Origin: Saccharopolyspora soli
GTDB lineage: Bacteria > Actinomycetota > Actinomycetes > Mycobacteriales > Pseudonocardiaceae
DNA: 64,000 nucleotides
Direction: 5' to 3'
Assembly: GCF_022678645.1 (NCBI RefSeq)
Contig: NZ_JALBWV010000039.1
Span: forward strand, 1-64,000
Shown here: one piece after another, positions 1-64,000 of the stretch
Layout of the letters: each line of letters begins with the position of its first letter
Numbering within the stretch: position 1 is the first letter of the stretch
Notes under the pieces: model-generated
What the model saw: only the letters and a program-made list of their open reading frames with translations
What the model was told of the DNA's origin: nothing
The model's database searches: none
Translations under genes and position numbers: made by a program

Positions 1-210
1 GTCGGTGTTGCCCCAAGCGCTTCGGCGACCTCACAGGCATCGCGTTCGCAAGAACGCTGAGCAGCCCGCGGGTCGGGGCTCTCATAGGTTGCCCCCCCCC
101 CGCGGGTGAGACCCGCCGCCCCCGCCCCACCCGCGGGGTGGGCGGGCGCGCTCGGTTGCGGGGGGGGCCCCCCCGTCCCCCCCCCCACGACGGGTTACGT
201 TGGTGGGGTG
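1..210. other. No gene assigned; G/C homopolymer tracts
   Basis: I find no convincing coding sequence here. Positions 88-190 are packed with long runs of C and G (several of seven or more) that can fold back on each other. They lie just before the first gene. They may be a terminator-like structure for something to the left, or a spot of poor sequence quality. One short frame at the very left edge could be the tail of a gene cut by the window, but it cannot be recognised. Confidence 0.4.
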
Positions 211-807
211 GTGGATCTGACGTTGCTGGGGGTTGGGGCGATGAACTCGCCTCGCTACCGCCCAGCCGGGTTGGCCGTCGCCTGGGCCGGACGTCGGGTG
301 ATCATCGACGGCGGTGGGACGGCTGCCGAGGGGCAGCACATCGACGCTTGGTTGGTGTGCGACGAGCGTGCCGAGCTCATGCCCTCGATCCGGCGCCGCA
401 GCTCCGCGCTCGGGGTGCCCGCTGGCGCGGTCGAATACCGGGCCGGTGGAGTTCGGCTGCGACCGCTGCCGGTGGCGCACACCTCACACCCGACGTACGG
501 CTACCTCATCGACCACCACGACCACCACGCGGTGTGGGCGCCGGAGTTCTGGGTCTTCCCGGACTGGGCCGCCGACGCGGAGCTGATGTTCGCCGACGCC
601 GCCGGATGGGACCGGCCGATCCGCTTCGCCGGTGGCGTGGGCGGCCACGCCGCTTGCGTGGACACCGCCGAATGCGCTGCTCGGGCCGGTGTTGGTCGGC
701 TCGTCTTCGCCCACATCGGACGCCCGTCGATTCGCGCGATCGACCAGGGCCAGGACCCGCCGTTCGGTGAGTGGGGAGCCGAGGGCCGAACCTACCGGTT
801 GCGTTGA
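211..807 (+). CDS. Metallo-beta-lactamase-fold-like protein
   Basis: 198 aa from GTG 211. A longer reading to 106 only adds translation of the G/C homopolymer tract, so it is rejected. The N-terminus (LTLLGVGAMNSPRY, then AVAWAGRRVIIDGG near residue 35) matches the opening strands of MBL-fold proteins. HTSHPTYGYLI and a late GGHAACVDTAECAARAG...FAHIGRP segment fit the rest of the fold. The canonical HxHxDH zinc motif is not visible, so this is an MBL-like protein of unknown substrate and possibly not a hydrolase. It converges on and overlaps the next gene by 16 bp. Confidence 0.6.
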   Translation: MDLTLLGVGAMNSPRYRPAGLAVAWAGRRVIIDGGGTAAEGQHIDAWLVCDERAELMPSIRRRSSALGVPAGAVEYRAGGVRLRPLPVAHTSHPTYGYLIDHHDHHAVWAPEFWVFPDWAADAELMFADAAGWDRPIRFAGGVGGHAACVDTAECAARAGVGRLVFAHIGRPSIRAIDQGQDPPFGEWGAEGRTYRLR

Positions 808-1343
808 CCGGCCAGCTCGTCGAGCACGAACCGCACCCGCTCCTCGACCGAGCTGTGCGGCAGCCGCACAAGTTCGTAGCCGTAGTCGACGTAGGCGGCG
901 GCCACGTGCTGGCAGGTGCGTTCGGCTTCCGCCGGGGACTGCTTGCGTTCGCTGTCCTGGTGGTAGATCTCCGGCCAGAACGGGGCGAGCAGCACGCGGG
1001 AGCGGTACCGGAACCGCTGCGCCGCGGTGTGCACGTGCTCGGGCACGGGGAGGTCGTTGAGCCGGAGGTAGCCGATGATGTCGGGCAGTCCGCGGTCGAA
1101 GATCACCGTGCCGGTCAGGTCACGAGCCTGGTGGTAGGAGCGCAGTTCCCAGCTCAGCATCAACTCGGCGAACAGCGCGCGGTCCGCCCAGGGCAGCGCG
1201 CGTCCGCCGATGGCGAGCTGGTCGGTGATCACGCCGCGACCCGCTTCCGCTGACCGCGCGAACCCGGCCGCGGCGAGCCGGTCGATCAGGGTCGTCTTGC
1301 CCGCCCCTGGACCGCCGGTGACGACGACGAACCTCTCCCGCAC
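792..1343 (-). CDS. Small AAA-type ATPase / predicted nucleoside-kinase-like P-loop protein
   Basis: 183 aa. The start is GTG 1343 because TTGGAGG lies about 8 nt upstream; an ATG at 1391 has no ribosome site. The Walker A motif GGPGAGKTT lies within the first 20 residues. FDRGLPDIIGYL resembles the Walker B/lid region of the AAA_28 predicted-ATPase family, whose members look like phosphotransferases. The last third (SERKQSPAEAER...YGYELVRLP) is typical of that family. The molecule phosphorylated is unknown. It lies downstream of the threonine aldolase on the same strand with a gap of about 140 bp, so co-transcription is possible. Confidence 0.7.
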   Translation of the reverse strand: MRERFVVVTGGPGAGKTTLIDRLAAAGFARSAEAGRGVITDQLAIGGRALPWADRALFAELMLSWELRSYHQARDLTGTVIFDRGLPDIIGYLRLNDLPVPEHVHTAAQRFRYRSRVLLAPFWPEIYHQDSERKQSPAEAERTCQHVAAAYVDYGYELVRLPHSSVEERVRFVLDELAGQRNR

Positions 1344-1482
1344 GAAATCGACCTCCAACGAGGCGCGAACTGTCCAGAGTAGACAGTACAAGGGTTTGGC
1401 TGCGGTGTGGCCACCGCGCGAACGGCCACTGCGGCGGGATCGAGTTCGCTGCCGTCCAGGGGCTTGTGCGTGATCCTACGGG

Positions 1483-2568
1483 CTATGCGTTGTGGTGTTG
1501 TCGTGCCGCGCGGGCCAGTTCGTCGATGGCGTCGCGAACATCCTCGACCGGCAGTCGCATGGCATCCGCGCCAACGGTCACCTCGAAGCGGCTGCGTTCC
1601 GGATGCGTCGTGGTCCGCGAATACCGGTAGAGCCGCATTCCGCCTTCGTGGATCAGCTGCGCGTGCGCAGCATCCAGCGCTTCGCGCGGCGCGTCGATGT
1701 GCACGTGGAACAGCGGGGTCTGGGGCATGTGCGGAACGGTGCTGACTCCGGGCACATCCGAGAGGGCAGCGGCGAGTTCGCGGGCGTGCATCCAGTAGTC
1801 GTGCATCCGGGGCAGATGGGAGTCCAGTCCGGCCTCGGCCGACATCGCCAGGGGCCAGGCGTTGTGCAACTGGCCACCGAGCCGGGCTCGCCACTCGCGG
1901 GCGTGCTCGACCAGGGCCGCGGGACCGGCGAGGATCGCGCCGCCGAGGCCACCCAGGCTCTTGTACAGCGAGACGTACACGGTGTCGAACAGCTCCGCGA
2001 TCTCCGCGTGACTGCGACCGTAATACGGTTGCGCCTCCCAGATACGTGCGCCGTCGAGGTGGGCGGCGATGCCTCGCTCGCGGGCCCAGGCGGTCTGCGC
2101 CACCAGGCTGTCCCACTCGGGCAGCAGACCGCCGAGGTCCCGCTGGGGCAGCTCCCAGAGCACTGCGGCCAGCGGCTCCCGCACAGCCTCCAGCTCGTCG
2201 AGGGTCAGCAGGCGGTCGTGGTCGCCGAGCTGCTTGCCGATCAGCTGGTGCACCACCGCGTAGCCCTTGCGCTCGTGCACTTCGATGTGGGCGCGCGGGT
2301 GAAAGCCGATGACCCGCGTCGTGCGGATGTCGGCGTGCAGGCGCAGCGCGACCTGCGAGGCCATCGCGCCAGTGGGCATGAACACCGCCGCCTCCTTGCC
2401 GAGCAAGGTGGCCATCCGGTCCTCAAGCCGCTGCACCGCGCCGCCGCGCCCGTAGTCGTCGGGCAACTCGTCTTCGTCCACGCGGGAGAGCAGGACCCGA
2501 AGCCGCTCAGCGGGCAACCGCAGCCGCGGGTCGTGCAGTGCCAAGGACCGGACCGACGCATCGCTCAT
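1483..2568 (-). CDS. Low-specificity L-threonine aldolase family, PLP-dependent
   Basis: 361 aa. A fold-type I PLP enzyme expected to cleave L-threonine or L-allo-threonine to glycine and acetaldehyde. Visible features: an early DDYGRGGAVQRLEDRMATLLG, FMPTGAMASQVAL in the cofactor-binding region, HLDGARIWE supplying the PLP-ring aspartate near residue 170, and the Schiff-base lysine in VSLYKSLGGLGGA near residue 205. Length and motif order are those of the beta-eliminating lyase/threonine aldolase family. It starts 46 bp after the glycosyltransferase-like gene on the same strand, probably as one operon. The 5' end of this gene and the 3' end of its neighbour occur a second time as a relic at 3898-4076. 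Confidence 0.85.
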   Translation of the reverse strand: MSDASVRSLALHDPRLRLPAERLRVLLSRVDEDELPDDYGRGGAVQRLEDRMATLLGKEAAVFMPTGAMASQVALRLHADIRTTRVIGFHPRAHIEVHERKGYAVVHQLIGKQLGDHDRLLTLDELEAVREPLAAVLWELPQRDLGGLLPEWDSLVAQTAWARERGIAAHLDGARIWEAQPYYGRSHAEIAELFDTVYVSLYKSLGGLGGAILAGPAALVEHAREWRARLGGQLHNAWPLAMSAEAGLDSHLPRMHDYWMHARELAAALSDVPGVSTVPHMPQTPLFHVHIDAPREALDAAHAQLIHEGGMRLYRYSRTTTHPERSRFEVTVGADAMRLPVEDVRDAIDELARAARQHHNA

Positions 2569-2614
2569 GCGAGGACCTTATGCGGTTGTTCCGGTCGGAT
2601 GGAGGGAGACGCTG

Positions 2615-3751
2615 TTATCGCAGATAAGTGGTCAGCAGGTTGTCCACCGAGTACATCAGCTCGGTACGGCCCCCGAAGAGCTTGTGCAGGCGGTTGGCGT
2701 GCTCGTGCATCGCGGCGTCGAAGTCGGCCTCGCCGCTGACCAACCAGGCGGCCCCGTCGATGAGCTCGGCGAGGTCGGCGTCGATGCGCGCCGTGGACAT
2801 GCTGGGGGCGCGCGGGCCGTCGTCATCGACGGGCTCGGGGGTGTTGCCCAGCAGCACGTAGCAGGGAAAACGGTCCAGGTCCGGCAGCACCGAATAGAAC
2901 GGCACTCCGGGGTTGAAGTAGTACTCCGCCCAGTCGTTCCCGGCCAGCGCCAGCCACGGGGTGCCCACCGCCAACGCGGCGAAGGCGAACCCGGAGTGCG
3001 GCGACAGCAGCAGATCGCAGCGCTGCATCGCGGCCAGTTGCCGGTCCAGCGGCAAGTCCAGCGCCCACGCCACATCGGGGACGGTCTCGGCCAGCGCGTC
3101 GAACTCCGCGCGGCTGAAACCGGTGTTGGTGCGGCCGTCTTCGGTGAGTTTGCCGGTGAGACACACCCGCGCGTCCGGCCAACGATCCGTGATAGCGCCG
3201 AGAATGCGCTGCCACGACCGCAGCGACGGGTAGCGCCAGCGCTCCGCGCTGCCACCAGGCAGCACCGCGATGGTCGGGGCGTCGTGCTCGGGCAGCAGTT
3301 CGGCCGCCCAGCCTCGCGCCGGGGCGGGCAGCTCCAGGCGCAACGGGTTGTGCGCCCGGTAGGACGGCCGGGGCGCGCCGACCCGGGTGTGACCGCTGGT
3401 GGTGCGGAAATGCTCGGCGGCCAGTTCGTAGTACCGCTGCAGACCGGGGAAGAAGTCGTGCTGCCACTTCTGGTGCCCGCGAGGATCGTCGACGATCCAG
3501 TCCCAGTCGGCCGGAATGTGCGCGAGCACCTCGGCCGCCGGTGGTCGAAACACATCGATGTCCACTGTGTACACTTCGTCGATCGCATCGCACCAGGCGG
3601 CCAGTTCGACCGCGGTGGCGGAGTTGAGCACTACGCCGATGCGGCGATCGGGGTTCGCGCGTCGGTACCCCAGGCAGTACTGCAGCGCCTCCACGGCGTG
3701 TCCGACCGGATGGCAGTAGACGAAATTGACGAGTACCGATTCGCGCCCCAC
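2615..3751 (-). CDS. GT-B glycosyltransferase, family 9 (heptosyltransferase)-like
   Basis: 378 aa from GTG 3751. The N-terminal half begins NFVYCHPVGHAVEALQY; the C-terminal half contains IAVLPGGSAERWRYPSL and LLLSPHSGFAFAALAVGTPWLAL. These match the two Rossmann halves of ADP-heptose:LPS heptosyltransferase-like proteins. Actinomycetes have no LPS, so the acceptor is likely another glycan or a small molecule; this is inference. It is upstream of the threonine aldolase in a probable two-gene operon. I cannot tell donor or acceptor from sequence. Confidence 0.6.
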   Translation of the reverse strand: MGRESVLVNFVYCHPVGHAVEALQYCLGYRRANPDRRIGVVLNSATAVELAAWCDAIDEVYTVDIDVFRPPAAEVLAHIPADWDWIVDDPRGHQKWQHDFFPGLQRYYELAAEHFRTTSGHTRVGAPRPSYRAHNPLRLELPAPARGWAAELLPEHDAPTIAVLPGGSAERWRYPSLRSWQRILGAITDRWPDARVCLTGKLTEDGRTNTGFSRAEFDALAETVPDVAWALDLPLDRQLAAMQRCDLLLSPHSGFAFAALAVGTPWLALAGNDWAEYYFNPGVPFYSVLPDLDRFPCYVLLGNTPEPVDDDGPRAPSMSTARIDADLAELIDGAAWLVSGEADFDAAMHEHANRLHKLFGGRTELMYSVDNLLTTYLR

Positions 3752-3897
3752 GTTCTGAGCTTACGAATCCCGGCCACCGGTTTTCCGCCGCGACCAAGCC
3801 CGCGCACCGCCCCGGGTTCTCAACAGTGCAATGGCAGGAACGCCCGCACCTCGGAGCCGTGAGTGCGTAGACGGGCTGAAGCCTGCTTTCGCACTCA

Positions 3898-4076
3898 TGA
3901 CTTTTCGACAGCACGCGAAGCCGCTTCGCGGGCAACCGCAGCTGCGGGTCACGCAGCGCCAAGGACCGAATCGACGCAGCGCCCACGCGAGGACCTTGCG
4001 CGGTTGTTCCGGTAGGACGGGGGCGGTGGCGCTGTCAACGCAGGTGACCGCCAGCAGATTTTCCACCGAGTACATT
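3898..4076 (-). pseudogene. Relic second copy of the glycosyltransferase/aldolase junction
   Basis: Read on the minus strand, this stretch encodes MYSVENLLA (compare MYSVDNLLT at the end of the glycosyltransferase gene). After a spacer of similar length it encodes SIRSLALRDPQLRLPAKRLR (compare SVRSLALHDPRLRLPAERLR at the aldolase N-terminus). The DNA similarity spans the stop codon, the intergenic spacer and the aldolase start, in the same order and orientation as 2500-2670. Homology stops abruptly on both sides. It is best read as what is left of a tandem duplicate of the two-gene operon after deletion. Confidence 0.75.
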
Positions 4077-4110
4077 TTTTTGGGCGTGGAACGGTCGACC
4101 GATGGGGGCG

Positions 4111-4207
4111 CCGAGATCGCGCGATCTCGGACGATCAAATCCGCCTGCCGCTCCGGAAGTCGTTCCACAAGATGCGTATCGGAAGTCGGGTACGGCGACG
4201 ACTTCCG
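4111..4207. repeat. Palindrome and inverted repeat before the recombinase relic (res-like)
   Basis: Positions 4111-4130 form a perfect 20-bp palindrome centred on GATCGC/GCGATC. Positions 4180-4188 and 4199-4207 form a perfect 9-bp inverted repeat (CGGAAGTCG and its complement) with a 10-bp spacer; a third copy of GGAAGTCG lies at about 4155. Both lie directly upstream of the serine-recombinase relic, where resolvases bind their res sites and control themselves. Assignment as a recombination site is inference. Confidence 0.45.
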
Positions 4208-4220
4208 GTACGTTTGGATC

Positions 4221-4544
4221 ATGGGAGCCGATGATCTCCACCTCGCCCGCGGACTCGAATTCGGCTACGCCCGCGTATCCACCAAGCAAAGCTTGGAACG
4301 GCAACTCGCAGCACTGGGCGAGGCCGGTATCCGCAACGAGCGGATCTACGTGGACAAGAAAACCGGCGCCACCGTCGACCGCGGCATCGGACGACCTGTC
4401 ACCCATCCCGAGGACGAGATCGAGTACGCCCGGCTGCTCAAAGGCCAGGGCGTCAGCCTCGGCCAGATCGCTACCAAGACCGGCATCCCGAAGACCTCGC
4501 TGCACCGCTACCTGGGCGCCGCCACGACCCGGGTCGAGCGATGA
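4221..4544 (+). pseudogene. Gutted serine recombinase (resolvase) with internal deletion
   Basis: 107 aa from ATG 4221. Residues about 14-40 are the start of a resolvase catalytic domain, including the nucleophilic serine in YARVSTKQ and LERQLAALGEAGI. The reading frame then passes almost directly into a C-terminal Hin-type helix-turn-helix (YARLLKGQGVSLGQIATKTG, then IPKTSLHRYL). The conserved middle, roughly 80-100 residues with the active-site arginines and the DRLGRS region, is missing. The frame is intact, so a DNA-binding micro-protein could still be made, but not an active recombinase. The stop overlaps the next start by 4 bp. Confidence 0.75.
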
Positions 4545-5662
4545 CTGGCGGACCGCGGGTGCATTGGCGGCATCTTACTTCCACCGACCGGAGTCTGCTG
4601 CGAGCTAACCGGATCATGAGGGCAGTTCGGTGGTTTCGGGCGGGTTGTGCGCGCCTGCTGGCGGCGGTGGCCGGTTGGCCTCATATCGTCGAAATCGCCG
4701 TTGGGTTACCCCGGGCGACCGTGCCAGCGAGCCCTTCCTCGGTGATATGGCGGTCGGGTCCGGCGGAGCTCCGGCGCTATACGAGCGAACACCGTGTCCC
4801 CGGCCCACCGGTCCTCGTGGTGCATTCGCTGGTCACCCGCTCCTGGGTGCTTGACCTGGCGCCGGGCCGCAGCCTCGTCGCCGCGCTTGTCAATGCTGGC
4901 CATGACGTGTACTTGCTCGACTGGGGAGTCCCAGGACCTGCCGAGGCAGGCCGCGGGTTCGACGCCTACGTCACCACCCTGATGCTGGCCGAGCAGATAG
5001 TCCGCGAGCGCAGCGGTCAGCCGAAGGTGCATCTGGTCGGCTACTGCCTGGGCGGCACGCTGACCCTGGCCGCGCACGCGGCCCTCGGCGATGCCGGGGT
5101 GGCGTCCCTGACTGCGATCGCCCCCTTCATCGACACCGCCGTCGCGGGCCGCCTGGGCGGGTTACTGCGCTCACCGCGGCTGCCACCCGTTCTCGCCCTT
5201 GATGGGCACGGCTTACTGCCCGCCTCGCTCATCAGGGAGGGCTTCCACTGGTTGCGCCCGATCGCACTGCGCGCGGCCCGTCAGACCTGGCGGCGTCGAC
5301 GGGATCCGACCTGGCGAGCCATCGCCGGACCGCTGTCCCGCTGGGTCTGGGAGCAAACACCCATCCCCGGTGCGTTGCTGTTCGACCTCGTCGACTACGC
5401 GCGCAGCAACGCCCTCCTCAACGGCCGCAGGACCGTGCACGGCCGACCAGCACGCCTGGAAGACCTCAGCGTGCCCGTCATGCTCGCCGTCGCCGCGGCC
5501 GACCACATCGTGCCGCCACCAGCCAGCCTCGCGCTCGTCGAATGCCTGCGCCGCCCACCCCGAGTGGTGCAATGCCCCGGCGGGCACGTCGCCATGCTCA
5601 CCAGCGTCGACACCCGCTCGATCCTCTACCGCGAACTCCTGGACTTCCTGAGCACCGCTTGA
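4541..5662 (+). CDS. PHA-synthase-like alpha/beta hydrolase
   Basis: 373 aa if started at the ATG overlapping the previous stop; ATG 4616 (348 aa) is an alternative and neither has a clear ribosome site. The lipase-like box is GYCLGG, with cysteine in place of serine as in poly(3-hydroxyalkanoate) synthases. VYLLDWGVPG precedes it as in PhaC. The rest of the triad is visible as the Asp in AAADHIVPP and the His in GGHVAML. The length suits a class III-type PhaC-like protein. No PhaE, phasin, PhaA or PhaB gene lies nearby, so actual polyester synthesis is uncertain; it may act on acyl-CoA or another thioester. Confidence 0.7.
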   Translation: MTGGPRVHWRHLTSTDRSLLRANRIMRAVRWFRAGCARLLAAVAGWPHIVEIAVGLPRATVPASPSSVIWRSGPAELRRYTSEHRVPGPPVLVVHSLVTRSWVLDLAPGRSLVAALVNAGHDVYLLDWGVPGPAEAGRGFDAYVTTLMLAEQIVRERSGQPKVHLVGYCLGGTLTLAAHAALGDAGVASLTAIAPFIDTAVAGRLGGLLRSPRLPPVLALDGHGLLPASLIREGFHWLRPIALRAARQTWRRRRDPTWRAIAGPLSRWVWEQTPIPGALLFDLVDYARSNALLNGRRTVHGRPARLEDLSVPVMLAVAAADHIVPPPASLALVECLRRPPRVVQCPGGHVAMLTSVDTRSILYRELLDFLSTA

Positions 5663-5700
5663 GCCGAACAACACCGTCTCGGCCGCGGTTTTCGCCGCGA

Positions 5701-6450
5701 CTACAGACCACCGGACACGCGCACCACTGTTCCGGTGGCGTAGCCGGATTCCGGGCTCAGCAGCCATCCGATGGCGGGCGCGATTTCCTCGGGTTCGCCC
5801 ACTCGGCCCAGCGGCACTCGGGAGACGACCCGCTCGACCCGGCCCGCGTCGCCTGCCCCGGCGTGGATGTCGGTGCGCACCAGGCCGGGAGCCACCGCGT
5901 TGACCCGCACCCCGTCTTCGGCGAGTTCCTTGGCCAATCCCATCGTCATCGCGTCCACGGCCGCTTTGGCACCCGCGTAGTGGACGTATTCGTGCGGCGA
6001 ACCGAGCGTCGCCGCGCTGGAGGAGACGTTGACGATGGCGCCGCCGGGGCCGCCGCGGCGGGTGGACATGACCTGCGCGGCCCGCCGCGCGCACAGCACG
6101 GTGCCGAGGAAGTTGACGTCGATGACCCGGCGGATCATCTCAACCGGCGTGTCGGCCAGATCGCCGATGTGCGCGGTCAACCCCGCATTGTTGACCAGCC
6201 CCGTGACCGGCCCCAACTGCTCGGCGGTATCGGCGAACAGCCGGTCGACATCGGCCTCCTGGCTGACATCGACGCGCACCAGCACGCAGCGGACGCCGTG
6301 CCCGCTGACCTCGGCCGCGACTTTCTCGGCGCCATCGCGGTTTTCCCGGTAGCCGAGCGCGAGGTCGTGGCCAGCGCGGGCCAGCCACCGCGCGGTCGCC
6401 GCGCCGATGCCTCGGCTGGCACCGGTGATGATCGTGATGGGACGGTCCAT
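5701..6450 (-). CDS. SDR family oxidoreductase (3-oxoacyl-ACP reductase-like)
   Basis: 249 aa from ATG 6450; an upstream ATG at 6507 would add 19 unconserved residues. It has the cofactor motif TGASRGIGAA, NNAG near residue 90, the catalytic Ser in NVSSSAA and the YxxxK pair in YVHYAGAKAAVDA, followed by PGLVRTDIHAG. The C-terminus GTVVRVSGGL is typical of classical SDRs. NADP(H) use is likely but the substrate is unknown. It is third in a probable TetR-SGNH hydrolase-SDR operon, 53 bp after the hydrolase. Confidence 0.8.
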   Translation of the reverse strand: MDRPITIITGASRGIGAATARWLARAGHDLALGYRENRDGAEKVAAEVSGHGVRCVLVRVDVSQEADVDRLFADTAEQLGPVTGLVNNAGLTAHIGDLADTPVEMIRRVIDVNFLGTVLCARRAAQVMSTRRGGPGGAIVNVSSSAATLGSPHEYVHYAGAKAAVDAMTMGLAKELAEDGVRVNAVAPGLVRTDIHAGAGDAGRVERVVSRVPLGRVGEPEEIAPAIGWLLSPESGYATGTVVRVSGGL

Positions 6451-6503
6451 GCCCCGAATCATGTCAGCCGCGCACAGCGCGCTACCGGGTTCTGTTTCGC
6501 CGA

Positions 6504-7691
6504 TCACAGGTGGCGACCGGCACGGGTTTCAGCGAAGGGGCCGTCGGCGGTGAAGGCGAGCTTGGCGAAGCGTTCGCCGATGCGGCGGTGGGTGGCCGCA
6601 TCCGGGTGGAGCTCATCCGGCAGCGGCAGCTCGGCGAAGTCGCCCGCACCGTAGAGTTCCCGGCCGTCGAGGTAGTGCAGGTTCGAGTCGTCGGCCACCC
6701 GCTGCGCCACGATCCGGGCCAGTTCGTCGCGGATAACCTGGAGCGTCAGCTTCCCGGCGGCGCGCTCCGAAGGGTCGCCCGCGGCCCGGAACCGCAGGTG
6801 CCCGGTGCCGAGGGCGGCGAAGTCCACAGCGCTGGGGCCGGGCGTGTCCTCGTGGATGGGGCAGTAGATGGGCGAGAGGACCACCAGCGGTGTGGTCGGC
6901 TGGCCTTCACGGATGGTGTCGAGGAAGCCGTGCACGGCCGGGGCGAAGGCGCGCAGGCGCATCAGGTCGGCGTTGACCAGGTTGATGCCGATCTTGATGC
7001 TGATCAGTTCTGCGGGGGTGTCGCGCAGCGCGCGGGCGGTGAACGGGTCGAGCAGCGCGCTGCCGCCGAGACCCAGGTTGATCAGCTCCACGCCCCCGGC
7101 GGAGGCGGCGAGGGCTGGCCAGGTTGTCGTGGGGCTGGCGGCGTTGGAGCCATGGCTGATCGAACTGCCGTGGTGCAGCCAGGTCCGGCGGCCCCGGTCC
7201 GGCATGGGTTCGATCGGGGCGTCCGTGCGCAAGGCGATGAGTTCGGTGGTCTCGTTGTGCGGCAGCCAGACCTCGACGTCCTTGACACGGTCGGGCAGCC
7301 CGGTGAAGCGCAGCGTGCCAGCCGGGCCGGGTTGGTTCTCGGCGGTCCCGGTGGTCATGTCGATGGTCAGCGTGTTGCCGCCGGTCACGCTGGCCTGGTC
7401 GGTCAGACGGCCGTCGATGAGCAGGTCGTACATGCCGTCCGGGCGGGACGGGGCGCCCGCGTAGTTCCGCTTGGTGGGCAGCGCGTCCAATTCGACGGCG
7501 GTGGCCCGGGTTCGGAAGACCAGCCGCACGCCGGAGGGCTGGGCCTCCGCCATGGCAAGTTGGCCGTCGGCGCACTGGGCGCGCGCCCAGGCTGGCAGGC
7601 GGTGCGGCAGCACGCCGTGCTCGGTGTGCTCCAGGTCGAGGGCGCCGCGCAGGATGTTCGCGGTGATGGGCGTGGTGATCCAGGTGTGCAT
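6504..7691 (-). CDS. SGNH/GDSL-type esterase with N-terminal sugar-esterase-like domain
   Basis: 395 aa from ATG 7691. SGNH blocks are in order: nucleophile serine in HHGSSISHG near residue 180, the block II glycine in NLGLGGSALLD, block III GINLVNAD, and the catalytic Asp-x-x-His in LPDELHPDA near the C-terminus. Residues 1-170 form a beta-rich region like those before carbohydrate-esterase SGNH domains. No signal peptide is visible, so it appears cytosolic. It probably removes acyl groups from a sugar or glycoside. It is 59 bp downstream of the TetR gene. Confidence 0.8.
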   Translation of the reverse strand: MHTWITTPITANILRGALDLEHTEHGVLPHRLPAWARAQCADGQLAMAEAQPSGVRLVFRTRATAVELDALPTKRNYAGAPSRPDGMYDLLIDGRLTDQASVTGGNTLTIDMTTGTAENQPGPAGTLRFTGLPDRVKDVEVWLPHNETTELIALRTDAPIEPMPDRGRRTWLHHGSSISHGSNAASPTTTWPALAASAGGVELINLGLGGSALLDPFTARALRDTPAELISIKIGINLVNADLMRLRAFAPAVHGFLDTIREGQPTTPLVVLSPIYCPIHEDTPGPSAVDFAALGTGHLRFRAAGDPSERAAGKLTLQVIRDELARIVAQRVADDSNLHYLDGRELYGAGDFAELPLPDELHPDAATHRRIGERFAKLAFTADGPFAETRAGRHL

Positions 7692-7750
7692 GGTCTCAGC
7701 CTGTTGAAGAGGATTTCCGGGTCGTTCACATCCGCCGATGCGGGGCCTGG

Positions 7751-8320
7751 TCATGGTGCGGGCCAGTTCCGCAGGAGGGCGTCGAGGGCGTCGAGGGTTC
7801 GTGACCAGGTTTCCTGCGTGTCGGGGGCGCTGTGGCTGAATCCGCCGCCCATCTCCAGGCTGACGTAGCCGTGGAAAACGCTGCCCAGCAGCCGGACCGC
7901 GTGCGTCTGGTCCACCCCGGTCAGGTCGTAGCCGCGCAGGATCGCGCGGGTCATCTGCGCGTGCCTGCCGCCTGCGCTGGCGGCTGCCGTCTCCGGGTCG
8001 AGTCGGAGCTGGGCCGCGGCGTAGCGACCAGGATGCTCGCGGGCGTAGTCGCGGTAGACGTTGGCGAAGGCGACGAGGGCATCCTTGCCAGCCCGCCCGG
8101 CCAAGGCGTCGGCGGCTCGGTCAGCGAGCTCCTCCAGGGCGAGCAGGGCGATCTTGGTCTTGAGGTCGTGGGAGTTCTTCAGGTGCGAGTACAGACTCGC
8201 GACCTTGACGTCGAACCGCCTGGCCAGCGCCGAGACGGTCACCTCGTCGAAGCCGACCTCGTCGGCCAGTTCCGCCCCGGCCCACGCCAGGCGCTCGGCA
8301 GTCAGCCCTACTCTCGCCAT
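7751..8320 (-). CDS. TetR/AcrR family regulator with WHG-type C-domain
   Basis: 189 aa from ATG 8320 with GAGGGG upstream. The helix-turn-helix is residues 20-55 (VTVSALARRFDVKVASLYSH). The C-terminal region (FHGYVSLEMGGGF near residue 150) is the ligand domain of the TetR_C_33/WHG group. A perfect 11-bp inverted repeat lies about 33 bp upstream of its start, so autoregulation and control of the downstream esterase and SDR are likely. The ligand is unknown. Confidence 0.85.
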   Translation of the reverse strand: MARVGLTAERLAWAGAELADEVGFDEVTVSALARRFDVKVASLYSHLKNSHDLKTKIALLALEELADRAADALAGRAGKDALVAFANVYRDYAREHPGRYAAAQLRLDPETAAASAGGRHAQMTRAILRGYDLTGVDQTHAVRLLGSVFHGYVSLEMGGGFSHSAPDTQETWSRTLDALDALLRNWPAP

Positions 8321-8352
8321 AGCCCGCCCCTCATTCGGCGAAGGACATTATG

Positions 8353-8379
8353 CATTTGCCTAATACCTTTAGGCAAATG
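8353..8379. promoter_or_regulatory. TetR operator, perfect 11-bp inverted repeat
   Basis: CATTTGCCTAA, a 5-nt spacer, then TTAGGCAAATG. It is AT-rich against the background and sits in the only promoter region of the TetR-esterase-SDR operon. The arm length and spacing suit a TetR dimer. Assignment to this regulator is by position. Confidence 0.75.
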
Positions 8380-8423
8380 TCCGCGCGCCACGGCAGCAGC
8401 CGCGACAAGCGTGGGTACGCCCC

Positions 8424-11400
8424 CTACATCAGCGTCAGCTGGGCTGGGCGGGGGCGGCGGGCGGGGGTTTCGGATTCGGTGACCGTGTCCCCGAGGCCGG
8501 TCAGGAACGGGCTGCGGGTTCGGTCCTGGGTGCCGCCGCGGATCGTGCGGCGAGTTGCGTGGGTGAGGTAGAGGTGGTCTTGGGCTCGAGTCATGCCGAC
8601 GAAGAACAGACGGCGTTCCTCGGCGACCTCGGCTCCGGTGGGTTCGGTGCCCGGCCAGCGCAGCGGAAGCAGCCCGTCTTCGCAGCCGACCAGGAAGACC
8701 ACCGGGAATTCCAGGCCCTTGGCGGCGTGCAAGGTCAGCAGGGAAATCGCCTCGGCGCGCGGGTCGAGGGTGTCGACCTCGGCGCCCAGCAACACCTCCC
8801 GGCAGAACTGCTGCACGTCGTCTCCGCACCGCTGGGCCAGCGGACCGAGCAGTTCCACGGCGGTGTGGATGTCGTGTCGGGTGTCCTCGGTGACGATGTC
8901 GGCGACCGCTTTCGCGGCCATGCGCAGCTGGTCGGCGACCGGGCCGGTGCGGTCGCCGACGTGCAGCAGTTCGCGCACCAGGAGTTCGACGCCGGGGCGG
9001 TTGGCAAGCCGGTCGTGGGAGCGTTTCTGCACCGGCAGTCCGCAGCGGGTCAGCTCGTCGAGCACCGCACGCGATTGGGCATCCGTGCGGTAGAGGACCG
9101 CGATGTCGTTGAAGCCGATGCCGCCCGGCCCGTCGCCGAGGACGCGGCCGCTGTCGAGGGAATGGAAGGACGCCCCGCCGAGCAACTGGTCGATGGTGCG
9201 TGCCACGAAGGCCGCCTCGGCGCGTTCGTCGCTGGCCTGGTGGCGCACGATGCGGTGTGCCTCGCGGTTCGCGGCGGGGTGCAGCTGCCGGTCGGTGACC
9301 AGTGTGGACGGTGCGATGGCGCGGGTCGCGCCGGTGAGGATGTGGGCGCCGCTGCGGTAGTTTCGGGTCAGCGCCAGCACCGGGGCGGCGGGGTAGTCCT
9401 GTTCGAAGCGCAGGAAGAAACCGACGTCGGCGCCGCGGAAGGAGTAGATCGCCTGGTCCGGGTCGCCGATGGCGGTGAGGTTGGCCTCGGCCGGGGCGAT
9501 CAAGCGCAGCAGCCGGTACTGCAACTCGTCGACGTCCTGGTACTCGTCGACGGTGATCCACTGGTAGCGCTGTCGGTATTGCTCGGCGACGCCGGGGTGC
9601 TCGGTGAGCAGTTGCACCGCCAGCACCACGAGGTCGTCGAAGTCCACCAGGTTCGCAGCGCGCAAACCGGCGAGGTATTCCGCCAGCACCGCCTCGGTTT
9701 CCGGATCGCTCTGCCCGCCGCGGCGGGCCGGGGACAGTTGCGCCTTCACCCGTCGCGCGCTGCGCTCGTCACCGGTGATCGCGGTGAGGATCTCGTGCTG
9801 CCGCGCGGCGTCGGCCAGCCCGAAGTCGGCGTCCAGCCCGAGGAGTTCGTGGTGTTCGCGCAGGATCTGCAGTCCGAAGGAGTGGAAGGTCGCCACGGTC
9901 ATCTGCCGCGCGGCGGCACCGATGAGCGCCTGCAGTCGTTCGGTCATCTCCTCGGCGGCGCGGCGGGTGAAGGTGATCGCCAGGCACGCGTCGGCCGGGA
10001 CGTCGCGTTCCAGGACCAGGTGCGCCAGCCGGTGGGTGACGGTGCGGGTCTTGCCGGTGCCGGGACCGGCCACGATCAACAGCGGCCCGTCCGCGACCTC
10101 CGCCGCCGCGCGCTGGTCGGGATCCAGCCCGGCCAGCACTCCCGAGCCGGTGGCCACTGTGACGGCCGCTGGTTCCGGTGCGGGTTCGACAAGCGGCGGG
10201 GCGATCGGTGCGGCTGCGGCTGCGGGTTCGGGTTCTGGCTGCGGGGTGAACAGGGCGTCGTCGAACAACGCGGGCGCGTTGCCGGTGCGCAGCCGGGTGA
10301 GTTCGGCGGGTTCGAAGACGCGGATAGTGCCGTATTCGCCGTCGTAGCCGGGGTCGCGCAACACCTGGCCCTGCCGCAGCCGCTCGATCGCCTCGGCCAC
10401 CGCGGCGTTGCTGGCGCGCAGCTCGTCGACCGGAACGTCTTCCAGGATCGCCAGTTCGGGGCCGTGGGTGGCGGTGAGGTCGCTGATCTCGCCGAAGACC
10501 TTCTTGCTCTTCGGCCCCACACCGAGGATTTCACCCACGATCTCGGGCAGCGGGATGAGGTTGCGGAAGCCCGCCGCGCCGGACGGGCGGGCCCCCTCGG
10601 CGCGGTCGGCGAGCGCGTCGACGCGGTGCAGCACGCCGACGGTCAGCGGCTTGCCGCAGCCGGGGCACAGTCCACTGTGGGCACGGGTGTCGCCCGGTTC
10701 GAAGCGAACCTGGCACTTGCGGTGGCCGTCGAGGTGGTACTTGCCTTCTTCGGGGAAGAACTCGACGGTGCCCGCGAACCCGTCGCCGGTCTCCAACCCG
10801 CGTTTGACCGCGAAGTAGTCCAGTTCGGTGTTGAAGACGCTGGCCTCCCGGCCCAGCATCGGCGGCGAATGCGCGTCGGAGTGGCTGACCAGGGTGTACT
10901 TGTCCAGCGCGGAAACCCGCCAGTTCATCTCCGGGTCGCTGGACAACCCCGTTTCCAGCGCGAAGATGTGCCCGGCCAGATCCCGGTAGCAGTCCTCGAT
11001 CGCGTCGAACCCGGCCTTGGAGCCCAGCACCGCGAACCACGGCGTCCAGATGTGCGCGGGCACCAGGTACGAGCCGTCGCCGGATTCCAGGGTGATCTCC
11101 AGCAGATCGCGGGAATCCAGGCCCAGGATCGGGCGGCCGTCCGAGCCGAGGTTGCCGATGCGCCCCAGTCGCCGGTTGAACTCCTCGGCGGCGGCGAAAT
11201 CCGGCACGTAGCACAGGTGGTGGACCTTGCGGGTGCGCTCGCCGTACTTGTAGATCGTCGAGATCTCCACCGACAGCATGAACCGCACCTGCCCGCCGCA
11301 GGTGGGCGGCAGGCTGCGGGTGAGGTCCCGGTCCAGGTCCCCGCGCAGCCGGAACAGGCCCGGCTCGGCGGGTTCGAGGACCTCGCGCAGGTGCGCGAAC

Positions 11401-11567
11401 CAGGCCGGGTGGGTGAAGTCGCCGGTACCGACCAGCGAAATGCCTTTGCGGCGCGCCCACCAGGTCAGATGCTCGATGTCGCAGTCCTTGCTGCAGGCGC
11501 GGGAGTACTTCGAGTGGATGTGCAGATCGGCGTAGAAGCGCACCCGGCGATCTTGCCAAAAGGTCAT
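8424..11567 (-). CDS. Endonuclease Q-like PHP nuclease fused to UvrD/Rep helicase
   Basis: 1047 aa. Residues about 8-420 match endonuclease Q, a repair nuclease known to nick 5' of deaminated bases. Features are the PHP motif DLHIHSKYS (14-22), GTGDFTHPAW, SVEISTIYKYG, SHSDAHSPPMLGREAS, and a zinc-ribbon part with LCPGCGKPLTVGVLHRVD. A linker rich in Pro/Ala/Glu (about 430-470) follows. From about 475 on is a superfamily 1A helicase: Q motif LDPDQRAAAE, Walker A AGPGTGKTRT, DEYQDVDELQ, GDPDQAIYSFRGAD, LTRNYRS and FFVGMTRAQDHLYL. One polypeptide could nick at damage and unwind from the nick (inference). It is monocistronic, and its 3' end faces the TetR operator. Confidence 0.88.
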   Translation of the reverse strand: MTFWQDRRVRFYADLHIHSKYSRACSKDCDIEHLTWWARRKGISLVGTGDFTHPAWFAHLREVLEPAEPGLFRLRGDLDRDLTRSLPPTCGGQVRFMLSVEISTIYKYGERTRKVHHLCYVPDFAAAEEFNRRLGRIGNLGSDGRPILGLDSRDLLEITLESGDGSYLVPAHIWTPWFAVLGSKAGFDAIEDCYRDLAGHIFALETGLSSDPEMNWRVSALDKYTLVSHSDAHSPPMLGREASVFNTELDYFAVKRGLETGDGFAGTVEFFPEEGKYHLDGHRKCQVRFEPGDTRAHSGLCPGCGKPLTVGVLHRVDALADRAEGARPSGAAGFRNLIPLPEIVGEILGVGPKSKKVFGEISDLTATHGPELAILEDVPVDELRASNAAVAEAIERLRQGQVLRDPGYDGEYGTIRVFEPAELTRLRTGNAPALFDDALFTPQPEPEPAAAAAPIAPPLVEPAPEPAAVTVATGSGVLAGLDPDQRAAAEVADGPLLIVAGPGTGKTRTVTHRLAHLVLERDVPADACLAITFTRRAAEEMTERLQALIGAAARQMTVATFHSFGLQILREHHELLGLDADFGLADAARQHEILTAITGDERSARRVKAQLSPARRGGQSDPETEAVLAEYLAGLRAANLVDFDDLVVLAVQLLTEHPGVAEQYRQRYQWITVDEYQDVDELQYRLLRLIAPAEANLTAIGDPDQAIYSFRGADVGFFLRFEQDYPAAPVLALTRNYRSGAHILTGATRAIAPSTLVTDRQLHPAANREAHRIVRHQASDERAEAAFVARTIDQLLGGASFHSLDSGRVLGDGPGGIGFNDIAVLYRTDAQSRAVLDELTRCGLPVQKRSHDRLANRPGVELLVRELLHVGDRTGPVADQLRMAAKAVADIVTEDTRHDIHTAVELLGPLAQRCGDDVQQFCREVLLGAEVDTLDPRAEAISLLTLHAAKGLEFPVVFLVGCEDGLLPLRWPGTEPTGAEVAEERRLFFVGMTRAQDHLYLTHATRRTIRGGTQDRTRSPFLTGLGDTVTESETPARRPRPAQLTLM

Positions 11568-11661
11568 CGGCGTTCCCGCCGGGGGCTGGTTGCCGTGGCC
11601 CGCACACTGCTGGGCTGGTCAGGGCGCGCTGGATGTCGGTGCGGCCGCCTAGATTCCGGAC

Positions 11662-12099
11662 ATGGCTGATGTGCGCACGATCCAGGTGACCTTCGACTGT
11701 GCCGACCCGCGAGCGCTGGGGATGTTCTGGAACCAGGTGTTGGGGTACGACGTGCCGTCGCCCCCGCCCGGCTTCGCTTCCTGGGACGCGTTCGCGGCGA
11801 CGCTGCCGCCGGAGCAGCGCAATGAACGGTGGGCAGCGGTGGATCCGGAGGGCGTCGGCCCACGGTTGTTCTTCCAGCGCGTGCCCGAGCACAAGACCGT
11901 GAAGAACCGGCTGCACCTCGACGTCCGGGCGGCGCCCGGACTGCAGGGGCAGGAGCGGATGGCGGCGCTGGAGGCGGAGTGCGAGCGGCTGGTGGCGTTG
12001 GGGGCGAGTCGGCAGCGCCGCGTCGATCCCGCGCCGCCGATGGAGGCCGGGTTCATCGTGATGACCGACCCGGAGGGCAACGAGTTCTGCCTGGACTGA
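11662..12099 (+). CDS. VOC superfamily (glyoxalase-like) protein
   Basis: 145 aa. It opens IQVTFDCADPRALGMFWNQVLGY, the first beta-alpha-beta-beta-beta module of the VOC fold. NRLHLDVRAA is in the middle and MTDPEGNEFCLD closes the protein, as in the small glyoxalase-like proteins of actinomycetes. The expected metal ligands (His near 75, Glu near the end) are partly present. The substrate is unknown. It runs opposite to the helicase gene, with starts about 95 bp apart, so the two share a promoter region. Confidence 0.8.
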   Translation: MADVRTIQVTFDCADPRALGMFWNQVLGYDVPSPPPGFASWDAFAATLPPEQRNERWAAVDPEGVGPRLFFQRVPEHKTVKNRLHLDVRAAPGLQGQERMAALEAECERLVALGASRQRRVDPAPPMEAGFIVMTDPEGNEFCLD

Positions 12100-12137
12100 C
12101 CAGCCGACGGCTGCAGTGGGTCGGGCTGGCTGTGCTC

Positions 12138-12154
12138 GTCCCCGCGTCGGGGAC
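12138..12154. terminator. Short hairpin between convergent genes
   Basis: A perfect 7-bp stem GTCCCCG/CGGGGAC with a 3-nt loop lies in the 108-bp gap between the VOC gene and the convergent pentapeptide-repeat gene. There is no T run, so it is a modest terminator candidate that could serve both directions. Confidence 0.4.
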
Positions 12155-12207
12155 ACGCGTCGCGAGCCCGGACTCCGATCACCTGCGTGGTTGGTTCGTC
12201 GTGGGGG

Positions 12208-13032
12208 TCACCAGTGGGTGGGGTGGGTGAGGGCGGGTGGCAGCTTGGTGGCCGCATTGCCTTTGGCCGCGTTGAGTTGGGCTTGGGTGAGGAAGATGCT
12301 GCCGGTGAGGTCGGCGCCGCGCAGATCGGTGTCCCGGAAGTCCGCCCCGATCAGGTCGGCCGAGCGCAGATCGGCGTTGCGGAGGTCGGCAGCGATGAGG
12401 TAGGCCCCGCGCAGGTTGGCTGCCCGCAGGTTCGCGCCGTTTAGTTTGGCACCGATGAGGTCGGCGCCCCGGTGGTTCTTCTTGCGGCCCGCGACCTCGG
12501 CGCGCACCAGTTCGCTGGTGCGCAGCAGCAGGGCGTTGATGTCCTCGCGCAGCGCCGCGACATCGGCTTCGGCGAGCGTTTCGGCGCTGCTGCGGGTGAG
12601 TCGGTCGGTGCGCTCACGCGCGCGGCGCAGGTCGTCGTGGATGGGATGGGCCGCGGGCCGGGTCAGGGCTTCGGTGAGGTACCACAGCAGTTCGTGCAGT
12701 TGCCGCATCACGGGGAAGACGGCGAACATCTGCGCTGCGGTGTGCGGGGCCTGCCGCCAGTCCTGCCCGCCGAAGGTGAGTTGGGAGACCTTTTGCCCGG
12801 CGCCGAAGCAGTCGAAGACGGTGCAGCCGGGAAAGCCCCGCTCGCGCAGGTGCGCGTGGATGCCGCAGCGGAAGTCGGCTTGCAGGTTGGCGCAAGCTGC
12901 TCCGGCGGCCTTGTCGACGGCGAAATCGGCCGACGCGGCGAAGGGCAGCGCGACGCAGCACAACCCGAAGCAGTGCGCGCAGTCAGCCTGCAGGGTGCTG
13001 TCGGTGGACGGTGGATTGTGCTGGTGGGACAA
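12208..13032 (-). CDS. Pentapeptide-repeat protein with N-terminal cysteine-rich domain
   Basis: 274 aa from TTG 13032, which has AGGAGAG 8 nt upstream. ATG 13068 overlaps the TetR stop as ATGA and is an alternative. Residues about 15-90 carry a conserved cysteine set (CAHCFGLCC, CGIH, FDCFGAG) that could bind metal. A helical middle follows, then about ten A(D/N)LRxAx pentapeptide repeats (GANLRAANLRGAYLIAADLR) that form a right-handed beta helix. Pentapeptide proteins can mimic DNA and protect gyrase, but many have no known role. It is translated directly after the TetR gene. Confidence 0.8.
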   Translation of the reverse strand: MSHQHNPPSTDSTLQADCAHCFGLCCVALPFAASADFAVDKAAGAACANLQADFRCGIHAHLRERGFPGCTVFDCFGAGQKVSQLTFGGQDWRQAPHTAAQMFAVFPVMRQLHELLWYLTEALTRPAAHPIHDDLRRARERTDRLTRSSAETLAEADVAALREDINALLLRTSELVRAEVAGRKKNHRGADLIGAKLNGANLRAANLRGAYLIAADLRNADLRSADLIGADFRDTDLRGADLTGSIFLTQAQLNAAKGNAATKLPPALTHPTHW

Positions 13033-13064
13033 CGTGCGTGCTCTCCTGCCGGTAGTGGATGGAG

Positions 13065-13679
13065 TCATTCTCCGGGTCGGGTGCTGCGCTGGTCCCGGCC
13101 GGTGAGCCAGGCGATGACCTGGCGGAGTTCGCGGTATTGGACCGCCGGGTCGAATTCGGGGCCGTCGGACATCAGGTAACTGGTGTCGATGAGCTGCTGG
13201 ATCCACCGAGCGGCGCGGCGCGCGGGCAGCGCCAGTTGGTGGCCTTCGTCGGCCATCCGCGTCAGCAGGGTGCTGAGGGTGTGGTGGGTGCGTTCGGCGT
13301 CGGCGATGAGCAGTCGGGCGAACTCCACGTCCCGGTTGGCCTGCAGCACCGCCGCCGCGGCCAGTCCCGGAGTCAGCGGATTGGCGAGATCGGCGGCGAA
13401 GTGCTCCACGAGCAGGTCGAGTCCGGCGGATGCTGGCGTGGTGTCCAGCGCCCGCGCGCAGATCTCCGCGTTGCGCGCCACGTCGTCGCTGAACAGCGCG
13501 TGGAAGATGGCGCGTTTGCTGTCGAAGTAGTGGAAGAGGGTGCCGGAGCCGATGCCTGCGCGTCGGCAGATTCCCGCGGTGGAGGTGCCGTCCACGCCGT
13601 TGGTGGCGAACTCCCCAGCTGCTGCGGCGAGGATCTTGGCACGTTTGCGGGCGTGCTGCTCGGGATTGACGGTGCGCAT
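13065..13679 (-). CDS. TetR/AcrR family regulator
   Basis: 204 aa from ATG 13679. The helix-turn-helix spans about residues 12-55 (KILAAAAGEFATNGVDGTS, then ICRRAGIGSGTLFHYFDSK). The C-terminal half is the TetR_C dimer/ligand region. A perfect 10-bp inverted repeat lies about 25 bp upstream of this start, between this gene and a divergent small membrane protein, so one operator probably controls both directions. The pentapeptide-repeat gene follows immediately. Confidence 0.88.
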   Translation of the reverse strand: MRTVNPEQHARKRAKILAAAAGEFATNGVDGTSTAGICRRAGIGSGTLFHYFDSKRAIFHALFSDDVARNAEICARALDTTPASAGLDLLVEHFAADLANPLTPGLAAAAVLQANRDVEFARLLIADAERTHHTLSTLLTRMADEGHQLALPARRAARWIQQLIDTSYLMSDGPEFDPAVQYRELRQVIAWLTGRDQRSTRPGE

Positions 13680-13703
13680 CACCGCGAGCATAGAACCCGA
13701 CCT

Positions 13704-13729
13704 ATTACTAGAGCACGCACTCTAGTAAT
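13704..13729. promoter_or_regulatory. TetR operator, perfect 10-bp inverted repeat
   Basis: ATTACTAGAG, a 6-nt spacer, then CTCTAGTAAT. It sits in the divergent intergenic region between the TetR gene and the 75-aa membrane protein. Its low GC stands out. It is the clear candidate for autorepression and for control of the membrane protein. Confidence 0.8.
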
Positions 13730-13770
13730 GTGGCTTCGGGATCGAACCGCGAAGTGAGGGGGACACGGCT

Positions 13771-13998
13771 GTGACGCGTGGACAGATCGACGCACTGCAA
13801 GGCGTTGTCGGGTTCATCGGCGTCACGGTGGGAGTGATCCCGCTGGTGCGGTGGATGATCCAGGGCGAGCACGGCGCCGTGTTCCGGTGGTTGTTCGGCA
13901 ACCCGACGGGATTGCTGGGCTACCTGGTCCCGCTGGTGTTCCTGGCAGTGGTGGTCGCCGCGATCGCGGGCCTGGAAATGCTCAAACGCCGCGCCTGA
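13771..13998 (+). CDS. Small membrane protein, two transmembrane helices
   Basis: 75 aa from GTG 13771 with GAGGGGG upstream. Hydrophobic segments at about 11-27 (VVGFIGVTVGVIPLV) and 48-67 (GLLGYLVPLVFLAVVVAAIA) are separated by a short loop, and the protein ends LKRRA. I do not recognise a family. It is divergent from the TetR gene with the shared inverted-repeat operator, the arrangement of a regulated partner such as an efflux accessory or stress membrane peptide. That role is inference. Confidence 0.65.
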   Translation: MTRGQIDALQGVVGFIGVTVGVIPLVRWMIQGEHGAVFRWLFGNPTGLLGYLVPLVFLAVVVAAIAGLEMLKRRA

Positions 13999-14069
13999 CG
14001 CGTTGTCCCCGGTCGGCGGGTGGCTGGTTGATCTGGGAAACGTAGCGTGCGGACCCCTTGCTTTAGCTG

Positions 14070-14275
14070 TGGGGTGAGCGGGTTATGATCTTGGTTGCCT
14101 GGTGATAGCCAAGCCAGGTACGGGGATGGATTGGCCCTGTCGGCCTGTGGAGACCTCGGGGTTGCCCGGTCTGTGAAGCAGGAAGCAGCGGGAAACCGCG
14201 AGGGAGTACCGATCCGTATCGACCGAAGGCCGATCGGAATCCTCCGGCTTGTAGCCGTGGGGAGCAGATCAAAGC
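14070..14275 (+). mobile_element. IS200/IS605-like right-end remnant
   Basis: Positions 14241-14262 are an imperfect hairpin, CCTCCGGCT...AGCCGTGGGG. This is the form usually found at the right end of actinobacterial IS200/IS605 elements just after tnpB. The preceding 130 bp reads, in the forward frame, like a worn TnpB tail (SVKQEAAGNREGVP). The rest of TnpB and any TnpA are absent. The right end of such elements also encodes the TnpB guide RNA, so a relic of it could lie here. This is recognition from memory without an alignment. Confidence 0.4.
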
Positions 14276-14283
14276 GTCCGGGC

Positions 14284-15468
14284 ATGGGTGAGCAGCCGGT
14301 GCAAGATGTAGCTTCCGAGGAACACGCCGAGGGCACCTGCCGGTTTCCGGGGTGTTCGCGAGATGTGTTGCGCACCGGAGGGCCGGGACGTCCCTCGGAG
14401 TACTGCGATCTTCCCGAGCACACCCGGTGGCGGGCGTGGAAGGAACGGCAGCGGCTGCAGGCGGTGCAGGAGCAGGCCCCAGCGTCGCCGGTGGCGGTCG
14501 CCGAGTACGACGGGGCGCGGCTGCGGGCCGAGGAGTTGCTCCGGCAGTACCGCCTCCTGTCGGAGCAATTGACCCGGAATCTGCGCGCTGGCATCGCGGA
14601 ACTCGCTACCATCGCTGATCCCAGTGCGGCTGAAGCGCAGATCCAGACGGCCCAGGCCGAAGCCGCACACCGCATCGCGCAGGCCGAGCAGGCCCTGGCC
14701 ACCGCGCAGCAGCAACGTCGCGACGCCGAGCAGGCCCGCAGTGCCGCCGAAGACGCGGCCGAGGATGCCGCAACTGCCGCGGAAACCGCCGGGCAGGACG
14801 CCGAAAGCGCCCGCAAGGAACGGGATGATGCCGTGCAGCAGGCACATCAGGCCGAACAACGGGCGAAGCAGGACATCGAAGCCGCGCGCAACGAGGCCGA
14901 AGTCGCCATCGCTGCGGCCCGCCGCGAGGCCGATCAGCGGATCGCCGACGCGCGCCAGGCCATGGAACAGGCCAAGGTGGAGGCGGCAGCGGAAATCCAA
15001 GCGGCGCAAGAACAAGCCCAGCGGCAGATGGCCGAGGCTGGGCAGCAGCGTGCCGCAGCTGTGGAGCGCGCGGCGCGCGCGGAGCAGACCGCGGAGACCG
15101 CGCAGGGCCAGCTGGCGGAACTCAAGCAAGCCGCGGAGCGAGCACGCGCGGAGGTGCAGCGCCAGCGCGAGGAGCTTGCGACGCTGCGCGAGCAGCAGGC
15201 CGCGGAGCTGCAGCGATCGCGGACGGAGGCTGCGGAGCAGCTGCGGACCGAACGGGAGGCCGCCGCGCAGCAGGTGGCGGCCGTGCAGGATGCGCGGGCG
15301 CAGACGCTGGCGCGCGCCGAGCGCGCGGAGCGGCAGCTGGACGCGGCGACGGAGGAGCTGCGGACGTTGCGGGCGGCGGAGCAGGAGCCGCAACCGCCGG
15401 AGACCGCACCAGCGCTGCGAACTCGGCCGGACGGCCCAGGCGCTGCGGGTTGGGTATCGCGGCGCTGA
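14284..15468 (+). CDS. Coiled-coil protein with N-terminal Cys/His zinc-finger-like motif, C-terminus replaced
   Basis: 394 aa from ATG 14284. Residues about 15-45 hold a Cys/His set (CRFPGC ... YCDLPEH) followed by a basic stretch (RWRAWKERQRLQ), suggesting a small nucleic-acid or protein-binding module. From about 80 to 370 the protein is almost pure Ala/Glu/Gln/Arg heptads, a long coiled coil like KfrA-type or replicon-associated proteins. The last 19 codons are antisense to an SDR fragment, so the native end was lost by rearrangement near 15411. An IS200/IS605-like end lies directly upstream. Confidence 0.65.
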   Translation: MGEQPVQDVASEEHAEGTCRFPGCSRDVLRTGGPGRPSEYCDLPEHTRWRAWKERQRLQAVQEQAPASPVAVAEYDGARLRAEELLRQYRLLSEQLTRNLRAGIAELATIADPSAAEAQIQTAQAEAAHRIAQAEQALATAQQQRRDAEQARSAAEDAAEDAATAAETAGQDAESARKERDDAVQQAHQAEQRAKQDIEAARNEAEVAIAAARREADQRIADARQAMEQAKVEAAAEIQAAQEQAQRQMAEAGQQRAAAVERAARAEQTAETAQGQLAELKQAAERARAEVQRQREELATLREQQAAELQRSRTEAAEQLRTEREAAAQQVAAVQDARAQTLARAERAERQLDAATEELRTLRAAEQEPQPPETAPALRTRPDGPGAAGWVSRR

Positions 15469-15775
15469 CCGCGCGCTCCACCTCCTCGGTCAATTTCCCG
15501 TCGTAAATGGGCGTGTCGAACGCTCCGGCCACGACGGTGTTGACGCGCACGCCCTTGCCCAGCAGTTCCCGGGTGGCGGGCAACGTCATCCCGATCAAAC
15601 CGGCCTTGGTGGCCGCGTAGCCGGTATGCCCGGCGACGCCGTCGTAGGCGGCGATCGAGGAGGTGTTGATGACGATGCCGCGTTCGCCGGTCTCGTCGGG
15701 TGCGTTGCGCAGCATCGCCGCGATGCTGTGGCGCATCACGTCGAACGTGCCGACCAGGTTGGTGTTGACCAGGCG
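15411..15775 (-). pseudogene. Internal fragment of an SDR (3-hydroxyacyl-CoA dehydrogenase type II-like)
   Basis: The minus strand reads NTNLVGTFDVMRHSIAAML, then INTSSIAAYDGVAGHTGYAA with TKAG (YxxxK active site), GMTLPATRELL, VVAGAFDTPIYDG and PQRLGRPAEFAALV. This is the second half of an HSD17B10-like SDR. The N-terminal Rossmann motif and the last 25 or so residues are absent, and sequence identity ends abruptly at both edges. A start at ATG 15739 would give only a truncated product fused to the antisense of the coiled-coil gene. Non-functional. Confidence 0.8.
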
Positions 15776-15965
15776 TCTGTCTTTCTGACGTGCGGATCAC
15801 CCGCGGTGCGTGCCGCAGGCACGAGGCCCGCTCCGGCAGCCGCGCATCGGGCTTCCAGGACCTCACCAGCAATTTCCGCGAGTTCCGCCGGGACAGCCAG
15901 GGTCCTGGTCACAGGGGTGTCGCCAGGGCCAGGCTTGATGGGGCGTGAGCGCCTACTGTGCAGAT

Positions 15966-16815
15966 GTGAGTCGGTCCAACGAACTGGGTGCCTACCTGCG
16001 CGCCCGCCGGGACCTCGTCAAGCCCCAGGACATCGGCCTGGCCATGCGGGGACCGCGCAGCGTGCCCGGCCTGCGGCGCGAGGAGGTCGCGCAGCTGGCG
16101 GGCATCTCCGCCGAGTACTACCTGCGACTGGAGCAGGGCCGCGACCAGCGCCCTTCACCGCAGGTCCTCGACGGGCTCGCCCGTGCGCTGGGACTGGAGG
16201 CAGAAGCGACCGCCTACCTGCACCAGCTCGCCAAGTCCAGCCCGCGTCGGCATGCGGCCCGCCGCCGCGCGGAACGCGTGCCGGAGGGCATCCGCCAGCT
16301 GGTCCTGTCACGCACCGACCTTCCCGCGCTGGTGCTAGGCCGCTATCAGGACGTCCTGGTCGCCAACGATTTTGGCGATCGCGCTGTCCTCGGCGCACGT
16401 GCCGGGGGAGAACGCCGTGCGCTCGGCCTTCCTCGACCCCGAGGTCCGCGCGCTGTACGGCGATGACTGGGAGCGCATCGCCGCTGGCTCGGTGTCGGCG
16501 ATCCGGGCGCTCGCCGGGCCCGAGAGCCGGGACCCGCAGTTGGCCGAACTGGTCGGGGAGTTGTCGGTGCGCAGCGAGGAGTTCCGCCAGCTGTGGGTGC
16601 GCCACGACGTCGCCCCGCGCACCGGCGGCTCCACTGACGGGCTGGTCCTCGTCCTCTTCCACGCGGCCCCCGGCAGCGCGGCGGCCCAATCGCTGGCGCT
16701 GCTCGCCCATCTCGCCACGACGACACCGCTGCGACGCCGGTGTCCGAGGACGACAACGTCCTGCGCCGGTGAATGCCACGGGCCTGGGCGGACCAGCCGC
16801 CCAGGCCCGATCTAG
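15966..16815 (+). pseudogene. Frameshifted XRE regulator with MmyB-like ligand domain
   Basis: Starting at GTG 15966, the first frame gives a normal XRE helix-turn-helix (GLRREEVAQLAGISAEYYLR, LEQGRDQRPSPQVLDGLARA) and the linker to PALVLGRYQDVLVAND. Near 16370-16400 the homology jumps to another frame: FLDPEVRALYGDDWE, LAELVGELSVRSEEFRQLW, then LVLVLFHAAPGSAAAQSLAL. The segment between RHDVAPRTGG and the end is also shorter than usual for this family. Together these mean a decayed regulator. The first frame alone could still make a DNA-binding domain of about 130 residues. Confidence 0.8.
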
Positions 16816-17591
16816 TTGCTGGGTGGTGTTTCGTCCTGTGCGGAGGCGTTGACGCGGTCCGCGGTTCGCTGGAGGTGCTCCCGCATGATCGACATCGCCT
16901 TGGTGGTGTCGCGGGCGGCGATGGCGTCGATCAACGCGCTGTGCTCCGCCACACCGCGGGGACCCATCAGCGGCGCGACCTCCTTCGCTTCGCGCAGCGA
17001 CATCAGCAACGGGCCGTGGAAGGACTGCACCAGCATCTCGATGGCCGGGTTGTGGGTGCACGCCGCGGCGCGGGTGTGGAAGTCGGCTGACATCGACACG
17101 GTGTACTGATTCGCATCGACGGCGGTCTGGTGGGCGGCCACCATCTCGCGCAGCGCGGCGATGTCCTCGTCGGTGGCCCGCTCGACGACGAGCGGGACGA
17201 TGCCGAGTTCGAAGACCATTCGCGCCTCGGTCACGTTGGAGGCGGTCAGCGGCGAGAGGTTGAGCAGGTCGGCGAGCCCTTCGCCGACCTGCTCCGAGGT
17301 CGGCGAGGTGACGAAGGCGCCACCGCGGGCGCCGACGCGGATTGTGATCAGGCCGCTGGCTTCGAGTACCCTCAGTGCCTCCCGGACGGTGACTCTGCTG
17401 ACTCCGAAGCGTTCGCACAGGGCTCGTTCGCTCGGCAGCCGGTCACCCGGTGTCAGCCTGCCCTGGCGGATGAGCACCTTCACCTGCTCCACAATGGCTT
17501 GGGAGACGCGGCTCAGGCTGACGGCCTGGAACATGTCGCCGTCTTGCCCCGTGGGTGTTCCTGTCGGCTTGGGTTGGTCGCGCGAAACCAT
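16812..17591 (-). CDS. GntR family, FadR/FCD-type repressor of the catabolic island
   Basis: 259 aa from ATG 17591, preceded by GGGAGG at 8 nt; the ATG at 17612 lacks a ribosome site. The winged helix is about residues 22-95 (GDRLPSERALCERFGVSRVT, then VREALRVLEASGLI). The FCD ligand domain follows, with metal/acid-binding residues in ADFHTRAAACTHNPAIE and RGVAEHSALIDAI. FadR-type regulators bind TNGTNNNACNA, and a perfect match lies in the 95-bp gap before the divergent dioxygenase gene. Related sites lie before other island operons. It probably represses until an aromatic acid or a product of it binds. Confidence 0.88.
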   Translation of the reverse strand: MVSRDQPKPTGTPTGQDGDMFQAVSLSRVSQAIVEQVKVLIRQGRLTPGDRLPSERALCERFGVSRVTVREALRVLEASGLITIRVGARGGAFVTSPTSEQVGEGLADLLNLSPLTASNVTEARMVFELGIVPLVVERATDEDIAALREMVAAHQTAVDANQYTVSMSADFHTRAAACTHNPAIEMLVQSFHGPLLMSLREAKEVAPLMGPRGVAEHSALIDAIAARDTTKAMSIMREHLQRTADRVNASAQDETPPSN

Positions 17592-17648
17592 GCACCCATC
17601 CTCCCATCTCATCGGTCAAACCATTTGACAACCACTGAACCACACTCT

Positions 17649-17667
17649 ATGGTCTTACCAATAGTCC
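17649..17667. promoter_or_regulatory. FadR-type operator before the dioxygenase operon
   Basis: On the plus strand TGGTCTTACCA (17650-17660) matches the FadR-subfamily consensus TNGTNNNACNA exactly. Read on the other strand with its flank it is GGACTATTGGTAAGACCAT, nearly identical to the site at 23066. It lies 20-38 bp before the dioxygenase start, where a bound repressor would block initiation. Confidence 0.8.
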
Positions 17668-17686
17668 AAAGTAGAAGTGGAGTCCC

Positions 17687-18952
17687 ATGGTCGCCATGCC
17701 GGACCTCTCCCTGGGGGATCTCGTCAAGGAAACCCAGGACACCTTCGAGGTCAACACGGACGTCTACACCAACCCCGCGGTCTTCGAATCGGAGATGCGC
17801 AACATTTTCGAAAGCGGTTGGGTGTTCGTCGCGCACGAGTCCCAGGTGCCCGAACCCGGGGACTACAAGACCACCTCGATAGGCACTCAGCCGGTTGTGG
17901 TGAGTCGACACGAGGACGGCCAGATCTACGTGCTGCTCAACCGGTGTCGCCACCGGGGCACCGTGGTCTGCCGGGCCGAGGTCGGTCACTCCAATTATTT
18001 CCGGTGTCCTTACCACAACTGGGGATACGCCAACGACGGCACGCTCGTCGGAATGGCGATGTCGCACGGCTGGAAGGAGGACTTCGACAAATCAGCCTGG
18101 GGCCTGAAGCGGGTGCCGCGCGTCGGGATCTACCGCGGGCTGATCTTCGCCGACCTCGCCGAGGACGGGCCGACCCTGGAAGAGCACTTGGGCCCGGTGC
18201 GCCCGTACATCGACGCGTGGTTCGACCGGTCGCCGGAAGGTTCGATCACGGTCATCCCGACCGCGCACAAGTACCCCTATCCGGGGAACTGGAAGTGGCA
18301 GGCCGAGAACGGCCACGACGGTTACCACGGCAATTACGTGCACGAGTCGTGGCAGCGGGTGCTGGAACGCGCCGGTGAGGCCCCGGTGCGCGACATCCGG
18401 AAATTCCGCGCGGACGGCTGCACCCGTGGATTCGTCAACGGGCACGGCTTGCTGGAACGCCCCGGCGGTCTGAACCCGGCCGCGAGCTGGACCGGCCGCA
18501 TGATGGTGAAGTTCCCCGAATACGAGCGGGCCTTGCGGGAGAAGTTCGACGAGGAATACATCGAATTCGTCTCCGCCCGCCGCAACATCTTCATCTTCCC
18601 GAACCTCTACCTGTTCGACACCCAATTGCGGGTGATCAACCCCATCGCGGTGGACTCCACCGAGGTCTACCTCTACGTGTACGCGCTCGACGGGGTGCCC
18701 GAAGCGCTCAACGAGGGCCGCTACCGCGCCCACGAGCGCTTCTACGGGCCGTCGGGCTTCGGCGCGCCAGACGACGTCGAGATCTTCGTGTCCAACCAGA
18801 GCGGAGTTCGCGCGCGCGGCGTCGAGTGGGCCCTGATGTCGCGTGGGCTGCACCGCGAGACCACCAACGACAAGGGCGAGGTCGTGGGGCACAGCACCGA
18901 CGAAACGCCAGTGAGGTCGCTGTACCGGCAGTGGAAGAGGTGCATGGCATGA
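17687..18952 (+). CDS. Aromatic-ring-hydroxylating dioxygenase, alpha subunit
   Basis: 421 aa. The Rieske [2Fe-2S] ligands are CRH (near residue 87) and CPYHNWG (near 107). The mononuclear iron motif ENGHDGYHGNYVHES (near 208) supplies the bridging Asp and two His; APDDVEIF near 366 supplies the third carboxylate. Overall it resembles BenA/TphA2-type subunits of benzoate-like oxygenases. It would add O2 to an aromatic acid to give a cis-dihydrodiol, with electrons from the ferredoxin and reductase encoded at 36.3-37.6 kb. It is first in a five-gene operon, ATGA-coupled to the beta subunit, under a FadR-type operator. Confidence 0.93.
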   Translation: MVAMPDLSLGDLVKETQDTFEVNTDVYTNPAVFESEMRNIFESGWVFVAHESQVPEPGDYKTTSIGTQPVVVSRHEDGQIYVLLNRCRHRGTVVCRAEVGHSNYFRCPYHNWGYANDGTLVGMAMSHGWKEDFDKSAWGLKRVPRVGIYRGLIFADLAEDGPTLEEHLGPVRPYIDAWFDRSPEGSITVIPTAHKYPYPGNWKWQAENGHDGYHGNYVHESWQRVLERAGEAPVRDIRKFRADGCTRGFVNGHGLLERPGGLNPAASWTGRMMVKFPEYERALREKFDEEYIEFVSARRNIFIFPNLYLFDTQLRVINPIAVDSTEVYLYVYALDGVPEALNEGRYRAHERFYGPSGFGAPDDVEIFVSNQSGVRARGVEWALMSRGLHRETTNDKGEVVGHSTDETPVRSLYRQWKRCMA

Positions 18953-19500
18953 GTACCACCACCGACGCGCAGGTGGCGAGCAGCAACGGGGCGTCCCAAC
19001 CGGCGACGCTGACCGTCGCGGAGGCCGAGGCCCTCGTCTACCGCGAGTGCCGACTGCTCGACGAAGTGCGCTACGAGGAGTGGCTGGAGCTGTTCACCGC
19101 CGACGGCGTGTATTGGATTCCGGTCCACGACGGCGAACTGGCGGACGCCGACTCGAAGGTGTCCATCGTCTACGACGATGCCGAACGCCGGGCCGAGCGG
19201 GTGTTCCGCACCCTGCACACACCGGTGCTGGACCAGAATCCGCGTTCGCGGACGGTGCACTTCGCCAGCAACGTCGAGGTCGTCGAGGCCGAGGACGGGC
19301 CGCGGATCAAGTGCGCCCAGCTGGTCGCCGAGCTGCGGCCCGGTGGGGAGCGGCAGGTGGGGTTGAACCGGACGCGTGTGCTGGCCGGGCGTTGCGAGTA
19401 CCGGGTGCGCCGCGAGTCCGGCGAGTGGCGGATTACCTTGAAGAAGCTGGTGCTGATCGAGTCCGAGCAGCCGCTGTTCAACCTGGCATTCATTCTGTGA
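18949..19500 (+). CDS. Aromatic-ring-hydroxylating dioxygenase, beta subunit
   Basis: 183 aa from ATG 18949, sharing ATGA with the alpha-subunit stop. It has the SnoaL-like cystatin fold of ring-hydroxylating beta subunits: EAEALVYRECRLLDEVRYEE, WLELFTADGVYWIPVHDGE, then SRTVHFASNVEV and the C-terminal WRITLKKLVLIESEQPLFN. It has no cofactor of its own and stabilises the alpha3-beta3 assembly. The translational coupling supports equal synthesis. Confidence 0.93.
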   Translation: MSTTTDAQVASSNGASQPATLTVAEAEALVYRECRLLDEVRYEEWLELFTADGVYWIPVHDGELADADSKVSIVYDDAERRAERVFRTLHTPVLDQNPRSRTVHFASNVEVVEAEDGPRIKCAQLVAELRPGGERQVGLNRTRVLAGRCEYRVRRESGEWRITLKKLVLIESEQPLFNLAFIL

Positions 19501-19507
19501 GGTGATC

Positions 19508-19804
19508 GTGAGCGACCGTTTCGCCGCAGGCCCGGCCTCGCAGCAGGACGAGGCGTCCGGGTGGCCCCGCCGGTCGGGACCGCCGGAGATCTACCAGAAC
19601 GAGTTCGCGATGGTGGAGGTGAGCCGCTACGAGACCGAAAGCGGCGCGCGTCTGTGCATCCGCGACCTGGCCTCCGGCAACTCGGTTTTCCTCGACCCGC
19701 TGGAGTTGGAGGCGTTGACGCGGGCCAGGCACAAGGATTTCGCCCCGCTGGTCGATCCCAGCGACCTGGTGTCCACTCCCGAACCCGACCCAGACGAGGT
19801 CTGA
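19508..19804 (+). CDS. Unknown 98-aa protein in the dioxygenase operon
   Basis: Start GTG 19508, with GAGGTGATC abutting it (an extended Shine-Dalgarno), 7 bp after the beta-subunit stop. The first 20 residues look disordered. The rest is a compact acidic protein with EIYQNEFAMVEVSRYETESG, LCIRDLASGNSVFLDPLELE and ALTRARHKDF. The pattern (beta hairpins then a helix) could suit a small assembly or regulatory factor. I do not recognise a family. The position between oxygenase and dehydrogenase and the strong ribosome site argue for a role with the oxygenase. Confidence 0.75.
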   Translation: MSDRFAAGPASQQDEASGWPRRSGPPEIYQNEFAMVEVSRYETESGARLCIRDLASGNSVFLDPLELEALTRARHKDFAPLVDPSDLVSTPEPDPDEV

Positions 19805-19807
19805 GGC

Positions 19808-19845
19808 GTGCCTGCTCCCCCGGTCAAGGCCGGGGGAGCAGGCAC
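19808..19845 (+). terminator. Perfect 16-bp hairpin inside the dioxygenase operon
   Basis: The left arm 19808-19823 and right arm 19830-19845 pair perfectly around a 6-nt loop. There is no T run. It starts 4 bp after the 98-aa gene stop. It could end a share of transcripts or protect the upstream message end, making oxygenase subunits more abundant than the dehydrogenase and decarboxylase downstream. Confidence 0.7.
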
Positions 19846-19936
19846 GCGCGTTCCCGCTTCGCGGGCCGAATTCAGCAGTGCGGCTCACGCACTCGTCAAT
19901 TTCAAGCCGATCGCCGAGTTCCGGGATCGGCTCGTG

Positions 19937-19957
19937 CCCGGCTGAAGCCGGGTTTTT
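19937..19957 (+). terminator. Intrinsic terminator-like hairpin with T run
   Basis: CCCGGC-TGAA-GCCGGG followed by five T. It has the canonical shape of an intrinsic terminator, although the stem is short. It lies 20 bp before the alcohol dehydrogenase start, downstream of the larger hairpin, so downstream genes depend on read-through or on a promoter I cannot see in the 170-bp gap. Confidence 0.6.
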
Positions 19958-19977
19958 CTCCCCGATTGGAGGCTTCG

Positions 19978-21099
19978 ATGAGCGTGCCGGACAGTGCGCG
20001 GGCGATGGTGGCCACCGATCCGTACGCCATGGAACCCCGCGACATCCCGATCCCGCCGATCGGCCCGGACGAGGGCCTGCTGCGGGTGGAGGTGACCGCG
20101 ATCTGCGGTACTGACTGGGAAATCTGGGGCCGCCAGTCGCGCGGCGCTGGCCTCGGCCCGCTCATCCTGGGACACGAGAACGTCGGTCGCGTCGTCGCCA
20201 TCGGCGAGCGCGCGGCCGAGCGTTGGGGTGTCGCGGTCGGCGACCGGATCGCGGTCGAGGAGTTCCTGCCGTGCGGAACGTGTCGACTGTGCCGCGGTGG
20301 GAACTACCGGATCTGCGAGGCCACCGACTCGCGGGGCAGCAAACCGTTCCTGCGCTACGGAAGCACTCCGCTGACGGTGGCACCTGCGCTCTACGGCGGG
20401 CAGGCCGACTACCTGTACCTGCATCCACGGTCGATCGTGTACCACGTCGGCGAGGACATCAGCCCCGAGCTCGCCGCGCTCTACGTGCCGGTGGGCAACG
20501 GAGTTCGGTGGGTGGTGCAGGAAGGTGGCTTGCAGGTCGGTGAGACGGCGGTCGTGATCGGTCCGGGCCAGCACGGGCTGGGTTGCGTGGTCGCGGCCCG
20601 CGTTGCGGGTGCGGGCCGGGTGATCGTTGTGGGCACCGCGCAGGACGGTGACCGGTTGGCGGTCGCCAAGGCGCTCGGTGCCGACGAGGTGATCGTCGCT
20701 GGCAGCGGCACGAACCCGGTCGAGTCGGTGCTGGATGTGACGTCGGGCCGGGGAGCGGACGTGGTGGTGGATCTGGCCCCCGGCGCCACCGGGACCGTCG
20801 AGGACGCGATGGCGATTGCGGGCAAGCGGGGGCGGGTGTTGCTCGCCGCCAGCAAGCACGGCCGCCCCGTGGCGGGCTTCTCCAACGACGTGGTCGTCCG
20901 CAAGGAGCTGGTGGTGCGCGGGGTGCGGGGCCACGATCATCGGTCGGTGGAGCCTGCCATCGACATCATCCGATCGCACCGCTTCCCGCTGGAACAGCTG
21001 TGCACCCACCGGTTTCCCCTCGAACAAGCATCGGATGCCCTGCACACGGCCGCCAAAGGCGGCGAGCGGGGCGCGATTCACGTGAGCGTGGTGCCTTGA
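19978..21099 (+). CDS. Zinc-dependent MDR alcohol dehydrogenase
   Basis: 373 aa from ATG 19978, with GGAGG 6 nt upstream. Catalytic zinc residues are in ICGTDWE and GHENVGRV. The structural zinc site is CGTCRLCRGGNYRIC. The Rossmann part carries VIGPGQHGLGCVVAARVAGA. It would oxidise an alcohol or dihydrodiol with NAD(P)+. In this operon it may take the role of the cis-dihydrodiol dehydrogenase, which in known phthalate systems is usually a different fold, so this is inference. It is coupled to the next gene by a TTGA overlap. Confidence 0.88.
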   Translation: MSVPDSARAMVATDPYAMEPRDIPIPPIGPDEGLLRVEVTAICGTDWEIWGRQSRGAGLGPLILGHENVGRVVAIGERAAERWGVAVGDRIAVEEFLPCGTCRLCRGGNYRICEATDSRGSKPFLRYGSTPLTVAPALYGGQADYLYLHPRSIVYHVGEDISPELAALYVPVGNGVRWVVQEGGLQVGETAVVIGPGQHGLGCVVAARVAGAGRVIVVGTAQDGDRLAVAKALGADEVIVAGSGTNPVESVLDVTSGRGADVVVDLAPGATGTVEDAMAIAGKRGRVLLAASKHGRPVAGFSNDVVVRKELVVRGVRGHDHRSVEPAIDIIRSHRFPLEQLCTHRFPLEQASDALHTAAKGGERGAIHVSVVP

Positions 21100-21818
21100 C
21101 CTTGACTTCACCGGAACTTCGCGAGCAGGTCGCGCTGGCCTGCCGGGTGTTGGCCGCGACCGGCCTCGTGGAGAACGTGCTCGGGCACGTCAGCGTGCGG
21201 ACGTCGCAGAGCAGCCTGCTGGTGCGTGGCCGTGGTCCGAACGAGCGCGGACTCGCTCACACCACAGTGGACGATGTTCATGAGGTTCCCTTCGACGGTG
21301 CGGCCCGGGAGGGGGATTGGGCGCCGCCCCAGGAGCTGCCGCTGCACGTGGAACCGATGCGCCGTCAGCCGGAGGTCACCGCCGTCGTGCACGCACATCC
21401 GCCTGCTGTCGTGGCGGCGACCGTTGCCCGGCTGCCGTGGCGGCCGGTGGTGGGCGCCTACGACATTCCAGCCGCGCGGATGGCGGCCGAGGGGATCCCG
21501 GAGTGGCCGCGTTCGGTCCTGGTCCGGCGTGCGGATCTGGCCCACCAGCTCCTCGATCACATGGGGCAGCGGCCGGTGTGCGTGTTGCGCGGGCACGGTC
21601 TGTTGAGCGTGGCCGGGGGTGATCCGATGACGGCGATCGCGGCGGCGGTGGTGCAGGCGGTCGCGGTGGACTCGCTGGCGCGGATGATGCTGGCCGCGGC
21701 TTCGGCCGGGTCGGGGCTGGAGTCGATCCCCGAGGAGGATTTGGCCGAGCTGCCAGACCTGGGCGCCGGGTTCAACGTGTCGATGATGTGGCGTCACCTG
21801 CTGACGCGGTTGCCTTGA
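21096..21818 (+). CDS. Class II aldolase/adducin family, probable aromatic-acid decarboxylase (PhtC-like)
   Basis: 240 aa. The start is taken as TTG 21096 overlapping the previous stop; TTG 21102 is possible, and no ATG or GTG fits. Fold markers: LVENVLGHVSVRT, the zinc ligands in VVHAHPPAVVAA, and the late CVLRGHGLLSVAG. PhtC/PadC, the 3,4-dihydroxyphthalate decarboxylase of Gram-positive phthalate degraders, belongs to this family. The location after a ring dioxygenase and dehydrogenase makes decarboxylation of a dihydroxylated aromatic acid the leading hypothesis. Its 3' end overlaps the convergent MFS gene by 47 bp. Confidence 0.75.
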   Translation: MTLTSPELREQVALACRVLAATGLVENVLGHVSVRTSQSSLLVRGRGPNERGLAHTTVDDVHEVPFDGAAREGDWAPPQELPLHVEPMRRQPEVTAVVHAHPPAVVAATVARLPWRPVVGAYDIPAARMAAEGIPEWPRSVLVRRADLAHQLLDHMGQRPVCVLRGHGLLSVAGGDPMTAIAAAVVQAVAVDSLARMMLAAASAGSGLESIPEEDLAELPDLGAGFNVSMMWRHLLTRLP

Positions 21819-23043
21819 CGCGGCGCAGGATCGGCAGCACCGCCACCGCCGCCAGCAGCGCCGTCCCGGCCGCCAGCCACAGCCCGGCGCGGGCTCCGAA
21901 GCGCTCGCACCACCAGCCCAGCAGCGGCCCGCCCAGCGGTGTCGTGCCGAGGAAGACCAGGCTGTGCAGGCTGATGACGCGGCCCTGAAGCCCCTTTTCG
22001 GCGCGTAGTTGCAGCAGTGTGCGGGTCAGGGTGTTGAAGCTGATGTTCGCGATTCCCATCGCGGTGACCGCTACGAGCGTCAGCGACAGTCCTGGGGTGA
22101 GGGCGGTGGCGGCGTTGGTCGCGGCGAATGCCACGGTCCACCACACGACCCCGCGCAGGCCGACTTCTTCGCGGCTGGCCGCCACGAGCGCGCCGAGTGC
22201 GGCGCCCAGGCCGAGCGCGCTGGTGAGCGCGCCGTATCCGGAGGCGCCGCTGTGCAGGTCGTCGCTGGCCAGCAGCGGCAGCACGACCCGGAAGTTCTGG
22301 CCGAACAGGCCGATCACGGTGACCAGCACCAATGTCGCGGTCATCTCGGGGCGGGCCAGCACGTAGCGCAGCCCTTCCAGGGAGCCGGTCGGGGTGGTCC
22401 GCCGCGCGTCGGCGGCAGCCGGGGGTTCCGGGGCCATGCGCAGCAGTCCGATCAGCACCGCGACGAACGAGACGGCGTTGATCGCGAAGGCGGTGCCCAC
22501 TCCGGTGACGGCGATGACCACCCCAGCCAGTGCCGGGCCCACCAGTCGGCCAGCGTTGTGCACGGTGGAGTTCAGGGCCTGGGCGTTGGCGTAGTCCTCC
22601 GGCGGGACCTTGTCGGTGACCAGCGCCTGGCGGGCGGGTGTGTCCAGCACCGTCACGAGACCGAGGCCGAGCGCGAGCGCGTAGACCATCCACAGCTGCA
22701 CCAGCCCGGTCAGGCTCAGCACCGCCAGCGCGGCAGCGAGCAGGGCGCTGGCGGTCTGGGTGCCGATGAGCAGTCGACGGCGGTCCAGCCGGTCCACCAG
22801 GGCGCCGCCCCACAGTCCGAGCAGCAGGGTCGGCAGGAACTGCAGCGCCGAGGTGATGCCGAGGGCGAGGCCGTTGTCGGTGAGCTGGACGACCAGCCAG
22901 TCCTGGGCGACCCGCTGCATCCAGGTGCCGATGACGGAAACGGCGTGGCCGAAGAGGAATCGCCGGTAGTCGCGATGTCGCAGTGATCGCACCGTCCTGG
23001 CCACGATCCGCGGGCGTAGCCGGTGAGCCAACGATCGCGCCAT
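21772..23043 (-). CDS. MFS transporter (EntS/MFS_3-like)
   Basis: 423 aa with about 12 hydrophobic helices. GTWMQRVAQDWLV near residue 40 and the cytoplasmic motif GGALVDRLDRRRLLIG between helices 2 and 3 mark the EntS-like group. GGAAGGGG precedes the ATG. It shares a 125-bp divergent promoter region, with a FadR-type operator, with the beta-hydroxyacid dehydrogenase. A paralogue lies at 30276. It probably exports or imports a substrate or intermediate of the pathway; direction cannot be read from sequence. Confidence 0.88.
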   Translation of the reverse strand: MARSLAHRLRPRIVARTVRSLRHRDYRRFLFGHAVSVIGTWMQRVAQDWLVVQLTDNGLALGITSALQFLPTLLLGLWGGALVDRLDRRRLLIGTQTASALLAAALAVLSLTGLVQLWMVYALALGLGLVTVLDTPARQALVTDKVPPEDYANAQALNSTVHNAGRLVGPALAGVVIAVTGVGTAFAINAVSFVAVLIGLLRMAPEPPAAADARRTTPTGSLEGLRYVLARPEMTATLVLVTVIGLFGQNFRVVLPLLASDDLHSGASGYGALTSALGLGAALGALVAASREEVGLRGVVWWTVAFAATNAATALTPGLSLTLVAVTAMGIANISFNTLTRTLLQLRAEKGLQGRVISLHSLVFLGTTPLGGPLLGWWCERFGARAGLWLAAGTALLAAVAVLPILRRVKATASAGDATSSTR

Positions 23044-23065
23044 GCGCCAAACCCCTTCCGTTTGA

Positions 23066-23084
23066 GGACTAATGGTAATACCAT
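23066..23084. promoter_or_regulatory. FadR-type operator between MFS and dehydrogenase genes
   Basis: GGACTAATGGTAATACCAT. It contains TGGTAATACCA, an exact fit to TNGTNNNACNA and itself an inverted repeat. It shares 17 of 19 bases with the minus-strand reading of the site at 17649. It lies 23-41 bp before the MFS start and can serve both divergent genes. Confidence 0.8.
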
Positions 23085-23168
23085 GTTTTCCGCTAGTGAT
23101 CGCTCCGGATCGTTTTCCGGGGCGAGGCCCGTCTCGCGATCACGCGGACGATGAGGGGAGCGATCCCG

Positions 23169-24065
23169 GTGGAAAACGATGACGATGGCGGCTCTTCTGA
23201 CGTCGTCCCGACGGTCGGGGTAATCGGCCTGGGGGCGATGGGGCTGCCCATCGCCGGGCATTTGGCGAGATCCGGGATCGCTGTGACCGTTCATGATCTG
23301 GACCCGGACCGCGCAGATGCGGCGGCGGCTTTCGGCTGCGCGGTGGCCGATGGTGCGGCCGTGGTCGCCGAGGCGAGCGCGGTGACGTTCGTGCTGGTGC
23401 CCTCCGACTCCGACGTCCGGGCGGTGTGCCTCGACGCTGGAGGTGTCGTCGACCGGGCGGGCACCGACGGCGTGATCGTCGTGTGCAGCTCCGTGCATCC
23501 CGCGACCGTGCGGGAGATCGACGCGGCGGTGGCCGGGACCAACGGTCGCCGCCGCGTGCTGGATGCCGCGTTGACCGGCGGCGTGCGCGCGGCGGAGGAA
23601 GGAGCGGTCAACCTGCTCGTCGGCGGACCGGCCGAGACGCTCGAACGTGCCAGGCCGGTGCTCGAACCCTGGTGCGCCACCGTGCACCACCTCGGTGAAC
23701 TGGGTGCGGGACAGATCGCGAAGAGCGCGAACAACCTCGTGCACTGGGCGCAGATCTGCGCCATCGAGGAAGCGCTGGATCTCGCCCGGCGCTACGGGCT
23801 GTCGGTTCCGGCCGTGCGCGCCGCGCTGATGGACGGGCCGACCGACAGCCGAACTCTGCGGGAACTCGAACGGATGCGGTTGACCTGGTGGGCGAAGGAT
23901 CTCGACACCGTCGACCGGCTCGCTCGGGAGGTCGGCCGCCCGACACCGGTCGCCGATCTGTGCCGGTCCCGGATGTCCGGCATCACCGTCGACGCGTTGG
24001 CCGAGCTGCTCGTCTCGGTCGGCGCGGAATCCCCCGCGTTGTTTCGGTCAGGTAACGAGGGTTAA
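23169..24065 (+). CDS. Beta-hydroxyacid dehydrogenase (3-hydroxyisobutyrate dehydrogenase-like)
   Basis: 298 aa from GTG 23169, which has GGGGAG 8 nt upstream; ATG 23151 has none. Cofactor motif VGVIGLGAMGLPIAGHL, DAALTGG in the substrate loop, and the catalytic lysine in GQIAKSANNL near residue 185. It oxidises a beta-hydroxyacid with NAD(P)+. It could act late in the pathway on a ring-opened acid, which is inference. It is followed 65 bp later by the cupin gene. Confidence 0.85.
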   Translation: MENDDDGGSSDVVPTVGVIGLGAMGLPIAGHLARSGIAVTVHDLDPDRADAAAAFGCAVADGAAVVAEASAVTFVLVPSDSDVRAVCLDAGGVVDRAGTDGVIVVCSSVHPATVREIDAAVAGTNGRRRVLDAALTGGVRAAEEGAVNLLVGGPAETLERARPVLEPWCATVHHLGELGAGQIAKSANNLVHWAQICAIEEALDLARRYGLSVPAVRAALMDGPTDSRTLRELERMRLTWWAKDLDTVDRLAREVGRPTPVADLCRSRMSGITVDALAELLVSVGAESPALFRSGNEG

Positions 24066-24066
24066 A

Positions 24067-24083
24067 GGTCATACCGTAAGACC
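24067..24083. promoter_or_regulatory. Half-related FadR-type site before cupin/ABC operon
   Basis: GGTCATACCGTAAGACC. Each strand presents a GGTCNTAC core, the same core as in the site at 17650, arranged as an inverted repeat. The outer T and A of TNGTNNNACNA are missing. It begins just after the dehydrogenase stop and 48 bp before the cupin start. A weaker candidate than the others. Confidence 0.5.
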
Positions 24084-24130
24084 GTAATCTGTGTGCAGCG
24101 AACCGCACCACCGTCGAAGGGAACCCAACA

Positions 24131-24757
24131 GTGCGAGACGACTACCAGAAAGGCGTTCTGTCCAGCGAGAAGCGCAACCTGAGCACTTCCGAGATCGCCG
24201 CGCGTGACGAGTTCAACCGCAAGCATCCAATGACCAAGGGCCTCGTCGTCCCGCACGACCTGCGCAAGATGGAGCTGCCCGAACGGCCGTGGCGCAACAA
24301 CCGCGGGCACTATTTCGACCTCGGCGACTACGAGGTCCTCAACGCGCACCTCTCGGAACTCAAGCCGGGCAGCCCGTCGGTGCGGCACCGCCACACCACG
24401 GAGGCATACCTCTACGTCGTGAAGGGCCACGGCTACTCGTTGATCAACTACGACGACGAGCCGATCGAGGTCGTCGAGTGGTCCGAGGGCACCCTGTTCG
24501 CCCCACCGCGGTGGGCCTGGCACCAGCACTTCAACCTCGACGAGTCCGACACCGCGCGGTACCTCGCCATCCAGGACACCGGGCTGCTGCGCACCATGCG
24601 GCTGCACAACATCGAGCGGCACGGCGTTCAGCTCTCCCCGGAAGAGGCGCGCCCGCTGCTCGACGCCGCGATCGCCGACGGCACGGTGCACGGCGGCATG
24701 CGCAGTGGTGACCCCAACACGATCGTCGAACCCGTCAACGACCCCGGAAAGTCCTGA
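24131..24757 (+). CDS. Cupin-domain protein
   Basis: 208 aa from GTG 24131, with GAAGGGAA upstream. The cupin motifs are SVRHRHTTEAYLYVVKGHGY (two His and a Glu for metal) near residue 88 and WAWHQHFNLD near 133. The region resembles half of the bicupins at 34020 and 35203 (compare the LLRTMRLHNIE and LLETMRALCD tails). Cupins in such pathways are often ring-cleaving dioxygenases, but a single-domain member could also be a decarboxylase, isomerase or sensor. It is followed by a strong hairpin before the transporter genes. Confidence 0.8.
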   Translation: MRDDYQKGVLSSEKRNLSTSEIAARDEFNRKHPMTKGLVVPHDLRKMELPERPWRNNRGHYFDLGDYEVLNAHLSELKPGSPSVRHRHTTEAYLYVVKGHGYSLINYDDEPIEVVEWSEGTLFAPPRWAWHQHFNLDESDTARYLAIQDTGLLRTMRLHNIERHGVQLSPEEARPLLDAAIADGTVHGGMRSGDPNTIVEPVNDPGKS

Positions 24758-24777
24758 CGCCCCGAGGACGACGCCAG

Positions 24778-24830
24778 GCCGGGCAGCCGAGCCGCACGTG
24801 ATTCCCGCACGTGGCTCGGCACTGCCCGGC
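24778..24830 (+). terminator. Long imperfect hairpin between cupin and ABC transporter genes
   Basis: GCCGGGCAGCCGAGCC...GGCTCGGCACTGCCCGGC, with an ACGTG-containing inner stem, followed by TTTCTC. It is an efficient-looking terminator or attenuator 20 bp after the cupin stop. An ATG at 24811 inside the hairpin is not the start of the next gene. Confidence 0.75.
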
Positions 24831-24861
24831 TTTCTCCCACCACACCCCAGGGAGCTCACCG

Positions 24862-25974
24862 ATGCGCTGCCCTTCCCCCCTCCTCGCCCTGTTCCTGATC
24901 GTCGGCCTCGCGGTGGCGGGCTGCTCCTCCGGAGCCGCGGACGGCCCCGCCGCGACCGCTGGATCAACCACCGGTACCGACGCCTATGCCGCCTACGCGA
25001 ACCTCACCGGCCCGGACCGCACGGCCAAACTGCTGGAGGCCGCGAAGTCCGAAGGCGGCGAGGTCGACATCTACACCTCCAACACCGACATCCAGAACCT
25101 GATCGACGGTTTCCAGAAGGCATATCCGGACATCAAGGTCAACGCCTTCCGCGCCAACTCCGAAACGGTGTTGCAGCGCATCCTGCAGGAATCCAGCGCG
25201 CGCAAGATCGCCAACGATGTTGTGGACACCAACGAGTTCGAACTTCGGGCCCTGAGCAAGGAACACGTGCTCGCGCCCTACAACGGCCCGGCGAAGCAGA
25301 ACCTGCGCCCGGACGCGATCTACGACGACTGGCAAGCCGAGCGGTTCAACGGGTTCGTCATCGGCTGGAACACCTCCCTCGTGCCCGAGGGGCAGGCACC
25401 CAAGAGCTTCACCGACCTCGCGGACCCGAAGTGGCGGGGCAAGGTGGCGCTGGAACTCGGTGACTGGGACTGGTACGCCACGATGCACACCTACCTCACC
25501 GACCAGAAGCACATGGCCCCGGAGGCCGTCGACCAACTCTTCCGGCAGGTCGTGGCAAATTCCAAGGTCACCAAGGGCCACACCGTGCAGGGCGAGCTGC
25601 TCAGCGCTGGCCAGTTCGCGGTGGCGGCGTCGATCTACAACCACACCGTCGACAACGCGGCCGCCGATGGTGCACCGGTGGCCTGGCATCCCGTCGCCGA
25701 CCCGGTGATCCTGCGCCCGAACGGGCTGGCGCTGATGGCGCAGCCTCGCCACCCGGCCGCAGCGTTGCTGTGGGCGGACTGGGTGCTCAGCGAGGGGCAG
25801 AAGGTGATCGCCGAATCCAACCGGATCCCGGCCGCCGAGAACGTTCCGGGTTACCAGAACCCGATCCCGCCAGGCACCCCGGTGTACGAGATGCCGGAAT
25901 CGGCCGTGCAGCAGGTCGACATGTGGAACAAGGCGTACGACGACCTGCTGCGCGGTGCGCCGCAGGCTCGGTGA
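24862..25974 (+). CDS. ABC transporter solute-binding lipoprotein 1 (iron(III)/organic-anion family)
   Basis: 370 aa from ATG 24862 with AGGGAG upstream. It has a lipoprotein signal with lipobox VAGC at residues 17-20. The mature protein has the family 1 periplasmic-binding fold of FutA/AfuA-like proteins (EVDIYTSNTDIQNLIDGFQK, DLADPKWRGKVALE, WYATMHTYL). The next gene is a clear paralogue (shared NSETVLQRILQE). Tethered to the outer face of the membrane, it would hand a ligand to the fused permease. Given the island, the ligand is likely an aromatic carboxylate, but the family also binds ferric iron and phosphonates. Confidence 0.85.
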   Translation: MRCPSPLLALFLIVGLAVAGCSSGAADGPAATAGSTTGTDAYAAYANLTGPDRTAKLLEAAKSEGGEVDIYTSNTDIQNLIDGFQKAYPDIKVNAFRANSETVLQRILQESSARKIANDVVDTNEFELRALSKEHVLAPYNGPAKQNLRPDAIYDDWQAERFNGFVIGWNTSLVPEGQAPKSFTDLADPKWRGKVALELGDWDWYATMHTYLTDQKHMAPEAVDQLFRQVVANSKVTKGHTVQGELLSAGQFAVAASIYNHTVDNAAADGAPVAWHPVADPVILRPNGLALMAQPRHPAAALLWADWVLSEGQKVIAESNRIPAAENVPGYQNPIPPGTPVYEMPESAVQQVDMWNKAYDDLLRGAPQAR

Positions 25975-26067
25975 ACTCCGTTGCCGCACCTGGAAGTCGC
26001 CGCCTGTGAACGCGCCCCGACCCGTGTGGTCCGCCGCGGCGATTGCCAAAACCGAAGGGAACAGTCA

Positions 26068-27198
26068 ATGAGGACTCGATCATTCGCCATGATCGCCGTT
26101 ACCGGCGTGATGGCGCTGTTAGCCGCGGCGTGCGGAGGCGGTGTCGCAGACACCGGACAGATCGCCGGGGGAGGTACCGCCAACTCCGAGGCGGACAAGG
26201 TCTACGCGGAGATCGCCGCTGTACCGCGTGACCAGCAACGCGCCAAAGCCGTGGAACTGGCCAAGCAAGAGGGATCCCTGTCGATCTACTCCTCGATGAC
26301 CCAGGACGTCGCCGACGTCGTGCGCGACAAGTTCCAGCAGCAGTTCGGCATCCAGGTCTCGGTGTTCCGCGGGAACTCCGAGACGGTCCTGCAGCGAATC
26401 CTGCAGGAGGGCGGGGCGAACCGGCTCGGCGCGGACGCGGTCGAGACGAACTTCGCCGAGATGGCCGTGCTCGCGCATGAAGGCATGCTGGCCGACTACA
26501 CCGGGACCGGCCTCGACAAGGTCAAGGACACCGGCAAGTTCGACCACTGGACCGCCAGCCGGTTCAACGTCTTCCTGCCCGCGTGGAACACCAACCTGAT
26601 CCGTCCCGGTGAGGAGCCGCGCAGTTGGGAGGAGCTCGCCGACCCGAAGTACCGCGGCAAGATCACGCTGGAGGTCTCCGACAGCGACTGGTACGAGAAC
26701 GTCACGAAGTACTGGCTCGACCACGGCAAGTCGCAGCAGGAGGTCGACAACCTCTGGCGCGGCATCGTCAGCAACGCCAAGGCCGCCAAGGGGCACACCA
26801 CGATGATGGAGCTGCTTGGCGCGGGCCAGACCCCGATGGACGCGATGAACTACACCTACATCACAGAGCGGGCCAGGGTGGACGGGGCACCGGTCGCCTA
26901 CCGCCTCGCCGATGGCACGAACCCGATCCCCGCTTTCGCGCGGCCGAACGGGGTGGGCATGCTCCGCGGCGCCAAGAACCCCGCGGCGGCGTGGTTGTTC
27001 TACGACTGGATGCTCAACGAAGGCCAGCAGGTGCTCGTCGACCTGCACCTGACGCCGTCGACCGACGTGCCCGGTGACAACAGCTTCAAGGGCATCAACC
27101 TCGTTCCCTTCGACGTCGAGGGCCTGACCAAGGAGGGCGCCGACTGGGACAGGAAGTACGACGAGCAGTTGCGCGGGGTCGAGCAGGTGCCGAACTGA
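26068..27198 (+). CDS. ABC transporter solute-binding lipoprotein 2
   Basis: 376 aa from ATG 26068, with GAAGGGAA upstream. Lipobox LAAAC near residue 22. The same fold as its upstream paralogue: SLSIYSSMTQDVADVVRDKF, NSETVLQRILQEGGANRLGA, LADPKYRGKITLEVSDSDWY. Two tandem binding proteins before one permease suggests a widened ligand range (for example substrate and an ester or isomer) or division of labour; this is inference. It is 44 bp before the permease gene. Confidence 0.88.
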   Translation: MRTRSFAMIAVTGVMALLAAACGGGVADTGQIAGGGTANSEADKVYAEIAAVPRDQQRAKAVELAKQEGSLSIYSSMTQDVADVVRDKFQQQFGIQVSVFRGNSETVLQRILQEGGANRLGADAVETNFAEMAVLAHEGMLADYTGTGLDKVKDTGKFDHWTASRFNVFLPAWNTNLIRPGEEPRSWEELADPKYRGKITLEVSDSDWYENVTKYWLDHGKSQQEVDNLWRGIVSNAKAAKGHTTMMELLGAGQTPMDAMNYTYITERARVDGAPVAYRLADGTNPIPAFARPNGVGMLRGAKNPAAAWLFYDWMLNEGQQVLVDLHLTPSTDVPGDNSFKGINLVPFDVEGLTKEGADWDRKYDEQLRGVEQVPN

Positions 27199-27242
27199 CA
27201 CGACAGCCCCATTCCGCCAACAGCTCCCAGGTGAGGTGACAC

Positions 27243-28997
27243 ATGACCGCAACGAGTCCTCCGACACCGGTCACGAGCCATTCCGGTGTGACCGATTCGC
27301 CTTCCCGGTTACGCCGGTTCCTGACCCCGCAATTTCTCATCGTCGGCGGCGCGATGGTGGTCGTCGCGTTCCTCGCGGTCGTACCGCTGGCCTACCTGCT
27401 GCACGACACGTTCACCGGCAGTTCGGGGCTGACCTTCAGCGCGTTCGCACGCGCTTACGGCGGCAACTCGCAGTCCGGGGAAATGCTGCTGAACTCGTTG
27501 TGGTTCGCCCTGGGTTCGGCGGTGCTCGCCCTGGTGGCGGGGACGGTCCTGGCCTACGTGCAGGTCCGCACCGACGTGCCGTTCAAGGGTCTGCTGTTCG
27601 CCGCGTCCCTGATCCCCCTGATCGTGCCGGGGATCCTGTACGCGGCGTCGTGGATCTTCTTGGGCGACCCCGCCATCGGGCTGGTCAACACGCTGTTCTT
27701 CCAGCCGCTGTTCGGCGCCAGCCCGGTCAACGTGTTCAGCGTCTGGGGCATGATCTGGGTCCAGGGCCTGCACCTTGCCCCGGTGGCGTTCCTGCTGATG
27801 GTGGCGGCCTTCCGGGCGATGGACCCGTCGCTTGAGGAGTCCGCGGCGATGTCGGGCGCCTCGCGCCTGACGATCCTGCGGCGCATCACCGTCCCGCTGC
27901 TGCGACCCGCGCTGATCTCCGGTGCGCTGCTGATGTTCGTGCAGTCGCTGGAGAGCTTCGAGGTGCCGGGCCTGCTCGGCCTGCAGAACGGCATCTACGT
28001 GTTCACCAGCCGGATCTACTTCGTGCTTCGTGCCTACCCGATCGACTACGGCGCCGCTGGCGCGTACGCGGTGGGTCTGCTGGCGATCGCCGCGGCCGGG
28101 GTGTTGTTCGCCAACTGGTTGCAGCGCAACGCGCGCGGCTTCCAGACCATCACCGGAAAGGCGTTCCGCCCCCAGCCGGTCCACCTCGGGCGGGCTCGGC
28201 CGTGGGTGGGTGCGGGCGTGCTGCTGTACTTCATCATCACGGCCGTACTGCCGGTCGCCGTGCTCATCTACGCGTCGCTGCTGAAGTTCTACGCGGGACC
28301 GTCGATGGAAGCGTTGCGGACGATGACGTTCGACAACTTCGTGGCGGTGTTCAACATGCCGCTCGCCGGTACTGCGCTGAAGAACTCGCTCCTGCTGGGC
28401 ATCGGATCCGCGACCGTGGTCATGCTGCTGTGCGCGATCGTGTCGTGGGTGGTGGTGCGCACCAAGCTGCCCGGCCGCCGGGTGCTGGACGTGCTGGCGT
28501 TCACCCCGATCGTCATCCCCGGACTGGTCCTCGGGCTCGCCTTGTCGTTCGTGTACCTGCGGGTGCCGCTGCCCATCTACGGGACCCTGCTGATCTTGCT
28601 GATCTCCTACTGCACGCGGTATCTGCCCTACGGCATGCGCTATTCGTCGGCTGCGATGGCGCAGATGTCGCAGGAGTTGGAAGAGTCGGCGCAGGTGTGC
28701 GGCGCGTCGTGGTTGCAGACGTTCCGCCGGGTGCTCGTTCCGCTGGCCAGCAGCGGCATCCTCGCTGGCTGGGTCTACATCCTCGTGGTGTCATTCCGGG
28801 AGCTCTCCAGCACGATCTTGTTGTACAGCCCCGGGAACGAGGTGCTCTCGGTGCTCATCTGGGAGCAGTTCGAGAACGGCCAGTTCACCACGCTCGCCGC
28901 GATCGGCGTGTGCATGGTGACGATCCTGCTCGTGCTGGTCTTCATCGCCCACCGCCTCGGTGCTCGCGTTGGGCTGCAGTCGGACAACGCCAGCTAG
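27243..28997 (+). CDS. ABC transporter permease, two fused transmembrane domains
   Basis: 584 aa with about 12 membrane segments, a fusion of two binding-protein-dependent permease units as in FbpB-type transporters. Each half has an EAA loop for the ATPase (LEESAAMSGASRLTILRRIT near residue 198, LEESAQVCGASWLQTFRRVL near 480). GAGGTGA lies before ATG 27243. One fused chain replaces two permease subunits. Together with two lipoproteins and the ATPase it forms a complete importer. Confidence 0.92.
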   Translation: MTATSPPTPVTSHSGVTDSPSRLRRFLTPQFLIVGGAMVVVAFLAVVPLAYLLHDTFTGSSGLTFSAFARAYGGNSQSGEMLLNSLWFALGSAVLALVAGTVLAYVQVRTDVPFKGLLFAASLIPLIVPGILYAASWIFLGDPAIGLVNTLFFQPLFGASPVNVFSVWGMIWVQGLHLAPVAFLLMVAAFRAMDPSLEESAAMSGASRLTILRRITVPLLRPALISGALLMFVQSLESFEVPGLLGLQNGIYVFTSRIYFVLRAYPIDYGAAGAYAVGLLAIAAAGVLFANWLQRNARGFQTITGKAFRPQPVHLGRARPWVGAGVLLYFIITAVLPVAVLIYASLLKFYAGPSMEALRTMTFDNFVAVFNMPLAGTALKNSLLLGIGSATVVMLLCAIVSWVVVRTKLPGRRVLDVLAFTPIVIPGLVLGLALSFVYLRVPLPIYGTLLILLISYCTRYLPYGMRYSSAAMAQMSQELEESAQVCGASWLQTFRRVLVPLASSGILAGWVYILVVSFRELSSTILLYSPGNEVLSVLIWEQFENGQFTTLAAIGVCMVTILLVLVFIAHRLGARVGLQSDNAS

Positions 28998-29015
28998 CCA
29001 TCCGTAGGAGCGGAC

Positions 29016-30149
29016 ATGTTGAACGTGGACAATCTCGTGAAGAGTTTCGACAGCACGGGTGGTGGTCGCAAGCGTGCCACCGAGCGCAAGCGCGTCTACG
29101 CCATCGGCGGTGCGAGTTTCGACGTGCAGGAAGGGGAACTGTTCACCCTGCTGGGACCGTCGGGGTGCGGGAAGACGACCACGCTGCGGTCCATCGCGGG
29201 GCTCGAACGTCCCGACAGCGGGCGGATCACGCTCGGCGACCGGGTGCTCTTCGACGCTGGCAAGGGTGTCAACGTGGCGGCCAACCGCCGCGAGCTGGGC
29301 ATGGTGTTCCAGTCGTACGCGATCTGGCCGCACATGAGCGTGTTCAAGAACGTGTCGTTCCCGCTGGATGTGCTGCCCCGCAACCGCAGGCCCAAGCGGC
29401 AGGAGATCAGCGAACGCGTCGAGCGGGTCCTGCAGGTCACCGAGCTGTCGGAGTACGCCGCCCGCCCGGCCACGAAGCTCTCCGGCGGCCAGCAGCAACG
29501 GCTGGCGCTGGCGCGCGCCCTGGTCATCCAGCCCGACCTGATGCTGCTCGACGAACCGCTGTCCAATTTGGACGCCAAGTTGCGGGAGAACATGCGCTTC
29601 GAGCTCAAGCGGCTGCAGCGCGAACTGGGTCTGACCGCCATCTACGTCACCCACGACCAGTCCGAGGCGCTGGTGATGTCCAGCCGGATCGCCGTGATGA
29701 ACGGCGGCAACATCGAGCAGATCGGCAAGCCGCGCGCGGTTTACACGAATCCGGCGACGAAGTTCGTCGCCGAGTTCATCGGCACCTCCAACTTCGTCAA
29801 GGGGGTGGTCGCCTCGGTCGACGGTGACGAGGTGGCCGTGGACACGGTCGAAGGCCGATTGGTCAGCAAGTGCGGGGAGGTCCCACCGCCCGCGGTGGGT
29901 GCGGACGCGCTGCTGTCGCTGCGGCCGGAGAGCATCGACGTCTCGCTGACCCAAGGTCCGTCCACGGTGAACACCTGGTCCGGTCAGGTGCTCACCCGCG
30001 CGTTCATGGGCGATGCGGTCGATCACGTCGTGGGCGTTGGCAAGTTGGAGATCCGCACCCGCTCGAACCCGACGCAGTCGATCGAGCCGGGCACCCGGGT
30101 GCACCTGTCGGTGGATCCGACGAAGGTCATCTTGGTGCCCGTGGGTTGA
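29016..30149 (+). CDS. ABC transporter ATP-binding protein
   Basis: 377 aa from ATG 29016, preceded by GTAGGAG. Walker A GPSGCGKTT near residue 50, Q-loop FQSYAIWPHMSV, signature LSGGQQQR, Walker B LMLLDEPLSNLDAKLR and the switch His in YVTHDQSEAL. The C-terminal 120 residues are a TOBE-type regulatory domain, as in MalK/FbpC. It follows the permease by 18 bp and energises it. Confidence 0.93.
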   Translation: MLNVDNLVKSFDSTGGGRKRATERKRVYAIGGASFDVQEGELFTLLGPSGCGKTTTLRSIAGLERPDSGRITLGDRVLFDAGKGVNVAANRRELGMVFQSYAIWPHMSVFKNVSFPLDVLPRNRRPKRQEISERVERVLQVTELSEYAARPATKLSGGQQQRLALARALVIQPDLMLLDEPLSNLDAKLRENMRFELKRLQRELGLTAIYVTHDQSEALVMSSRIAVMNGGNIEQIGKPRAVYTNPATKFVAEFIGTSNFVKGVVASVDGDEVAVDTVEGRLVSKCGEVPPPAVGADALLSLRPESIDVSLTQGPSTVNTWSGQVLTRAFMGDAVDHVVGVGKLEIRTRSNPTQSIEPGTRVHLSVDPTKVILVPVG

Positions 30150-30275
30150 GGCGGTTCGCGCGGATCACGACGCCTGCGTCCGGGCCGGGAACCGGCGGAG
30201 TCCAGACGGTGTCTGCGGTTCCGCTGGGCGCCCACCGGCGCACCCCAATCTGCACACCCTCAAACAGGAGTTTCG

Positions 30276-31505
30276 GTGGGAATTCCCGTCGTATTGCGCA
30301 ACCGCGACTTCGACCTCTACTGGGGCGGTGTCGTGCTCAGCCAGATCGGCACTCGTGGGGCGGTGGCGGCCAACCTCTACCAGGTATACGAGCTCACCCG
30401 GTCGACGCTGCAGGTCGGGATGGTCGGCCTGGCGCAGGCGGTGGCGCTGCTAGTGCTCTCCCCGCTGGGTGGTGTGCTCGCCGACCGGATGGACCGCCGC
30501 CGCCTGTTGCAGTGGACGCAGGGTGTGGCGCTGGTGGTCTCGGCGGTCCTGGCCGCCGTGACCTTCGCCGGGGTCGCGACGACGTGGATGGTGGCGACCT
30601 CGGCGTTGCTGGCGACCGCGGCGGCGACCTTCGACCAGCCCGCTCGGCAGGCGCTGATCCCGGCGCTGGTTCCGCGTGACCGGCTCGTCGACGCCTTCGC
30701 GCTGCTCAACCCCTCGCGGGAGTTGGCAGTGCTCGTCGGTCCCGCGTTGGCCGGTGTGCTCATCGCCGCTTGGGGTGCGGGCGCGGTGTACGCGTTCGAC
30801 GCGATCACCTACGCGGCGATGGTGGTCATGCTGGCGATGATCAAGATTCCGCCGCTGATCCCGGACAAGCCGCACGCCCCGATCCTGGCCAGCCTCCGGG
30901 AAGGCGCGGCCTACGTCCGCGGGCGCCCGTTGATCTGGCAGTTGATGGGATTGGACCTCGCGGCAACGGTTTTCGGGGCGTACCGCGTGCTGCTGCCCGC
31001 CTACGCCCTGGACGTCCTGCACGCTGGTCCCACCGGCTACGGGTTGTTGTCCGCGGCCCCGTCGGCGGGTGCGCTGATCGGTTCGGTGTTGGTGTTCCGG
31101 CTGGTGCGCTCGCAGCGGTCCGGGGTCATCGTGCTGATCTCCACGGCCGTCTACGGACTGATCGTGGCCGGTCTCGCGCAGTCCACGGTGTTCGGGGTGG
31201 CGCTGGTGCTGGCCGGGTTGCTGGGGGTGGCCGACGCGCTGGCGACGACCATCCGGCACGCGGCGGTCCAGGTCGAAACCCCTGACGGGTTGCGCGGGCG
31301 GGTGTCGGCGATCTACCAGATGTCCTCGCGCGGCGGACCGGCGATCGGTGACACGGTGATCGGCGCGGCCGCGGGTGTGCTCGGCCCGGTGGCCGCGCTC
31401 ACCGTCGGTGGTCTGGTGCCGGTGCTGGCTTCGGTGGCCGCGTCGACCAGTCCGGTGGTGCGCGGTTACAGCGTCGTCCAGCCGGAGGAAACGACGAAAG
31501 CATGA
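30276..31505 (+). CDS. MFS transporter (EntS/MFS_3-like), second copy
   Basis: 409 aa from GTG 30276, with AGGAG upstream. About 12 helices. LGGVLADRMDRRRLLQW is the loop 2-3 motif and FDQPARQALIPALVPRD the helix 5 region of EntS-like transporters. It is a paralogue of the transporter at 21772 and the last gene of the cupin/ABC transcription unit, after a 126-bp gap. It likely exports a pathway product or a toxic intermediate; direction is not determined. Confidence 0.88.
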   Translation: MGIPVVLRNRDFDLYWGGVVLSQIGTRGAVAANLYQVYELTRSTLQVGMVGLAQAVALLVLSPLGGVLADRMDRRRLLQWTQGVALVVSAVLAAVTFAGVATTWMVATSALLATAAATFDQPARQALIPALVPRDRLVDAFALLNPSRELAVLVGPALAGVLIAAWGAGAVYAFDAITYAAMVVMLAMIKIPPLIPDKPHAPILASLREGAAYVRGRPLIWQLMGLDLAATVFGAYRVLLPAYALDVLHAGPTGYGLLSAAPSAGALIGSVLVFRLVRSQRSGVIVLISTAVYGLIVAGLAQSTVFGVALVLAGLLGVADALATTIRHAAVQVETPDGLRGRVSAIYQMSSRGGPAIGDTVIGAAAGVLGPVAALTVGGLVPVLASVAASTSPVVRGYSVVQPEETTKA

Positions 31506-31531
31506 GCGTGCTGGTGCTCGGCGCAGTGCGG

Positions 31532-32788
31532 TTACGCCGGTGGCTTGAGTTGTGTGATGGCGTTGACGACGTGGCTGGCGCCGTCTTCTGCTCGGATCCG
31601 CTGGCCGACCGTTTCGGCGGCGTCGCGGTAGGTGCGGTCTTGGACGGCGGCGCGGATCAAGTTGGCGAGCCGGTCGACGGTCAGGTTCTTCATCGCCACC
31701 GCGCCAGGGCTGGCTCCCAGGGCTACCAGTCGGGAGGCCCAGAAGGGCTGGTCGGTGATGTTGGGCACGCCCACGGTCGGCACCCCGGCGCGCAGCCCGG
31801 CGGCCGTGGTGCCCGCCCCGGCGTGGTGCACGACCGCGGCCATCTGGGGAAAGAGCCAGTCGTGCGGTACCTCGTCGATGTTGATCACATCGTCACCGTC
31901 CGCGGCGAGTCCCGCCCAGCCAGCTTGCAGCACGCCACGCGCACCGGCACGACGCAGGGCCGTGCTGACGATCTCGCTGATCCGCTCGGCATCGCGCGGG
32001 TTGCGGCTGCCGAAGCCGACGTAGACCGGCGGCGGCCCCGAGGCCAGGAAGTCCACCAGCGCTGCGGGGGGCTGCCACTCGGGCGGGTGTGGGGGCCACC
32101 AGTAGCCCACCACGTGCAGGCCCGGCCGCCAGTCGGCTGGCCGTGGCACGACGGACTCGCTGAAGCCGTAGAACACCGGCCACCGTGCGGCGTCCTGCCG
32201 GTGGAACATCCGGCGGGCACCGGCGGGCGGCAGTCCCATGCTGATGCGCAATTGTTTGATCGAGCCTGACAGCGCGGCCGTTCCTGCGGTGATCACGGCA
32301 GTGGAGATGGCTCGGTTGCCCCATCGTCCCAGGGAGGGCAGCGCTACCGTCGTCGGCGGGAATTCGCCGGTCGGGTGTCCAGGCGCCAGACCCAGTCCCA
32401 TGCTCGGCAGCCCTAATCCTTCAGCGATGTGGTAGCCGCCGATCATCGTCATCCCGCCCAGCAGCAACACGTCCGCATCCTGCTGTGCGGCGGCGAGAAA
32501 CGCCTCGTTGAGCTCGGCCATGTGTGCCGCGATCAGCCGCATGAACGGCAGCACCCCTCGCGGCCCGGCTCCGCCCTCCTGCCATCGCTGCCCGTCCGGC
32601 GAGGCACCCATGAGTTCCGGATCACCGGGTAGCGCCCGGAAATCGAGTCCCTGTTGGCGCACTCGATCGCCGAATAGCTCGTACGAGGCCAGTGACACCT
32701 CGTGACCGGCTTCCCGTAGCCTGCTGCCCAGGCCGAGGTAGGGGACAACGTCGCCCATAGACCCAGCCGCGCCGATCAAGATTCGCAT
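31532..32788 (-). CDS. UDP-glycosyltransferase, GT1/MGT-like
   Basis: 418 aa from ATG 32788 (GTG 32794 is possible; neither has a strong ribosome site). The N-terminal GT-B half opens MRILIGAAGSMGDVVPYLGL. The C-terminal donor-binding half carries PPPVYVGFGSRNPRDAERIS, INIDEVPHDWLFPQM and the GT1 signature VVHHAGAGTTAAGLRAGVPT. Such enzymes move a sugar from a nucleotide donor to a hydrophobic small molecule such as a macrolide or sterol. It converges on the MFS gene and separates two parts of the catabolic island; it may be unrelated to it. Confidence 0.85.
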   Translation of the reverse strand: MRILIGAAGSMGDVVPYLGLGSRLREAGHEVSLASYELFGDRVRQQGLDFRALPGDPELMGASPDGQRWQEGGAGPRGVLPFMRLIAAHMAELNEAFLAAAQQDADVLLLGGMTMIGGYHIAEGLGLPSMGLGLAPGHPTGEFPPTTVALPSLGRWGNRAISTAVITAGTAALSGSIKQLRISMGLPPAGARRMFHRQDAARWPVFYGFSESVVPRPADWRPGLHVVGYWWPPHPPEWQPPAALVDFLASGPPPVYVGFGSRNPRDAERISEIVSTALRRAGARGVLQAGWAGLAADGDDVINIDEVPHDWLFPQMAAVVHHAGAGTTAAGLRAGVPTVGVPNITDQPFWASRLVALGASPGAVAMKNLTVDRLANLIRAAVQDRTYRDAAETVGQRIRAEDGASHVVNAITQLKPPA

Positions 32789-32887
32789 GGCCACACGCTA
32801 GACAACATCGCGTGCCCGACAGACCGGAATCGCACGGCCAGAGCCGATTGCGCCAAGCGGGTGTTGCCGCTGTCTGAGGCGAAGGCT

Positions 32888-33078
32888 TCACGTCCGTGCG
32901 CGGAAGGCAATCTCCGGTAGCACAGCCGCCGCTCGCACTGCGACCTGCGCAGCGGCGCCGCTTCCTATCGCGAGAGGCGAAGGCGAGACGGCCGTGCCCA
33001 CCTTCTTGATCAAGGTGCGGTCGTCTGTCCACTGTGGTGTCTCGGCCCGTAGTTCGGTCAGATCTGCGGTATTCGCGT
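32888..33078 (-). pseudogene. Possible coding remnant, unrecognised
   Basis: The 290-bp gap between the AAA ATPase stop and the glycosyltransferase start holds a minus-strand reading frame of about 60 codons with protein-like composition (DLTELRAETPQWTDDRTLIK, then VAVRAAAVLPEIAFRART, stop). It has no start codon of its own after the ATPase stop. It may be the detached tail of a lost gene. No family is recognised and chance cannot be excluded. Confidence 0.25.
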
Positions 33079-34017
33079 CTAACCGGCTGCGGAGTTGGAC
33101 ATGACGGCGGCGGGAGGGGTGGCGCCGTCGTGCGTCGTGTTGGCCGCGATGGTGCGGGCGGCGGTGACCACGTCCTGGCCGGTCAACTGGCCTGGGTCGA
33201 TGGCGACTTCGTCGCGGGCGATCAGTGCGGCCAGCACTGCTTTGCGGATCTGGCGTCCGTCGAAGCCGCGCAGCACGTGGGCGGCCTCGGCGATGGCGGG
33301 GGTGTCGCTTTGCACGGCTGCGGCGGCGGGCCACACGGCGGCTATTTCGGCCAGCGAGTGTTCGATGATGCGGCGCACCGTGCGATCGTCGGGCAGATCC
33401 AGGCGTGCCACGAAGTCGGTCCGGGACAGCAGCGCATCGTCCACGGCGGCGGGGAAGTTCGTCGTGGTCACCACGATCGTGCGCGGGCATGAGGCGCGCA
33501 GGGCGTCGACTCCCGCCAGGACCGCGTCGGTCGCGCGGTGCACGTCGACGGGGTTGGTTTCGAACGAGGCGGTGCTGCGCCGGACCGCCAGCGCTTCCAC
33601 CTCGTCCACCAGCACGATCAGGTGCGGCCGTCGGGCGGCGAGTTCCGGCAGGGTCTCGTGGAAGAGCTTGGCGACCGAGCGTTGGCTTTCGCCGAGCATG
33701 TCGCTGGGAAAGGCGTGCGGGTCGATCTCGACGAAGGTGGTCGCGCCGACGTCGGAGACCGCCAGCGCGGCTCGTTGGGCGAGGCCCTGCGCGAGCGTCG
33801 ACTTGCCGGTGCCTGGTGGCCCGGCCAGCAGCACCAGACCGTGCGGTGGCCCAGCCAGCTGCGCCAGTCGGCGCCCGTGGCGCAGGACGAGCACGCAGTG
33901 CCGCAGCAGCCGGGCTTTCAGGTCGCCGGGTACGAAGATGGAGTCCCAGGGACCCTCGTGGTGGTCGGCGGGCAGGGCGTGCAGCCCGAGGACTCCCTGG
34001 GGCAGTCGTGGGGTCAT
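33079..34017 (-). CDS. Pch2/TRIP13-like AAA+ ATPase at the end of the catabolic operon
   Basis: 312 aa from ATG 34017, 2 bp after the bicupin stop, so translationally coupled. Walker A LLAGPPGTGKSTLAQGLA near residue 65. The Pch2-like stretch FPSDMLGESQRSVAKLF is followed by Walker B LIVLVDEVEALAVRR, sensor 1 TIVVTTTNFPAAVD and arginine-finger region LLSRTDFVARLDLPDDRTV. It lacks an N-terminal substrate-adaptor domain of normal size. TRIP13-type ATPases unfold HORMA proteins in eukaryotes and in CBASS immunity, but no CD-NTase or HORMA gene is visible here. In this setting it may remodel or activate one of the operon enzymes. Confidence 0.8.
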   Translation of the reverse strand: MTPRLPQGVLGLHALPADHHEGPWDSIFVPGDLKARLLRHCVLVLRHGRRLAQLAGPPHGLVLLAGPPGTGKSTLAQGLAQRAALAVSDVGATTFVEIDPHAFPSDMLGESQRSVAKLFHETLPELAARRPHLIVLVDEVEALAVRRSTASFETNPVDVHRATDAVLAGVDALRASCPRTIVVTTTNFPAAVDDALLSRTDFVARLDLPDDRTVRRIIEHSLAEIAAVWPAAAAVQSDTPAIAEAAHVLRGFDGRQIRKAVLAALIARDEVAIDPGQLTGQDVVTAARTIAANTTHDGATPPAAVMSNSAAG

Positions 34018-34019
34018 GG

Positions 34020-35087
34020 TCAGGGCCAGGTGGGTCGGTGCAGCTCGGGCCAGTCGACCGTGGTCGGGTCCCCGGCCTGGGCGTCGCGGATGTGGTCCGG
34101 CGGCTCCTCGAAGAGCACCAGCGGGTCGCACAGCGCCCGCATGGTCTCCAGCAGGGAGTCGAACATGTGGATGCGCACCACTTTGGCGGTGTTCTCGGGG
34201 TCGTCGTTGATGTGCTGGTGCCACAGGTAGTGGTCGACGACGATGATGTCGCCCTTCTGCCAGGGGTGGTTTTCGCCGCCTTCGGGTTCGGCGCCGAGGT
34301 AGCTGTGCCCCTTGCCCTCCACGACGTACAACCACGCCTCGCCGGGGTGGCGGTGCATCGACTGGCCGCGGCCCGGTGCGATCTCGAACATCGCCATCGT
34401 GATGCCGGAGGCTTGGTAGCCGATGGCGCGGTCGAGCAGGAAGGTGGTGCGGGTGCCGCGCGGGGTGTTGACCAGTTCGAGGTCGTCCCAGCTGGTGTGC
34501 AGGCGCCCGGAGCGCCGCGCCTGCTGATCGCGTGCGAGGCGGCGCAGGCGGCGCGCGTAGGGGTCGTCGCCGTCGATGCCGGGCGAGTAGGGCGGCCGTG
34601 GGGGTAGTTCGGCGACGGGGGTGTTTCCGGCGTCCTCGATGACGGCCATGCCCATCGTCTCCAGCATCGGCTGGCTGGAGAAGGTCAGGTAGCGCGCGGT
34701 CGTGGTGCCGTCGTTGCCGCTGCGGTGCCACGACCAGGCCGGGAGGTGCAGCGAGTCGCCGGGGCCCCAGTCGATGCGTTCCCCGTCGATCTCGAACCAG
34801 CCGTTGCCCGCGACGCAGAAGACCATTGCGTCCCAGGAGTGGCGGTGCAGCGTCGAGGTGACGCCGGGATCGATCTCGTGCACCAGTGCATCCATCGAGC
34901 GGGTCGGCCGGTCGCCGTCGGCTCCGGTGAACACACCGGTGCGCAGGCCGCGGGCGGTCTGGTGCAGCGCGACATCGGTGCCGCGCACGACGGTCAGGTG
35001 GTTCTTCCGCCAGTCCTCGATGAACTGGGCCCGGCGGCGTTTCTGGACGTGGTAGTGCGAAACCTCGGTCTTGGTGCGCGTCGACAT
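34020..35087 (-). CDS. Bicupin, gentisate-dioxygenase-like
   Basis: 355 aa. First cupin: TSTLHRHSWDAMVFCVAGNG near residue 95 and LPAWSWHRSGND near 132. Second: SMHRHPGEAWLYVVEGKGHS near 250 and DHYLWHQHINDD near 290. Both keep the His/Glu metal set. The two-domain architecture is that of gentisate and 1-hydroxy-2-naphthoate dioxygenases, which open aromatic rings with Fe(II) and O2. Ring cleavage after decarboxylation is the likely role, but identity within the bicupins is not settled. It lies between another bicupin and the AAA+ gene. Confidence 0.8.
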   Translation of the reverse strand: MSTRTKTEVSHYHVQKRRRAQFIEDWRKNHLTVVRGTDVALHQTARGLRTGVFTGADGDRPTRSMDALVHEIDPGVTSTLHRHSWDAMVFCVAGNGWFEIDGERIDWGPGDSLHLPAWSWHRSGNDGTTTARYLTFSSQPMLETMGMAVIEDAGNTPVAELPPRPPYSPGIDGDDPYARRLRRLARDQQARRSGRLHTSWDDLELVNTPRGTRTTFLLDRAIGYQASGITMAMFEIAPGRGQSMHRHPGEAWLYVVEGKGHSYLGAEPEGGENHPWQKGDIIVVDHYLWHQHINDDPENTAKVVRIHMFDSLLETMRALCDPLVLFEEPPDHIRDAQAGDPTTVDWPELHRPTWP

Positions 35088-35146
35088 GCGTTCCCCAAAC
35101 GAGTCGGAGTGGGACGGCGGTATCGAGCCAGCGGGCGGGTTGCCCG

Positions 35147-35195
35147 GCTCGTCCGGATGCGGGTGGTGGTGTGCTCCGCCCGCATCCGGACGAGC
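35147..35195 (-). terminator. Perfect 17-bp hairpin between the two bicupin genes
   Basis: Arms 35147-35163 and 35179-35195 pair perfectly around a 15-nt loop in the 115-bp gap. No T run follows on the minus strand. Like the hairpin at 19808 it sits inside an operon and may set relative mRNA levels or mark an RNA-processing point. Confidence 0.65.
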
Positions 35196-35202
35196 GGGTG
35201 GA

Positions 35203-36225
35203 TCAGCGGGAGGCTGCGGCGAGGTCCTCGCCCGCGAACGTCGAAGCGGGCTCGAAGTAGTGCACGGTGTCGTAGCCGAGGTGTTTGAACACGCGGTTCT
35301 GCGCCGAGAGCATTCGCAGCGGCGTGCCGTCGTTGGCGAAGATCTGGCACACGTGGTTCTGCGGCACGTAGAGGGTGTCGCCCTTGGTGATCTCGTAGCG
35401 CTTGGGTTCGCGGGCGATGCGGGCGTAGTACTGCTCCGCGATCTCCGCCTCGACTTCCCACTGCAGCGCGTAGCCGCCGCCGTCGATGACGTAGAGCACC
35501 TCGTCGGCCATCTTCCAGTACTTGCCGGAGTGGCCGCCGCCGGGGATGTCGAGTTCGAACGCGTCGATGCTGAAGATGCGGGCGTCGGTCCGCTGCGGCG
35601 AGGACATCACCCGGACGTTGCCCAGCGGGGTGTTCTCCCAGGTGGTGTCGCTGGGGCTGATGACCTTCTTGCGGTCGAGCACGCCTGGGGTCCAGATCCG
35701 CGACCAGTCTTCGCGGGGGCCGAAGTCGTCTTCCCGGTCGATCGGGCCGGAGCGGCCCTGCTGGATCAGGCCCATGAACATCCAGGTGCACTTGGCCTTG
35801 ACGACCAGGGCGAGCGCCTTCTCGTCGTAGGGGTTGAAGTGCCGGTGCACCGAGTCGGTGTGCACGAACACCAGGTCGTCCTTGGCCCAGTCGTAGCGCT
35901 TGTCGTCGTGGATCTCGTAGCCGCGGCCTTCGAGGATGTAGAAGGCGGCCTCGTTCTGGTGCCCGTGGCCGTGGTTGCTCGACTGCGCTGGCAGTTCGAC
36001 GAAGTGCACCTGGATGGTCTGGGTCAGGAAGTCCTCGTCGCCCGGCCCGATCCGCCACCAGGTGCGGGACTGGCTGCTGTCCCCGGAGTGCGCGACCTTG
36101 GCGTCGTCGACGACGACGGAGTCGTCACGGACCCGTTCGACGGCGAGCTGTTGTTGGCGGAACTGGCTCAGGCCGTAGGTTTCCGAGGTCAAGCCGCGTA
36201 CGAAGACGCGTCCTTTCTTTCCCAT
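35203..36225 (-). CDS. Bicupin, second member
   Basis: 340 aa from ATG 36225 with AGGAGG 4 nt upstream. First cupin: SNHGHGHQNEAAFYILEGRG near residue 85 and HTDSVHRHFNP near 120. The second cupin is less canonical (GKYWKMADEVLYVIDGGGY, then LYVPQNHVCQIF), with fewer metal-type histidines. It is therefore probably a one-metal bicupin, perhaps with a structural second half. It is expected to be a dioxygenase or related enzyme on an aromatic or ring-opened acid. It is 51 bp after the ferredoxin gene. Confidence 0.78.
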   Translation of the reverse strand: MGKKGRVFVRGLTSETYGLSQFRQQQLAVERVRDDSVVVDDAKVAHSGDSSQSRTWWRIGPGDEDFLTQTIQVHFVELPAQSSNHGHGHQNEAAFYILEGRGYEIHDDKRYDWAKDDLVFVHTDSVHRHFNPYDEKALALVVKAKCTWMFMGLIQQGRSGPIDREDDFGPREDWSRIWTPGVLDRKKVISPSDTTWENTPLGNVRVMSSPQRTDARIFSIDAFELDIPGGGHSGKYWKMADEVLYVIDGGGYALQWEVEAEIAEQYYARIAREPKRYEITKGDTLYVPQNHVCQIFANDGTPLRMLSAQNRVFKHLGYDTVHYFEPASTFAGEDLAAASR

Positions 36226-36276
36226 GGGTCCTCCTGGATCAGTTTCGTCCCGCTGACGGGTTGGGGAACGTGCGGT

Positions 36277-36618
36277 TCAGCTCTGGGCGCTGGTGCGGAC
36301 GGCGAGTTCGGTGTCGACGCCGATTCGGCCCACCTTGCGCGCCCCGCCGGGATTGCCCAGCGGGGCGTCCTTGCCGGGCAGCGCTTCGGTGAAGAAGCGG
36401 GCGTTGTCGGCCTTCCAGGTGTCGAGTTCGGCGTCGGCGGACCTGTCCAGCTGGATGGCTGACACCGGGCAGACGGGCTGGCAGGCGCCGCAATCGATGC
36501 ATTCCTTGGGGTTGATGTAGAGCTTGCGGTCACCCTCGTAGATGCAATCGACCGGGCATTCCTCGACGCACGACATGTCCTGGATGTCCAGGCAGGCTGA
36601 GGTGATGAAGTAGGGCAT
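36277..36618 (-). CDS. Ferredoxin, FdxA-type (3Fe-4S/4Fe-4S)
   Basis: 113 aa from ATG 36618, with GAGG 6 nt upstream. It is the seven-iron FdxA type: MPYFITSACLDIQDMSCVEE with CPVDCIYEGDRKLYINPKEC, then CIDCGACQPVCPV, plus a C-terminal extension of about 55 residues. It carries single electrons from the reductase encoded just upstream to the Rieske oxygenase. Gram-positive phthalate dioxygenases also use a cluster ferredoxin of the 3Fe-4S/4Fe-4S class rather than a Rieske ferredoxin. Confidence 0.93.
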   Translation of the reverse strand: MPYFITSACLDIQDMSCVEECPVDCIYEGDRKLYINPKECIDCGACQPVCPVSAIQLDRSADAELDTWKADNARFFTEALPGKDAPLGNPGGARKVGRIGVDTELAVRTSAQS

Positions 36619-36642
36619 CGCAGACCTCGATCGTCGAGCAGG

Positions 36643-37617
36643 TCACGCCGCGGAGTCGGTGGAGTGACCGGGGAACAGGGTGGTGGAGGGGTCGATGAGC
36701 ACAGCGGCGTTGTTGACCGCCGTCGCCGCCTCGCCGAAGCCGACCGCGATCAGCCGGACTTTGCCGTCGTATTCGGTGATGTCGCCCGCGGCGAAGATCC
36801 CGGAGAGGTTGGTGGCCATCCGGGAGTCGACGAGCACGTGGCGGTTTTCGATGTGGATGCCCCAGGATTCGAGCGGACCGAGGTCCGCGGTGAAGCCCAG
36901 TGCCGCGATCACGGCGTCGCAGCGCAGTTCGTTCGTGGTCTTGCTGGTGAGCTCGCGCAGGCGCACGCCTTCCACGACGCCGTTGCCGTACAACTCGTCG
37001 ACGACGTAGGGGGTGCGCAACTCGACCGTCGAGGCCCGCAGGGCGGTGACGGACGCGGCGTGCGCGCGGAAGGCGTCCCGGCGGTGCACCAGCACGACCT
37101 TGCGCGCGATCGGTTCCAGCAGGTTGGCCCAGTCCACGGCGCTGTCGCCGCCACCGACCACCACGACCTCCCGGTCGGCGTACTCGGCCGGGTTCGGCAC
37201 GAAGTAGGTCAGGCCGCGACCGAGGAAGTCTTCGCCCGCGGGCAGTGGCCGGGGGGTGAAGGTTCCGATGCCGCCAGCGATGACGATCGCCTTGGCGCGG
37301 ATCGTCTCGCCGTTGTCGGTGGTCACGGTCCAGCCGTCGGCCGCACGGGTCAGCTCGGTCGCGTTGTGCCCGAGCCGGTAGTGCGGCTTGAACTGGTCTG
37401 CCTGGGTGAGCAGTCCTTCGACCAGGTCCCGGCCGCGGACCGCGGGTAGTCCCGCGACGTCGTAGATCGCCTTCTCCGGATACAAGGCCGTGATTTGCCC
37501 GCCGGGATCGGGAAGGGAGTCGACAACGGCTACTTCCAAGCCGCGAAACCCGGCATAGTAGGCGGCATAGAGCCCGACTGGCCCCGCGCCCACGATGAGC
37601 AGATCGACGTTGAGCAT
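36643..37617 (-). CDS. Ferredoxin-NAD(P)+ reductase, thioredoxin-reductase-like
   Basis: 324 aa from ATG 37617, with GGAGG 5 nt upstream. The FAD site is LLIVGAGPVGLYAAYYAGFR near the N-terminus, the NAD(P)H site is EVVVVGGGDSAVDWANLL near residue 150, and GIFAAGDITEYDGK is near 275. The CxxC of true thioredoxin reductases is absent, which marks the FNR (YumC) type. It feeds electrons to the ferredoxin 24 bp downstream and from there to the dioxygenase 18 kb away. First gene of a five-gene operon behind an operator-like sequence. Confidence 0.92.
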   Translation of the reverse strand: MLNVDLLIVGAGPVGLYAAYYAGFRGLEVAVVDSLPDPGGQITALYPEKAIYDVAGLPAVRGRDLVEGLLTQADQFKPHYRLGHNATELTRAADGWTVTTDNGETIRAKAIVIAGGIGTFTPRPLPAGEDFLGRGLTYFVPNPAEYADREVVVVGGGDSAVDWANLLEPIARKVVLVHRRDAFRAHAASVTALRASTVELRTPYVVDELYGNGVVEGVRLRELTSKTTNELRCDAVIAALGFTADLGPLESWGIHIENRHVLVDSRMATNLSGIFAAGDITEYDGKVRLIAVGFGEAATAVNNAAVLIDPSTTLFPGHSTDSAA

Positions 37618-37634
37618 CCACGCCTCCGTTCAAT

Positions 37635-37653
37635 GGACTAACCATATCACCAT
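37635..37653. promoter_or_regulatory. FadR-related site before the ferredoxin reductase operon
   Basis: GGACTAACCATATCACCAT. It shares the GGACTAA head and ACCAT tail with the site at 23066 (14 of 19 positions) but lacks the exact inner TNGTNNNACNA. It lies 18-36 bp before the reductase start, the same distance as the site at 17649 from the dioxygenase. Confidence 0.6.
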
Positions 37654-37872
37654 ATGGGGGCTGATGAACAAGAGTCCACGGCAGCGGCACCCACCGCACC
37701 GGGCTGCGACCTTTGATCCGGGGCGTGGCTGATCGCCGACGATCGCCTAGTTCCCTGGCAGGTCCAGGACGGGTGCGCCTTGACCGCTTCGCCGAGGCGG
37801 GAAAGCGTCCGGTGCCCCGCTGGTGACTCGCTGCCGTTCCACACGAGCAGGCCGCCGAGTATCCTCCCGATA

Positions 37873-37891
37873 GGACTAACTGTCAGACCTT
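37873..37891. promoter_or_regulatory. FadR-related site before the decarboxylase-like gene
   Basis: GGACTAACTGTCAGACCTT. It has the GGACTAA head and a GTCAGAC core (GTNNNAC) and matches the 23066 site at 14 of 19 positions. It lies 21-39 bp before the decarboxylase-like start, in the 294-bp divergent region shared with the reductase operon. Confidence 0.6.
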
Positions 37892-37911
37892 TCTGCGGCG
37901 AGGAGCAGCGC

Positions 37912-38901
37912 GTGAGCGATATCCATCTCAGCATCGCGACCACGGACTACGACCACTTCCGGGATTTCCGCACCGGGGCGGTCAAGGCCCAGGGGATCGA
38001 GCACACCTGGTCGGTGCTCAGCCATCACGAGATCTTCGCCCGGTTCACCGCGAACCGGGAGTGGGATGTCAGCGAGCTGTCGTTCGCGAAGTTCAGCGCC
38101 CAGGTGACGCGGGAGAACCCGGACATCATCGGGTTGCCGGTGATCTGCTCCCGGCTGTTCCGCTTCGGTTCGTTCTACGTCAACCGCAACAGCGGGATCC
38201 GCACGGTGCAAGACCTGCGCGGCAAGAAGGTCGGTTCGCCGGAGTGGGCCCACTCGGCGGCGGTGTACATGCGCGGCTGGCTGCACAACGAGATGGGCGT
38301 GCAGCTGGACGAGATCGAGTGGTACCAGGCCGGCGCCAACGCGCCGGGCCGGGTGGAGAAGGTCGAACTCACGCTGCCCGAAGGGGTGCGGCTGACCCGC
38401 GTCGCCGACCGGTCGCTGTCGGATCTGCTCGCCGCCGGTGACATCGACTGCGCGATCATCGCCCGGCCGCCCACGTGCTTCCTCGAAGGCCACCCGGACG
38501 TGGTTCGCCTGTTCCCGGACTTCGTGGACATGGAGCGGGCGTACTACCAGCGGTCCGGGGTGTGGCCAATCATGCACATCATCGCCATGCAGCGGCGGGT
38601 GCTCGACGAGCACCCGTGGGCGGCCCGCAACCTCTACAACGCCTTCCAGGAATCGAAACTCCGCAGCATCGAACGGTTGCTGGACCCGGCCGTGTCGCGG
38701 TATCCGCTGCCATGGCTGGCGACCTACGCGCGGGAGATGCGGGAGCTCTTCGACGGCGACCCGTTCCCCTACGGCGTGAAGGAGAACATGGCAACCTGGG
38801 AGCAGTTGCTCACCTACTCCGCACAGCAGGGCATCGCGCACCGGTTGGCCACTCCCGACGAGATCTTCCCGCCGGGGGTCACGACCGAAGTCGTCGTCTG
38901 A
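37912..38901 (+). CDS. 4,5-dihydroxyphthalate decarboxylase (Pht5)-like protein
   Basis: 329 aa from GTG 37912, with GAGGAG 6 nt upstream. The fold is the periplasmic-binding-like one of the Pht5 family: LSIATTDYDHFRDFRTGAVK, ICSRLFRFGSFYVNRNSGIR, then DLRGKKVGSPEWAHSAAVYM with RGWL, GVWPIMHIIAMQRRVL and EHPWAARNLYNAF. It has no signal peptide, so it is cytosolic and more likely an enzyme than a transporter component. It would remove a carboxyl group from a dihydroxy aromatic diacid. With the class II aldolase at 21096 the island has two decarboxylase candidates. Confidence 0.78.
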   Translation: MSDIHLSIATTDYDHFRDFRTGAVKAQGIEHTWSVLSHHEIFARFTANREWDVSELSFAKFSAQVTRENPDIIGLPVICSRLFRFGSFYVNRNSGIRTVQDLRGKKVGSPEWAHSAAVYMRGWLHNEMGVQLDEIEWYQAGANAPGRVEKVELTLPEGVRLTRVADRSLSDLLAAGDIDCAIIARPPTCFLEGHPDVVRLFPDFVDMERAYYQRSGVWPIMHIIAMQRRVLDEHPWAARNLYNAFQESKLRSIERLLDPAVSRYPLPWLATYAREMRELFDGDPFPYGVKENMATWEQLLTYSAQQGIAHRLATPDEIFPPGVTTEVVV

Positions 38902-38911
38902 TCCACCGGCT

Positions 38912-39338
38912 TCACCTGACCGGATGCTCCGGGGGCAGTGCGGCGAGCGCGTCGATTTCGACCAGCTGGTCGTCGTAGCCGAGCACGGTGACGCCGAGCA
39001 GCGTGCTGGGCGGGTCGTGGTCGCCGAAGTGGTCGCGCACCACTTCCCAGGTCGTCACCAGGTCGGTTTGTCGTGCCGAGGCGACGTAGACGGTCGTTTT
39101 GACCACATCGGAGGGTCGCGCTCCGGCTTCGCCGAGGGCGGTGTCGAGGTTGTGCATCATTTGGCGTGCTTGGGCGGCGTAGTCGCCGATCGATCGCCAC
39201 GGTCGCGCCGGTGTCGTCGAGGGGGCAGGCCCCGGCGGCGAACACCAGGCGCGCGTCCGGCCGCACCGCCGCGCCGTAGGCGTATTCGGCCACATCGGAC
39301 AGACGTCCACTGCGGATCAGGCGGAACGGCTTCGGCAT
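38912..39338 (-). pseudogene. RidA-family gene broken by a 4-bp tandem duplication
   Basis: From ATG 39338 the frame reads MPKPFRLIRSGRLSDVAEYA up to ACPLDDTGATVAI, the first third of a RidA/YjgF protein. Homology then continues in another frame: GDYAAQARQMMHNLDTALGE, DVVKTTVYVASARQTDLVTT, VEIDALAAL. The switch falls on GATCGATCG at 39188-39196. Removing one GATC restores VAIGDYAAQ, a normal RidA. So the frame was lost by slippage or is a sequencing error. RidA proteins clear reactive enamines/imines. Confidence 0.85.
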
Positions 39339-39399
39339 GATCGCCAGCGTAGCGAGGTCACCAGCCTGCTGGCACTCGGCGACAGTAAGCGTTGAGGGT

Positions 39400-39519
39400 T
39401 TACTGGTTGAAGTACGCCTCGGCGTCAGCGAGGCGACGCCGGGCCTCGCCCAGCAGTGCCTGCACCGCCGCTTCGGGCTCGCCAGCCCGGCGATGCGCCA
39501 GCGCGTAGCGTCCCAGGAG
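39400..39519 (-). pseudogene. C-terminal relic of an unidentified gene
   Basis: The minus strand reads LLGRYALAHRRAGEPEAAVQ, then ALLGEARRRLADAEAYFNQ and a stop, 61 bp before the RidA start. The helical, well-formed tail looks like the end of a real protein. No upstream part is found, since the cupin gene promoter and start occupy that place. Probably the stump of a gene lost when the cupin gene arrived. No family call. Confidence 0.35.
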
Positions 39520-39536
39520 GAGAGGAGCGGGAGACC

Positions 39537-40061
39537 ATGAGCTTGCCGAAGGATGTCCGCACGACGAAGGGCCGCCAGAACGTTCGGCACTATCCGCCGG
39601 ACATCTACCGCGGCAACGGCGGCGAGATCAGCGCATGGATGCGGCCGAACTCGACACCGCCGGATCTGACCATGGGCGGCGGTGAGAAGTGCGAGTTCAT
39701 AGCCATATCCTCTGATACCAACGGCCGATTCGGCCTGTACCGATGGACGTTCGGCGAAAACGAAACCGGACCGGAAGCACATTTCCACCGGTCCATCAGT
39801 GAACAATTTTATGTCCTGTCGGGCGAGGTTAAGCTCTACGACGGCAGTACGTGGGTAACCGGCCGTCCCGGTGACTACTTCTATGTGCCGGAAGGTGGTA
39901 TCCACGCCTTCAAGGGCGGGGACTTCGCCTCGATGTTGCTGACTTTCGCGCCGGGAGGGCCACGAGAGGCGTACTTCGAGGCAATGGCTGCTGGCGGGAT
40001 GTCGGAAGACGACGACCGCCAAGAGTTCATGATCCGGCACGACAACTTCCTCCTCGTCTGA
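39537..40061 (+). CDS. Cupin-domain protein
   Basis: 174 aa from ATG 39537, with several AGGAG-like sites within 20 nt upstream. The cupin motifs are GPEAHFHRSISEQFYVLSGE near residue 80 (two His, one Glu) and YVPEGGIHAFKGGDFAS near 118. The shape is that of quercetinase- or polyketide-cyclase-like small cupins. It is the fourth cupin gene of the island and lies at its right border. No FadR-type site is visible before it, so its link to the pathway is by proximity only. Confidence 0.8.
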   Translation: MSLPKDVRTTKGRQNVRHYPPDIYRGNGGEISAWMRPNSTPPDLTMGGGEKCEFIAISSDTNGRFGLYRWTFGENETGPEAHFHRSISEQFYVLSGEVKLYDGSTWVTGRPGDYFYVPEGGIHAFKGGDFASMLLTFAPGGPREAYFEAMAAGGMSEDDDRQEFMIRHDNFLLV

Positions 40062-40107
40062 TCCTGATTCTTCGCGTGGGTAACGTGCTGACCTAATCGA
40101 GTTCGGA

Positions 40108-40303
40108 TTGGGTTGCAGGACTCTGCCACCAGCAGGGCCGCGATGGTGATGTGCAGGTCGGCCAGGCGGGCTTCGCCGGTGATCGAACTGAACGCATCTG
40201 CGGCGCCGGTCCAGGAGAAGACCTCCAGCAGCACCTCGGGCAGATCCACCCTCGGCAGCATCCGATTGGTCAGTACCCGAAGGTTCTTTAGGCTCGGCGG
40301 CTC
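40108..40303 (-). mobile_element. Tn3-family transposase fragment
   Basis: The minus strand reads LRVLTNRMLPRVDLPEVLLE, then VFSWTGAADAF and LHITIAALLVAESCN. This is a well-conserved internal part of Tn3-family TnpA before its catalytic core. Only about 65 codons remain and both sides are unrelated sequence. No terminal repeats or resolvase are seen here, though a gutted serine recombinase lies at 4221. It marks an old insertion at the island border. Confidence 0.75.
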
Positions 40304-40449
40304 CGCCTCCACCGGAGCGCCTCCAAGTGCAGGCGCCCCTGCTCGTCGTCTCCCGGGTCTACATCCGCCCACTGCGGCGGAACCGCGGCGAAGCTTCAGC
40401 ATGCCGGTCAAGGCCGTCAACCACGGGTCTAGCTGGGGCGTCACGGCCT

Positions 40450-40487
40450 CTTGTGCCACCGCGCTTGGGGCGTGGTGGCACGACAAG
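40450..40487 (-). terminator. Hairpin after the small membrane-protein operon
   Basis: CTTGTGCCACCGCG pairs with CGTGGTGGCACGACAAG (one bulge) around a 7-nt loop. It lies 15 bp beyond the stop of the minus-strand membrane-protein gene, the position expected for its terminator. Confidence 0.65.
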
Positions 40488-40502
40488 CCGCGATCTGGGT
40501 GG

Positions 40503-40847
40503 TTAGTCCCGCCAATTGGTTTCCAGTGCGAACAGGGTTCCCACGATGGTCGCACCGGCTGCCAGCGAGGGCGGCAGTACGGTGCGCAGCAGCTCCAGTC
40601 CAAAGTTCTCGCTGAAGGCGCCGAAGCCTACCCCGATCAGCAGGATGAGCAGGGTGAGCACCACGACCAGGCCAATGCCGTAGAGCACTTTGGTCTGCAT
40701 CCCGGCCAGGTGTCGATGTCGGCGGTCCCGCAGCTCGATCAGCGGGCGGTGCTGTTCTGGTGCGGCGACGGAGACCGGGTCGGTCCAGGTCTCGCCGATG
40801 TCCCCGGCCCCGTCGTGGTCGGGGCTCTCGGGCTCAGGGGTGCTCAT
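40503..40847 (-). CDS. Small membrane protein, two transmembrane segments
   Basis: 114 aa from ATG 40847, which overlaps the stop of the preceding small gene as ATGA. The first 50 residues are acidic and soluble. Helix 1 is about 53-72 (VLYGIGLVVVLTLLILLIGV) and helix 2 about 84-104 (LRTVLPPSLAAGATIVGTLF). No family is recognised. It is encoded with the 64-aa gene upstream and ends in a hairpin, so the pair is a real operon. Confidence 0.6.
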   Translation of the reverse strand: MSTPEPESPDHDGAGDIGETWTDPVSVAAPEQHRPLIELRDRRHRHLAGMQTKVLYGIGLVVVLTLLILLIGVGFGAFSENFGLELLRTVLPPSLAAGATIVGTLFALETNWRD

Positions 40848-41038
40848 GTCTCGGCGGCCCATTCGTTGCGCATCTCTATTCGGTCTCGCCTCAGCGGCGG
40901 CTGGGTCGGCAGAACCGGATCTTTGGGCAGGGTGCCGATGGTCGGCTTGTGCTCGGTCGGCGAGTCGTCGTACCAGGTGCCATCGGCCAGGACTTGGTCG
41001 CGGCGCCGGTGGCGGGTCGACGTCGAGGGTCTGGGCAT
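40844..41038 (-). CDS. Small basic protein coupled to membrane protein
   Basis: 64 aa from ATG 41038, with GAGG 9 nt upstream; GTG 41098 would add 20 residues. It is rich in Arg, Pro and Thr (STRHRRRDQVLADGTWYDD, PPLRRDRIEMRNEWAAET) and has no hydrophobic segment. It is coupled to the membrane protein by a 4-bp overlap. Function unknown; coupling suggests a cytosolic partner of the membrane protein. Confidence 0.5.
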   Translation of the reverse strand: MPRPSTSTRHRRRDQVLADGTWYDDSPTEHKPTIGTLPKDPVLPTQPPLRRDRIEMRNEWAAET

Positions 41039-41191
41039 CGTCGTGAACCTCAACTTCCGGGGGTGGGCTACGGGAGCACAAGGTGACTTGACGGCCACCC
41101 TGTGCGCAGGGTATCGAATTCGGTAACAAATTCACATACCTGACCCACATCATGTACACGTAAAGACCACAGATATGGTGTTGATTCTGTG

Positions 41192-41220
41192 TTGACAACG
41201 TGCAGGTTTTGAGTCATTAT
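41192..41220 (+). promoter_or_regulatory. Near-consensus sigma-70 promoter
   Basis: TTGACA, a 17-nt spacer, then CATTAT, in an unusually AT-rich stretch. It points at the ribbon-helix-helix-like gene about 95 bp downstream. Such a good match to the housekeeping promoter is uncommon in high-GC actinomycete DNA and suggests strong or constitutive expression. The 277-bp gap it lies in (41039-41315) holds no other gene. Confidence 0.7.
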
Positions 41221-41315
41221 GGAGTGGCAGCGCGCGTCCGACCATCGTTTTTCGACACCAGAGAACTGCTACGTGCTCCTCAGCGGGGGGTCGTGCGTGT
41301 GGGGAAGGGCAAACC

Positions 41316-41594
41316 ATGAAGACCGAGACCGATGCCAGGCGTAGTAACCGCGCAGCCGGGTCGCACGGCAGCGAGCAGTCCGACGACCCGCAGCCCAAGC
41401 GGATCAACGTCGCCGTCACCGCGGAGATGGTGCAGGCACTTCAACGTGTGATGGACCACGAAGGCGTCACGCTTACCGAGGCGTGCCGACGCCTGATCAG
41501 CTACGGAGATTTCATCTACCGAGCGATCAAGGACGACCACGCCGAGGTACTGGTCAAGACCGAAAATTCCACCCGCGAGATCGTGCTTTTGTGA
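41316..41594 (+). CDS. Ribbon-helix-helix/CopG-like small protein
   Basis: 92 aa from ATG 41316 with GGGAAGGG upstream. A disordered N-terminus (1-27) is followed by KRINVAVTAEMVQALQRVMD and EGVTLTEACRRLISYGDFIY, a beta strand plus two helices like a CopG-type DNA-binding fold. The C-terminus ends AEVLVKTENSTREIVLL. It could autoregulate. The stop overlaps the start of a 53-aa ORF (GTGA). Small RHH gene followed by a coupled small gene is also the format of some toxin-antitoxin pairs, but I do not see a known toxin. Confidence 0.65.
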   Translation: MKTETDARRSNRAAGSHGSEQSDDPQPKRINVAVTAEMVQALQRVMDHEGVTLTEACRRLISYGDFIYRAIKDDHAEVLVKTENSTREIVLL

Positions 41595-41752
41595 GCTCGG
41601 ACCGCCAACTCTTGGGGTTCGGCCCGTTTCCCAGGCATCCCGCCCATGGGAAACGGGCCGCAGTATTTTGCCCACCTGACGCGGCGATCGTGAGGCCGCC
41701 GGGGCAGCCGCGGTTCAACCCGCGCGACCCGTTCCTCATCGACAACGACTGA
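41591..41752 (+). CDS. 53-aa ORF coupled to the RHH-like gene
   Basis: GTG 41591 shares GTGA with the previous stop, typical actinomycete coupling. The product is short, Pro-rich and soluble (LLGFGPFPRHPAHGKRAAVF near the start, ending RFNPRDPFLIDND). A terminator-like hairpin follows 20 bp after the stop, which supports a real bicistron. No family recognised; it may still be a chance frame. Confidence 0.45.
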   Translation: MSSDRQLLGFGPFPRHPAHGKRAAVFCPPDAAIVRPPGQPRFNPRDPFLIDND

Positions 41753-41772
41753 TCGCGCCAGAAGTTCAGCTG

Positions 41773-41798
41773 GGCCCGCACTTTCGGGTGCGGGCCCT
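41773..41798 (+). terminator. Hairpin after the RHH/53-aa bicistron
   Basis: GGGCCCGCA, an 8-nt loop, then TGCGGGCCC, a perfect 9-bp stem. It lies 20 bp after the stop of the 53-aa ORF. Only two T follow. Confidence 0.7.
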
Positions 41799-41908
41799 TC
41801 GTGCGCCCGGCGGTCCCCAGCACCACTCGGGGCTTAGCGCCAGTTTTCGGTCCGATGTCTCAAGCCCCGAATCGGACTGCGACGCGGGGTGCGGTTGGCT
41901 CCGATTTG

Positions 41909-41932
41909 ATAGGTAGGCGTTTTCCTACCTAT
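41909..41932. promoter_or_regulatory. ArsR-type operator, perfect 9-bp inverted repeat
   Basis: ATAGGTAGG, a 6-nt spacer, then CCTACCTAT. It ends 10 bp before the start of the VOC gene, whose partner 384 bp downstream is an ArsR repressor. Position and symmetry make it the operator of that operon. Confidence 0.75.
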
Positions 41933-41942
41933 AGTTTTGGGC

Positions 41943-42326
41943 ATGCACATCTCGCGTTTGCAGTTCGTGTCCGTGCCGGTGGCCGACCACGTCAAGGCCC
42001 GTGACTTCTACGTCGATGTCCTCGGCTTCGAGTTGGTGGTGGATATCGCCGGGCCGCACGGCCAGTTCGTCATGGTGGCCCCGCCCGGTGCGCAGACTGG
42101 CGTCGTGCTGGTCGATTCCAACATCGGCGACCGGTTCGGCAGCCCGGTGCACCTGCAGTTCCACACCGACGACGTGGACGCCGACATCGCTGAGCTGCGC
42201 GCGGCGGGGGTGGCGGCGGGCAATCCGCAGGAGATGCCGTGGGGGCGCATGACCTCCTTCGCCGATGCCGACGGCAACCCGATCACGCTGTTGCAGCCCT
42301 CGCGCATGGGGGACCGGCCGCAGTGA
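41943..42326 (+). CDS. VOC superfamily (glyoxalase-like) protein
   Basis: 127 aa from ATG 41943. It opens LQFVSVPVADHVKARDFYVD, with VLGFELV, the first VOC module. VHLQFHTDDVDADIAELRAA and SFADADGNPITLLQPS complete the second. Metal-type His and Glu are at the expected places, but the substrate is unknown. The start is only 10 bp after the operator, so the transcript has a very short leader. It is GTGA-coupled to the ArsR gene. A small detoxification enzyme is a fair guess. Confidence 0.85.
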   Translation: MHISRLQFVSVPVADHVKARDFYVDVLGFELVVDIAGPHGQFVMVAPPGAQTGVVLVDSNIGDRFGSPVHLQFHTDDVDADIAELRAAGVAAGNPQEMPWGRMTSFADADGNPITLLQPSRMGDRPQ

Positions 42327-42640
42327 CCGCGCCCGCCGATGCGGTGTTCGCCGCGCTGGCCAGCCCGGTGCGGCGGGAGGTGTTGCGGCTGCTGTTGGAG
42401 GGGCCCAGGCCGGTGCACGAGTTGGCCGAGCACTTCGAGATGCGTCGGCCGAGCCTGTCGGAGCACCTGCGGGTGCTGCGGCAGGCGGGGCTGGTCAGCG
42501 AACGCAAGGACGGCCGGTTGCGGTACTACTCGTTGCAGGCCGAGCCGCTGCGGGAGGTCTCGCAGTGGCTGACACCCTACGAGCGGTTCTGGCGGGAGCG
42601 GTTGACGCGGCTGCGGGATCTGCTCGACGAGGAGGACTGA
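42323..42640 (+). CDS. ArsR family regulator
   Basis: 105 aa from GTG 42323, overlapping the VOC stop. A winged helix of the metalloregulator-like group without the metal cysteines: FAALASPVRREVLRLLLEGP, ELAEHFEMRRPSLSEHLRVL, RKDGRLRYYSLQ. Regulators of this type are paired with SRPBCC (AHSA1) proteins, and one follows 111 bp downstream. It probably represses its own operon through the inverted repeat at 41909 and responds to an organic ligand. Confidence 0.9.
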   Translation: MTAPADAVFAALASPVRREVLRLLLEGPRPVHELAEHFEMRRPSLSEHLRVLRQAGLVSERKDGRLRYYSLQAEPLREVSQWLTPYERFWRERLTRLRDLLDEED

Positions 42641-42751
42641 TGGGCCACACTTGCCCATCGGCTCGTCAGGTCCGACCAGGTGCGGGTGTCCCGCAAGACA
42701 CCGTGGAGGACCTGTGAGTCATCCTTTCCCGCCAGCTACCGAGGAGGATCT

Positions 42752-43177
42752 GTGCACGAGGATCTGACCGCGGTGCACGTCGACCAGTTCCTGGCGCACC
42801 CGCCGGAGAAGGTGTGGCGGGCGTTGACCGAGCCGGAGTTGTTCGCGCGCTGGCTGATGCCCGCCGACATCAAGCCGGTCGTCGGCCACCGCTTCCACCT
42901 GCACGCGGATCCGAAACCGGCGGCGGGGTTCGCCGGTGGCCCGGTGCCGTGCGAAGTGCTGGCGGTCGACGAGCCGCGGTTGCTGCGGATCAGCTGGGGT
43001 GAGTCGTGGACGGTGACCTGGCGGTTGGAGCCGGAGGGGCGCGGCACCCGGTTGTTGCTCAGCCACGAGGGGTTCGATCCTGACGACCACTTCGAGCAGA
43101 TCTCCCGCAGGATCATGGGCGGCGGCTGGCGCACCGGCGTCCTCAACCGGCTGACCGCAGTGCTCGACGAGCTCTGA
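42752..43177 (+). CDS. SRPBCC (AHSA1-like) domain protein
   Basis: 141 aa from GTG 42752, with AGGAGG 4 nt upstream. A START/AHSA1-like fold: VDQFLAHPPEKVWRALTEPE and LFARWLMPADIKPVVGHRF at the start, CEVLAVDEPRLLRISWG, then RTGVLNRLTAVLDEL as the long C-terminal helix that closes a hydrophobic pocket. Proteins of this kind bind lipids or aromatics. It is the third member of the VOC-ArsR-SRPBCC unit; a second ArsR-SRPBCC pair lies at 61521. Confidence 0.88.
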   Translation: MHEDLTAVHVDQFLAHPPEKVWRALTEPELFARWLMPADIKPVVGHRFHLHADPKPAAGFAGGPVPCEVLAVDEPRLLRISWGESWTVTWRLEPEGRGTRLLLSHEGFDPDDHFEQISRRIMGGGWRTGVLNRLTAVLDEL

Positions 43178-43214
43178 GCGGTTGTGCACTGTGGACGGTG
43201 CTGTCGCGGGCGGC

Positions 43215-43775
43215 TCACCGCGGGGCTGTGTGCTCGGCTCGGTTCAGTTCCCAGATGACGTCGGTGCCGGTGTCACCGGAGGTTTTCGGGCCGCGGCCGG
43301 GGCTGCGGTGGTCGACGCAGGTGAAGCCGAGTCGTTGCGGCACGCCTTGGCTGGCGGTGTTGGCCGCGTCGTGCCAGATCTGCACGTGGTCGATTCCGGG
43401 GAGCGCGAACGCTTCGTCGACCAGCGCCGCGGTGCTGGTGGTAACCAGGCCGCGGCCGGTGTGGTCGGGGTGCAGCCAGTACCCGATTTCCAGGCCGTCG
43501 GGGCCGATGCGGCGTTCCAGGGAGATGCAGCCGACGATCGCGCCGTCGACGGTGATGGCGTAGGTGTAGGCGTGGCCGCTGTGCCAGTTGCGGGCGCAGC
43601 CGTCGAGGAATTCGGCCGCTTCGTCCAGCGGGTAGTCACCGGCGGCCCACGGCATCCAGGGCCGCAGGTGCGGTAGTGCTTCGGTGACCACGCGGTGCAC
43701 TTCGGCGAGGTCCTCGGGGCGCCACCGCCGCAACACCGCCGAGTCCAGCTTGATCACTTCCGCGGGATGGGCCAT
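43215..43775 (-). CDS. GNAT N-acetyltransferase (RimJ/RimL-like)
   Basis: 186 aa from ATG 43775; longer readings have no support. It begins VIKLDSAVLRRWRPEDLAEV. The acetyl-CoA part is LEIGYWLHPDHTGRGLVTTS near residue 112, and FTCVDHRSPGRG follows the NTASQGVPQRLG motif. It probably acetylates an amine of a protein or small molecule. It is convergent with the SRPBCC gene and separated from mdh by a strong hairpin. Confidence 0.85.
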   Translation of the reverse strand: MAHPAEVIKLDSAVLRRWRPEDLAEVHRVVTEALPHLRPWMPWAAGDYPLDEAAEFLDGCARNWHSGHAYTYAITVDGAIVGCISLERRIGPDGLEIGYWLHPDHTGRGLVTTSTAALVDEAFALPGIDHVQIWHDAANTASQGVPQRLGFTCVDHRSPGRGPKTSGDTGTDVIWELNRAEHTAPR

Positions 43776-43860
43776 GCGTCGATGGTGCTGTCCCCCGGCC
43801 GCTGTCGGCAACCCATTTTCGCGCCACCGCAATGGGATTCGGGCACGACGGGCTCCCTGG

Positions 43861-43899
43861 GGAGCGGGGGCCGCCCGCCCTTGGGGCGGCCCCCGCTCC
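43861..43899 (-). terminator. mdh terminator, perfect 15-bp GC hairpin
   Basis: GGAGCGGGGGCCGCC pairs perfectly with GGCGGCCCCCGCTCC around a 9-nt loop, starting 9 bp beyond the mdh stop on the minus strand. There is no T run, as is common for actinomycete terminators. Confidence 0.8.
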
Positions 43900-43908
43900 C
43901 GAAGGGGG

Positions 43909-44928
<1,020 letters not shown>

Positions 44929-45181
44929 CTAGCCGGATGCTATCCCCAGCGCGCCGCTGCCGTTGCGGGCCCGCCACGGATCACAGTGGACAGCGTGCCG
45001 GACCGATTCAGCCGCCCAGGCCGCTGGGCGGTGCGTAATCATCGCCACGTTCACCTCGGCGGGTGGGGTGGTCGGTGGCCCGGAAATTCCTCGCGGGGTG
45101 GTGTCGATCCGGGCCGTGGTGGTTCGTGTAGTGGGTGAGAACCGGGTGAACGCCGGTTGCCGCGAATGCGAGGAGATCGTG

Positions 45182-45556
45182 ATGAAGCATTACCTGCTCA
45201 GCATCTACCAGCCCGACGGGCCGGTGCCGCCGCCGGAGGTGCTGGAGCCGATCGTCCGCGACCTGCAGGCGCTCAATGCCGAGATGCGGGCCGCTGGGGC
45301 GTGGGTGTTCGCTGGCGGTCTGCACCCGCCGAGCACGGCGACCGTGCTGCGGGCGCAGGGCGAGGAGGTGCTCGTCACCGATGGGCCGTTTACCGAGGGC
45401 AAGGAGCACCTCGGCGGGTTCACGGTGATCCAGGCACCGGATCTGGACGCCGCGCTGGAATGGGGGCGCAAGTTGGCGCGGGCGACCACGCTGCCGATCG
45501 AGGTGCGCCCGTTGCAGGGCGACGACGCCGAGATGACGTGCCAGCCATCGCAGTAG
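45182..45556 (+). CDS. YCII-related (DGPF) protein, partner of the ECF sigma factor
   Basis: 124 aa from ATG 45182, with GAGGAG upstream. Fold markers are [31 protein letters not shown], then [20 protein letters not shown], which holds the DGPF motif that names the group, and the ending [12 protein letters not shown]-like proteins are small alpha/beta-barrel-like proteins found next to ECF42 sigma factors. The role is unknown; a ligand or stress sensor has been proposed. It overlaps the sigma factor gene by 19 bp. Confidence 0.9.
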
Positions 45557-46758
45557 CGGGGGTCGAAGGAGTCTTCCGCGCGGAGTACGGCCGCGCGGTC
45601 GCCGTCCTGGTCCGCGTCTTCGGCGACATCGACATCGCCGAGGAAGCGGTCCAGGACGCCTTCGCCGAGGCGCTGCGGCGGTGGCCGTCGGACGGGCTGC
45701 CGCCGAGTCCGGCGGGCTGGATCATCACCACGGCCCGCAACCGGGCGATCGACCGGCTGCGCCGGGAGGCATCCCGCGAGGACCGGCACGCCCAGGCTGC
45801 CCTGCTGCACGCCCGTGACGAGCCGGACGAGGAGTCTCCCGTGCACGACGACCGGTTGCGGCTGATCTTCACCTGCTGCCACCCGGCGCTGGCCACCGGC
45901 GCGCGGGTCGCTTTAACGCTGCGGTTGCTGGGCGGTCTGACCACCGCGGAGATCGCGCGCGCGTTCCTGGTGGCCGAGCCGACGATGGCCCAGCGGCTGG
46001 TGCGCGCCAAGGGCAAGATCCGCGACGCGGGGATCCCGTACCGGGTGCCCAGCGACGCCGACCTGCCGGAGCGGTTGCGGGCAGTGCTGGCGGTGGTCTA
46101 CTTGATCTTCAACGAGGGCTACACGGCCAGTTCGGGACAGCAGTTGGTCCGCGAGGACCTCTGCGCGGAGGCCATCCGCCTCGGACGGCTGCTGGTCGAA
46201 CTCATGCCCGACGAACCGGAGGCCATGGGGCTGCTGGCGCTGATGCTGCTCATCCAGTCGCGGCGGGCAGCGCGCACCACCGCCGAGGGTGCGCTCGTGC
46301 TGCTGGCCGACCAGGACCGCAGCCGGTGGGATCGCGATCTCATCGCCGAAGGCCAAGCCCTCGTGCGGCGCTGCCTGCGCCGCGACCGGCCCGGCCCGTA
46401 CCAGATCCAGGCGGCGATCAACGCCGTGCACAGCGACGCGCCGAGCGCGGCCGCGACGGATTGGCGGCAGATCCGCATGCTCTACGACCAGTTGCTGGCG
46501 GTCTCGCCGAGCCCGGTGGTGGCGCTGCACCGCGCGGTCGCGGTGGCCGAGGTCGAGGGCCCGGCAGCGGGACTCGCCCTGGTTGACGAGCTCGATCTCG
46601 GCGGCTACCACGTGCTGCACGCCGTCCGCGCGGACCTGTTGCGGCGGCTGGGCCGCGTCGAGGAGGCCGCGCATGCCTATGACGCGGCGATCGCGGGCAC
46701 CGACAACGCGGCCGAACGCGACTTCCTGCGGCGGGCCCGCCAGCGGTTGGCGCGATGA
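45538..46758 (+). CDS. ECF42-type RNA polymerase sigma factor with C-terminal extension
   Basis: 406 aa from GTG 45538. Region 2 is about 8-75 ([20 protein letters not shown], then [20 protein letters not shown]). Region 4 is about 105-165 ([20 protein letters not shown]). The C-terminal 230 residues ([59 protein letters not shown]) are the DUF6596/TPR-like extension typical of ECF42, which replaces a separate anti-sigma factor. It would direct transcription of DGPF genes, so this operon is probably self-controlled. Confidence 0.92.
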
Positions 46759-46823
46759 GTTTCGCCGCAGCGGCCGGTCTACCTGTGGTGCAGGACGAAA
46801 TCACGAGGTGGACGGAGCTTGCG

Positions 46824-47588
46824 ATGAGTCTTCCCGAGATCGTTTCGCGCGAGGAGTGGTTGGTGGCCCGTCGTGCGCTGTTGGCGCGGGAGAAGGAGTT
46901 CACCCGCGCCCGCGACGAGCTCAACGCCGACCGGCGGCGGTTGCCGATGGTCGAGATCGACAAGGACTACCGGTTCGAAGGCCCGCAGGGGCCGGTGGGC
47001 CTGCCGGGCCTGTTCGACGGACGGGCGCAGCTGGTGATCTACCACGCCATGTTCGATCCGAGCTGGGAGACCGGATGCCGGAGCTGTTCGGCGTTCATCG
47101 ACCAGATCGGGCATTTGGCGCACCTGCGCGCCCGCGGCACGTCGCTGGTGCTGGTCTCCCGCGCGCCGCTGGCCAAGATCGAGAGGTTCCGGGCCCGGAT
47201 GGGCTGGACGGTGCCGTGGTTCTCCTCATTCGGCAGCGACTTCAACTACGACTTCCACGTGACGCTGGACGAGTCGGTGTGCCCGGTGGAGCACAACTAC
47301 CGCAGCGCCGAGGAGCACCAGCGGGCCGGAACCGACTACTTCGTCTCCAGCGAGCAGCCCTTCGAACTGCCCGGATTGAGTTGCTTCCTGCGGGTCGACG
47401 ACAAGGTGTTCCACACCTACTCGACCTACGGGCGGGGACTGGACGTACTGGGCAGCACGACGAGCTTCCTGGACCTGACCGCGCTGGGCCGCCAGGAGGG
47501 CTGGGAGAAGCCGGAAGGCCGCGCCACCGGCCTGGGCGCTCCCGCGGGCAGCCCGCAGGTCCGCTACCACGATGAGTACGACGACTGA
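46824..47588 (+). CDS. DUF899 thioredoxin-like protein
   Basis: 254 aa from ATG 46824, which has GGAG 6 nt upstream and matches the usual family start (LPEIVSREEWLVARRALLAR). ATG 46755, overlapping the sigma factor stop, would add 23 residues. Next come ADRRRLPMVEIDKDYRFEG, ARAQLVIYHAMFDPS-like core strands, ETGCRSCSAFIDQIGHL with two cysteines near residue 96, and FLRVDDKVFHTYSTYGRG. The fold is thioredoxin-like; function is undefined. It is immediately downstream of the sigma factor and probably co-expressed. Confidence 0.85.
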   Translation: MSLPEIVSREEWLVARRALLAREKEFTRARDELNADRRRLPMVEIDKDYRFEGPQGPVGLPGLFDGRAQLVIYHAMFDPSWETGCRSCSAFIDQIGHLAHLRARGTSLVLVSRAPLAKIERFRARMGWTVPWFSSFGSDFNYDFHVTLDESVCPVEHNYRSAEEHQRAGTDYFVSSEQPFELPGLSCFLRVDDKVFHTYSTYGRGLDVLGSTTSFLDLTALGRQEGWEKPEGRATGLGAPAGSPQVRYHDEYDD

Positions 47589-47685
47589 GCTTGGGCAGGC
47601 CACTGGCGTCGGATTGGCTGTTCGTGTTGCTGCCGCGGCCGCTTAGCCTGCGAAAAACGACAGGTCGGTTGCGGCAGGAGGTGGC

Positions 47686-48327
47686 GTGGTGGTCGATTCT
47701 TCGGCAGTGGTGGGGATCGCGGTGGTGGCGTTGGGGTTGGTGCTCACGCCGGGGCCGAACATGGTGTACCTGGTGTCGCGGTCGTTGACGCAGGGGCGGC
47801 GGGCCGGGTTGGTGTCGCTGCTGGGGGTCGCGGTCGGGTTCCTGGTGTACGCGGCGGCGGCCACTGCCGGGATCACCGCGGTGTTCGCGCTGGTCCCCGC
47901 GCTGTACACGGCGGTGCAGATCGCGGGTGCGGGGTATTTGCTGTGGTTGGCGTGGCAGGCGGTGCGTCCGGGCGGGGTATCGGTGTTCGCGCCGGTGCCC
48001 ACCCCCGCGCACGGGCCGGGCAGGTTGTTCACGATGGGGTTGGTGACCAATCTGCTCAACCCGAAGATCGCGATCCTCTACGTGTCGTTGCTGCCGCAGT
48101 TCATCGACCCGAGCCGGGGTGGTGTGGCGTTGCAGAGCCTGACGTTGAGCGTGGTGCAGATCGTGGTGGCGGTGTCGGTCAACGGGATGATCGTGGTGAC
48201 CGCCGGTTCGGTGGCGGGTCTGCTGGCTCGTCGGCCGGGCTGGTTGCGGGTGCAGCGCTATTTCATGGGCACGGTGCTTGCTGGGCTGGCGGTGCACCTG
48301 CTGGCCGAGCGCAGTCGCCCGGCGTGA
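47686..48327 (+). CDS. LysE family exporter
   Basis: 213 aa from GTG 47686, with CAGGAGG upstream. Six hydrophobic segments. ALGLVLTPGPNMVYLVSRSL near the N-terminus is the LysE/RhtB signature; LVTNLLNPKIAILYVSLLPQ lies near residue 122. It exports amino acids or related small metabolites through the inner membrane. Its 3' end overlaps the convergent ArsR-type gene by 65 bp. Confidence 0.92.
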   Translation: MVVDSSAVVGIAVVALGLVLTPGPNMVYLVSRSLTQGRRAGLVSLLGVAVGFLVYAAAATAGITAVFALVPALYTAVQIAGAGYLLWLAWQAVRPGGVSVFAPVPTPAHGPGRLFTMGLVTNLLNPKIAILYVSLLPQFIDPSRGGVALQSLTLSVVQIVVAVSVNGMIVVTAGSVAGLLARRPGWLRVQRYFMGTVLAGLAVHLLAERSRPA

Positions 48328-49081
48328 TGCCCAGTGCGGCGTGCAGGCCGCGGGCACCGTCCTCGGTGAGTTTCAGCGCTCGGTGCTGCGGTTTGCGGGC
48401 CAGCCACCCGATGTCGATCAGCGCGGCCAACAACGCGGCACCGAGCCGTCCCGAGAGGTGGTGTCGCTGTTCGCTCCAGTCCACGCAGAACCGCAGCAAC
48501 GGCCGCCGGGTGTGGGCGGCGTGCACCGTGTCGAGGTCCACGCCCAGGGCGGCGAAGATCGGTTTGGCGTGCGGGCCGAGCTCGTACGGGTGCTCGCTGA
48601 GCTGCACGGACAGGCCGTCGCCTGGGCGGCGGCGGGTGTCGGGGATGCCGTCGGTGGCGGCCAGCGCGCCAAGTTCCAGCAGCGCGGCGGTGACGGCGAC
48701 GCCCAGCTGTCCGGCGAGGTGGTCGTAGCAACTGCGGGCGGCCCGCAACGCGGCGGCGCGGGTGCCTTGGCGCAACGAGCGCACCGGTTGGGTGGGGGCG
48801 ATCACGGCGAGGGCTTCCAGCGCGGCGGCCACCCGGTCGTCGGCGAGCCGGTGGTAGCGGTGCCGTCCGGACCGGTGGACTTCGATGAGGCCGCCGTCGC
48901 GCAGTTTGGCCAGGTGGGCGCTGGCGGCGCTGGCTGACAGGCCCGCTTCGGCGGCCAGCACCGATGCGGGCAGCGCGCGTCCGTCGGCGAGGGCTTGCAG
49001 CACTCTGGCGCGGCCGGGGTCGGCGAACAGCGCGGCGACCGGGGCGATGTCACTGTCTCCTTGGGCTGCCATGCGTTCCAT
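48263..49081 (-). CDS. ArsR-type winged-helix regulator with long C-terminal domain
   Basis: 272 aa from ATG 49081 (ATG 49072 also possible). The N-terminal winged helix is VAALFADPGRARVLQALADG, AAEAGLSASAASAHLAKLRD, RSGRHRYHRL. Residues 100-260 add an unusual domain with RAARSCYDHLAGQLGVAVTA, FCVDWSEQRHHLSGRLGAAL and TEDGARGLHAALGI. Such fusions are known as transcriptional regulators next to efflux pumps. Divergent from the MFS pump at 49139 with starts 57 bp apart, so it likely controls that gene. Confidence 0.85.
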   Translation of the reverse strand: MERMAAQGDSDIAPVAALFADPGRARVLQALADGRALPASVLAAEAGLSASAASAHLAKLRDGGLIEVHRSGRHRYHRLADDRVAAALEALAVIAPTQPVRSLRQGTRAAALRAARSCYDHLAGQLGVAVTAALLELGALAATDGIPDTRRRPGDGLSVQLSEHPYELGPHAKPIFAALGVDLDTVHAAHTRRPLLRFCVDWSEQRHHLSGRLGAALLAALIDIGWLARKPQHRALKLTEDGARGLHAALGITPGDCARPAGAPPAQQAPCP

Positions 49082-49138
49082 GATGCGCCCGCGATGTTTC
49101 GGGCTGGCCTGAAGTGTTGGCGGGGCAGGCTCGGGGGC

Positions 49139-50530
49139 GTGTTGATACGACGTGGTGGTTCGCCCGCGCTGGTGCTGGCGATGATGTGCTCGGGCATGTT
49201 CCTGGTCCTGCTGGATGTCACGGTGGTCAACGTGGCCCTGCCTAGCCTGCGCGGCTCGCTGGGTGCGGGGATGGCCGGAACGCAGTGGGTGGTCGACGGA
49301 TATGCGCTGGCCATCGCGGGGCTGTTGCTGGTCGGCGGCATGCTGGGCGACCGCTTCGGGCACCGTCGCGTGGTGCTGGCCGGGATGACGCTGTTCGGTG
49401 CGGCGTCGCTGGGGTGTGCGGTGGCTCCTGGCCTTGGGGTGCTGATCGCTTCCCGCGCGGTGCAGGGCGCGGGTGCGGCGCTGCTGTTGCCGGGCAGCAT
49501 GGCGGTGATCACCGGGGTGTATCCGGATCCGGCGGTGCGGGCGCGGGCGCTGGGGGTGTGGTCGGCGGTGTCCTCGCTGGCGTTGCCCGCGGGGCCGCTG
49601 CTGGGTGGCGTGCTCGTCGAGTGGGGTGGCTGGCGGCTGGTGTTCGCGCTGAACGTGCCGGTGGTGATCGTGGCGGTCGCGGGGATCGCCCTGCTTGTTC
49701 CGGCCTCGCCTGGGGATCGCGGGCAGCGGTTTCGCGGCGGGGTGCTGGCCAGCGCTGTGGTCGGGTTGACGGCGGTGGTGTTCGCGGTGATCGAGGTGGG
49801 CCGGACCGGGTTGGACGCGGTGGTGCTCGGGTTGTTGGTGGTGGCGGCGATTGCGCTGTGGGCCGCTGGTCGCCGGGTACCGCGCACGCTGCTGGCCAAC
49901 CGGCCGTTCCTGGCGGCGAACTCGGTGGCGTTGCTGATGAATCTGGGCATGAACGGCACGTTGTTCGTGCTCACCCTCTACTTGCAGAACGTCGGTGGGA
50001 ACTCGCCCGCGCGCACTGGGGTGCTGTTGTTGCCGATGTCGGTTCCGCTGGTGCTGCTCGCGCCGGTGGCCGGGCGGCTGGTGGCGCGGTTCGGGCCGCG
50101 GTTGCCGATGCTCGTCGGCGCCGCTGTCGCGGGCGCCGGGTCGATCTGCTGGGTGCTGGCCAGTCCGGACGGCGGTTTCGCCGAGGTGGTGCCGGTGCTG
50201 CTGGCGTACGGGGTCGGGGCTGGGTTGCTGACGACCTCGGTGGTGACCGCGGCAGTCGGCGCGCTCGGACCGCAGCGGTCTGGACTGGCCAGCGGGGTGA
50301 ACAACACCATGCGGCAGACCGGCACCGCACTGGGTGTCGCGGTGTTCGGCGCGGTCGCCGGGACCCCCAACGCGCCAGCCGCTTTCGTGACCGGACTGCA
50401 CCACCTGGCCGTGCTAGGCGTGCTTGTGTGGCTGGCAGCGATAGCGCTCAGCGTTCTCGCACGCGGGGGTGGTTCGCGGTCTGGGGGCACGGTGTCTGGC
50501 GCACCAGAGCGCGACCCTGCTATGCGATGA
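49139..50530 (+). CDS. MFS drug efflux transporter, DHA2 (14-TM) type
   Basis: 463 aa from GTG 49139. About 14 helices. LDVTVVNVALPSLRGSLGAG is the helix 1 motif of DHA2 pumps, GGMLGDRFGHRRVVLAGM the loop 2-3 motif A, and GAGAALLLPGSMAVITGVYP the helix 5 motif C of antiporters. It probably exports a drug or secondary metabolite against protons. Its expression is likely controlled by the divergent ArsR-type protein. Confidence 0.92.
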   Translation: MLIRRGGSPALVLAMMCSGMFLVLLDVTVVNVALPSLRGSLGAGMAGTQWVVDGYALAIAGLLLVGGMLGDRFGHRRVVLAGMTLFGAASLGCAVAPGLGVLIASRAVQGAGAALLLPGSMAVITGVYPDPAVRARALGVWSAVSSLALPAGPLLGGVLVEWGGWRLVFALNVPVVIVAVAGIALLVPASPGDRGQRFRGGVLASAVVGLTAVVFAVIEVGRTGLDAVVLGLLVVAAIALWAAGRRVPRTLLANRPFLAANSVALLMNLGMNGTLFVLTLYLQNVGGNSPARTGVLLLPMSVPLVLLAPVAGRLVARFGPRLPMLVGAAVAGAGSICWVLASPDGGFAEVVPVLLAYGVGAGLLTTSVVTAAVGALGPQRSGLASGVNNTMRQTGTALGVAVFGAVAGTPNAPAAFVTGLHHLAVLGVLVWLAAIALSVLARGGGSRSGGTVSGAPERDPAMR

Positions 50531-50561
50531 ACGGAGCGTGTCAGCGGGGCTCGGTCCGGGG

Positions 50562-51365
50562 CTAGACCATGCGTTTGCCGCCTCCGGCGTAGATCGTTTG
50601 GCCGGTGATCCAGCGGGCTTGGTGGGAGGCCAGGAAGACCGCGAGGTCGGCGATGTCGTCGGGGCGGCCGACGCGGCCCAGCGGGCTGAATTCGGCGAAG
50701 CGGGTGTTCATGTCGTCGCTGATCCAGCCGGTCTGCACCGGGCCGGGCGCGATGATGTTGACCGTGATTCCGGCGGGCCCGAGTTCGATGGCCGCCGAGC
50801 GGCTCAGCGATTCCAGGGCGTTCTTGGTGGCCCAGTAGGAGATTTGGTCGGCCGCGCCGGAGGCGGCGTCGGTGGAGATGTTGATGATGCGGCCCCAGGT
50901 GGCTTTGCGGTGCAGGTGGCGGCGGTGGAATTCGGCCATCAGCAGGGCGGGGGCGCGGGTGTTGACCGCGTGGTGGGCGTCCAGGCTCGCCGCGTCGACG
51001 GTGCGGATGCCGCGCGGCGGGTCGGGTTGGAAGGTGTCGAGGACGCAGTGGGCGGCGTTGTTGACCAGGATTTCCACCGGCCCGAAGTGCTTTTCGGCGT
51101 GGTCGAAGATCGCTGGGCCGCTGTCGGTGTCGGCGAGGTCGACGGCCAGGGATTCGACGGCGGCGCCGTCGGCCCGCAGGGCGTCGCGCACGTGGTCGGT
51201 CACCATGCCGGTGACACCGTTGGTCGGGTGTGTTTCGGGTAGGGAGGCGAGCACGATTTTCACGCCCTGGCGGGCCAGCGCTCGGGCGATGCCCGCGCCG
51301 ATGCCCAGCGGGTTGTTGGCGCCGGTGAGCACGGCGACGCGGTCGTGCAGGCGGGGGTCGATCAC
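50562..51365 (-). CDS. SDR family oxidoreductase
   Basis: 267 aa from GTG 51365, overlapping the previous stop as GTGA. LTGANNPLGIGAGIARALAR is a variant cofactor motif with an insert, as in the FabG-like SDRs of resistance and antibiotic clusters. It also has NNAA, the catalytic Ser in INISTDAASG and the YxxxK pair in ISYWATKNALE, then APGPVQTGWI. It is last of a four-gene minus-strand operon with an ABC-F protein, acetyltransferase and esterase, so it may modify the same molecule. Substrate unknown. Confidence 0.85.
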   Translation of the reverse strand: MIDPRLHDRVAVLTGANNPLGIGAGIARALARQGVKIVLASLPETHPTNGVTGMVTDHVRDALRADGAAVESLAVDLADTDSGPAIFDHAEKHFGPVEILVNNAAHCVLDTFQPDPPRGIRTVDAASLDAHHAVNTRAPALLMAEFHRRHLHRKATWGRIINISTDAASGAADQISYWATKNALESLSRSAAIELGPAGITVNIIAPGPVQTGWISDDMNTRFAEFSPLGRVGRPDDIADLAVFLASHQARWITGQTIYAGGGKRMV

Positions 51366-52258
51366 GTGGTGGTCCTCTCGAACTGTCCGATGTGGTCGGT
51401 GATGGCGGCGATGATCGGTGGGTGCAGGGCGCTGGGCAGGGCGTGGCCGAGGCCGGGGATGCTCGTGCAGCGGGCGCCGGGGATGAGGTCGGCGAGGTGC
51501 TGGCCGTGCGGGGGTGGGTTGATGGGGTCCCGCGGGCCCTGGATGACCAGGGTGGGAGTGGTGACGTGGCGCAGTTCGGCGCCGCGTTCGATGGGTACCG
51601 GGGTGGCGAAGGCGTGCGCGGCGGGTTGCTGGTAGCTGCCCGCGTGGTCGATCGCGGCGTTTTCCCAGCGGCGGAATTCCGCTTCGTCGAAGGGGATCGC
51701 GTCGCCGACGAGCAGTCGCCATTCGGCGATCCGGCGGTGCAGGGCGGTCTCGCGGTCGGGCGCCGGGTCGGCGCGGTGCGCCATCGCGGTGATGATCCGC
51801 GCGGTGGGGGTGGGCAGGTCGGTGGGCTCGCCGGTGACGGCGCGGCGCATCGACTCGGCGAAGTCGACGTCGAGTGCGGCGGTGACCATCAGGGTGAGGG
51901 TGCGCAGCCGGTCGCGGTGGTCCAGGGCGAGCAGTTGGCCGAGGGTGCCGCCCAGGGACAGGCCGACGACGTGGGCGGTGGCGATGCCGTGTCCGTCGAG
52001 GACGGCGACGGCGTCACGGGCCATGTCCGCCAAGGAGTAGCCGGTCATGTCGAGGTGGGTGGAGCGGCCGGTGTCGCGGTGGTCGTAGCGCAGGACGTGC
52101 AGCCGGTGCGCGGTGAGGGCGGCGACGAATTCGTCGGGCCAGCCCAGCGCGTTGGCGTTCGCGCCCATGATCAGCAGCACCGGCGGGTCGGTGGGGTCGC
52201 CGTGGGTTTGCGACCACAGCCGCAGGCCGTCGGGGGTGGTGATGTGGCGTTCAGTCAT
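51362..52258 (-). CDS. Alpha/beta hydrolase (esterase-like)
   Basis: 298 aa. The oxyanion region is LIMGANANALGW, RYDHRDTGRSTHLD follows, the nucleophile elbow is VVGLSLGG near residue 99, the acid is in IQGPRDPINPP and the histidine is in PGLGHALPSA. It is closest in style to RdmC/aclacinomycin methylesterase-like hydrolases of actinomycetes. The start overlaps the acetyltransferase stop by 8 bp. In this operon it may hydrolyse or modify an antibiotic ester or lactone, which is inference. Confidence 0.87.
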   Translation of the reverse strand: MTERHITTPDGLRLWSQTHGDPTDPPVLLIMGANANALGWPDEFVAALTAHRLHVLRYDHRDTGRSTHLDMTGYSLADMARDAVAVLDGHGIATAHVVGLSLGGTLGQLLALDHRDRLRTLTLMVTAALDVDFAESMRRAVTGEPTDLPTPTARIITAMAHRADPAPDRETALHRRIAEWRLLVGDAIPFDEAEFRRWENAAIDHAGSYQQPAAHAFATPVPIERGAELRHVTTPTLVIQGPRDPINPPPHGQHLADLIPGARCTSIPGLGHALPSALHPPIIAAITDHIGQFERTTT

Positions 52259-52916
52259 CCAGCAGCCCTTCCCGGCGGGCCAGCGCGGCGAGTTCTTTGG
52301 GTTGTCCGGCCATGATGGTGCGGACGTGGTCGGTGATGGCCTGCACGGGCCAGTTCCACCAGGCGATGCGTTGCAGCAGTTCGACGTCGGCGTCGTAGAA
52401 GCGGCGGCGGATCACTCGGGCGGGGTTGCCGCCCGCGATGCCGTAGGCGGGGATGTCGCTGGTGACCACCGCGGCGGTGGCGATGATCGCGCCGTCGTCG
52501 ATGTGCACGCCGGGCATGATCGTGGCGTCGCGGCCGATCCACACGTCGTTGCCGATGACGGTGTCGCCTTTGCTGGGCAGTCCGGCGGCGATGTCGGCGG
52601 TGGCGCGGGTCCAGTCGCCGCCGAACATGGCGAATGGGAAGGTGGCGCAGCCGATCATGGGGTGGTTGGCGGCGGGCATGATGAAACGCGCCCCGGTGGC
52701 CAGGGCGCAGAACCGGCCGATGCGCAGTTTCGCTGGCCCGTAGTTGTAGAGGACGTTGCGGGTTTCGAATTCGGCGGCGCCGTCGGGGTCGTCGTAGTAG
52801 GTGTAGTCGCCGATCTCGATCAGGGGGGAGCTGACCACAGTGGACAGGAAGGCCACGTTGGTCAGCTCGGGCCGGGTGGTGGGGTGCACCCGGCTGGGGT
52901 CGGGTGTGTCGGCCAT
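52251..52916 (-). CDS. CatB/Vat-type xenobiotic O-acetyltransferase
   Basis: 221 aa. A left-handed beta helix of hexapeptide repeats: IEIGDYTYYDDPDGAAEFE, LRIGRFCALATGARFIMPAA, NHPMIGCATFPFAMFGG with the catalytic His of the family, then DTVIGNDVWIGRDATIMPGV and AGGNPARVIRRRF. Length and motifs match Vat (streptogramin A) and CatB (chloramphenicol) acetyltransferases. It would acetylate a hydroxyl of an antibiotic. Only 12 bp separate it from the ABC-F gene. Two mechanisms known for streptogramin A resistance thus sit side by side. Confidence 0.88.
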   Translation of the reverse strand: MADTPDPSRVHPTTRPELTNVAFLSTVVSSPLIEIGDYTYYDDPDGAAEFETRNVLYNYGPAKLRIGRFCALATGARFIMPAANHPMIGCATFPFAMFGGDWTRATADIAAGLPSKGDTVIGNDVWIGRDATIMPGVHIDDGAIIATAAVVTSDIPAYGIAGGNPARVIRRRFYDADVELLQRIAWWNWPVQAITDHVRTIMAGQPKELAALARREGLLDD

Positions 52917-52928
52917 GGTTGTCCCCCT

Positions 52929-54542
52929 TCAGGCGCTGCGGCGGCCGTCGTGCAGGTTCAGGGTGGGCCCGTTCCAGCGTTGCCGCAGCCAACGGTCGTG
53001 GCTGGCGACCACGACGGCGCCGGGCGCGGTGCGCAGGGCGTCTTCGAGTTCACCGGCCAGGGTCAGGGACAGGTGGTTGGTGGGTTCGTCGAGCAACAAC
53101 ACCTGTGGTGGGTCGGCGAGCAGCAGTGCCAGGGCGAGGCGGCGGCGTTGGCCGACCGACAGCGCCCCGATGGGGCGGCCGAGGTCGGCTGGGGCGAGCA
53201 GGCCGAGTTCCTGCAGCGCTGGGACGTGTGTGCGGTCCGCGGTGGCGGTGGCGTACAGCTGGCGGGGGCTCTTGCGGGCGTCGGGGAAGGTGACGTCCTG
53301 TTCGAGCAGGCCGATGCGGGTGCCGCGGCGGCGCTGCACGCTGCCGGTGTCGGGCGCCAGGCGCCCGGCGGCCAGGTGCAGCAGGGTGGATTTGCCCGCG
53401 CCGTTGCCGCCGGTGATCAGCAGTCGGCCGGTTCCGGTGAGGTCGAGTTCGTCGATCCACACCCGGCCCTGCACCCCGGCCTGCCGGATCTGCAGCACCA
53501 CGTCGGTGGTGGTGTCGCGGTCGGTGAGGGTGGCTGCGAAACGCAGCGGCGGCGGGGGTTTGCGGACCTGGTCGGCGGTGAGCTCGTCCAGGCGCTGCTG
53601 GGCGTTGCGCACCCGCCGGGAGATCTGCTTCTGGACGCGGGCGCCTTTGTAGTCGTAGGCCAACTTGCTGGTGTTGCCGCGCGGTGCGTGGTGGCTGACC
53701 TGGCGGGCGGTGACGGCCACGGCGTGGCGCAGGGCGTCGAGTTCGTGCTGTTCGGCGGCGTAGCGCTGTTCCCAGCGGGCGCGTTCGGCGCGTTTGGCCG
53801 CAAGGTAGTCGGTGAAGGTGCCGCCGTAGCGGGTGGGGCCGTGCACGGCGGGGTCGAGGTCGAGGATGTCGGTGCAGACCGCGTCGAGGAACACGCGGTC
53901 GTGGCTGGCGAGCACGACGGTGCCGGGCAGCGCGGCGAGGTGTTGTTGCAGGAAGGCCAGGGCGGTGTCGTCGAGGTGGTTGGTGGGTTCGTCCAGCAGC
54001 AGGGCGCGTGGTTGGCGCAGCAGCAGCGCGGCCAGGCCCAGTCGGCTGCGCTGCCCGCCGGAGAGCGTGCCGGTGCGCCGCTGGCGGGGGATGTCGGCCA
54101 GGCCGAGTCCGTCGAGGACGACTTCGGCGCGGTGGTCGGCGTCCCAGGTGTCGTGCTGCTCGGCCCAGTCGAGGACCTCGCCGTAGGCGGCGAGGGCGTC
54201 GGCGTCATCGGGCCGGGCGGCGAGCACGGCGGCGAGTTCGGTCAGCCGGGTCTGTGCGCCGCGGTGCTCGGCCAGGGCGGCATCGAGCACGTCGGCGAGG
54301 GTGGCCTCGGGGCTGAAAGGTGTTTCCTGGTGCAGGAATCCGAGGTCGTCGGGGCGGGTGAGCTCGCCGGTGTCGGGTGCTTCGGCACCGGCCAGCACAC
54401 GCAGCAGGGTGGATTTGCCGACACCGTTCTCACCGACCAGGCCGATGCGGTGGCCCGGCGAGGCGGTCAACGACACCCCGTCGAGGACGACGCGGTCCGC
54501 ATAGGACTTGACGAGATCACGAGCGAGCAGAACGAAAGACAC
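52929..54542 (-). CDS. ABC-F family ATPase, probable ribosome-protection resistance protein
   Basis: 537 aa, two ATP-binding domains and no membrane segments, the ABC-F layout. Domain 1: GLVGENGVGKSTLLRVLAG, LSGGQRSRLGLAALLLRQP, LLLDEPTNHLDDTALAFL. The linker of about 80 residues (WEQRYAAEQHELDALRHAVA and on) is the arm that reaches the ribosome's peptidyl-transferase region. Domain 2: ITGGNGAGKSTLLHLAAGRL, LSVGQRRRLALALLLADP, LLLDEPTNHLS. It resembles actinomycete resistance ABC-Fs for streptogramin, lincosamide or pleuromutilin drugs. Its leader has a strong promoter and a tiny ORF. Confidence 0.88.
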   Translation of the reverse strand: MSFVLLARDLVKSYADRVVLDGVSLTASPGHRIGLVGENGVGKSTLLRVLAGAEAPDTGELTRPDDLGFLHQETPFSPEATLADVLDAALAEHRGAQTRLTELAAVLAARPDDADALAAYGEVLDWAEQHDTWDADHRAEVVLDGLGLADIPRQRRTGTLSGGQRSRLGLAALLLRQPRALLLDEPTNHLDDTALAFLQQHLAALPGTVVLASHDRVFLDAVCTDILDLDPAVHGPTRYGGTFTDYLAAKRAERARWEQRYAAEQHELDALRHAVAVTARQVSHHAPRGNTSKLAYDYKGARVQKQISRRVRNAQQRLDELTADQVRKPPPPLRFAATLTDRDTTTDVVLQIRQAGVQGRVWIDELDLTGTGRLLITGGNGAGKSTLLHLAAGRLAPDTGSVQRRRGTRIGLLEQDVTFPDARKSPRQLYATATADRTHVPALQELGLLAPADLGRPIGALSVGQRRRLALALLLADPPQVLLLDEPTNHLSLTLAGELEDALRTAPGAVVVASHDRWLRQRWNGPTLNLHDGRRSA

Positions 54543-54646
54543 GAAGCGTCACACACCGGTGGTTTCGATGCGTTGCCCGCCGGGCGGTGTTCGACGCGGA
54601 CCGGGAATGGGGTCGCGGAAGCCTCGGGCGCGGGCCTGGCTCGATG

Positions 54647-54658
54647 TCAGTTCTTCAT
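54647..54658 (-). CDS. Three-codon leader ORF (Met-Lys-Asn-stop) of the ABC-F operon
   Basis: ATGAAGAACTGA begins 10 nt after the -10 hexamer, so transcription would start within a few bases of the ATG. It is a leaderless mini-ORF 105 bp before the ABC-F start. Antibiotic-responsive ABC-F genes are often controlled by ribosome stalling on a short leader ORF. That this one is translated is inference; no clear terminator/antiterminator pair was worked out. Confidence 0.4.
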   Translation of the reverse strand: MKN

Positions 54659-54668
54659 AGTGCCGCCG

Positions 54669-54699
54669 ATCGTAGCGTGCGCCGCGTGGCGGCTGTCAA
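54669..54699 (-). promoter_or_regulatory. Promoter of the ABC-F resistance operon
   Basis: On the minus strand TTGACA (54699-54694), a 19-nt spacer, then TACGAT (54674-54669). Upstream of the -35 is GGAAAACGCG, locally A-rich, which recalls the AT-rich element before -35 in WhiB7-controlled resistance promoters. The WhiB7 link is speculative. Confidence 0.6.
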
Positions 54700-54765
54700 C
54701 GCGTTTTCCGGTCACCACCGTTGGTGTGCGTGCCGGGTGCGGGCGACGTTCTACGCTGTGCGGTC

Positions 54766-55287
54766 ATGGCGCAGCGTGAGGACGGGGTGGACCGGATCCA
54801 GCGGGCGTGGCAGCGGGAACGCCCGGGGATGCCGGTGTCGTCGATCGGGGTGATCACCCGGATCTGGCGGATCGCGAAGCTGCTGGAGGACGAGCGTCGC
54901 CGCACCGATGCGCGCATCGGTTTGGATGCCGCCACTCGTGACCTGTTGAGCACGTTGCGGCGGTCGGGGCCGCCGTACCAGCTGGCGGCCGGGGAGATCG
55001 CGCGGCAGTCGTTGCTGAGCGCTGGGGCGATTTCGCAGCGGGTGGCGCGCGCGGAGCAGCGCGGTCTGGTGCGCCGCAGCAAGGGTGGTGTGGACGGCCG
55101 GTCGGTGCTGGTGGAACTCACCGACGTCGGGCACCAGTTGATCGAGGAGCGGGTGGACGACTTGCTGCGACATGAGGAGACGTTGCTGAGCTCGCTGGAC
55201 GCCGAGCAGCGGGAGCAGTTGGCGGGGTTGCTGCGGATCCTGCTCGGCGATCTCAGCGAGCGTCTCGGTGCCGAAGATCGTCCTTAG
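54766..55287 (+). CDS. MarR family regulator
   Basis: 173 aa from ATG 54766. An N-terminal dimer helix (GVITRIWRIAKLLEDERRRT) precedes the winged helix with YQLAAGEIARQSLLSAGAIS, RVARAEQRGLVRRSKGGVDG (wing DGRS) and VELTDVGHQLIEERVDDLLR. Divergent from the ABC-F operon with 223 bp between starts, and convergent with the SDR that follows after 15 bp. It could regulate itself, the resistance operon, or the SDR, which has its own palindrome. Confidence 0.9.
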   Translation: MAQREDGVDRIQRAWQRERPGMPVSSIGVITRIWRIAKLLEDERRRTDARIGLDAATRDLLSTLRRSGPPYQLAAGEIARQSLLSAGAISQRVARAEQRGLVRRSKGGVDGRSVLVELTDVGHQLIEERVDDLLRHEETLLSSLDAEQREQLAGLLRILLGDLSERLGAEDRP

Positions 55288-55302
55288 TGCGTGGTTGGGT
55301 TC

Positions 55303-56019
55303 TCAGCGGCCGAGGTGGGCGCCGCCGTTGACGTGCAGCACTTGGCCGGTGATGTGCCCGGCCTGCGGGCTGGCGAGGAAGCCGACGAGCGCGGCGATGT
55401 CGGCGGGGGTGCCAGCGCGTTTGGTGGCGGTGGCGGTGATGAGCGCGTGGCGGCGGTCTTCGGTGAGGTTGCCGCGGAAGAATTCGGTGCGCTCGGTCAG
55501 TCCTGGTGAGACGACGTTGGCGGTGATGCCGCGCGGACCGAGTTCGCCCGCGAGATCAGCGGTCCAGGCTTCGACGGCTGCCTTGGCGGCGCCGTAGGAG
55601 CCCGCTCCGGTGCGGGCGGCGATCGAGCCGATGGTGATCACGCGGGCTCCGGCGGCCAGTCGCGGGGTCACGGCGGCGGTCACCAGGACTGCGGAGAGCA
55701 CGTTGGCCTGGAAGTTGGCTTGCCATCCGGCGGCCAGCGCGGTCAGTCCCTCCGGTGTGGACCGGTCGAAGTCGGTGTTGCCGCCCGCGTTGTTGACCAG
55801 GACGTCGATGCGTTCGGGCAGGTGCGCCACTGCGGCGGTGACGGCGTCGGGGTCGGTGGCGTCGAAGGGCACTGCCGTGGCGCGGAGCGCGGCCGCGGCG
55901 GTGTCCAGGACCTCGTGGCGGCGGCCGGTGATGGTGACCGAATCACCCGCGGCGGCGAAATGTTCGGCGATGGCGTAGCCGATGCCGGTGCCGCCGCCGG
56001 TGACGATGATCTCGCGCAA
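55303..56019 (-). CDS. SDR family oxidoreductase
   Basis: 238 aa from TTG 56019, which has AAGGAG 7 nt upstream; the protein then begins directly at EIIVTGGGTGIGYAIAEHF, and no ATG or GTG is closer. It has VLVNNAGGNTDFDRS near residue 80, the catalytic Ser in ITIGSIAARTG, YGAAKAAVEAW (YxxxK) and VSPGLTERTEFFRG, with the C-terminus ITGQVLHVNGGAHLGR. NAD(P)-dependent; substrate unknown. A perfect 12-bp palindrome overlaps its ribosome site. Confidence 0.87.
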   Translation of the reverse strand: MREIIVTGGGTGIGYAIAEHFAAAGDSVTITGRRHEVLDTAAAALRATAVPFDATDPDAVTAAVAHLPERIDVLVNNAGGNTDFDRSTPEGLTALAAGWQANFQANVLSAVLVTAAVTPRLAAGARVITIGSIAARTGAGSYGAAKAAVEAWTADLAGELGPRGITANVVSPGLTERTEFFRGNLTEDRRHALITATATKRAGTPADIAALVGFLASPQAGHITGQVLHVNGGAHLGR

Positions 56020-56029
56020 AACAATCTCC

Positions 56030-56041
56030 TTTAGATCTAAA
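56030..56041. promoter_or_regulatory. Palindrome at the start of the SDR gene
   Basis: TTTAGATCTAAA, a perfect palindrome overlapping the Shine-Dalgarno of the SDR gene. It is an AT island in GC-rich DNA. It suits a small winged-helix dimer such as the MarR protein encoded convergently, or an HxlR regulator elsewhere. Confidence 0.5.
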
Positions 56042-56156
56042 AGACTTCGCTTACGGTAGCGCCCCGGCGACCAGCAACGCAACGCACTAGTCCGACCAGC
56101 GCAGCGCGCCGAATTCCGGTTGCCCGCACCGGAAGTCCAGGTGTAGTGCTTGTCGA

Positions 56157-56900
56157 ATGCTGCAGGAAAGCCGCACCGGCGAGACCGTGGTGCTCTCCCA
56201 AGACACCACCACGGTCTCCTGCGCGCCGATCGCCGGAGTGCCACGCACCGCACGAGTCCTCGAACTTCGAGGCCCCAACCCACTTGTCGTGCTGCGAACC
56301 GCACTACCGGGCTGGAGCCTGCTCACCAACCCAGCTGAAGGCGAAGCGCTGGTACGAGCGGGCGCCCGGCTGAAACGCCACGCCCACCGGATGCAGCGCG
56401 ACCTGACCGCCAACCCACCACCGCCAACCTGGGCACACCTGCGACCAGCGAAACCACTGCGGGTGGTGCCCTGCACCCGCCCACCGGCAGACCTGCTGCC
56501 CGCCTGGCGCGAAGCATTCCCCCCGCAACATCCCGACCAGGTCGTCGGCAGCGACCAACAGGTCCTCACCGAACTGCTCCAGCCACTGCTGACCGGACGA
56601 GTGCTGGGACCGGTGCTGGACTGCAGCGCACTGGTCGTCGACGCCGACGACCACGTCGTCGCGGGCCTGGTGGTCAACGACCGCGACGGCACCGCGTGGG
56701 TCGGTGACGTCTTCCGCCGCCCAGCACCGCAGTTCGCCGGACTCGGCGGCCTGCTGCTGCGCCGAGCACTCGCGCGGCTGGCCGAGGAGGGCTCCGGCGA
56801 GGTGGGTTTGGCGGTCACGGTCGGCAACCCCGCACAGCGGCTCTACGAACGCCTCGGGTTCGCGGTCACCGACACGACCATGACCCTGGCGATACCGTGA
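56157..56900 (+). CDS. GNAT N-acetyltransferase with N-terminal extension
   Basis: 247 aa from ATG 56157. The first 110 residues form a beta-rich domain (VLELRGPNPLVVLRTALPGW) of unclear fold. The C-terminal GNAT core carries DCSALVVDADDHVVAGLVVN, WVGDVFRRPAPQFAGLGGLL, LRRALARLAEEG and NPAQRLYERLGFAVTD. The acetyl-CoA loop is weakly conserved (FAGLGG instead of RGRGxG). It is coupled to a second GNAT gene by GTGA. Substrate unknown. Confidence 0.8.
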   Translation: MLQESRTGETVVLSQDTTTVSCAPIAGVPRTARVLELRGPNPLVVLRTALPGWSLLTNPAEGEALVRAGARLKRHAHRMQRDLTANPPPPTWAHLRPAKPLRVVPCTRPPADLLPAWREAFPPQHPDQVVGSDQQVLTELLQPLLTGRVLGPVLDCSALVVDADDHVVAGLVVNDRDGTAWVGDVFRRPAPQFAGLGGLLLRRALARLAEEGSGEVGLAVTVGNPAQRLYERLGFAVTDTTMTLAIP

Positions 56901-57457
56901 ACGCGCCGGAACCGCGGCTGCGCACCGCACGACTGCTACTGCGACCAGCGAACCCCGCCGATGCGACCGCGGTCCACGAATACCGGGCGGACCCGAACAT
57001 CGCCACCTACCTCACCCAACCAGCGCTGAGCCTGGAACAGGTCCGGCAACGCCTCCGCACCGCCGCCGACCGCTGGACGCGCAGCGACCACCAGCGATTC
57101 CACCTGCTGTTCACGGTGCTGGCCGACGACACGATCATCGGCGAAGTCCAGGCCGTCAACTGCACCGAACGCGGCAAGCCAACCTCGCCGGACCCGACCG
57201 AAGTGTGGGTCTCCTACGTGTTCAATCCTCGCCACCAGGGCCACGGCTACGCCACCGAAGCCGTGCGCGACGTGTGCAGCTGGCTGTTCCGCCGGGGCGC
57301 CGCGCGGATCTTCGCCAACCTCTACACCGCCAACACCCCGTCATACCAGCTCCTGCACCGACTCGGGTTCCAGGAACACCAACGCCTCTCCGCCGACGAA
57401 GACACCCTGGGAAAGAACCTGCCGTCGGTGCGGATGCGCCTGGACGCGCCCGGTTGA
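56897..57457 (+). CDS. GNAT N-acetyltransferase (RimJ/RimL-like)
   Basis: 186 aa from GTG 56897, overlapping the previous stop. RLRTARLLLRPANPADATAV opens the protein, PTEVWVSYVFNPRHQGHGYA holds the acetyl-CoA loop, and FANLYTANTPSYQLLHRLGF ends the core. The family acetylates N-termini or side chains of proteins or small amines. Its stop is followed by the leader region of the tryptophanyl-tRNA synthetase gene. Confidence 0.88.
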   Translation: MNAPEPRLRTARLLLRPANPADATAVHEYRADPNIATYLTQPALSLEQVRQRLRTAADRWTRSDHQRFHLLFTVLADDTIIGEVQAVNCTERGKPTSPDPTEVWVSYVFNPRHQGHGYATEAVRDVCSWLFRRGAARIFANLYTANTPSYQLLHRLGFQEHQRLSADEDTLGKNLPSVRMRLDAPG

Positions 57458-57471
57458 GCCGCACGATGCGT

Positions 57472-57477
57472 TAGCAT
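57472..57477 (+). promoter_or_regulatory. -10 element of the trpS leader transcript
   Basis: TAGCAT lies 6 bp before the GTG of the leader peptide, so transcription would begin at or within a base or two of that GTG and the leader would be read without a ribosome site. A -35 element is not clear. Confidence 0.5.
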
Positions 57478-57483
57478 GGCGGG

Positions 57484-57525
57484 GTGATTCGCAGTTCGTG
57501 CCTCGCGTGGTGGCGCTCCGGTTAG
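57484..57525 (+). CDS. trpS leader peptide with tandem Trp codons
   Basis: GTG 57484 to TAG 57525 encodes 13 residues, MIRSSCLAWWRSG, with two adjacent TGG codons. It is too short to be chance in this position: the gene downstream is a tryptophanyl-tRNA synthetase and an intrinsic terminator follows 28 bp later. When charged tRNA-Trp is scarce the ribosome stalls on the Trp pair and the terminator should not form. Attenuation of an auxiliary TrpRS (trpRS1) has been described in Streptomyces coelicolor. Confidence 0.85.
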   Translation: MIRSSCLAWWRSG

Positions 57526-57553
57526 GAGCGGCCAACCAGCATGCACACCTCTC

Positions 57554-57579
57554 GGGCCGTTCGGATGGACGGCCCTTTT
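57554..57579 (+). terminator. Attenuator hairpin before trpS
   Basis: GGGCCGT, an 8-nt loop, then ACGGCCC and TTTT, a canonical intrinsic terminator. An upstream hairpin (GCTCC/GGAGC at 57515-57529) lies around the leader stop codon, and GGCC at 57530 can compete for the terminator arm. It ends 62 bp before the trpS start. Confidence 0.85.
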
Positions 57580-57641
57580 CCATGTTCTCCGCACGTCCGG
57601 GGCGTCGACCGAACCCCGCGACCAAATTCGAGGAGAACACC

Positions 57642-58694
57642 ATGACCACCATGATCGAAACCTCCGCCGCCGCACGACGCAGCGCCGAGCTGGAGGAACT
57701 GATCCACCTGCGACCGGCGGACTTCCGGGTGCTCACCGGCGATCGCCCGACCGGACCGCTGCACCTGGGCCACTACTTCGGCACCCTGCACAACCGGGTC
57801 CGCCTGCAGCACCTCGGCGTGGAACTGCTGGTGATCATCGCCGACTACCAGGTGCTCACCGACCGGGACATCGCCGACCGGCTCGGCCAGCACGTGCACA
57901 ACCTGGTGCTGGACTACCTGGCGGCCGGGATCGATCCGCAGCGCGCCACCATCTTCACCCACAGCGCCGTGGCGGCGCTCAACCAACTGCTGCTGCCGTT
58001 CCTGAGCCTGGTGTCGATGTCCGAACTGGCCCGCAATCCGACGGTCAAGGACGAGATCGCGCATTCGCAGCAGTCCGCGGTCAGCGGCCTGATGTTCACC
58101 TATCCCGCCCACCAAGCCGCCGACATCCTGTTCTGCAAGGCGAACCTGGTACCGGTCGGCCAGGACCAACTGCCGCACCTGGAGCTGACCCGCACCATCG
58201 CGCGCCGGTTCAACGACCGCTACGGCGCGCTGCTGCCCGAACCGGATGCCCTGCTGTCCCCAGCGCCCCTGCTGTTGGGCACCGACGGAACGAAGATGAG
58301 CAAAAGCCGCGGCAACGCGATCATGCTCTCGGCCACCCCGGATGAGACCGCACGCCTGATCCGAGGCGCGAAAACCGATTCCCAGCGCCACATCAGCTAC
58401 GACCCGCAGGCCCGTCCGGAAGTCTCCAGCCTGGTGCTGCTGGCGGCCCTGTGCACCGGGCAAGATCCGCACGACCTCGCCGAAGGCATCGGTTCGGGCG
58501 GCGCGGCGACGCTGAAACGCACGGTCACCGAGGCGGTCAACGAGCACCTGGCACCGATGCGGGCTCGGCGGGCCGCGTTCGCAGCCGATCCCGGTCAACT
58601 GCGCGGCATTCTGCGCGACGGCAACGAGCGCGCCAACACCCTCGCCGAGACCACCCTGAACGAAGTGCGCTCCGCGATGGGCACCCGCTACTGA
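57642..58694 (+). CDS. trpS: Tryptophanyl-tRNA synthetase, probably the inducible auxiliary enzyme
   Basis: 350 aa from ATG 57642, with GAGGAG upstream. Class I signatures are GPLHLGHYFG (HIGH type) near residue 38 and GTKMSKSRGNAI (KMSKS) near 222. The tryptophan pocket region LLVIIADYQVLTD and the dimer part MFTYPAHQAADILFCKANLV are present. It charges tRNA-Trp. Control by a Trp-codon leader and attenuator, and placement among accessory genes, suggest the second TrpRS that some actinomycetes use under Trp limitation or against inhibitors such as indolmycin. No indolmycin gene is seen. Confidence 0.93.
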   Translation: MTTMIETSAAARRSAELEELIHLRPADFRVLTGDRPTGPLHLGHYFGTLHNRVRLQHLGVELLVIIADYQVLTDRDIADRLGQHVHNLVLDYLAAGIDPQRATIFTHSAVAALNQLLLPFLSLVSMSELARNPTVKDEIAHSQQSAVSGLMFTYPAHQAADILFCKANLVPVGQDQLPHLELTRTIARRFNDRYGALLPEPDALLSPAPLLLGTDGTKMSKSRGNAIMLSATPDETARLIRGAKTDSQRHISYDPQARPEVSSLVLLAALCTGQDPHDLAEGIGSGGAATLKRTVTEAVNEHLAPMRARRAAFAADPGQLRGILRDGNERANTLAETTLNEVRSAMGTRY

Positions 58695-58715
58695 CCGGCG
58701 CCGGTCACGGCGGCA

Positions 58716-59654
58716 TCAGCCAGCCGCCGTGACCGCCTCGACCAGAAATGCCGGACGCCACCAGTAGTCAGCCAGCGGCCGGGTGGTGATCTCGGTGAAA
58801 CCGGCTCCCCGCAACAACGTCTCCCAGTGCTGGATGGCCAGTTCGTAGTTGGTGCGGGCGGCGGTGCCGAACTTGCCGAGGATCACCGGCAGGATGAACC
58901 CCGCACCCACGAGATCACGATCCGCGCCGTACTCGCGCAACCCGCGTTCCACCCGCACCACGCAGTCGCAGAACCAGGCGGGCTCCCACACCGAAGCCAC
59001 CTCGGGCACGTCGAACTCCACCAGCGCGAATCGGCCGGTGTGCGCGGCGACCCAGTGCAACACCTGGGCCTTCTCGTGCGGCGGCAGGGATTGCAGGGCG
59101 AAGCTGGACTGGATGAGGTCCCAGTGCTGGGTATGCGTCGCGGTGAAATCCTGGGCCGTCTGCGTCCACGCGTGGTGGACGATGCCGCGACGAGTCAGCT
59201 CAGCGGTCGTCTCGGCCAGCAGCGCCGCACTCGGCTCGACCACACCCACCACGGGCTGGTGCTCGACAAGTGCGGGCAACAGCGCCAACCCGTCCCCGAC
59301 ACCGATGTCAAGCACCCGCTGCGGCTGGTGCTGCCGGTAGATCTCCCGCAACGCCCCCGAAGTCGCCTCGTACAACCCCACATTGCCGCCGCCGCGGATG
59401 AACGCCCGAAACGCCGCGGGGGAGTCGTACACCCCCGTCGCACCGCCTTCAGCAGTGATCATGGCCAACAACCGGGCCAGTTCGCTGCCCGGGTCGTAGT
59501 CACTGGCCCGACCGGCCGCCCGGTGCGCCGTGGCGTCATCGCCGCTGCTGTGCGCCCAGATCGCGACATACAACGCCGACTCGACGTCGTCGACGGTCAC
59601 CTCCACGGGCCTCGCACCGGTGAGGTGGGCGTGGTGCACCTCGTGGATCGACAC
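58716..59654 (-). CDS. SAM-dependent methyltransferase
   Basis: 312 aa from GTG 59654, with GGAG 5 nt upstream. A helical N-terminal part (ESALYVAIWAHSSGDDATAH) is followed by the Rossmann core: RVLDIGVGDGLALLPALVEH near residue 112, VVGVVEPSAALLAETTAEL, then DLIQSSFALQSLPPHEKAQV and FALVEFDVPE. It resembles class I methyltransferases linked to natural products. The acceptor is unknown. It is 11 bp after the ASCH/winged-helix gene on the same strand, so the two are one operon. Confidence 0.82.
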   Translation of the reverse strand: MSIHEVHHAHLTGARPVEVTVDDVESALYVAIWAHSSGDDATAHRAAGRASDYDPGSELARLLAMITAEGGATGVYDSPAAFRAFIRGGGNVGLYEATSGALREIYRQHQPQRVLDIGVGDGLALLPALVEHQPVVGVVEPSAALLAETTAELTRRGIVHHAWTQTAQDFTATHTQHWDLIQSSFALQSLPPHEKAQVLHWVAAHTGRFALVEFDVPEVASVWEPAWFCDCVVRVERGLREYGADRDLVGAGFILPVILGKFGTAARTNYELAIQHWETLLRGAGFTEITTRPLADYWWRPAFLVEAVTAAG

Positions 59655-59665
59655 GCGTTCTCCAT

Positions 59666-60241
59666 TCAGCCAGGACCGTCGAGATAGGACACTCCGCGCG
59701 AGGACAACCGGAATCCGGCAGCCAGCGGCTCGACGAGGCCGAGTTCCCGCAACCGCCACACATCCGACTTCCAACGCGACACCGGACGCCCCTGCTCAGC
59801 GGCCAGCTCAGCGACCCGCACCCCCGGCCGCCGCGCCAGCACCTCCAGGACCTGCCGCGTCCACGGTCCGCGCGGAGCGGACACGTCCAACTGCGCCAGC
59901 CGCCGATCGATCGCCGCCCGCTCCCGACCACCCAACACCACAGGTTCCTGCGGCGACGCCGGGGCCAGGCCCTCGTAGCGCAACGCGAGCCGGTAAACCG
60001 AACCCGGCCCGTGCTTGTCCAGAGAGGACCGCAACCCCGCAGCCGAGGAGAACCCAGCCCGGCGCGCGTCCGCGTCGGTGATCTGCCCCGGATCGACCTC
60101 GGTGACCTCATCGATGCCGATCAACCCGACCGCAGTGCGCAGTTGCGATCCAGCCCTGGCCTGCGGACTGCTCCACCGCAGGAACGCCAGACTGATCTCA
60201 CCGCACGCCACCCCGCGCAGAATCCGATCGCTCAACGCCAC
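59666..60241 (-). CDS. ASCH/PUA-like domain fused to a winged helix
   Basis: 191 aa from ATG 60241. Residues 1-90 look like an ASCH/PUA-type barrel that may bind RNA or modified nucleotides: ILRGVACGEISLAFLRWSSP, SQLRTAVGLIGIDEVTEVD, ITDADARRAGFSSAAGLRSS. Residues 110-190 are a winged helix: AIDRRLAQLDVSAPRG, VLEVLARRPGVRVAELAAEQ, WKSDVWRLRELGLVEPLAAG and the wing FRLSSRGVSYL. The coupling of a nucleic-acid sensor domain to a DNA-binding wing suggests a regulator, but this is inference. It precedes the methyltransferase. Confidence 0.6.
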   Translation of the reverse strand: MALSDRILRGVACGEISLAFLRWSSPQARAGSQLRTAVGLIGIDEVTEVDPGQITDADARRAGFSSAAGLRSSLDKHGPGSVYRLALRYEGLAPASPQEPVVLGGRERAAIDRRLAQLDVSAPRGPWTRQVLEVLARRPGVRVAELAAEQGRPVSRWKSDVWRLRELGLVEPLAAGFRLSSRGVSYLDGPG

Positions 60242-60361
60242 CCCACCACGCTAATACCTCCCGCACCAGCGTCACCTGACCCAGGGGCGCGCACCGGACG
60301 ATGATCACGAAACGGGGTCGCCAACTTCCGCAGGTGTGCTGAATCGGGGGAGAATCGGCAC

Positions 60362-61084
60362 ATGTTGCAGGTCTGCCTCAACGGCGCCCGGTCCCCGCGC
60401 GAGCACTTCCACCTGCCCGTGCGCCCGGAGGAACTGGCCAAGGCCGCCGCCGACAGCGTCGCCGCCGGAGCCACCGACATCCACCTGCACCCCAAGGCCC
60501 CCGACGGCACCGACAGCCTCGATCCGCACCTGGTCGCGGCGGCCCTGCGCGCGGTGCGCGCGGCCGCCCCCGGCGTACCGGTCGGGGTCACCACCGGCGC
60601 CTGGACCACCCCGGACCCGGCCGATCGGGTCCGCATCATCCGGGCGTGGACGGTGCTGCCCGACCACGCCTCGGTCAACTGGCACGAACCCGGCGCCGAC
60701 GACATCGCGGCCGCGCTGCTGGCACGCGGCGTCGGCATCGAGGCAGGCATCCACTCCGGCACCGACGCCGACCGCCAATTCCTGCGCTCCCCGCACCACG
60801 GCCGGGTGCTGCGGGTGCTCGCCGAGGTCACCGACCGGACCGCGCGCGGCGCGGCCACCACCGCCGAAGCGCTGCTGGAACGGCTGCGCCCGGCAACGAC
60901 CCCGATCCTGCTGCACGGCGAGGCAGCCGGGGCGTGGCCGGTGCTGACCGTCGCCGCCCGCCGCGGGCTGCCCACCCGCATCGGCCTGGAAGACACCCTG
61001 CTGCTGCCGGATGGACAGGTCGCCGCCGACAACGCCGAACTCGTCACCGCCGCAACCCGCATCCTCGCGCAGGAGGCCTCGTGA
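60362..61084 (+). CDS. BKACE family beta-keto acid cleavage enzyme (DUF849)
   Basis: 240 aa, shorter than typical members (about 270-310). Metal ligands are in DIHLHPKAPDG near residue 40; ARGVGIEAGIHSGTDADRQF and PILLHGEAAGAWPVLTVAAR hold later barrel residues, with GLEDTLLLPDG near the end. The family condenses acetyl-CoA with a beta-keto acid to give a CoA thioester and acetoacetate, as in lysine fermentation (Kce), with varied substrates. It is coupled by GTGA to a thioesterase, which fits a CoA-product pathway. Confidence 0.82.
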   Translation: MLQVCLNGARSPREHFHLPVRPEELAKAAADSVAAGATDIHLHPKAPDGTDSLDPHLVAAALRAVRAAAPGVPVGVTTGAWTTPDPADRVRIIRAWTVLPDHASVNWHEPGADDIAAALLARGVGIEAGIHSGTDADRQFLRSPHHGRVLRVLAEVTDRTARGAATTAEALLERLRPATTPILLHGEAAGAWPVLTVAARRGLPTRIGLEDTLLLPDGQVAADNAELVTAATRILAQEAS

Positions 61085-61488
61085 CCGCAGTCGACCACGA
61101 GCAACTGGTGGCCCGCATGCCCTTCGCGGTGGCGCTGGGCGTGCGGATCAACTCCGTGAACGCCGAAGAAGTCCGCGGCCACCTGGACTGGGCGGCCGAA
61201 CGCTGCACGTCAGGGGGAGTGCTGCACGGGGGAGCGGTCATGGCGCTGGCTGACTCGATCGGCGCGATCTGCGCCTTCCTCAACCTGCCCGAAGGCGCGC
61301 ACACCGCCACGATCGAGTCGAAGACCAACTTCTTCCGCGCGGTGCGCGAGGGCACGCTGCACGCGGTCAGCCGACCACTGCACGTGGGCCGCACGAACAT
61401 CGCCGTGCAGACCGAACTGCTCGACGCCGCCGGACGCCGCGTCGGTCACACCACGCAGACCCAAGCCGTGCTGTCCACGAACAGCTAG
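61081..61488 (+). CDS. PaaI-family hotdog thioesterase
   Basis: 135 aa from GTG 61081, overlapping the previous stop. The hotdog core is MPFAVALGVRINSVNAEEV, then CTSGGVLHGGAVMALADSIG (the HGG motif and the catalytic acid) and TIESKTNFFRAVREGTLHAV. It hydrolyses an acyl-CoA thioester. Coupling to the BKACE gene suggests it releases the acid from, or clears, the CoA product of that enzyme. Confidence 0.9.
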   Translation: MTAVDHEQLVARMPFAVALGVRINSVNAEEVRGHLDWAAERCTSGGVLHGGAVMALADSIGAICAFLNLPEGAHTATIESKTNFFRAVREGTLHAVSRPLHVGRTNIAVQTELLDAAGRRVGHTTQTQAVLSTNS

Positions 61489-61510
61489 CCACTATATTTC
61501 CCATTGGCTA
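61486..61510. promoter_or_regulatory. Candidate promoter/operator of the ArsR-SRPBCC pair
   Basis: A 6-bp inverted repeat TAGCCA...TGGCTA spans an AT-rich core with TATATT, and a second TATATT follows before GTG 61521. The region overlaps the thioesterase stop. The short gap to the start implies a very short mRNA leader. Plausible ArsR target, weaker than the repeat at 41909. Confidence 0.4.
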
Positions 61511-61520
61511 TATTGATGGT

Positions 61521-61847
61521 GTGGCAAGCACCTTCGAAGTCCTCGCCGAACCACACCGCCGGGACATCCTCGACCTGCTGCGCACCGGCGAACGCGCAGT
61601 CGGCGACCTCGTGGACCAGCTGCCGCTGAGCCAACCCACGGTCTCCAAACACCTCAAAGTGCTGCGCGAAGCGGGCCTGGTCGAAGTCCGCCAGGACGCA
61701 CAACGCCGCTGGTACCGACTGCGCCTGGAACCTCTGGCCGAGATCGACACCTGGCTCGCACCCTACCGCCGGATGTGGCAAGACCGGCTCGACGCCCTGG
61801 AACGCCACCTCGACACCATGCCCGACCCGAAGGACCCCCAACCATGA
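61521..61847 (+). CDS. ArsR family regulator
   Basis: 108 aa from GTG 61521. TFEVLAEPHRRDILDLLRTG, VDQLPLSQPTVSKHLKVLRE and QDAQRRWYRLRLEPL form the winged helix; there are no metal-binding cysteines. It overlaps the next start as ATGA. It belongs to the SRPBCC-associated ArsR group and is related in layout to the pair at 42323/42752. It probably represses its own two-gene operon. Confidence 0.92.
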   Translation: MASTFEVLAEPHRRDILDLLRTGERAVGDLVDQLPLSQPTVSKHLKVLREAGLVEVRQDAQRRWYRLRLEPLAEIDTWLAPYRRMWQDRLDALERHLDTMPDPKDPQP

Positions 61848-62779
61848 ACACCACCATCACCATGATCGGCGACCGCCCGGTACTGCACCTGCAACGCCTC
61901 CTGCACCACCCACCGGAGAAGGTCTGGCAGGCCATCACCGACCCCGCCGAACTCGCCCACTGGTTCCCAGCCCGCATCGACTTCGACCAACCCGTCATCG
62001 GCGCACCGATGCGCTTCACCTTCGAAGGCTCCGACCAATCCGACGAAGGCGAAATCCTGGAGATCGACCCGCCGAAGGTCTTCGCCTTCCGCTGGAGCGA
62101 AGACGTCATCCGCTGCGAACTGCTCCCACGCCCCGAAGGCTGCCTGCTGGTGTTCAACCACACCCTGCGCGGCCCCGACAGCGACCGCCCATCGGCCGCC
62201 CGCCACGCCGCGGGCTGGGACGCCTGCCTGGACGCCCTGACCACCCGACTGGAGGACGGCACCACCGCCGAATTCTCCATGCAGACCTGGTTCGAACGCA
62301 CCGAGGCGTACATCGAACAATTCGGCCTCGCCGAAGGCCAACTGCACACCACCGAGGACGGCTGGACGATCCACTTCGAACGCGACCTCGTCCAACCACT
62401 CGAACAGGTCTGGGCACTGCTCACCGAAGGCACCGAACCCGCACCTGGCGCCGAACCACCACTGCAGACCACCCACGGCTACGGACAGACCGGCGCACTC
62501 ACCACCGTCGATGCCCCGCACGTCCTGGAATACACCTGGCAGCCCGCCGGAACCGTGCGCTTCCAACTCCGCGCCCAGCACCCGATCGGCACCCGCCTGA
62601 CGCTGACCCACACCGTGCCCACCAACCAAGCCGCCGACCGAGCGACCCTGCTGGCAGCCTGGCAAACCCACCTGGAACTGCTGTTCGCCGCACTGCACGG
62701 CGACATCCGCTGCCCCTGGCCAGCGGAACGAACCGAACACCTGCGCAAGCACTACACCCAGTACCTCGACCTGGACTGA
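61844..62779 (+). CDS. Double SRPBCC (AHSA1-like) domain protein
   Basis: 311 aa from ATG 61844. Domain 1 (about 10-150): LHLQRLLHHPPEKVWQAITD, HWFPARIDFDQPVIGAPMRF, then RHAAGWDACLDALTTRLEDG as the closing helix. Domain 2 (about 170-300): WTIHFERDLVQPLEQVWALL, VDAPHVLEYTWQPAGTVRFQ and the closing helix LLAAWQTHLELLFAALHGD. Two pockets in one chain is less common than the single-domain form at 42752. Ligand unknown. Co-expressed with the ArsR protein. Confidence 0.88.
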   Translation: MNTTITMIGDRPVLHLQRLLHHPPEKVWQAITDPAELAHWFPARIDFDQPVIGAPMRFTFEGSDQSDEGEILEIDPPKVFAFRWSEDVIRCELLPRPEGCLLVFNHTLRGPDSDRPSAARHAAGWDACLDALTTRLEDGTTAEFSMQTWFERTEAYIEQFGLAEGQLHTTEDGWTIHFERDLVQPLEQVWALLTEGTEPAPGAEPPLQTTHGYGQTGALTTVDAPHVLEYTWQPAGTVRFQLRAQHPIGTRLTLTHTVPTNQAADRATLLAAWQTHLELLFAALHGDIRCPWPAERTEHLRKHYTQYLDLD

Positions 62780-63012
62780 GGAGCGAAGGGCACCTCCTGC
62801 CGAGTGAGTCCTTTGTATTAGGGGCCAATGGGGGCCTGCGCCGACAGACCAAGGGGCGGCCCCCGTTGAACGGCCGAATCCGCAGTTGCGCGTCTCGCGA
62901 CAGGACTAATCCGCAAATGCGGGTGAATTCGAGCGATCTGGCCGTGTATGCGGATCGTGATGCCCCCTTGTGGTCGATGTGTCGGTGGAGGTGCTCGCTT
63001 TACCGTGGGCGC
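62780..63012. other. Non-coding stretch with a G/C hairpin
   Basis: No gene is seen. GGGGGCC at 62830 can pair with GGCCCCC ending at 62864, a possible terminator for the SRPBCC operon though it lies 50 bp past the stop. The remainder shows nothing recognisable. Confidence 0.35.
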
Positions 63013-63541
63013 ATGGAGCCGTCCGCCAGGGGTGTCGGAGAGCCGGAGATTCCGGCCCAACGCGCTGAGCTGGGGCCAAGACAGGTGCTGATCGCGGGTG
63101 ATGTGGGGTCCGTCCTCGGGTGCTGGAGACCGCCGAGCTCGACGCGCGAGCGCGCTGCGAGCAGGAGGTCCACTACGTCACCCGGCGTCGTCGGGAAGTG
63201 CACCTTGTGCGGGGGGTTCCGCTGTATGAGGTGCTGGCGGAGATCCCTCCCGGTTGGATCAGCGGCACAAGATGGGTCAGCTCAACGTGATCGTGCTTGC
63301 TTTGTCCGAGGACAGGTTCCAGGTGGTGTTGTCCCTGGCGGAGATCGACCCGGAGTTCGGCGCGTGTGCCGCGCTGTTGGCCACCCGCTACAACGGTCGT
63401 GCGTTGACCCGGCCGACCTTGGTGATGCCCTGCGATGGGCGGGCCAGCCGCTATGTGCGGGGGCTGTGCCAGTTGCGGCTGCGCAGCGTCGCTCCGTCGG
63501 GCGCGGTCACTGAGCCGGAGGAGCGCGGCGCCGCGCGGTGA
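63013..63541 (+). pseudogene. Fragmented molybdopterin-dependent oxidoreductase-like gene
   Basis: Three reading frames are needed to follow the homology. From ATG 63013 frame one gives RQVLIAGDVGS. Near 63107 it moves to VLETAELDARARCEQEVHYV and GVPLYEVLAEIPPG. Near 63255 it moves to GQLNVIVLALSEDRFQVVLS, LAEIDPEFGACAALLA and RYVRGLCQLRLRSV. The order matches the sulfite-oxidase-like fold of small secreted-type molybdopterin proteins (the AEIDPEFG region is characteristic), but the cofactor cysteine region is not recognisable. At least two frameshifts, so inactive. Confidence 0.65.
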
Positions 63542-63716
63542 AATTCCGGAGTTCGAGCTCGGATGTCGCGATGACCGATGTGGACGGTCGGGAACGTCCA
63601 GTAGCGAAAACGCCTGCGGTGATGGCGATCAGTGTTGCGCCGACAAGGCTTACGGTGGCGGCGATTTTCGCGACGGGGAACAGGACGGATAAGAGTGCGT
63701 TGATGACGGTTTTCAT
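63507..63716 (-). CDS. Small membrane protein under a palindromic operator
   Basis: 69 aa from ATG 63716. One strong hydrophobic segment at about 7-40 (LLSVLFPVAKIAATVSLVGA, then TLIAITAGVFA), possibly two short helices, followed by a polar tail. No family recognised. There is no ribosome site; a perfect 26-bp palindrome ends 3 bp before the ATG, so the gene is probably leaderless and tightly regulated. Its 3' end overlaps the convergent pseudogene. Confidence 0.5.
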   Translation of the reverse strand: MKTVINALLSVLFPVAKIAATVSLVGATLIAITAGVFATGRSRPSTSVIATSELELRNFTARRRAPPAQ

Positions 63717-63719
63717 GGT

Positions 63720-63745
63720 GTTTCATAGGTGGTCACCTATGAAAC
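63720..63745. promoter_or_regulatory. Perfect 26-bp palindromic operator
   Basis: GTTTCATAGGTG, 2-nt spacer, CACCTATGAAAC: 12-bp arms with no mismatch. AT-rich centre arms in GC-rich DNA. It abuts the small membrane-protein gene on the minus strand and could equally serve a gene to the right. Its regulator is not identified in the window. Confidence 0.7.
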
Positions 63746-64000
63746 GCAGCCAGCGTCACACGACGCTGTACGGCCGCGGGCGTCCACCAATCGCCTCGGT
63801 CATCCGCGCGGACTCGTCGAAGGATCGCTGCACGCGCTTACGGCTGAACACGGGGGACGGCACTGGAATACGGCAGAAAGACACCGCGGGGCTGCGCACT
63901 GACCAGCGCCTGGACCTCAGCGCACCACCGACCCCGCCCAGCGGCCAAGAAGATCAGGGCCGGCAGCGCTCACCTCCGCCGCCGAAGCCAGATGGATCGT
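63746..64000. other. Right edge, no gene assigned
   Basis: No recognisable gene. A minus-strand frame near 63850-63990 (ending GVFLPYSSAVPRVQP) has protein-like composition and could be the tail of a gene cut by the window, but no family is evident. Confidence 0.25.

Follow-up and report, generated by a model that had tools for sequence, protein, structure and literature searches.

Within the window (the whole 64-kb stretch of DNA analyzed here), trpS, a gene for a tryptophanyl-tRNA synthetase (TrpRS) of 350 amino acids, occupies positions 57642–58694 of the forward strand and follows a Shine-Dalgarno (SD)-like GAGGAG at 57630–57635. Its product scored 243 bits against TIGR00233 (cut-off 176.75) and matched PF00579, while its best solved relatives were 1yi8 and 2a4m, the latter titled Tryptophanyl-tRNA synthetase II and both presumably from Deinococcus radiodurans; these matches point to an auxiliary, TrpRS II-like enzyme. 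About 3 kb from trpS, on the reverse strand at 52929–54542, lies a gene for a TlrC/CarA/OleB-like ABC-F protein, which scored 482 bits against that ribosome protection family, below the curated cut-off of 800.

A putative regulatory leader lies upstream of trpS, with all of its features on the forward strand. A −10 box, TAGCAT (57472–57477), predicts the start of a leaderless transcript and stands six nucleotides before the GTG (57484–57486) of VIRSSCLAWWRSG, an open reading frame (ORF) of a type conserved in relatives, which comprises 13 codons (GTG ATT CGC AGT TCG TGC CTC GCG TGG TGG CGC TCC GGT) and a TAG stop (57523–57525; whole ORF 57484–57525). Codons 9–10 are the tandem Trp codons TGG TGG (57508–57513). 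Four RNA strands can be drawn from pair counts and hairpin energies: strand 1, TGGTGGCGCTCC (57508–57519), with its core CGCTCC at 57514–57519; strand 2, GGAGCGGCC (57525–57533), the first base of which is the last base of the leader stop codon and which pairs with either strand 1 or strand 3; strand 3, GGGCCGTTC (57554–57562), which pairs with strand 2 as an antiterminator or with strand 4 as a terminator; and strand 4, GGACGGCCC, followed by TTTT (57567–57579). In the minimum-energy fold, the 1:2 hairpin also carries an outer stem, GTGC (57498–57501) with GCAC (57543–57546), spanning 57498–57546. The predicted intrinsic terminator thus reads GGGCCGTTC-GGAT-GGACGGCCC plus TTTT (57554–57579, stem to 57575). 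The preliminary description had claimed a −10 box, a GTG six bases on, a 13-codon ORF with tandem TGG codons, a T-run terminator, and a tryptophanyl-tRNA synthetase downstream; all of these are in place, the U-run being short at only 4 T.

A terminator search of 57000–58000 found one terminator against 0.4 expected from shuffles, and the fold of 57486–57583 (−45.3 kcal/mol, z −2.83) was equalled by 1 of 200 shuffles. The pattern of promoter, start codon, TGGTGG, and stop occurs once in the window, together with a terminator, while the chance rate of the promoter plus Trp-Trp ORF was 0.0075 per 64 kb in 400 order-1 Markov windows, where the pattern never coincided with a terminator. Upstream of the −10 box, no −35 box was recognizable at a distance of 16–18 nucleotides (TTGAGC lies only 12 nucleotides away), and a promoter consensus scan at the leader gave no match. 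Covariance model R1, whose alignment includes the window sequence, scored the leader site at 89 bits; its other matches in the window at E values up to 1 were the opposite strand of the same site (19.7 bits), as such antisense matches at leader sites reflect near-palindromic hairpins, and a site elsewhere (10.1 bits). The observation of a Trp-Trp leader, hairpins, and a terminator ahead of trpS is therefore confirmed.

The leader is conserved among relatives of the window TrpRS. Among loci L001–L112, 110 matched this enzyme at 1e-60, of which 102 remained after duplicate removal; L002 and L003, both paralogues, fell short of this threshold (E 1e-38 or weaker than 1e-60) and were excluded. These loci represent the closest relatives only (the best 80 of 411 candidates, and 30 of 39 matching genomes among 120 searched) and so are not independent of one another. 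A start codon, TGGTGG, and a nearby stop precede trpS at 88 of the 102 distinct loci, with leaders of 13 codons in 82 cases, 12 in four, and 17 in two, and with TAG as the stop in 86 of 88. At least 13 genera are represented by the named loci among the 88, e.g., Streptomyces, Nonomuraea, Planotetraspora, Microtetraspora, Embleya, Kitasatospora, and Allokutzneria, while the closest named matches at the window locus are Saccharopolyspora species (87% TrpRS identity).

The script found no Trp-Trp ORF at the other 14 of the 102 loci. By eye, L082 and L098 have the same leader except for CGG TGG (R1 86 and 97 bits), L025, L027, L031, and L032 have different Trp-containing leaders, and no leader of any kind was seen at seven loci (L054, L069, L071, L110, L028, L029, and L030). 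At L041 (1441–2426), the leader looks split by an apparent insertion sequence, with R1 matching both flanks. When L082 and L098 are added to the 88, the first Trp codon is kept in 88 of 90 leaders and the second in 90 of 90, 88 of these having been chosen for TGGTGG. Fewer than four T follow within eight nucleotides of the script-picked terminator stem in 14 of the 90 leaders, although the script sometimes absorbs U-run bases into the stem, and L052, L047, and L055 have no U-run at all after the stem. Because of these 14 terminators, termination strength may differ between species.

The position of the −10 motif argues for a leaderless start. Leader starts were picked by their distance from the first TGG, ignoring upstream sequence, and TANNNT nevertheless ended six nucleotides before the start in 68 leaders, seven in 19, and eight in one (88 of 88), against a single case at all remaining offsets from 0 to 30 nucleotides. 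An AGGAGG-type SD core was seen ahead of just 5 of 88 leader starts, versus 87 of 87 candidate trpS starts at loci that had a candidate.

Both alternative RNA folds are also conserved. In alignment A1 (60 of the 90 leaders, thinned at 0.93 similarity), pairing held in 98.8% of 1014 cells for helices 1:2 and 3:4 together, where 3 of 17 pairs (two in 1:2 and one in 3:4; six cells) showed two-sided changes that preserve pairing, and in 97.9% of 479 cells for the antiterminator helix 2:3, where 2 of 8 pairs (six cells) showed them. The outer stem of 1:2, which joins mainly leader codons 5–6 with GCACGA ahead of the terminator, was paired in 83.5% of 358 cells, and 5 of its 6 pairs carried such changes (24 cells); the window's own row forms 3 of 6 pairs in the aligned columns, its GCAC apparently being misaligned by at least one column. 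In all three counts, none of 500 shuffles matched the observed paired cells, two-sided cells, or covariation score. The number of two-sided pairs was equalled by 1 (1:2 plus 3:4), 12 (2:3), and 47 (outer stem) of the 500 shuffles, and that of further pair types by 14, 175, and 18, respectively; these shuffle counts are not probabilities, because the leader sequences share kinship, and the many invariant pairs are uninformative on pairing either way. Sliding one partner strand by 1–3 columns lowered pairing to 34–67% (1:2 plus 3:4), 27–60% (2:3), and 10–59% (outer stem). The covariation score fell in every slide but one (+3 for 1:2 plus 3:4, 0.069 versus 0.068), while the −3 slide of the outer stem also gave five two-sided pairs, in fewer cells (8).

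Energies are consistent with a switch between these folds. The 1:2 hairpin reaches −19.3 kcal/mol and the terminator −16.6 kcal/mol, while 2:3 reaches −12.1 kcal/mol when strand 1 is hidden and strand 4 is not yet made. With strand 4 in place, the terminator has the lowest computed energy even if strand 1 is hidden, so the switch would have to be kinetic, with 2:3 forming first. The classical attenuation model likewise requires 2:3 to form first for antitermination.

The locus therefore combines a short tandem-Trp leader ORF, an intrinsic terminator ahead of a Trp-related gene, helices 1:2, 2:3, and 3:4 that are mutually exclusive by pair counts and energies, and a −10 motif at fixed spacing that may place the transcription start at or upstream of the leader ORF. 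We conclude, with a probability of roughly 0.92, that this element is a trp-type ribosome-mediated transcription attenuator acting on a leaderless transcript and controlling an auxiliary TrpRS gene. The comparative pair counts for 1:2, 2:3, and 3:4 support the overlapping hairpins of the preliminary description, the spacing of the −10 motif and the scarcity of SD cores support its leaderless start, and its attenuation reading is likewise supported. In the proposed mechanism, RNA polymerase would initiate at or adjacent to the GTG, and a ribosome would start on the 5′-terminal start codon. With ample charged Trp-tRNA, the ribosome would reach the stop codon and cover strand 2, allowing the 3:4 terminator to form. 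If Trp ran short or a TrpRS inhibitor left tRNA-Trp undercharged, the ribosome would stall at codons 9–10 and cover strand 1, so that 2:3 could pair and transcription could continue into trpS. In an untranslated leader, 1:2 would form and the terminator would be active, which implies that read-through RNA from the acetyltransferase gene upstream would be stopped too. The inducing signal is most likely a fall in Trp-tRNA charging, upon which the auxiliary TrpRS would be switched on.

Alternatively, the element could be present while a promoter of the WblC/WhiB7 type exerts the main control and attenuation is minor. SCO3334 is listed among the WblC-activated genes of S. coelicolor (PMC7157823), which favors this scenario, but SCO3334 probably belongs to another auxiliary lineage (see below), and by eye the sequence upstream of the −10 box of the window leader is not AT-rich. 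Overall, we consider predominant promoter control unlikely.

It is also conceivable that free tryptophan or a drug is sensed by the leader peptide, which would then stall its own ribosome. TnaC- and Erm-type leaders work by such nascent-peptide arrest, and the peptides have features that would suit it: a Cys lies three codons ahead of the first Trp in 75 of 90 leaders, and the WWRS ending is conserved. Yet the conserved Cys codon sits within the covarying outer stem, and codon 12 turns to Leu in four leaders and Phe in one, with compensating changes in strand 2. After the Trp pair, Arg is always encoded by CGC (89 of 89) and Ser by TCC (85 of 85), and all six leaders with an altered CGCTCC (L058, L086, L091, L096, L084, and L093) have a matching strand 2 change. 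Judging from the alignment, downstream of the Trp codons it is nucleotides rather than residues that are conserved, which counts against a nascent-peptide sensor. So does the single Trp of the S. lividans leader and of L082 and L098, in which the second Trp codon alone is kept; for attenuation, these cases suggest that one Trp codon can suffice. Peptide arrest thus appears very improbable.

We give still less credence to the idea that the hairpin merely terminates the upstream acetyltransferase gene and that the ORF arose by chance. The last base of the acetyltransferase stop codon is 57457, some 100 bp ahead of the terminator, as this explanation would have it, but a promoter-like box lies in between, at least 13 named genera share the ORF, its spacing, and the antiterminator pairing, and the low chance expectation given above speaks against coincidence. 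Finally, a T-box or Trp-binding riboswitch is scarcely credible: aminoacyl-tRNA synthetase genes of Firmicutes are described as mostly under T-box control (PMC1262725), but no Rfam family matched in the window at gathering score, and a relaxed scan of 57400–57700 returned only two matches, both to unrelated sRNAs (E 4.1 and 8.8).

The attenuator would not control the only TrpRS of this organism. A second trpS had been raised in the preliminary description as something to look for, and the host genome (9.35 Mb, 184 contigs) encodes three TrpRS above the family cut-off: the window gene and genes on contigs C95 and C11. The C95 enzyme, matched in all 22 same-genus genomes and in 56 of 61 genomes searched, is taken as the housekeeping TrpRS, and the window gene is auxiliary in the sense of being extra to it in the same genome. 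Window-type TrpRS occurs in 19 of 22 same-genus genomes, with only a partial match in G005, and C11-type TrpRS (at least 83% identity) in 14 of 22. None of the best 30 loci of the C95 type has a Trp-Trp leader. These housekeeping-type trpS genes (L002 and L177–L205) look leaderless themselves, with a −10-like box (first base T, C, or G allowed) 6–7 nucleotides before a possible start in 27 of 30.

The C11 lineage has leaders of its own. Searching with C11 at 1e-80 gave matches in 80 of 150 genomes, housekeeping copies included, and the best 30 C11-type loci comprised 27 with a leaderless Trp-Trp leader, two with one Trp (L166 and L175), and one with none (L163). The C11 trpS of the host genome (6607–7542, minus strand) is among these 27 and follows the Trp-Trp leader VRAMLSIWWAASGRPVSIAH. 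Within Streptomyces, the genus to which G474 was assigned from its leaders and family, the same query found matches in 194 of 295 genomes at 1e-85, possibly including other TrpRS types. The best 30 of these loci were all nearer to C11 (52–56%) than to C95 (49–53%); all 30 had a short leaderless leader, 29 with Trp-Trp and many like MTTRTCTQLWWAA, and the enzymes behind such leaders share 34–38% identity with the window enzyme. The trpL2 peptide of S. lividans, MMTRTCTQLWRAA, is matched by MTTRTCTQLWWAA-type leaders, so C11 is probably the lineage of trpRS1/SCO3334, with the window gene in a different one.

Members of the window lineage could differ from housekeeping enzymes in inhibitor binding sites. 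SGR_3809 of S. griseus is an indolmycin-resistant TrpRS (PMC6804068). In S. griseus BIG105, only two TrpRS matches occurred: a copy that scores as housekeeping-like and a window-type copy. SGR_3809 is therefore probably a member of the window lineage as well. In this lineage, Arg and Gln replace the Gln (IQP) and His (DLH) of housekeeping TrpRS, positions that we take to be the Gln11 and His45 at which a docking study placed indolmycin (PMC6450493).

The element extends beyond these TrpRS relatives. With strict filters and E of at most 0.001, R1 matched in 27 of 394 genomes class-wide, the host included. Eleven loci lie ahead of window-type TrpRS (L116–L120, L122–L126, and L128), and at L127 and L136 the downstream TrpRS is nearer to the C11 type. 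Ten weaker loci (L129–L135, L137, L139, and L140; E 1.5e-7 to 3.6e-4) precede a chorismate-enzyme-like frame; scans of three of these ten frames showed a resemblance to anthranilate synthase component I, with scores under the curated cut-offs. A Trp-Trp peptide can be read in frame from the start of the R1 match at nine of the ten, and at L140 by eye from an ATG eight nucleotides further in. At L142, R1 matched the L118 site on its other strand. At L121 (1501–1597), the leader is intact and the downstream window-type trpS looks internally shortened, possibly a decaying gene. By eye, we took the matches at L138 (tRNA-like) and L141 as chance, along with a second R1-like site in the host genome (contig C129, E 0.064) inside an ORF resembling an rRNA methyltransferase.

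In a plasmid collection, TrpRS relatives (59–78% identity) occurred in 10 records, one of chromosome size. Four plasmid loci were read. The Streptomyces trpS (L206) carries the same element, MHLSSCLSWWRSS (R1 101 bits), while those of Microbacterium (L207) and Rhodococcus (L208) have other leaderless Trp leaders, MNFNRSAWWWLR with three Trp codons and VFVIRQAWWRLLSQPV, respectively; no leader was found at the Collinsella plasmid-record trpS. TrpRS matches in phages also exist.

The mechanism, the type of gene, and the leaderless start are each already in print. The E. coli trp operon attenuator has the same Trp-Trp leader and 1:2/2:3/3:4 logic as the window element, but differs in its leadered mRNA with an SD sequence and in controlling a biosynthetic operon rather than a synthetase gene. 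Ribosome-mediated attenuation of an auxiliary TrpRS gene is the reported finding of Vecchione and Sello (J Bacteriol, 2010), reportedly in S. coelicolor. Seliverstov et al. (2005) predicted classical attenuators before the trp operons of Streptomyces and Corynebacterium and before trpS2 of S. avermitilis (PMC1262725); as here, these comprise a leader with Trp codons, a terminator, an antiterminator, and GGCC-type complementary triples, whereas only one trpS case was predicted and the word "leaderless" is absent from the main text of that paper. RNA-seq of S. lividans identified leaderless Trp leaders before trpE and trpS (PMC8079986). The trpS leader of S. lividans, trpL2, resembles the window leader in its 13 codons, leaderless start, Trp at codon 10, hairpins, and trpS target, but it has one Trp codon, and the authors of that study saw no U-rich stretch (PMC8079986). 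As for the genes themselves, trpRS1 (SCO3334) of S. coelicolor and S. lividans is probably of another TrpRS lineage than the window gene, whereas SGR_3809 probably shares its lineage. A literature search, with subscription papers mostly outside its reach, yielded no account of the window-type element across genera or of two attenuated TrpRS lineages in one genome, a weak negative in both cases. To this, our data add breadth, covariation, the presence of two auxiliary lineages with attenuators in a single genome, a copy on a plasmid, and the lack of an Rfam family match.

Tentatively, these findings could describe a widespread actinobacterial element, matched by no Rfam family, in which a −10 box sets the start codon of a leaderless 13-codon Trp-Trp ORF and which would serve two auxiliary TrpRS lineages, with weaker relatives at chorismate-enzyme genes and one copy on a plasmid. 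If this broader and rather uncertain proposal were true, the two attenuated lineages of one genome could act in two steps as an inducible backup when Trp is scarce or TrpRS is inhibited, and the leaderless start would keep the sensor working when SD-dependent initiation is impaired. The comparative data join scattered observations in Streptomyces into one conserved element of RNA and leader peptide that is open to testing and occurs in at least 13 named actinomycete genera; both states of the switch show covariation. The element may mark inducible-backup copies of TrpRS and could thus be useful for predicting self-resistance to TrpRS inhibitors such as indolmycin, while its leaderless design may offer a compact natural assay of initiation at 5′-terminal start codons.
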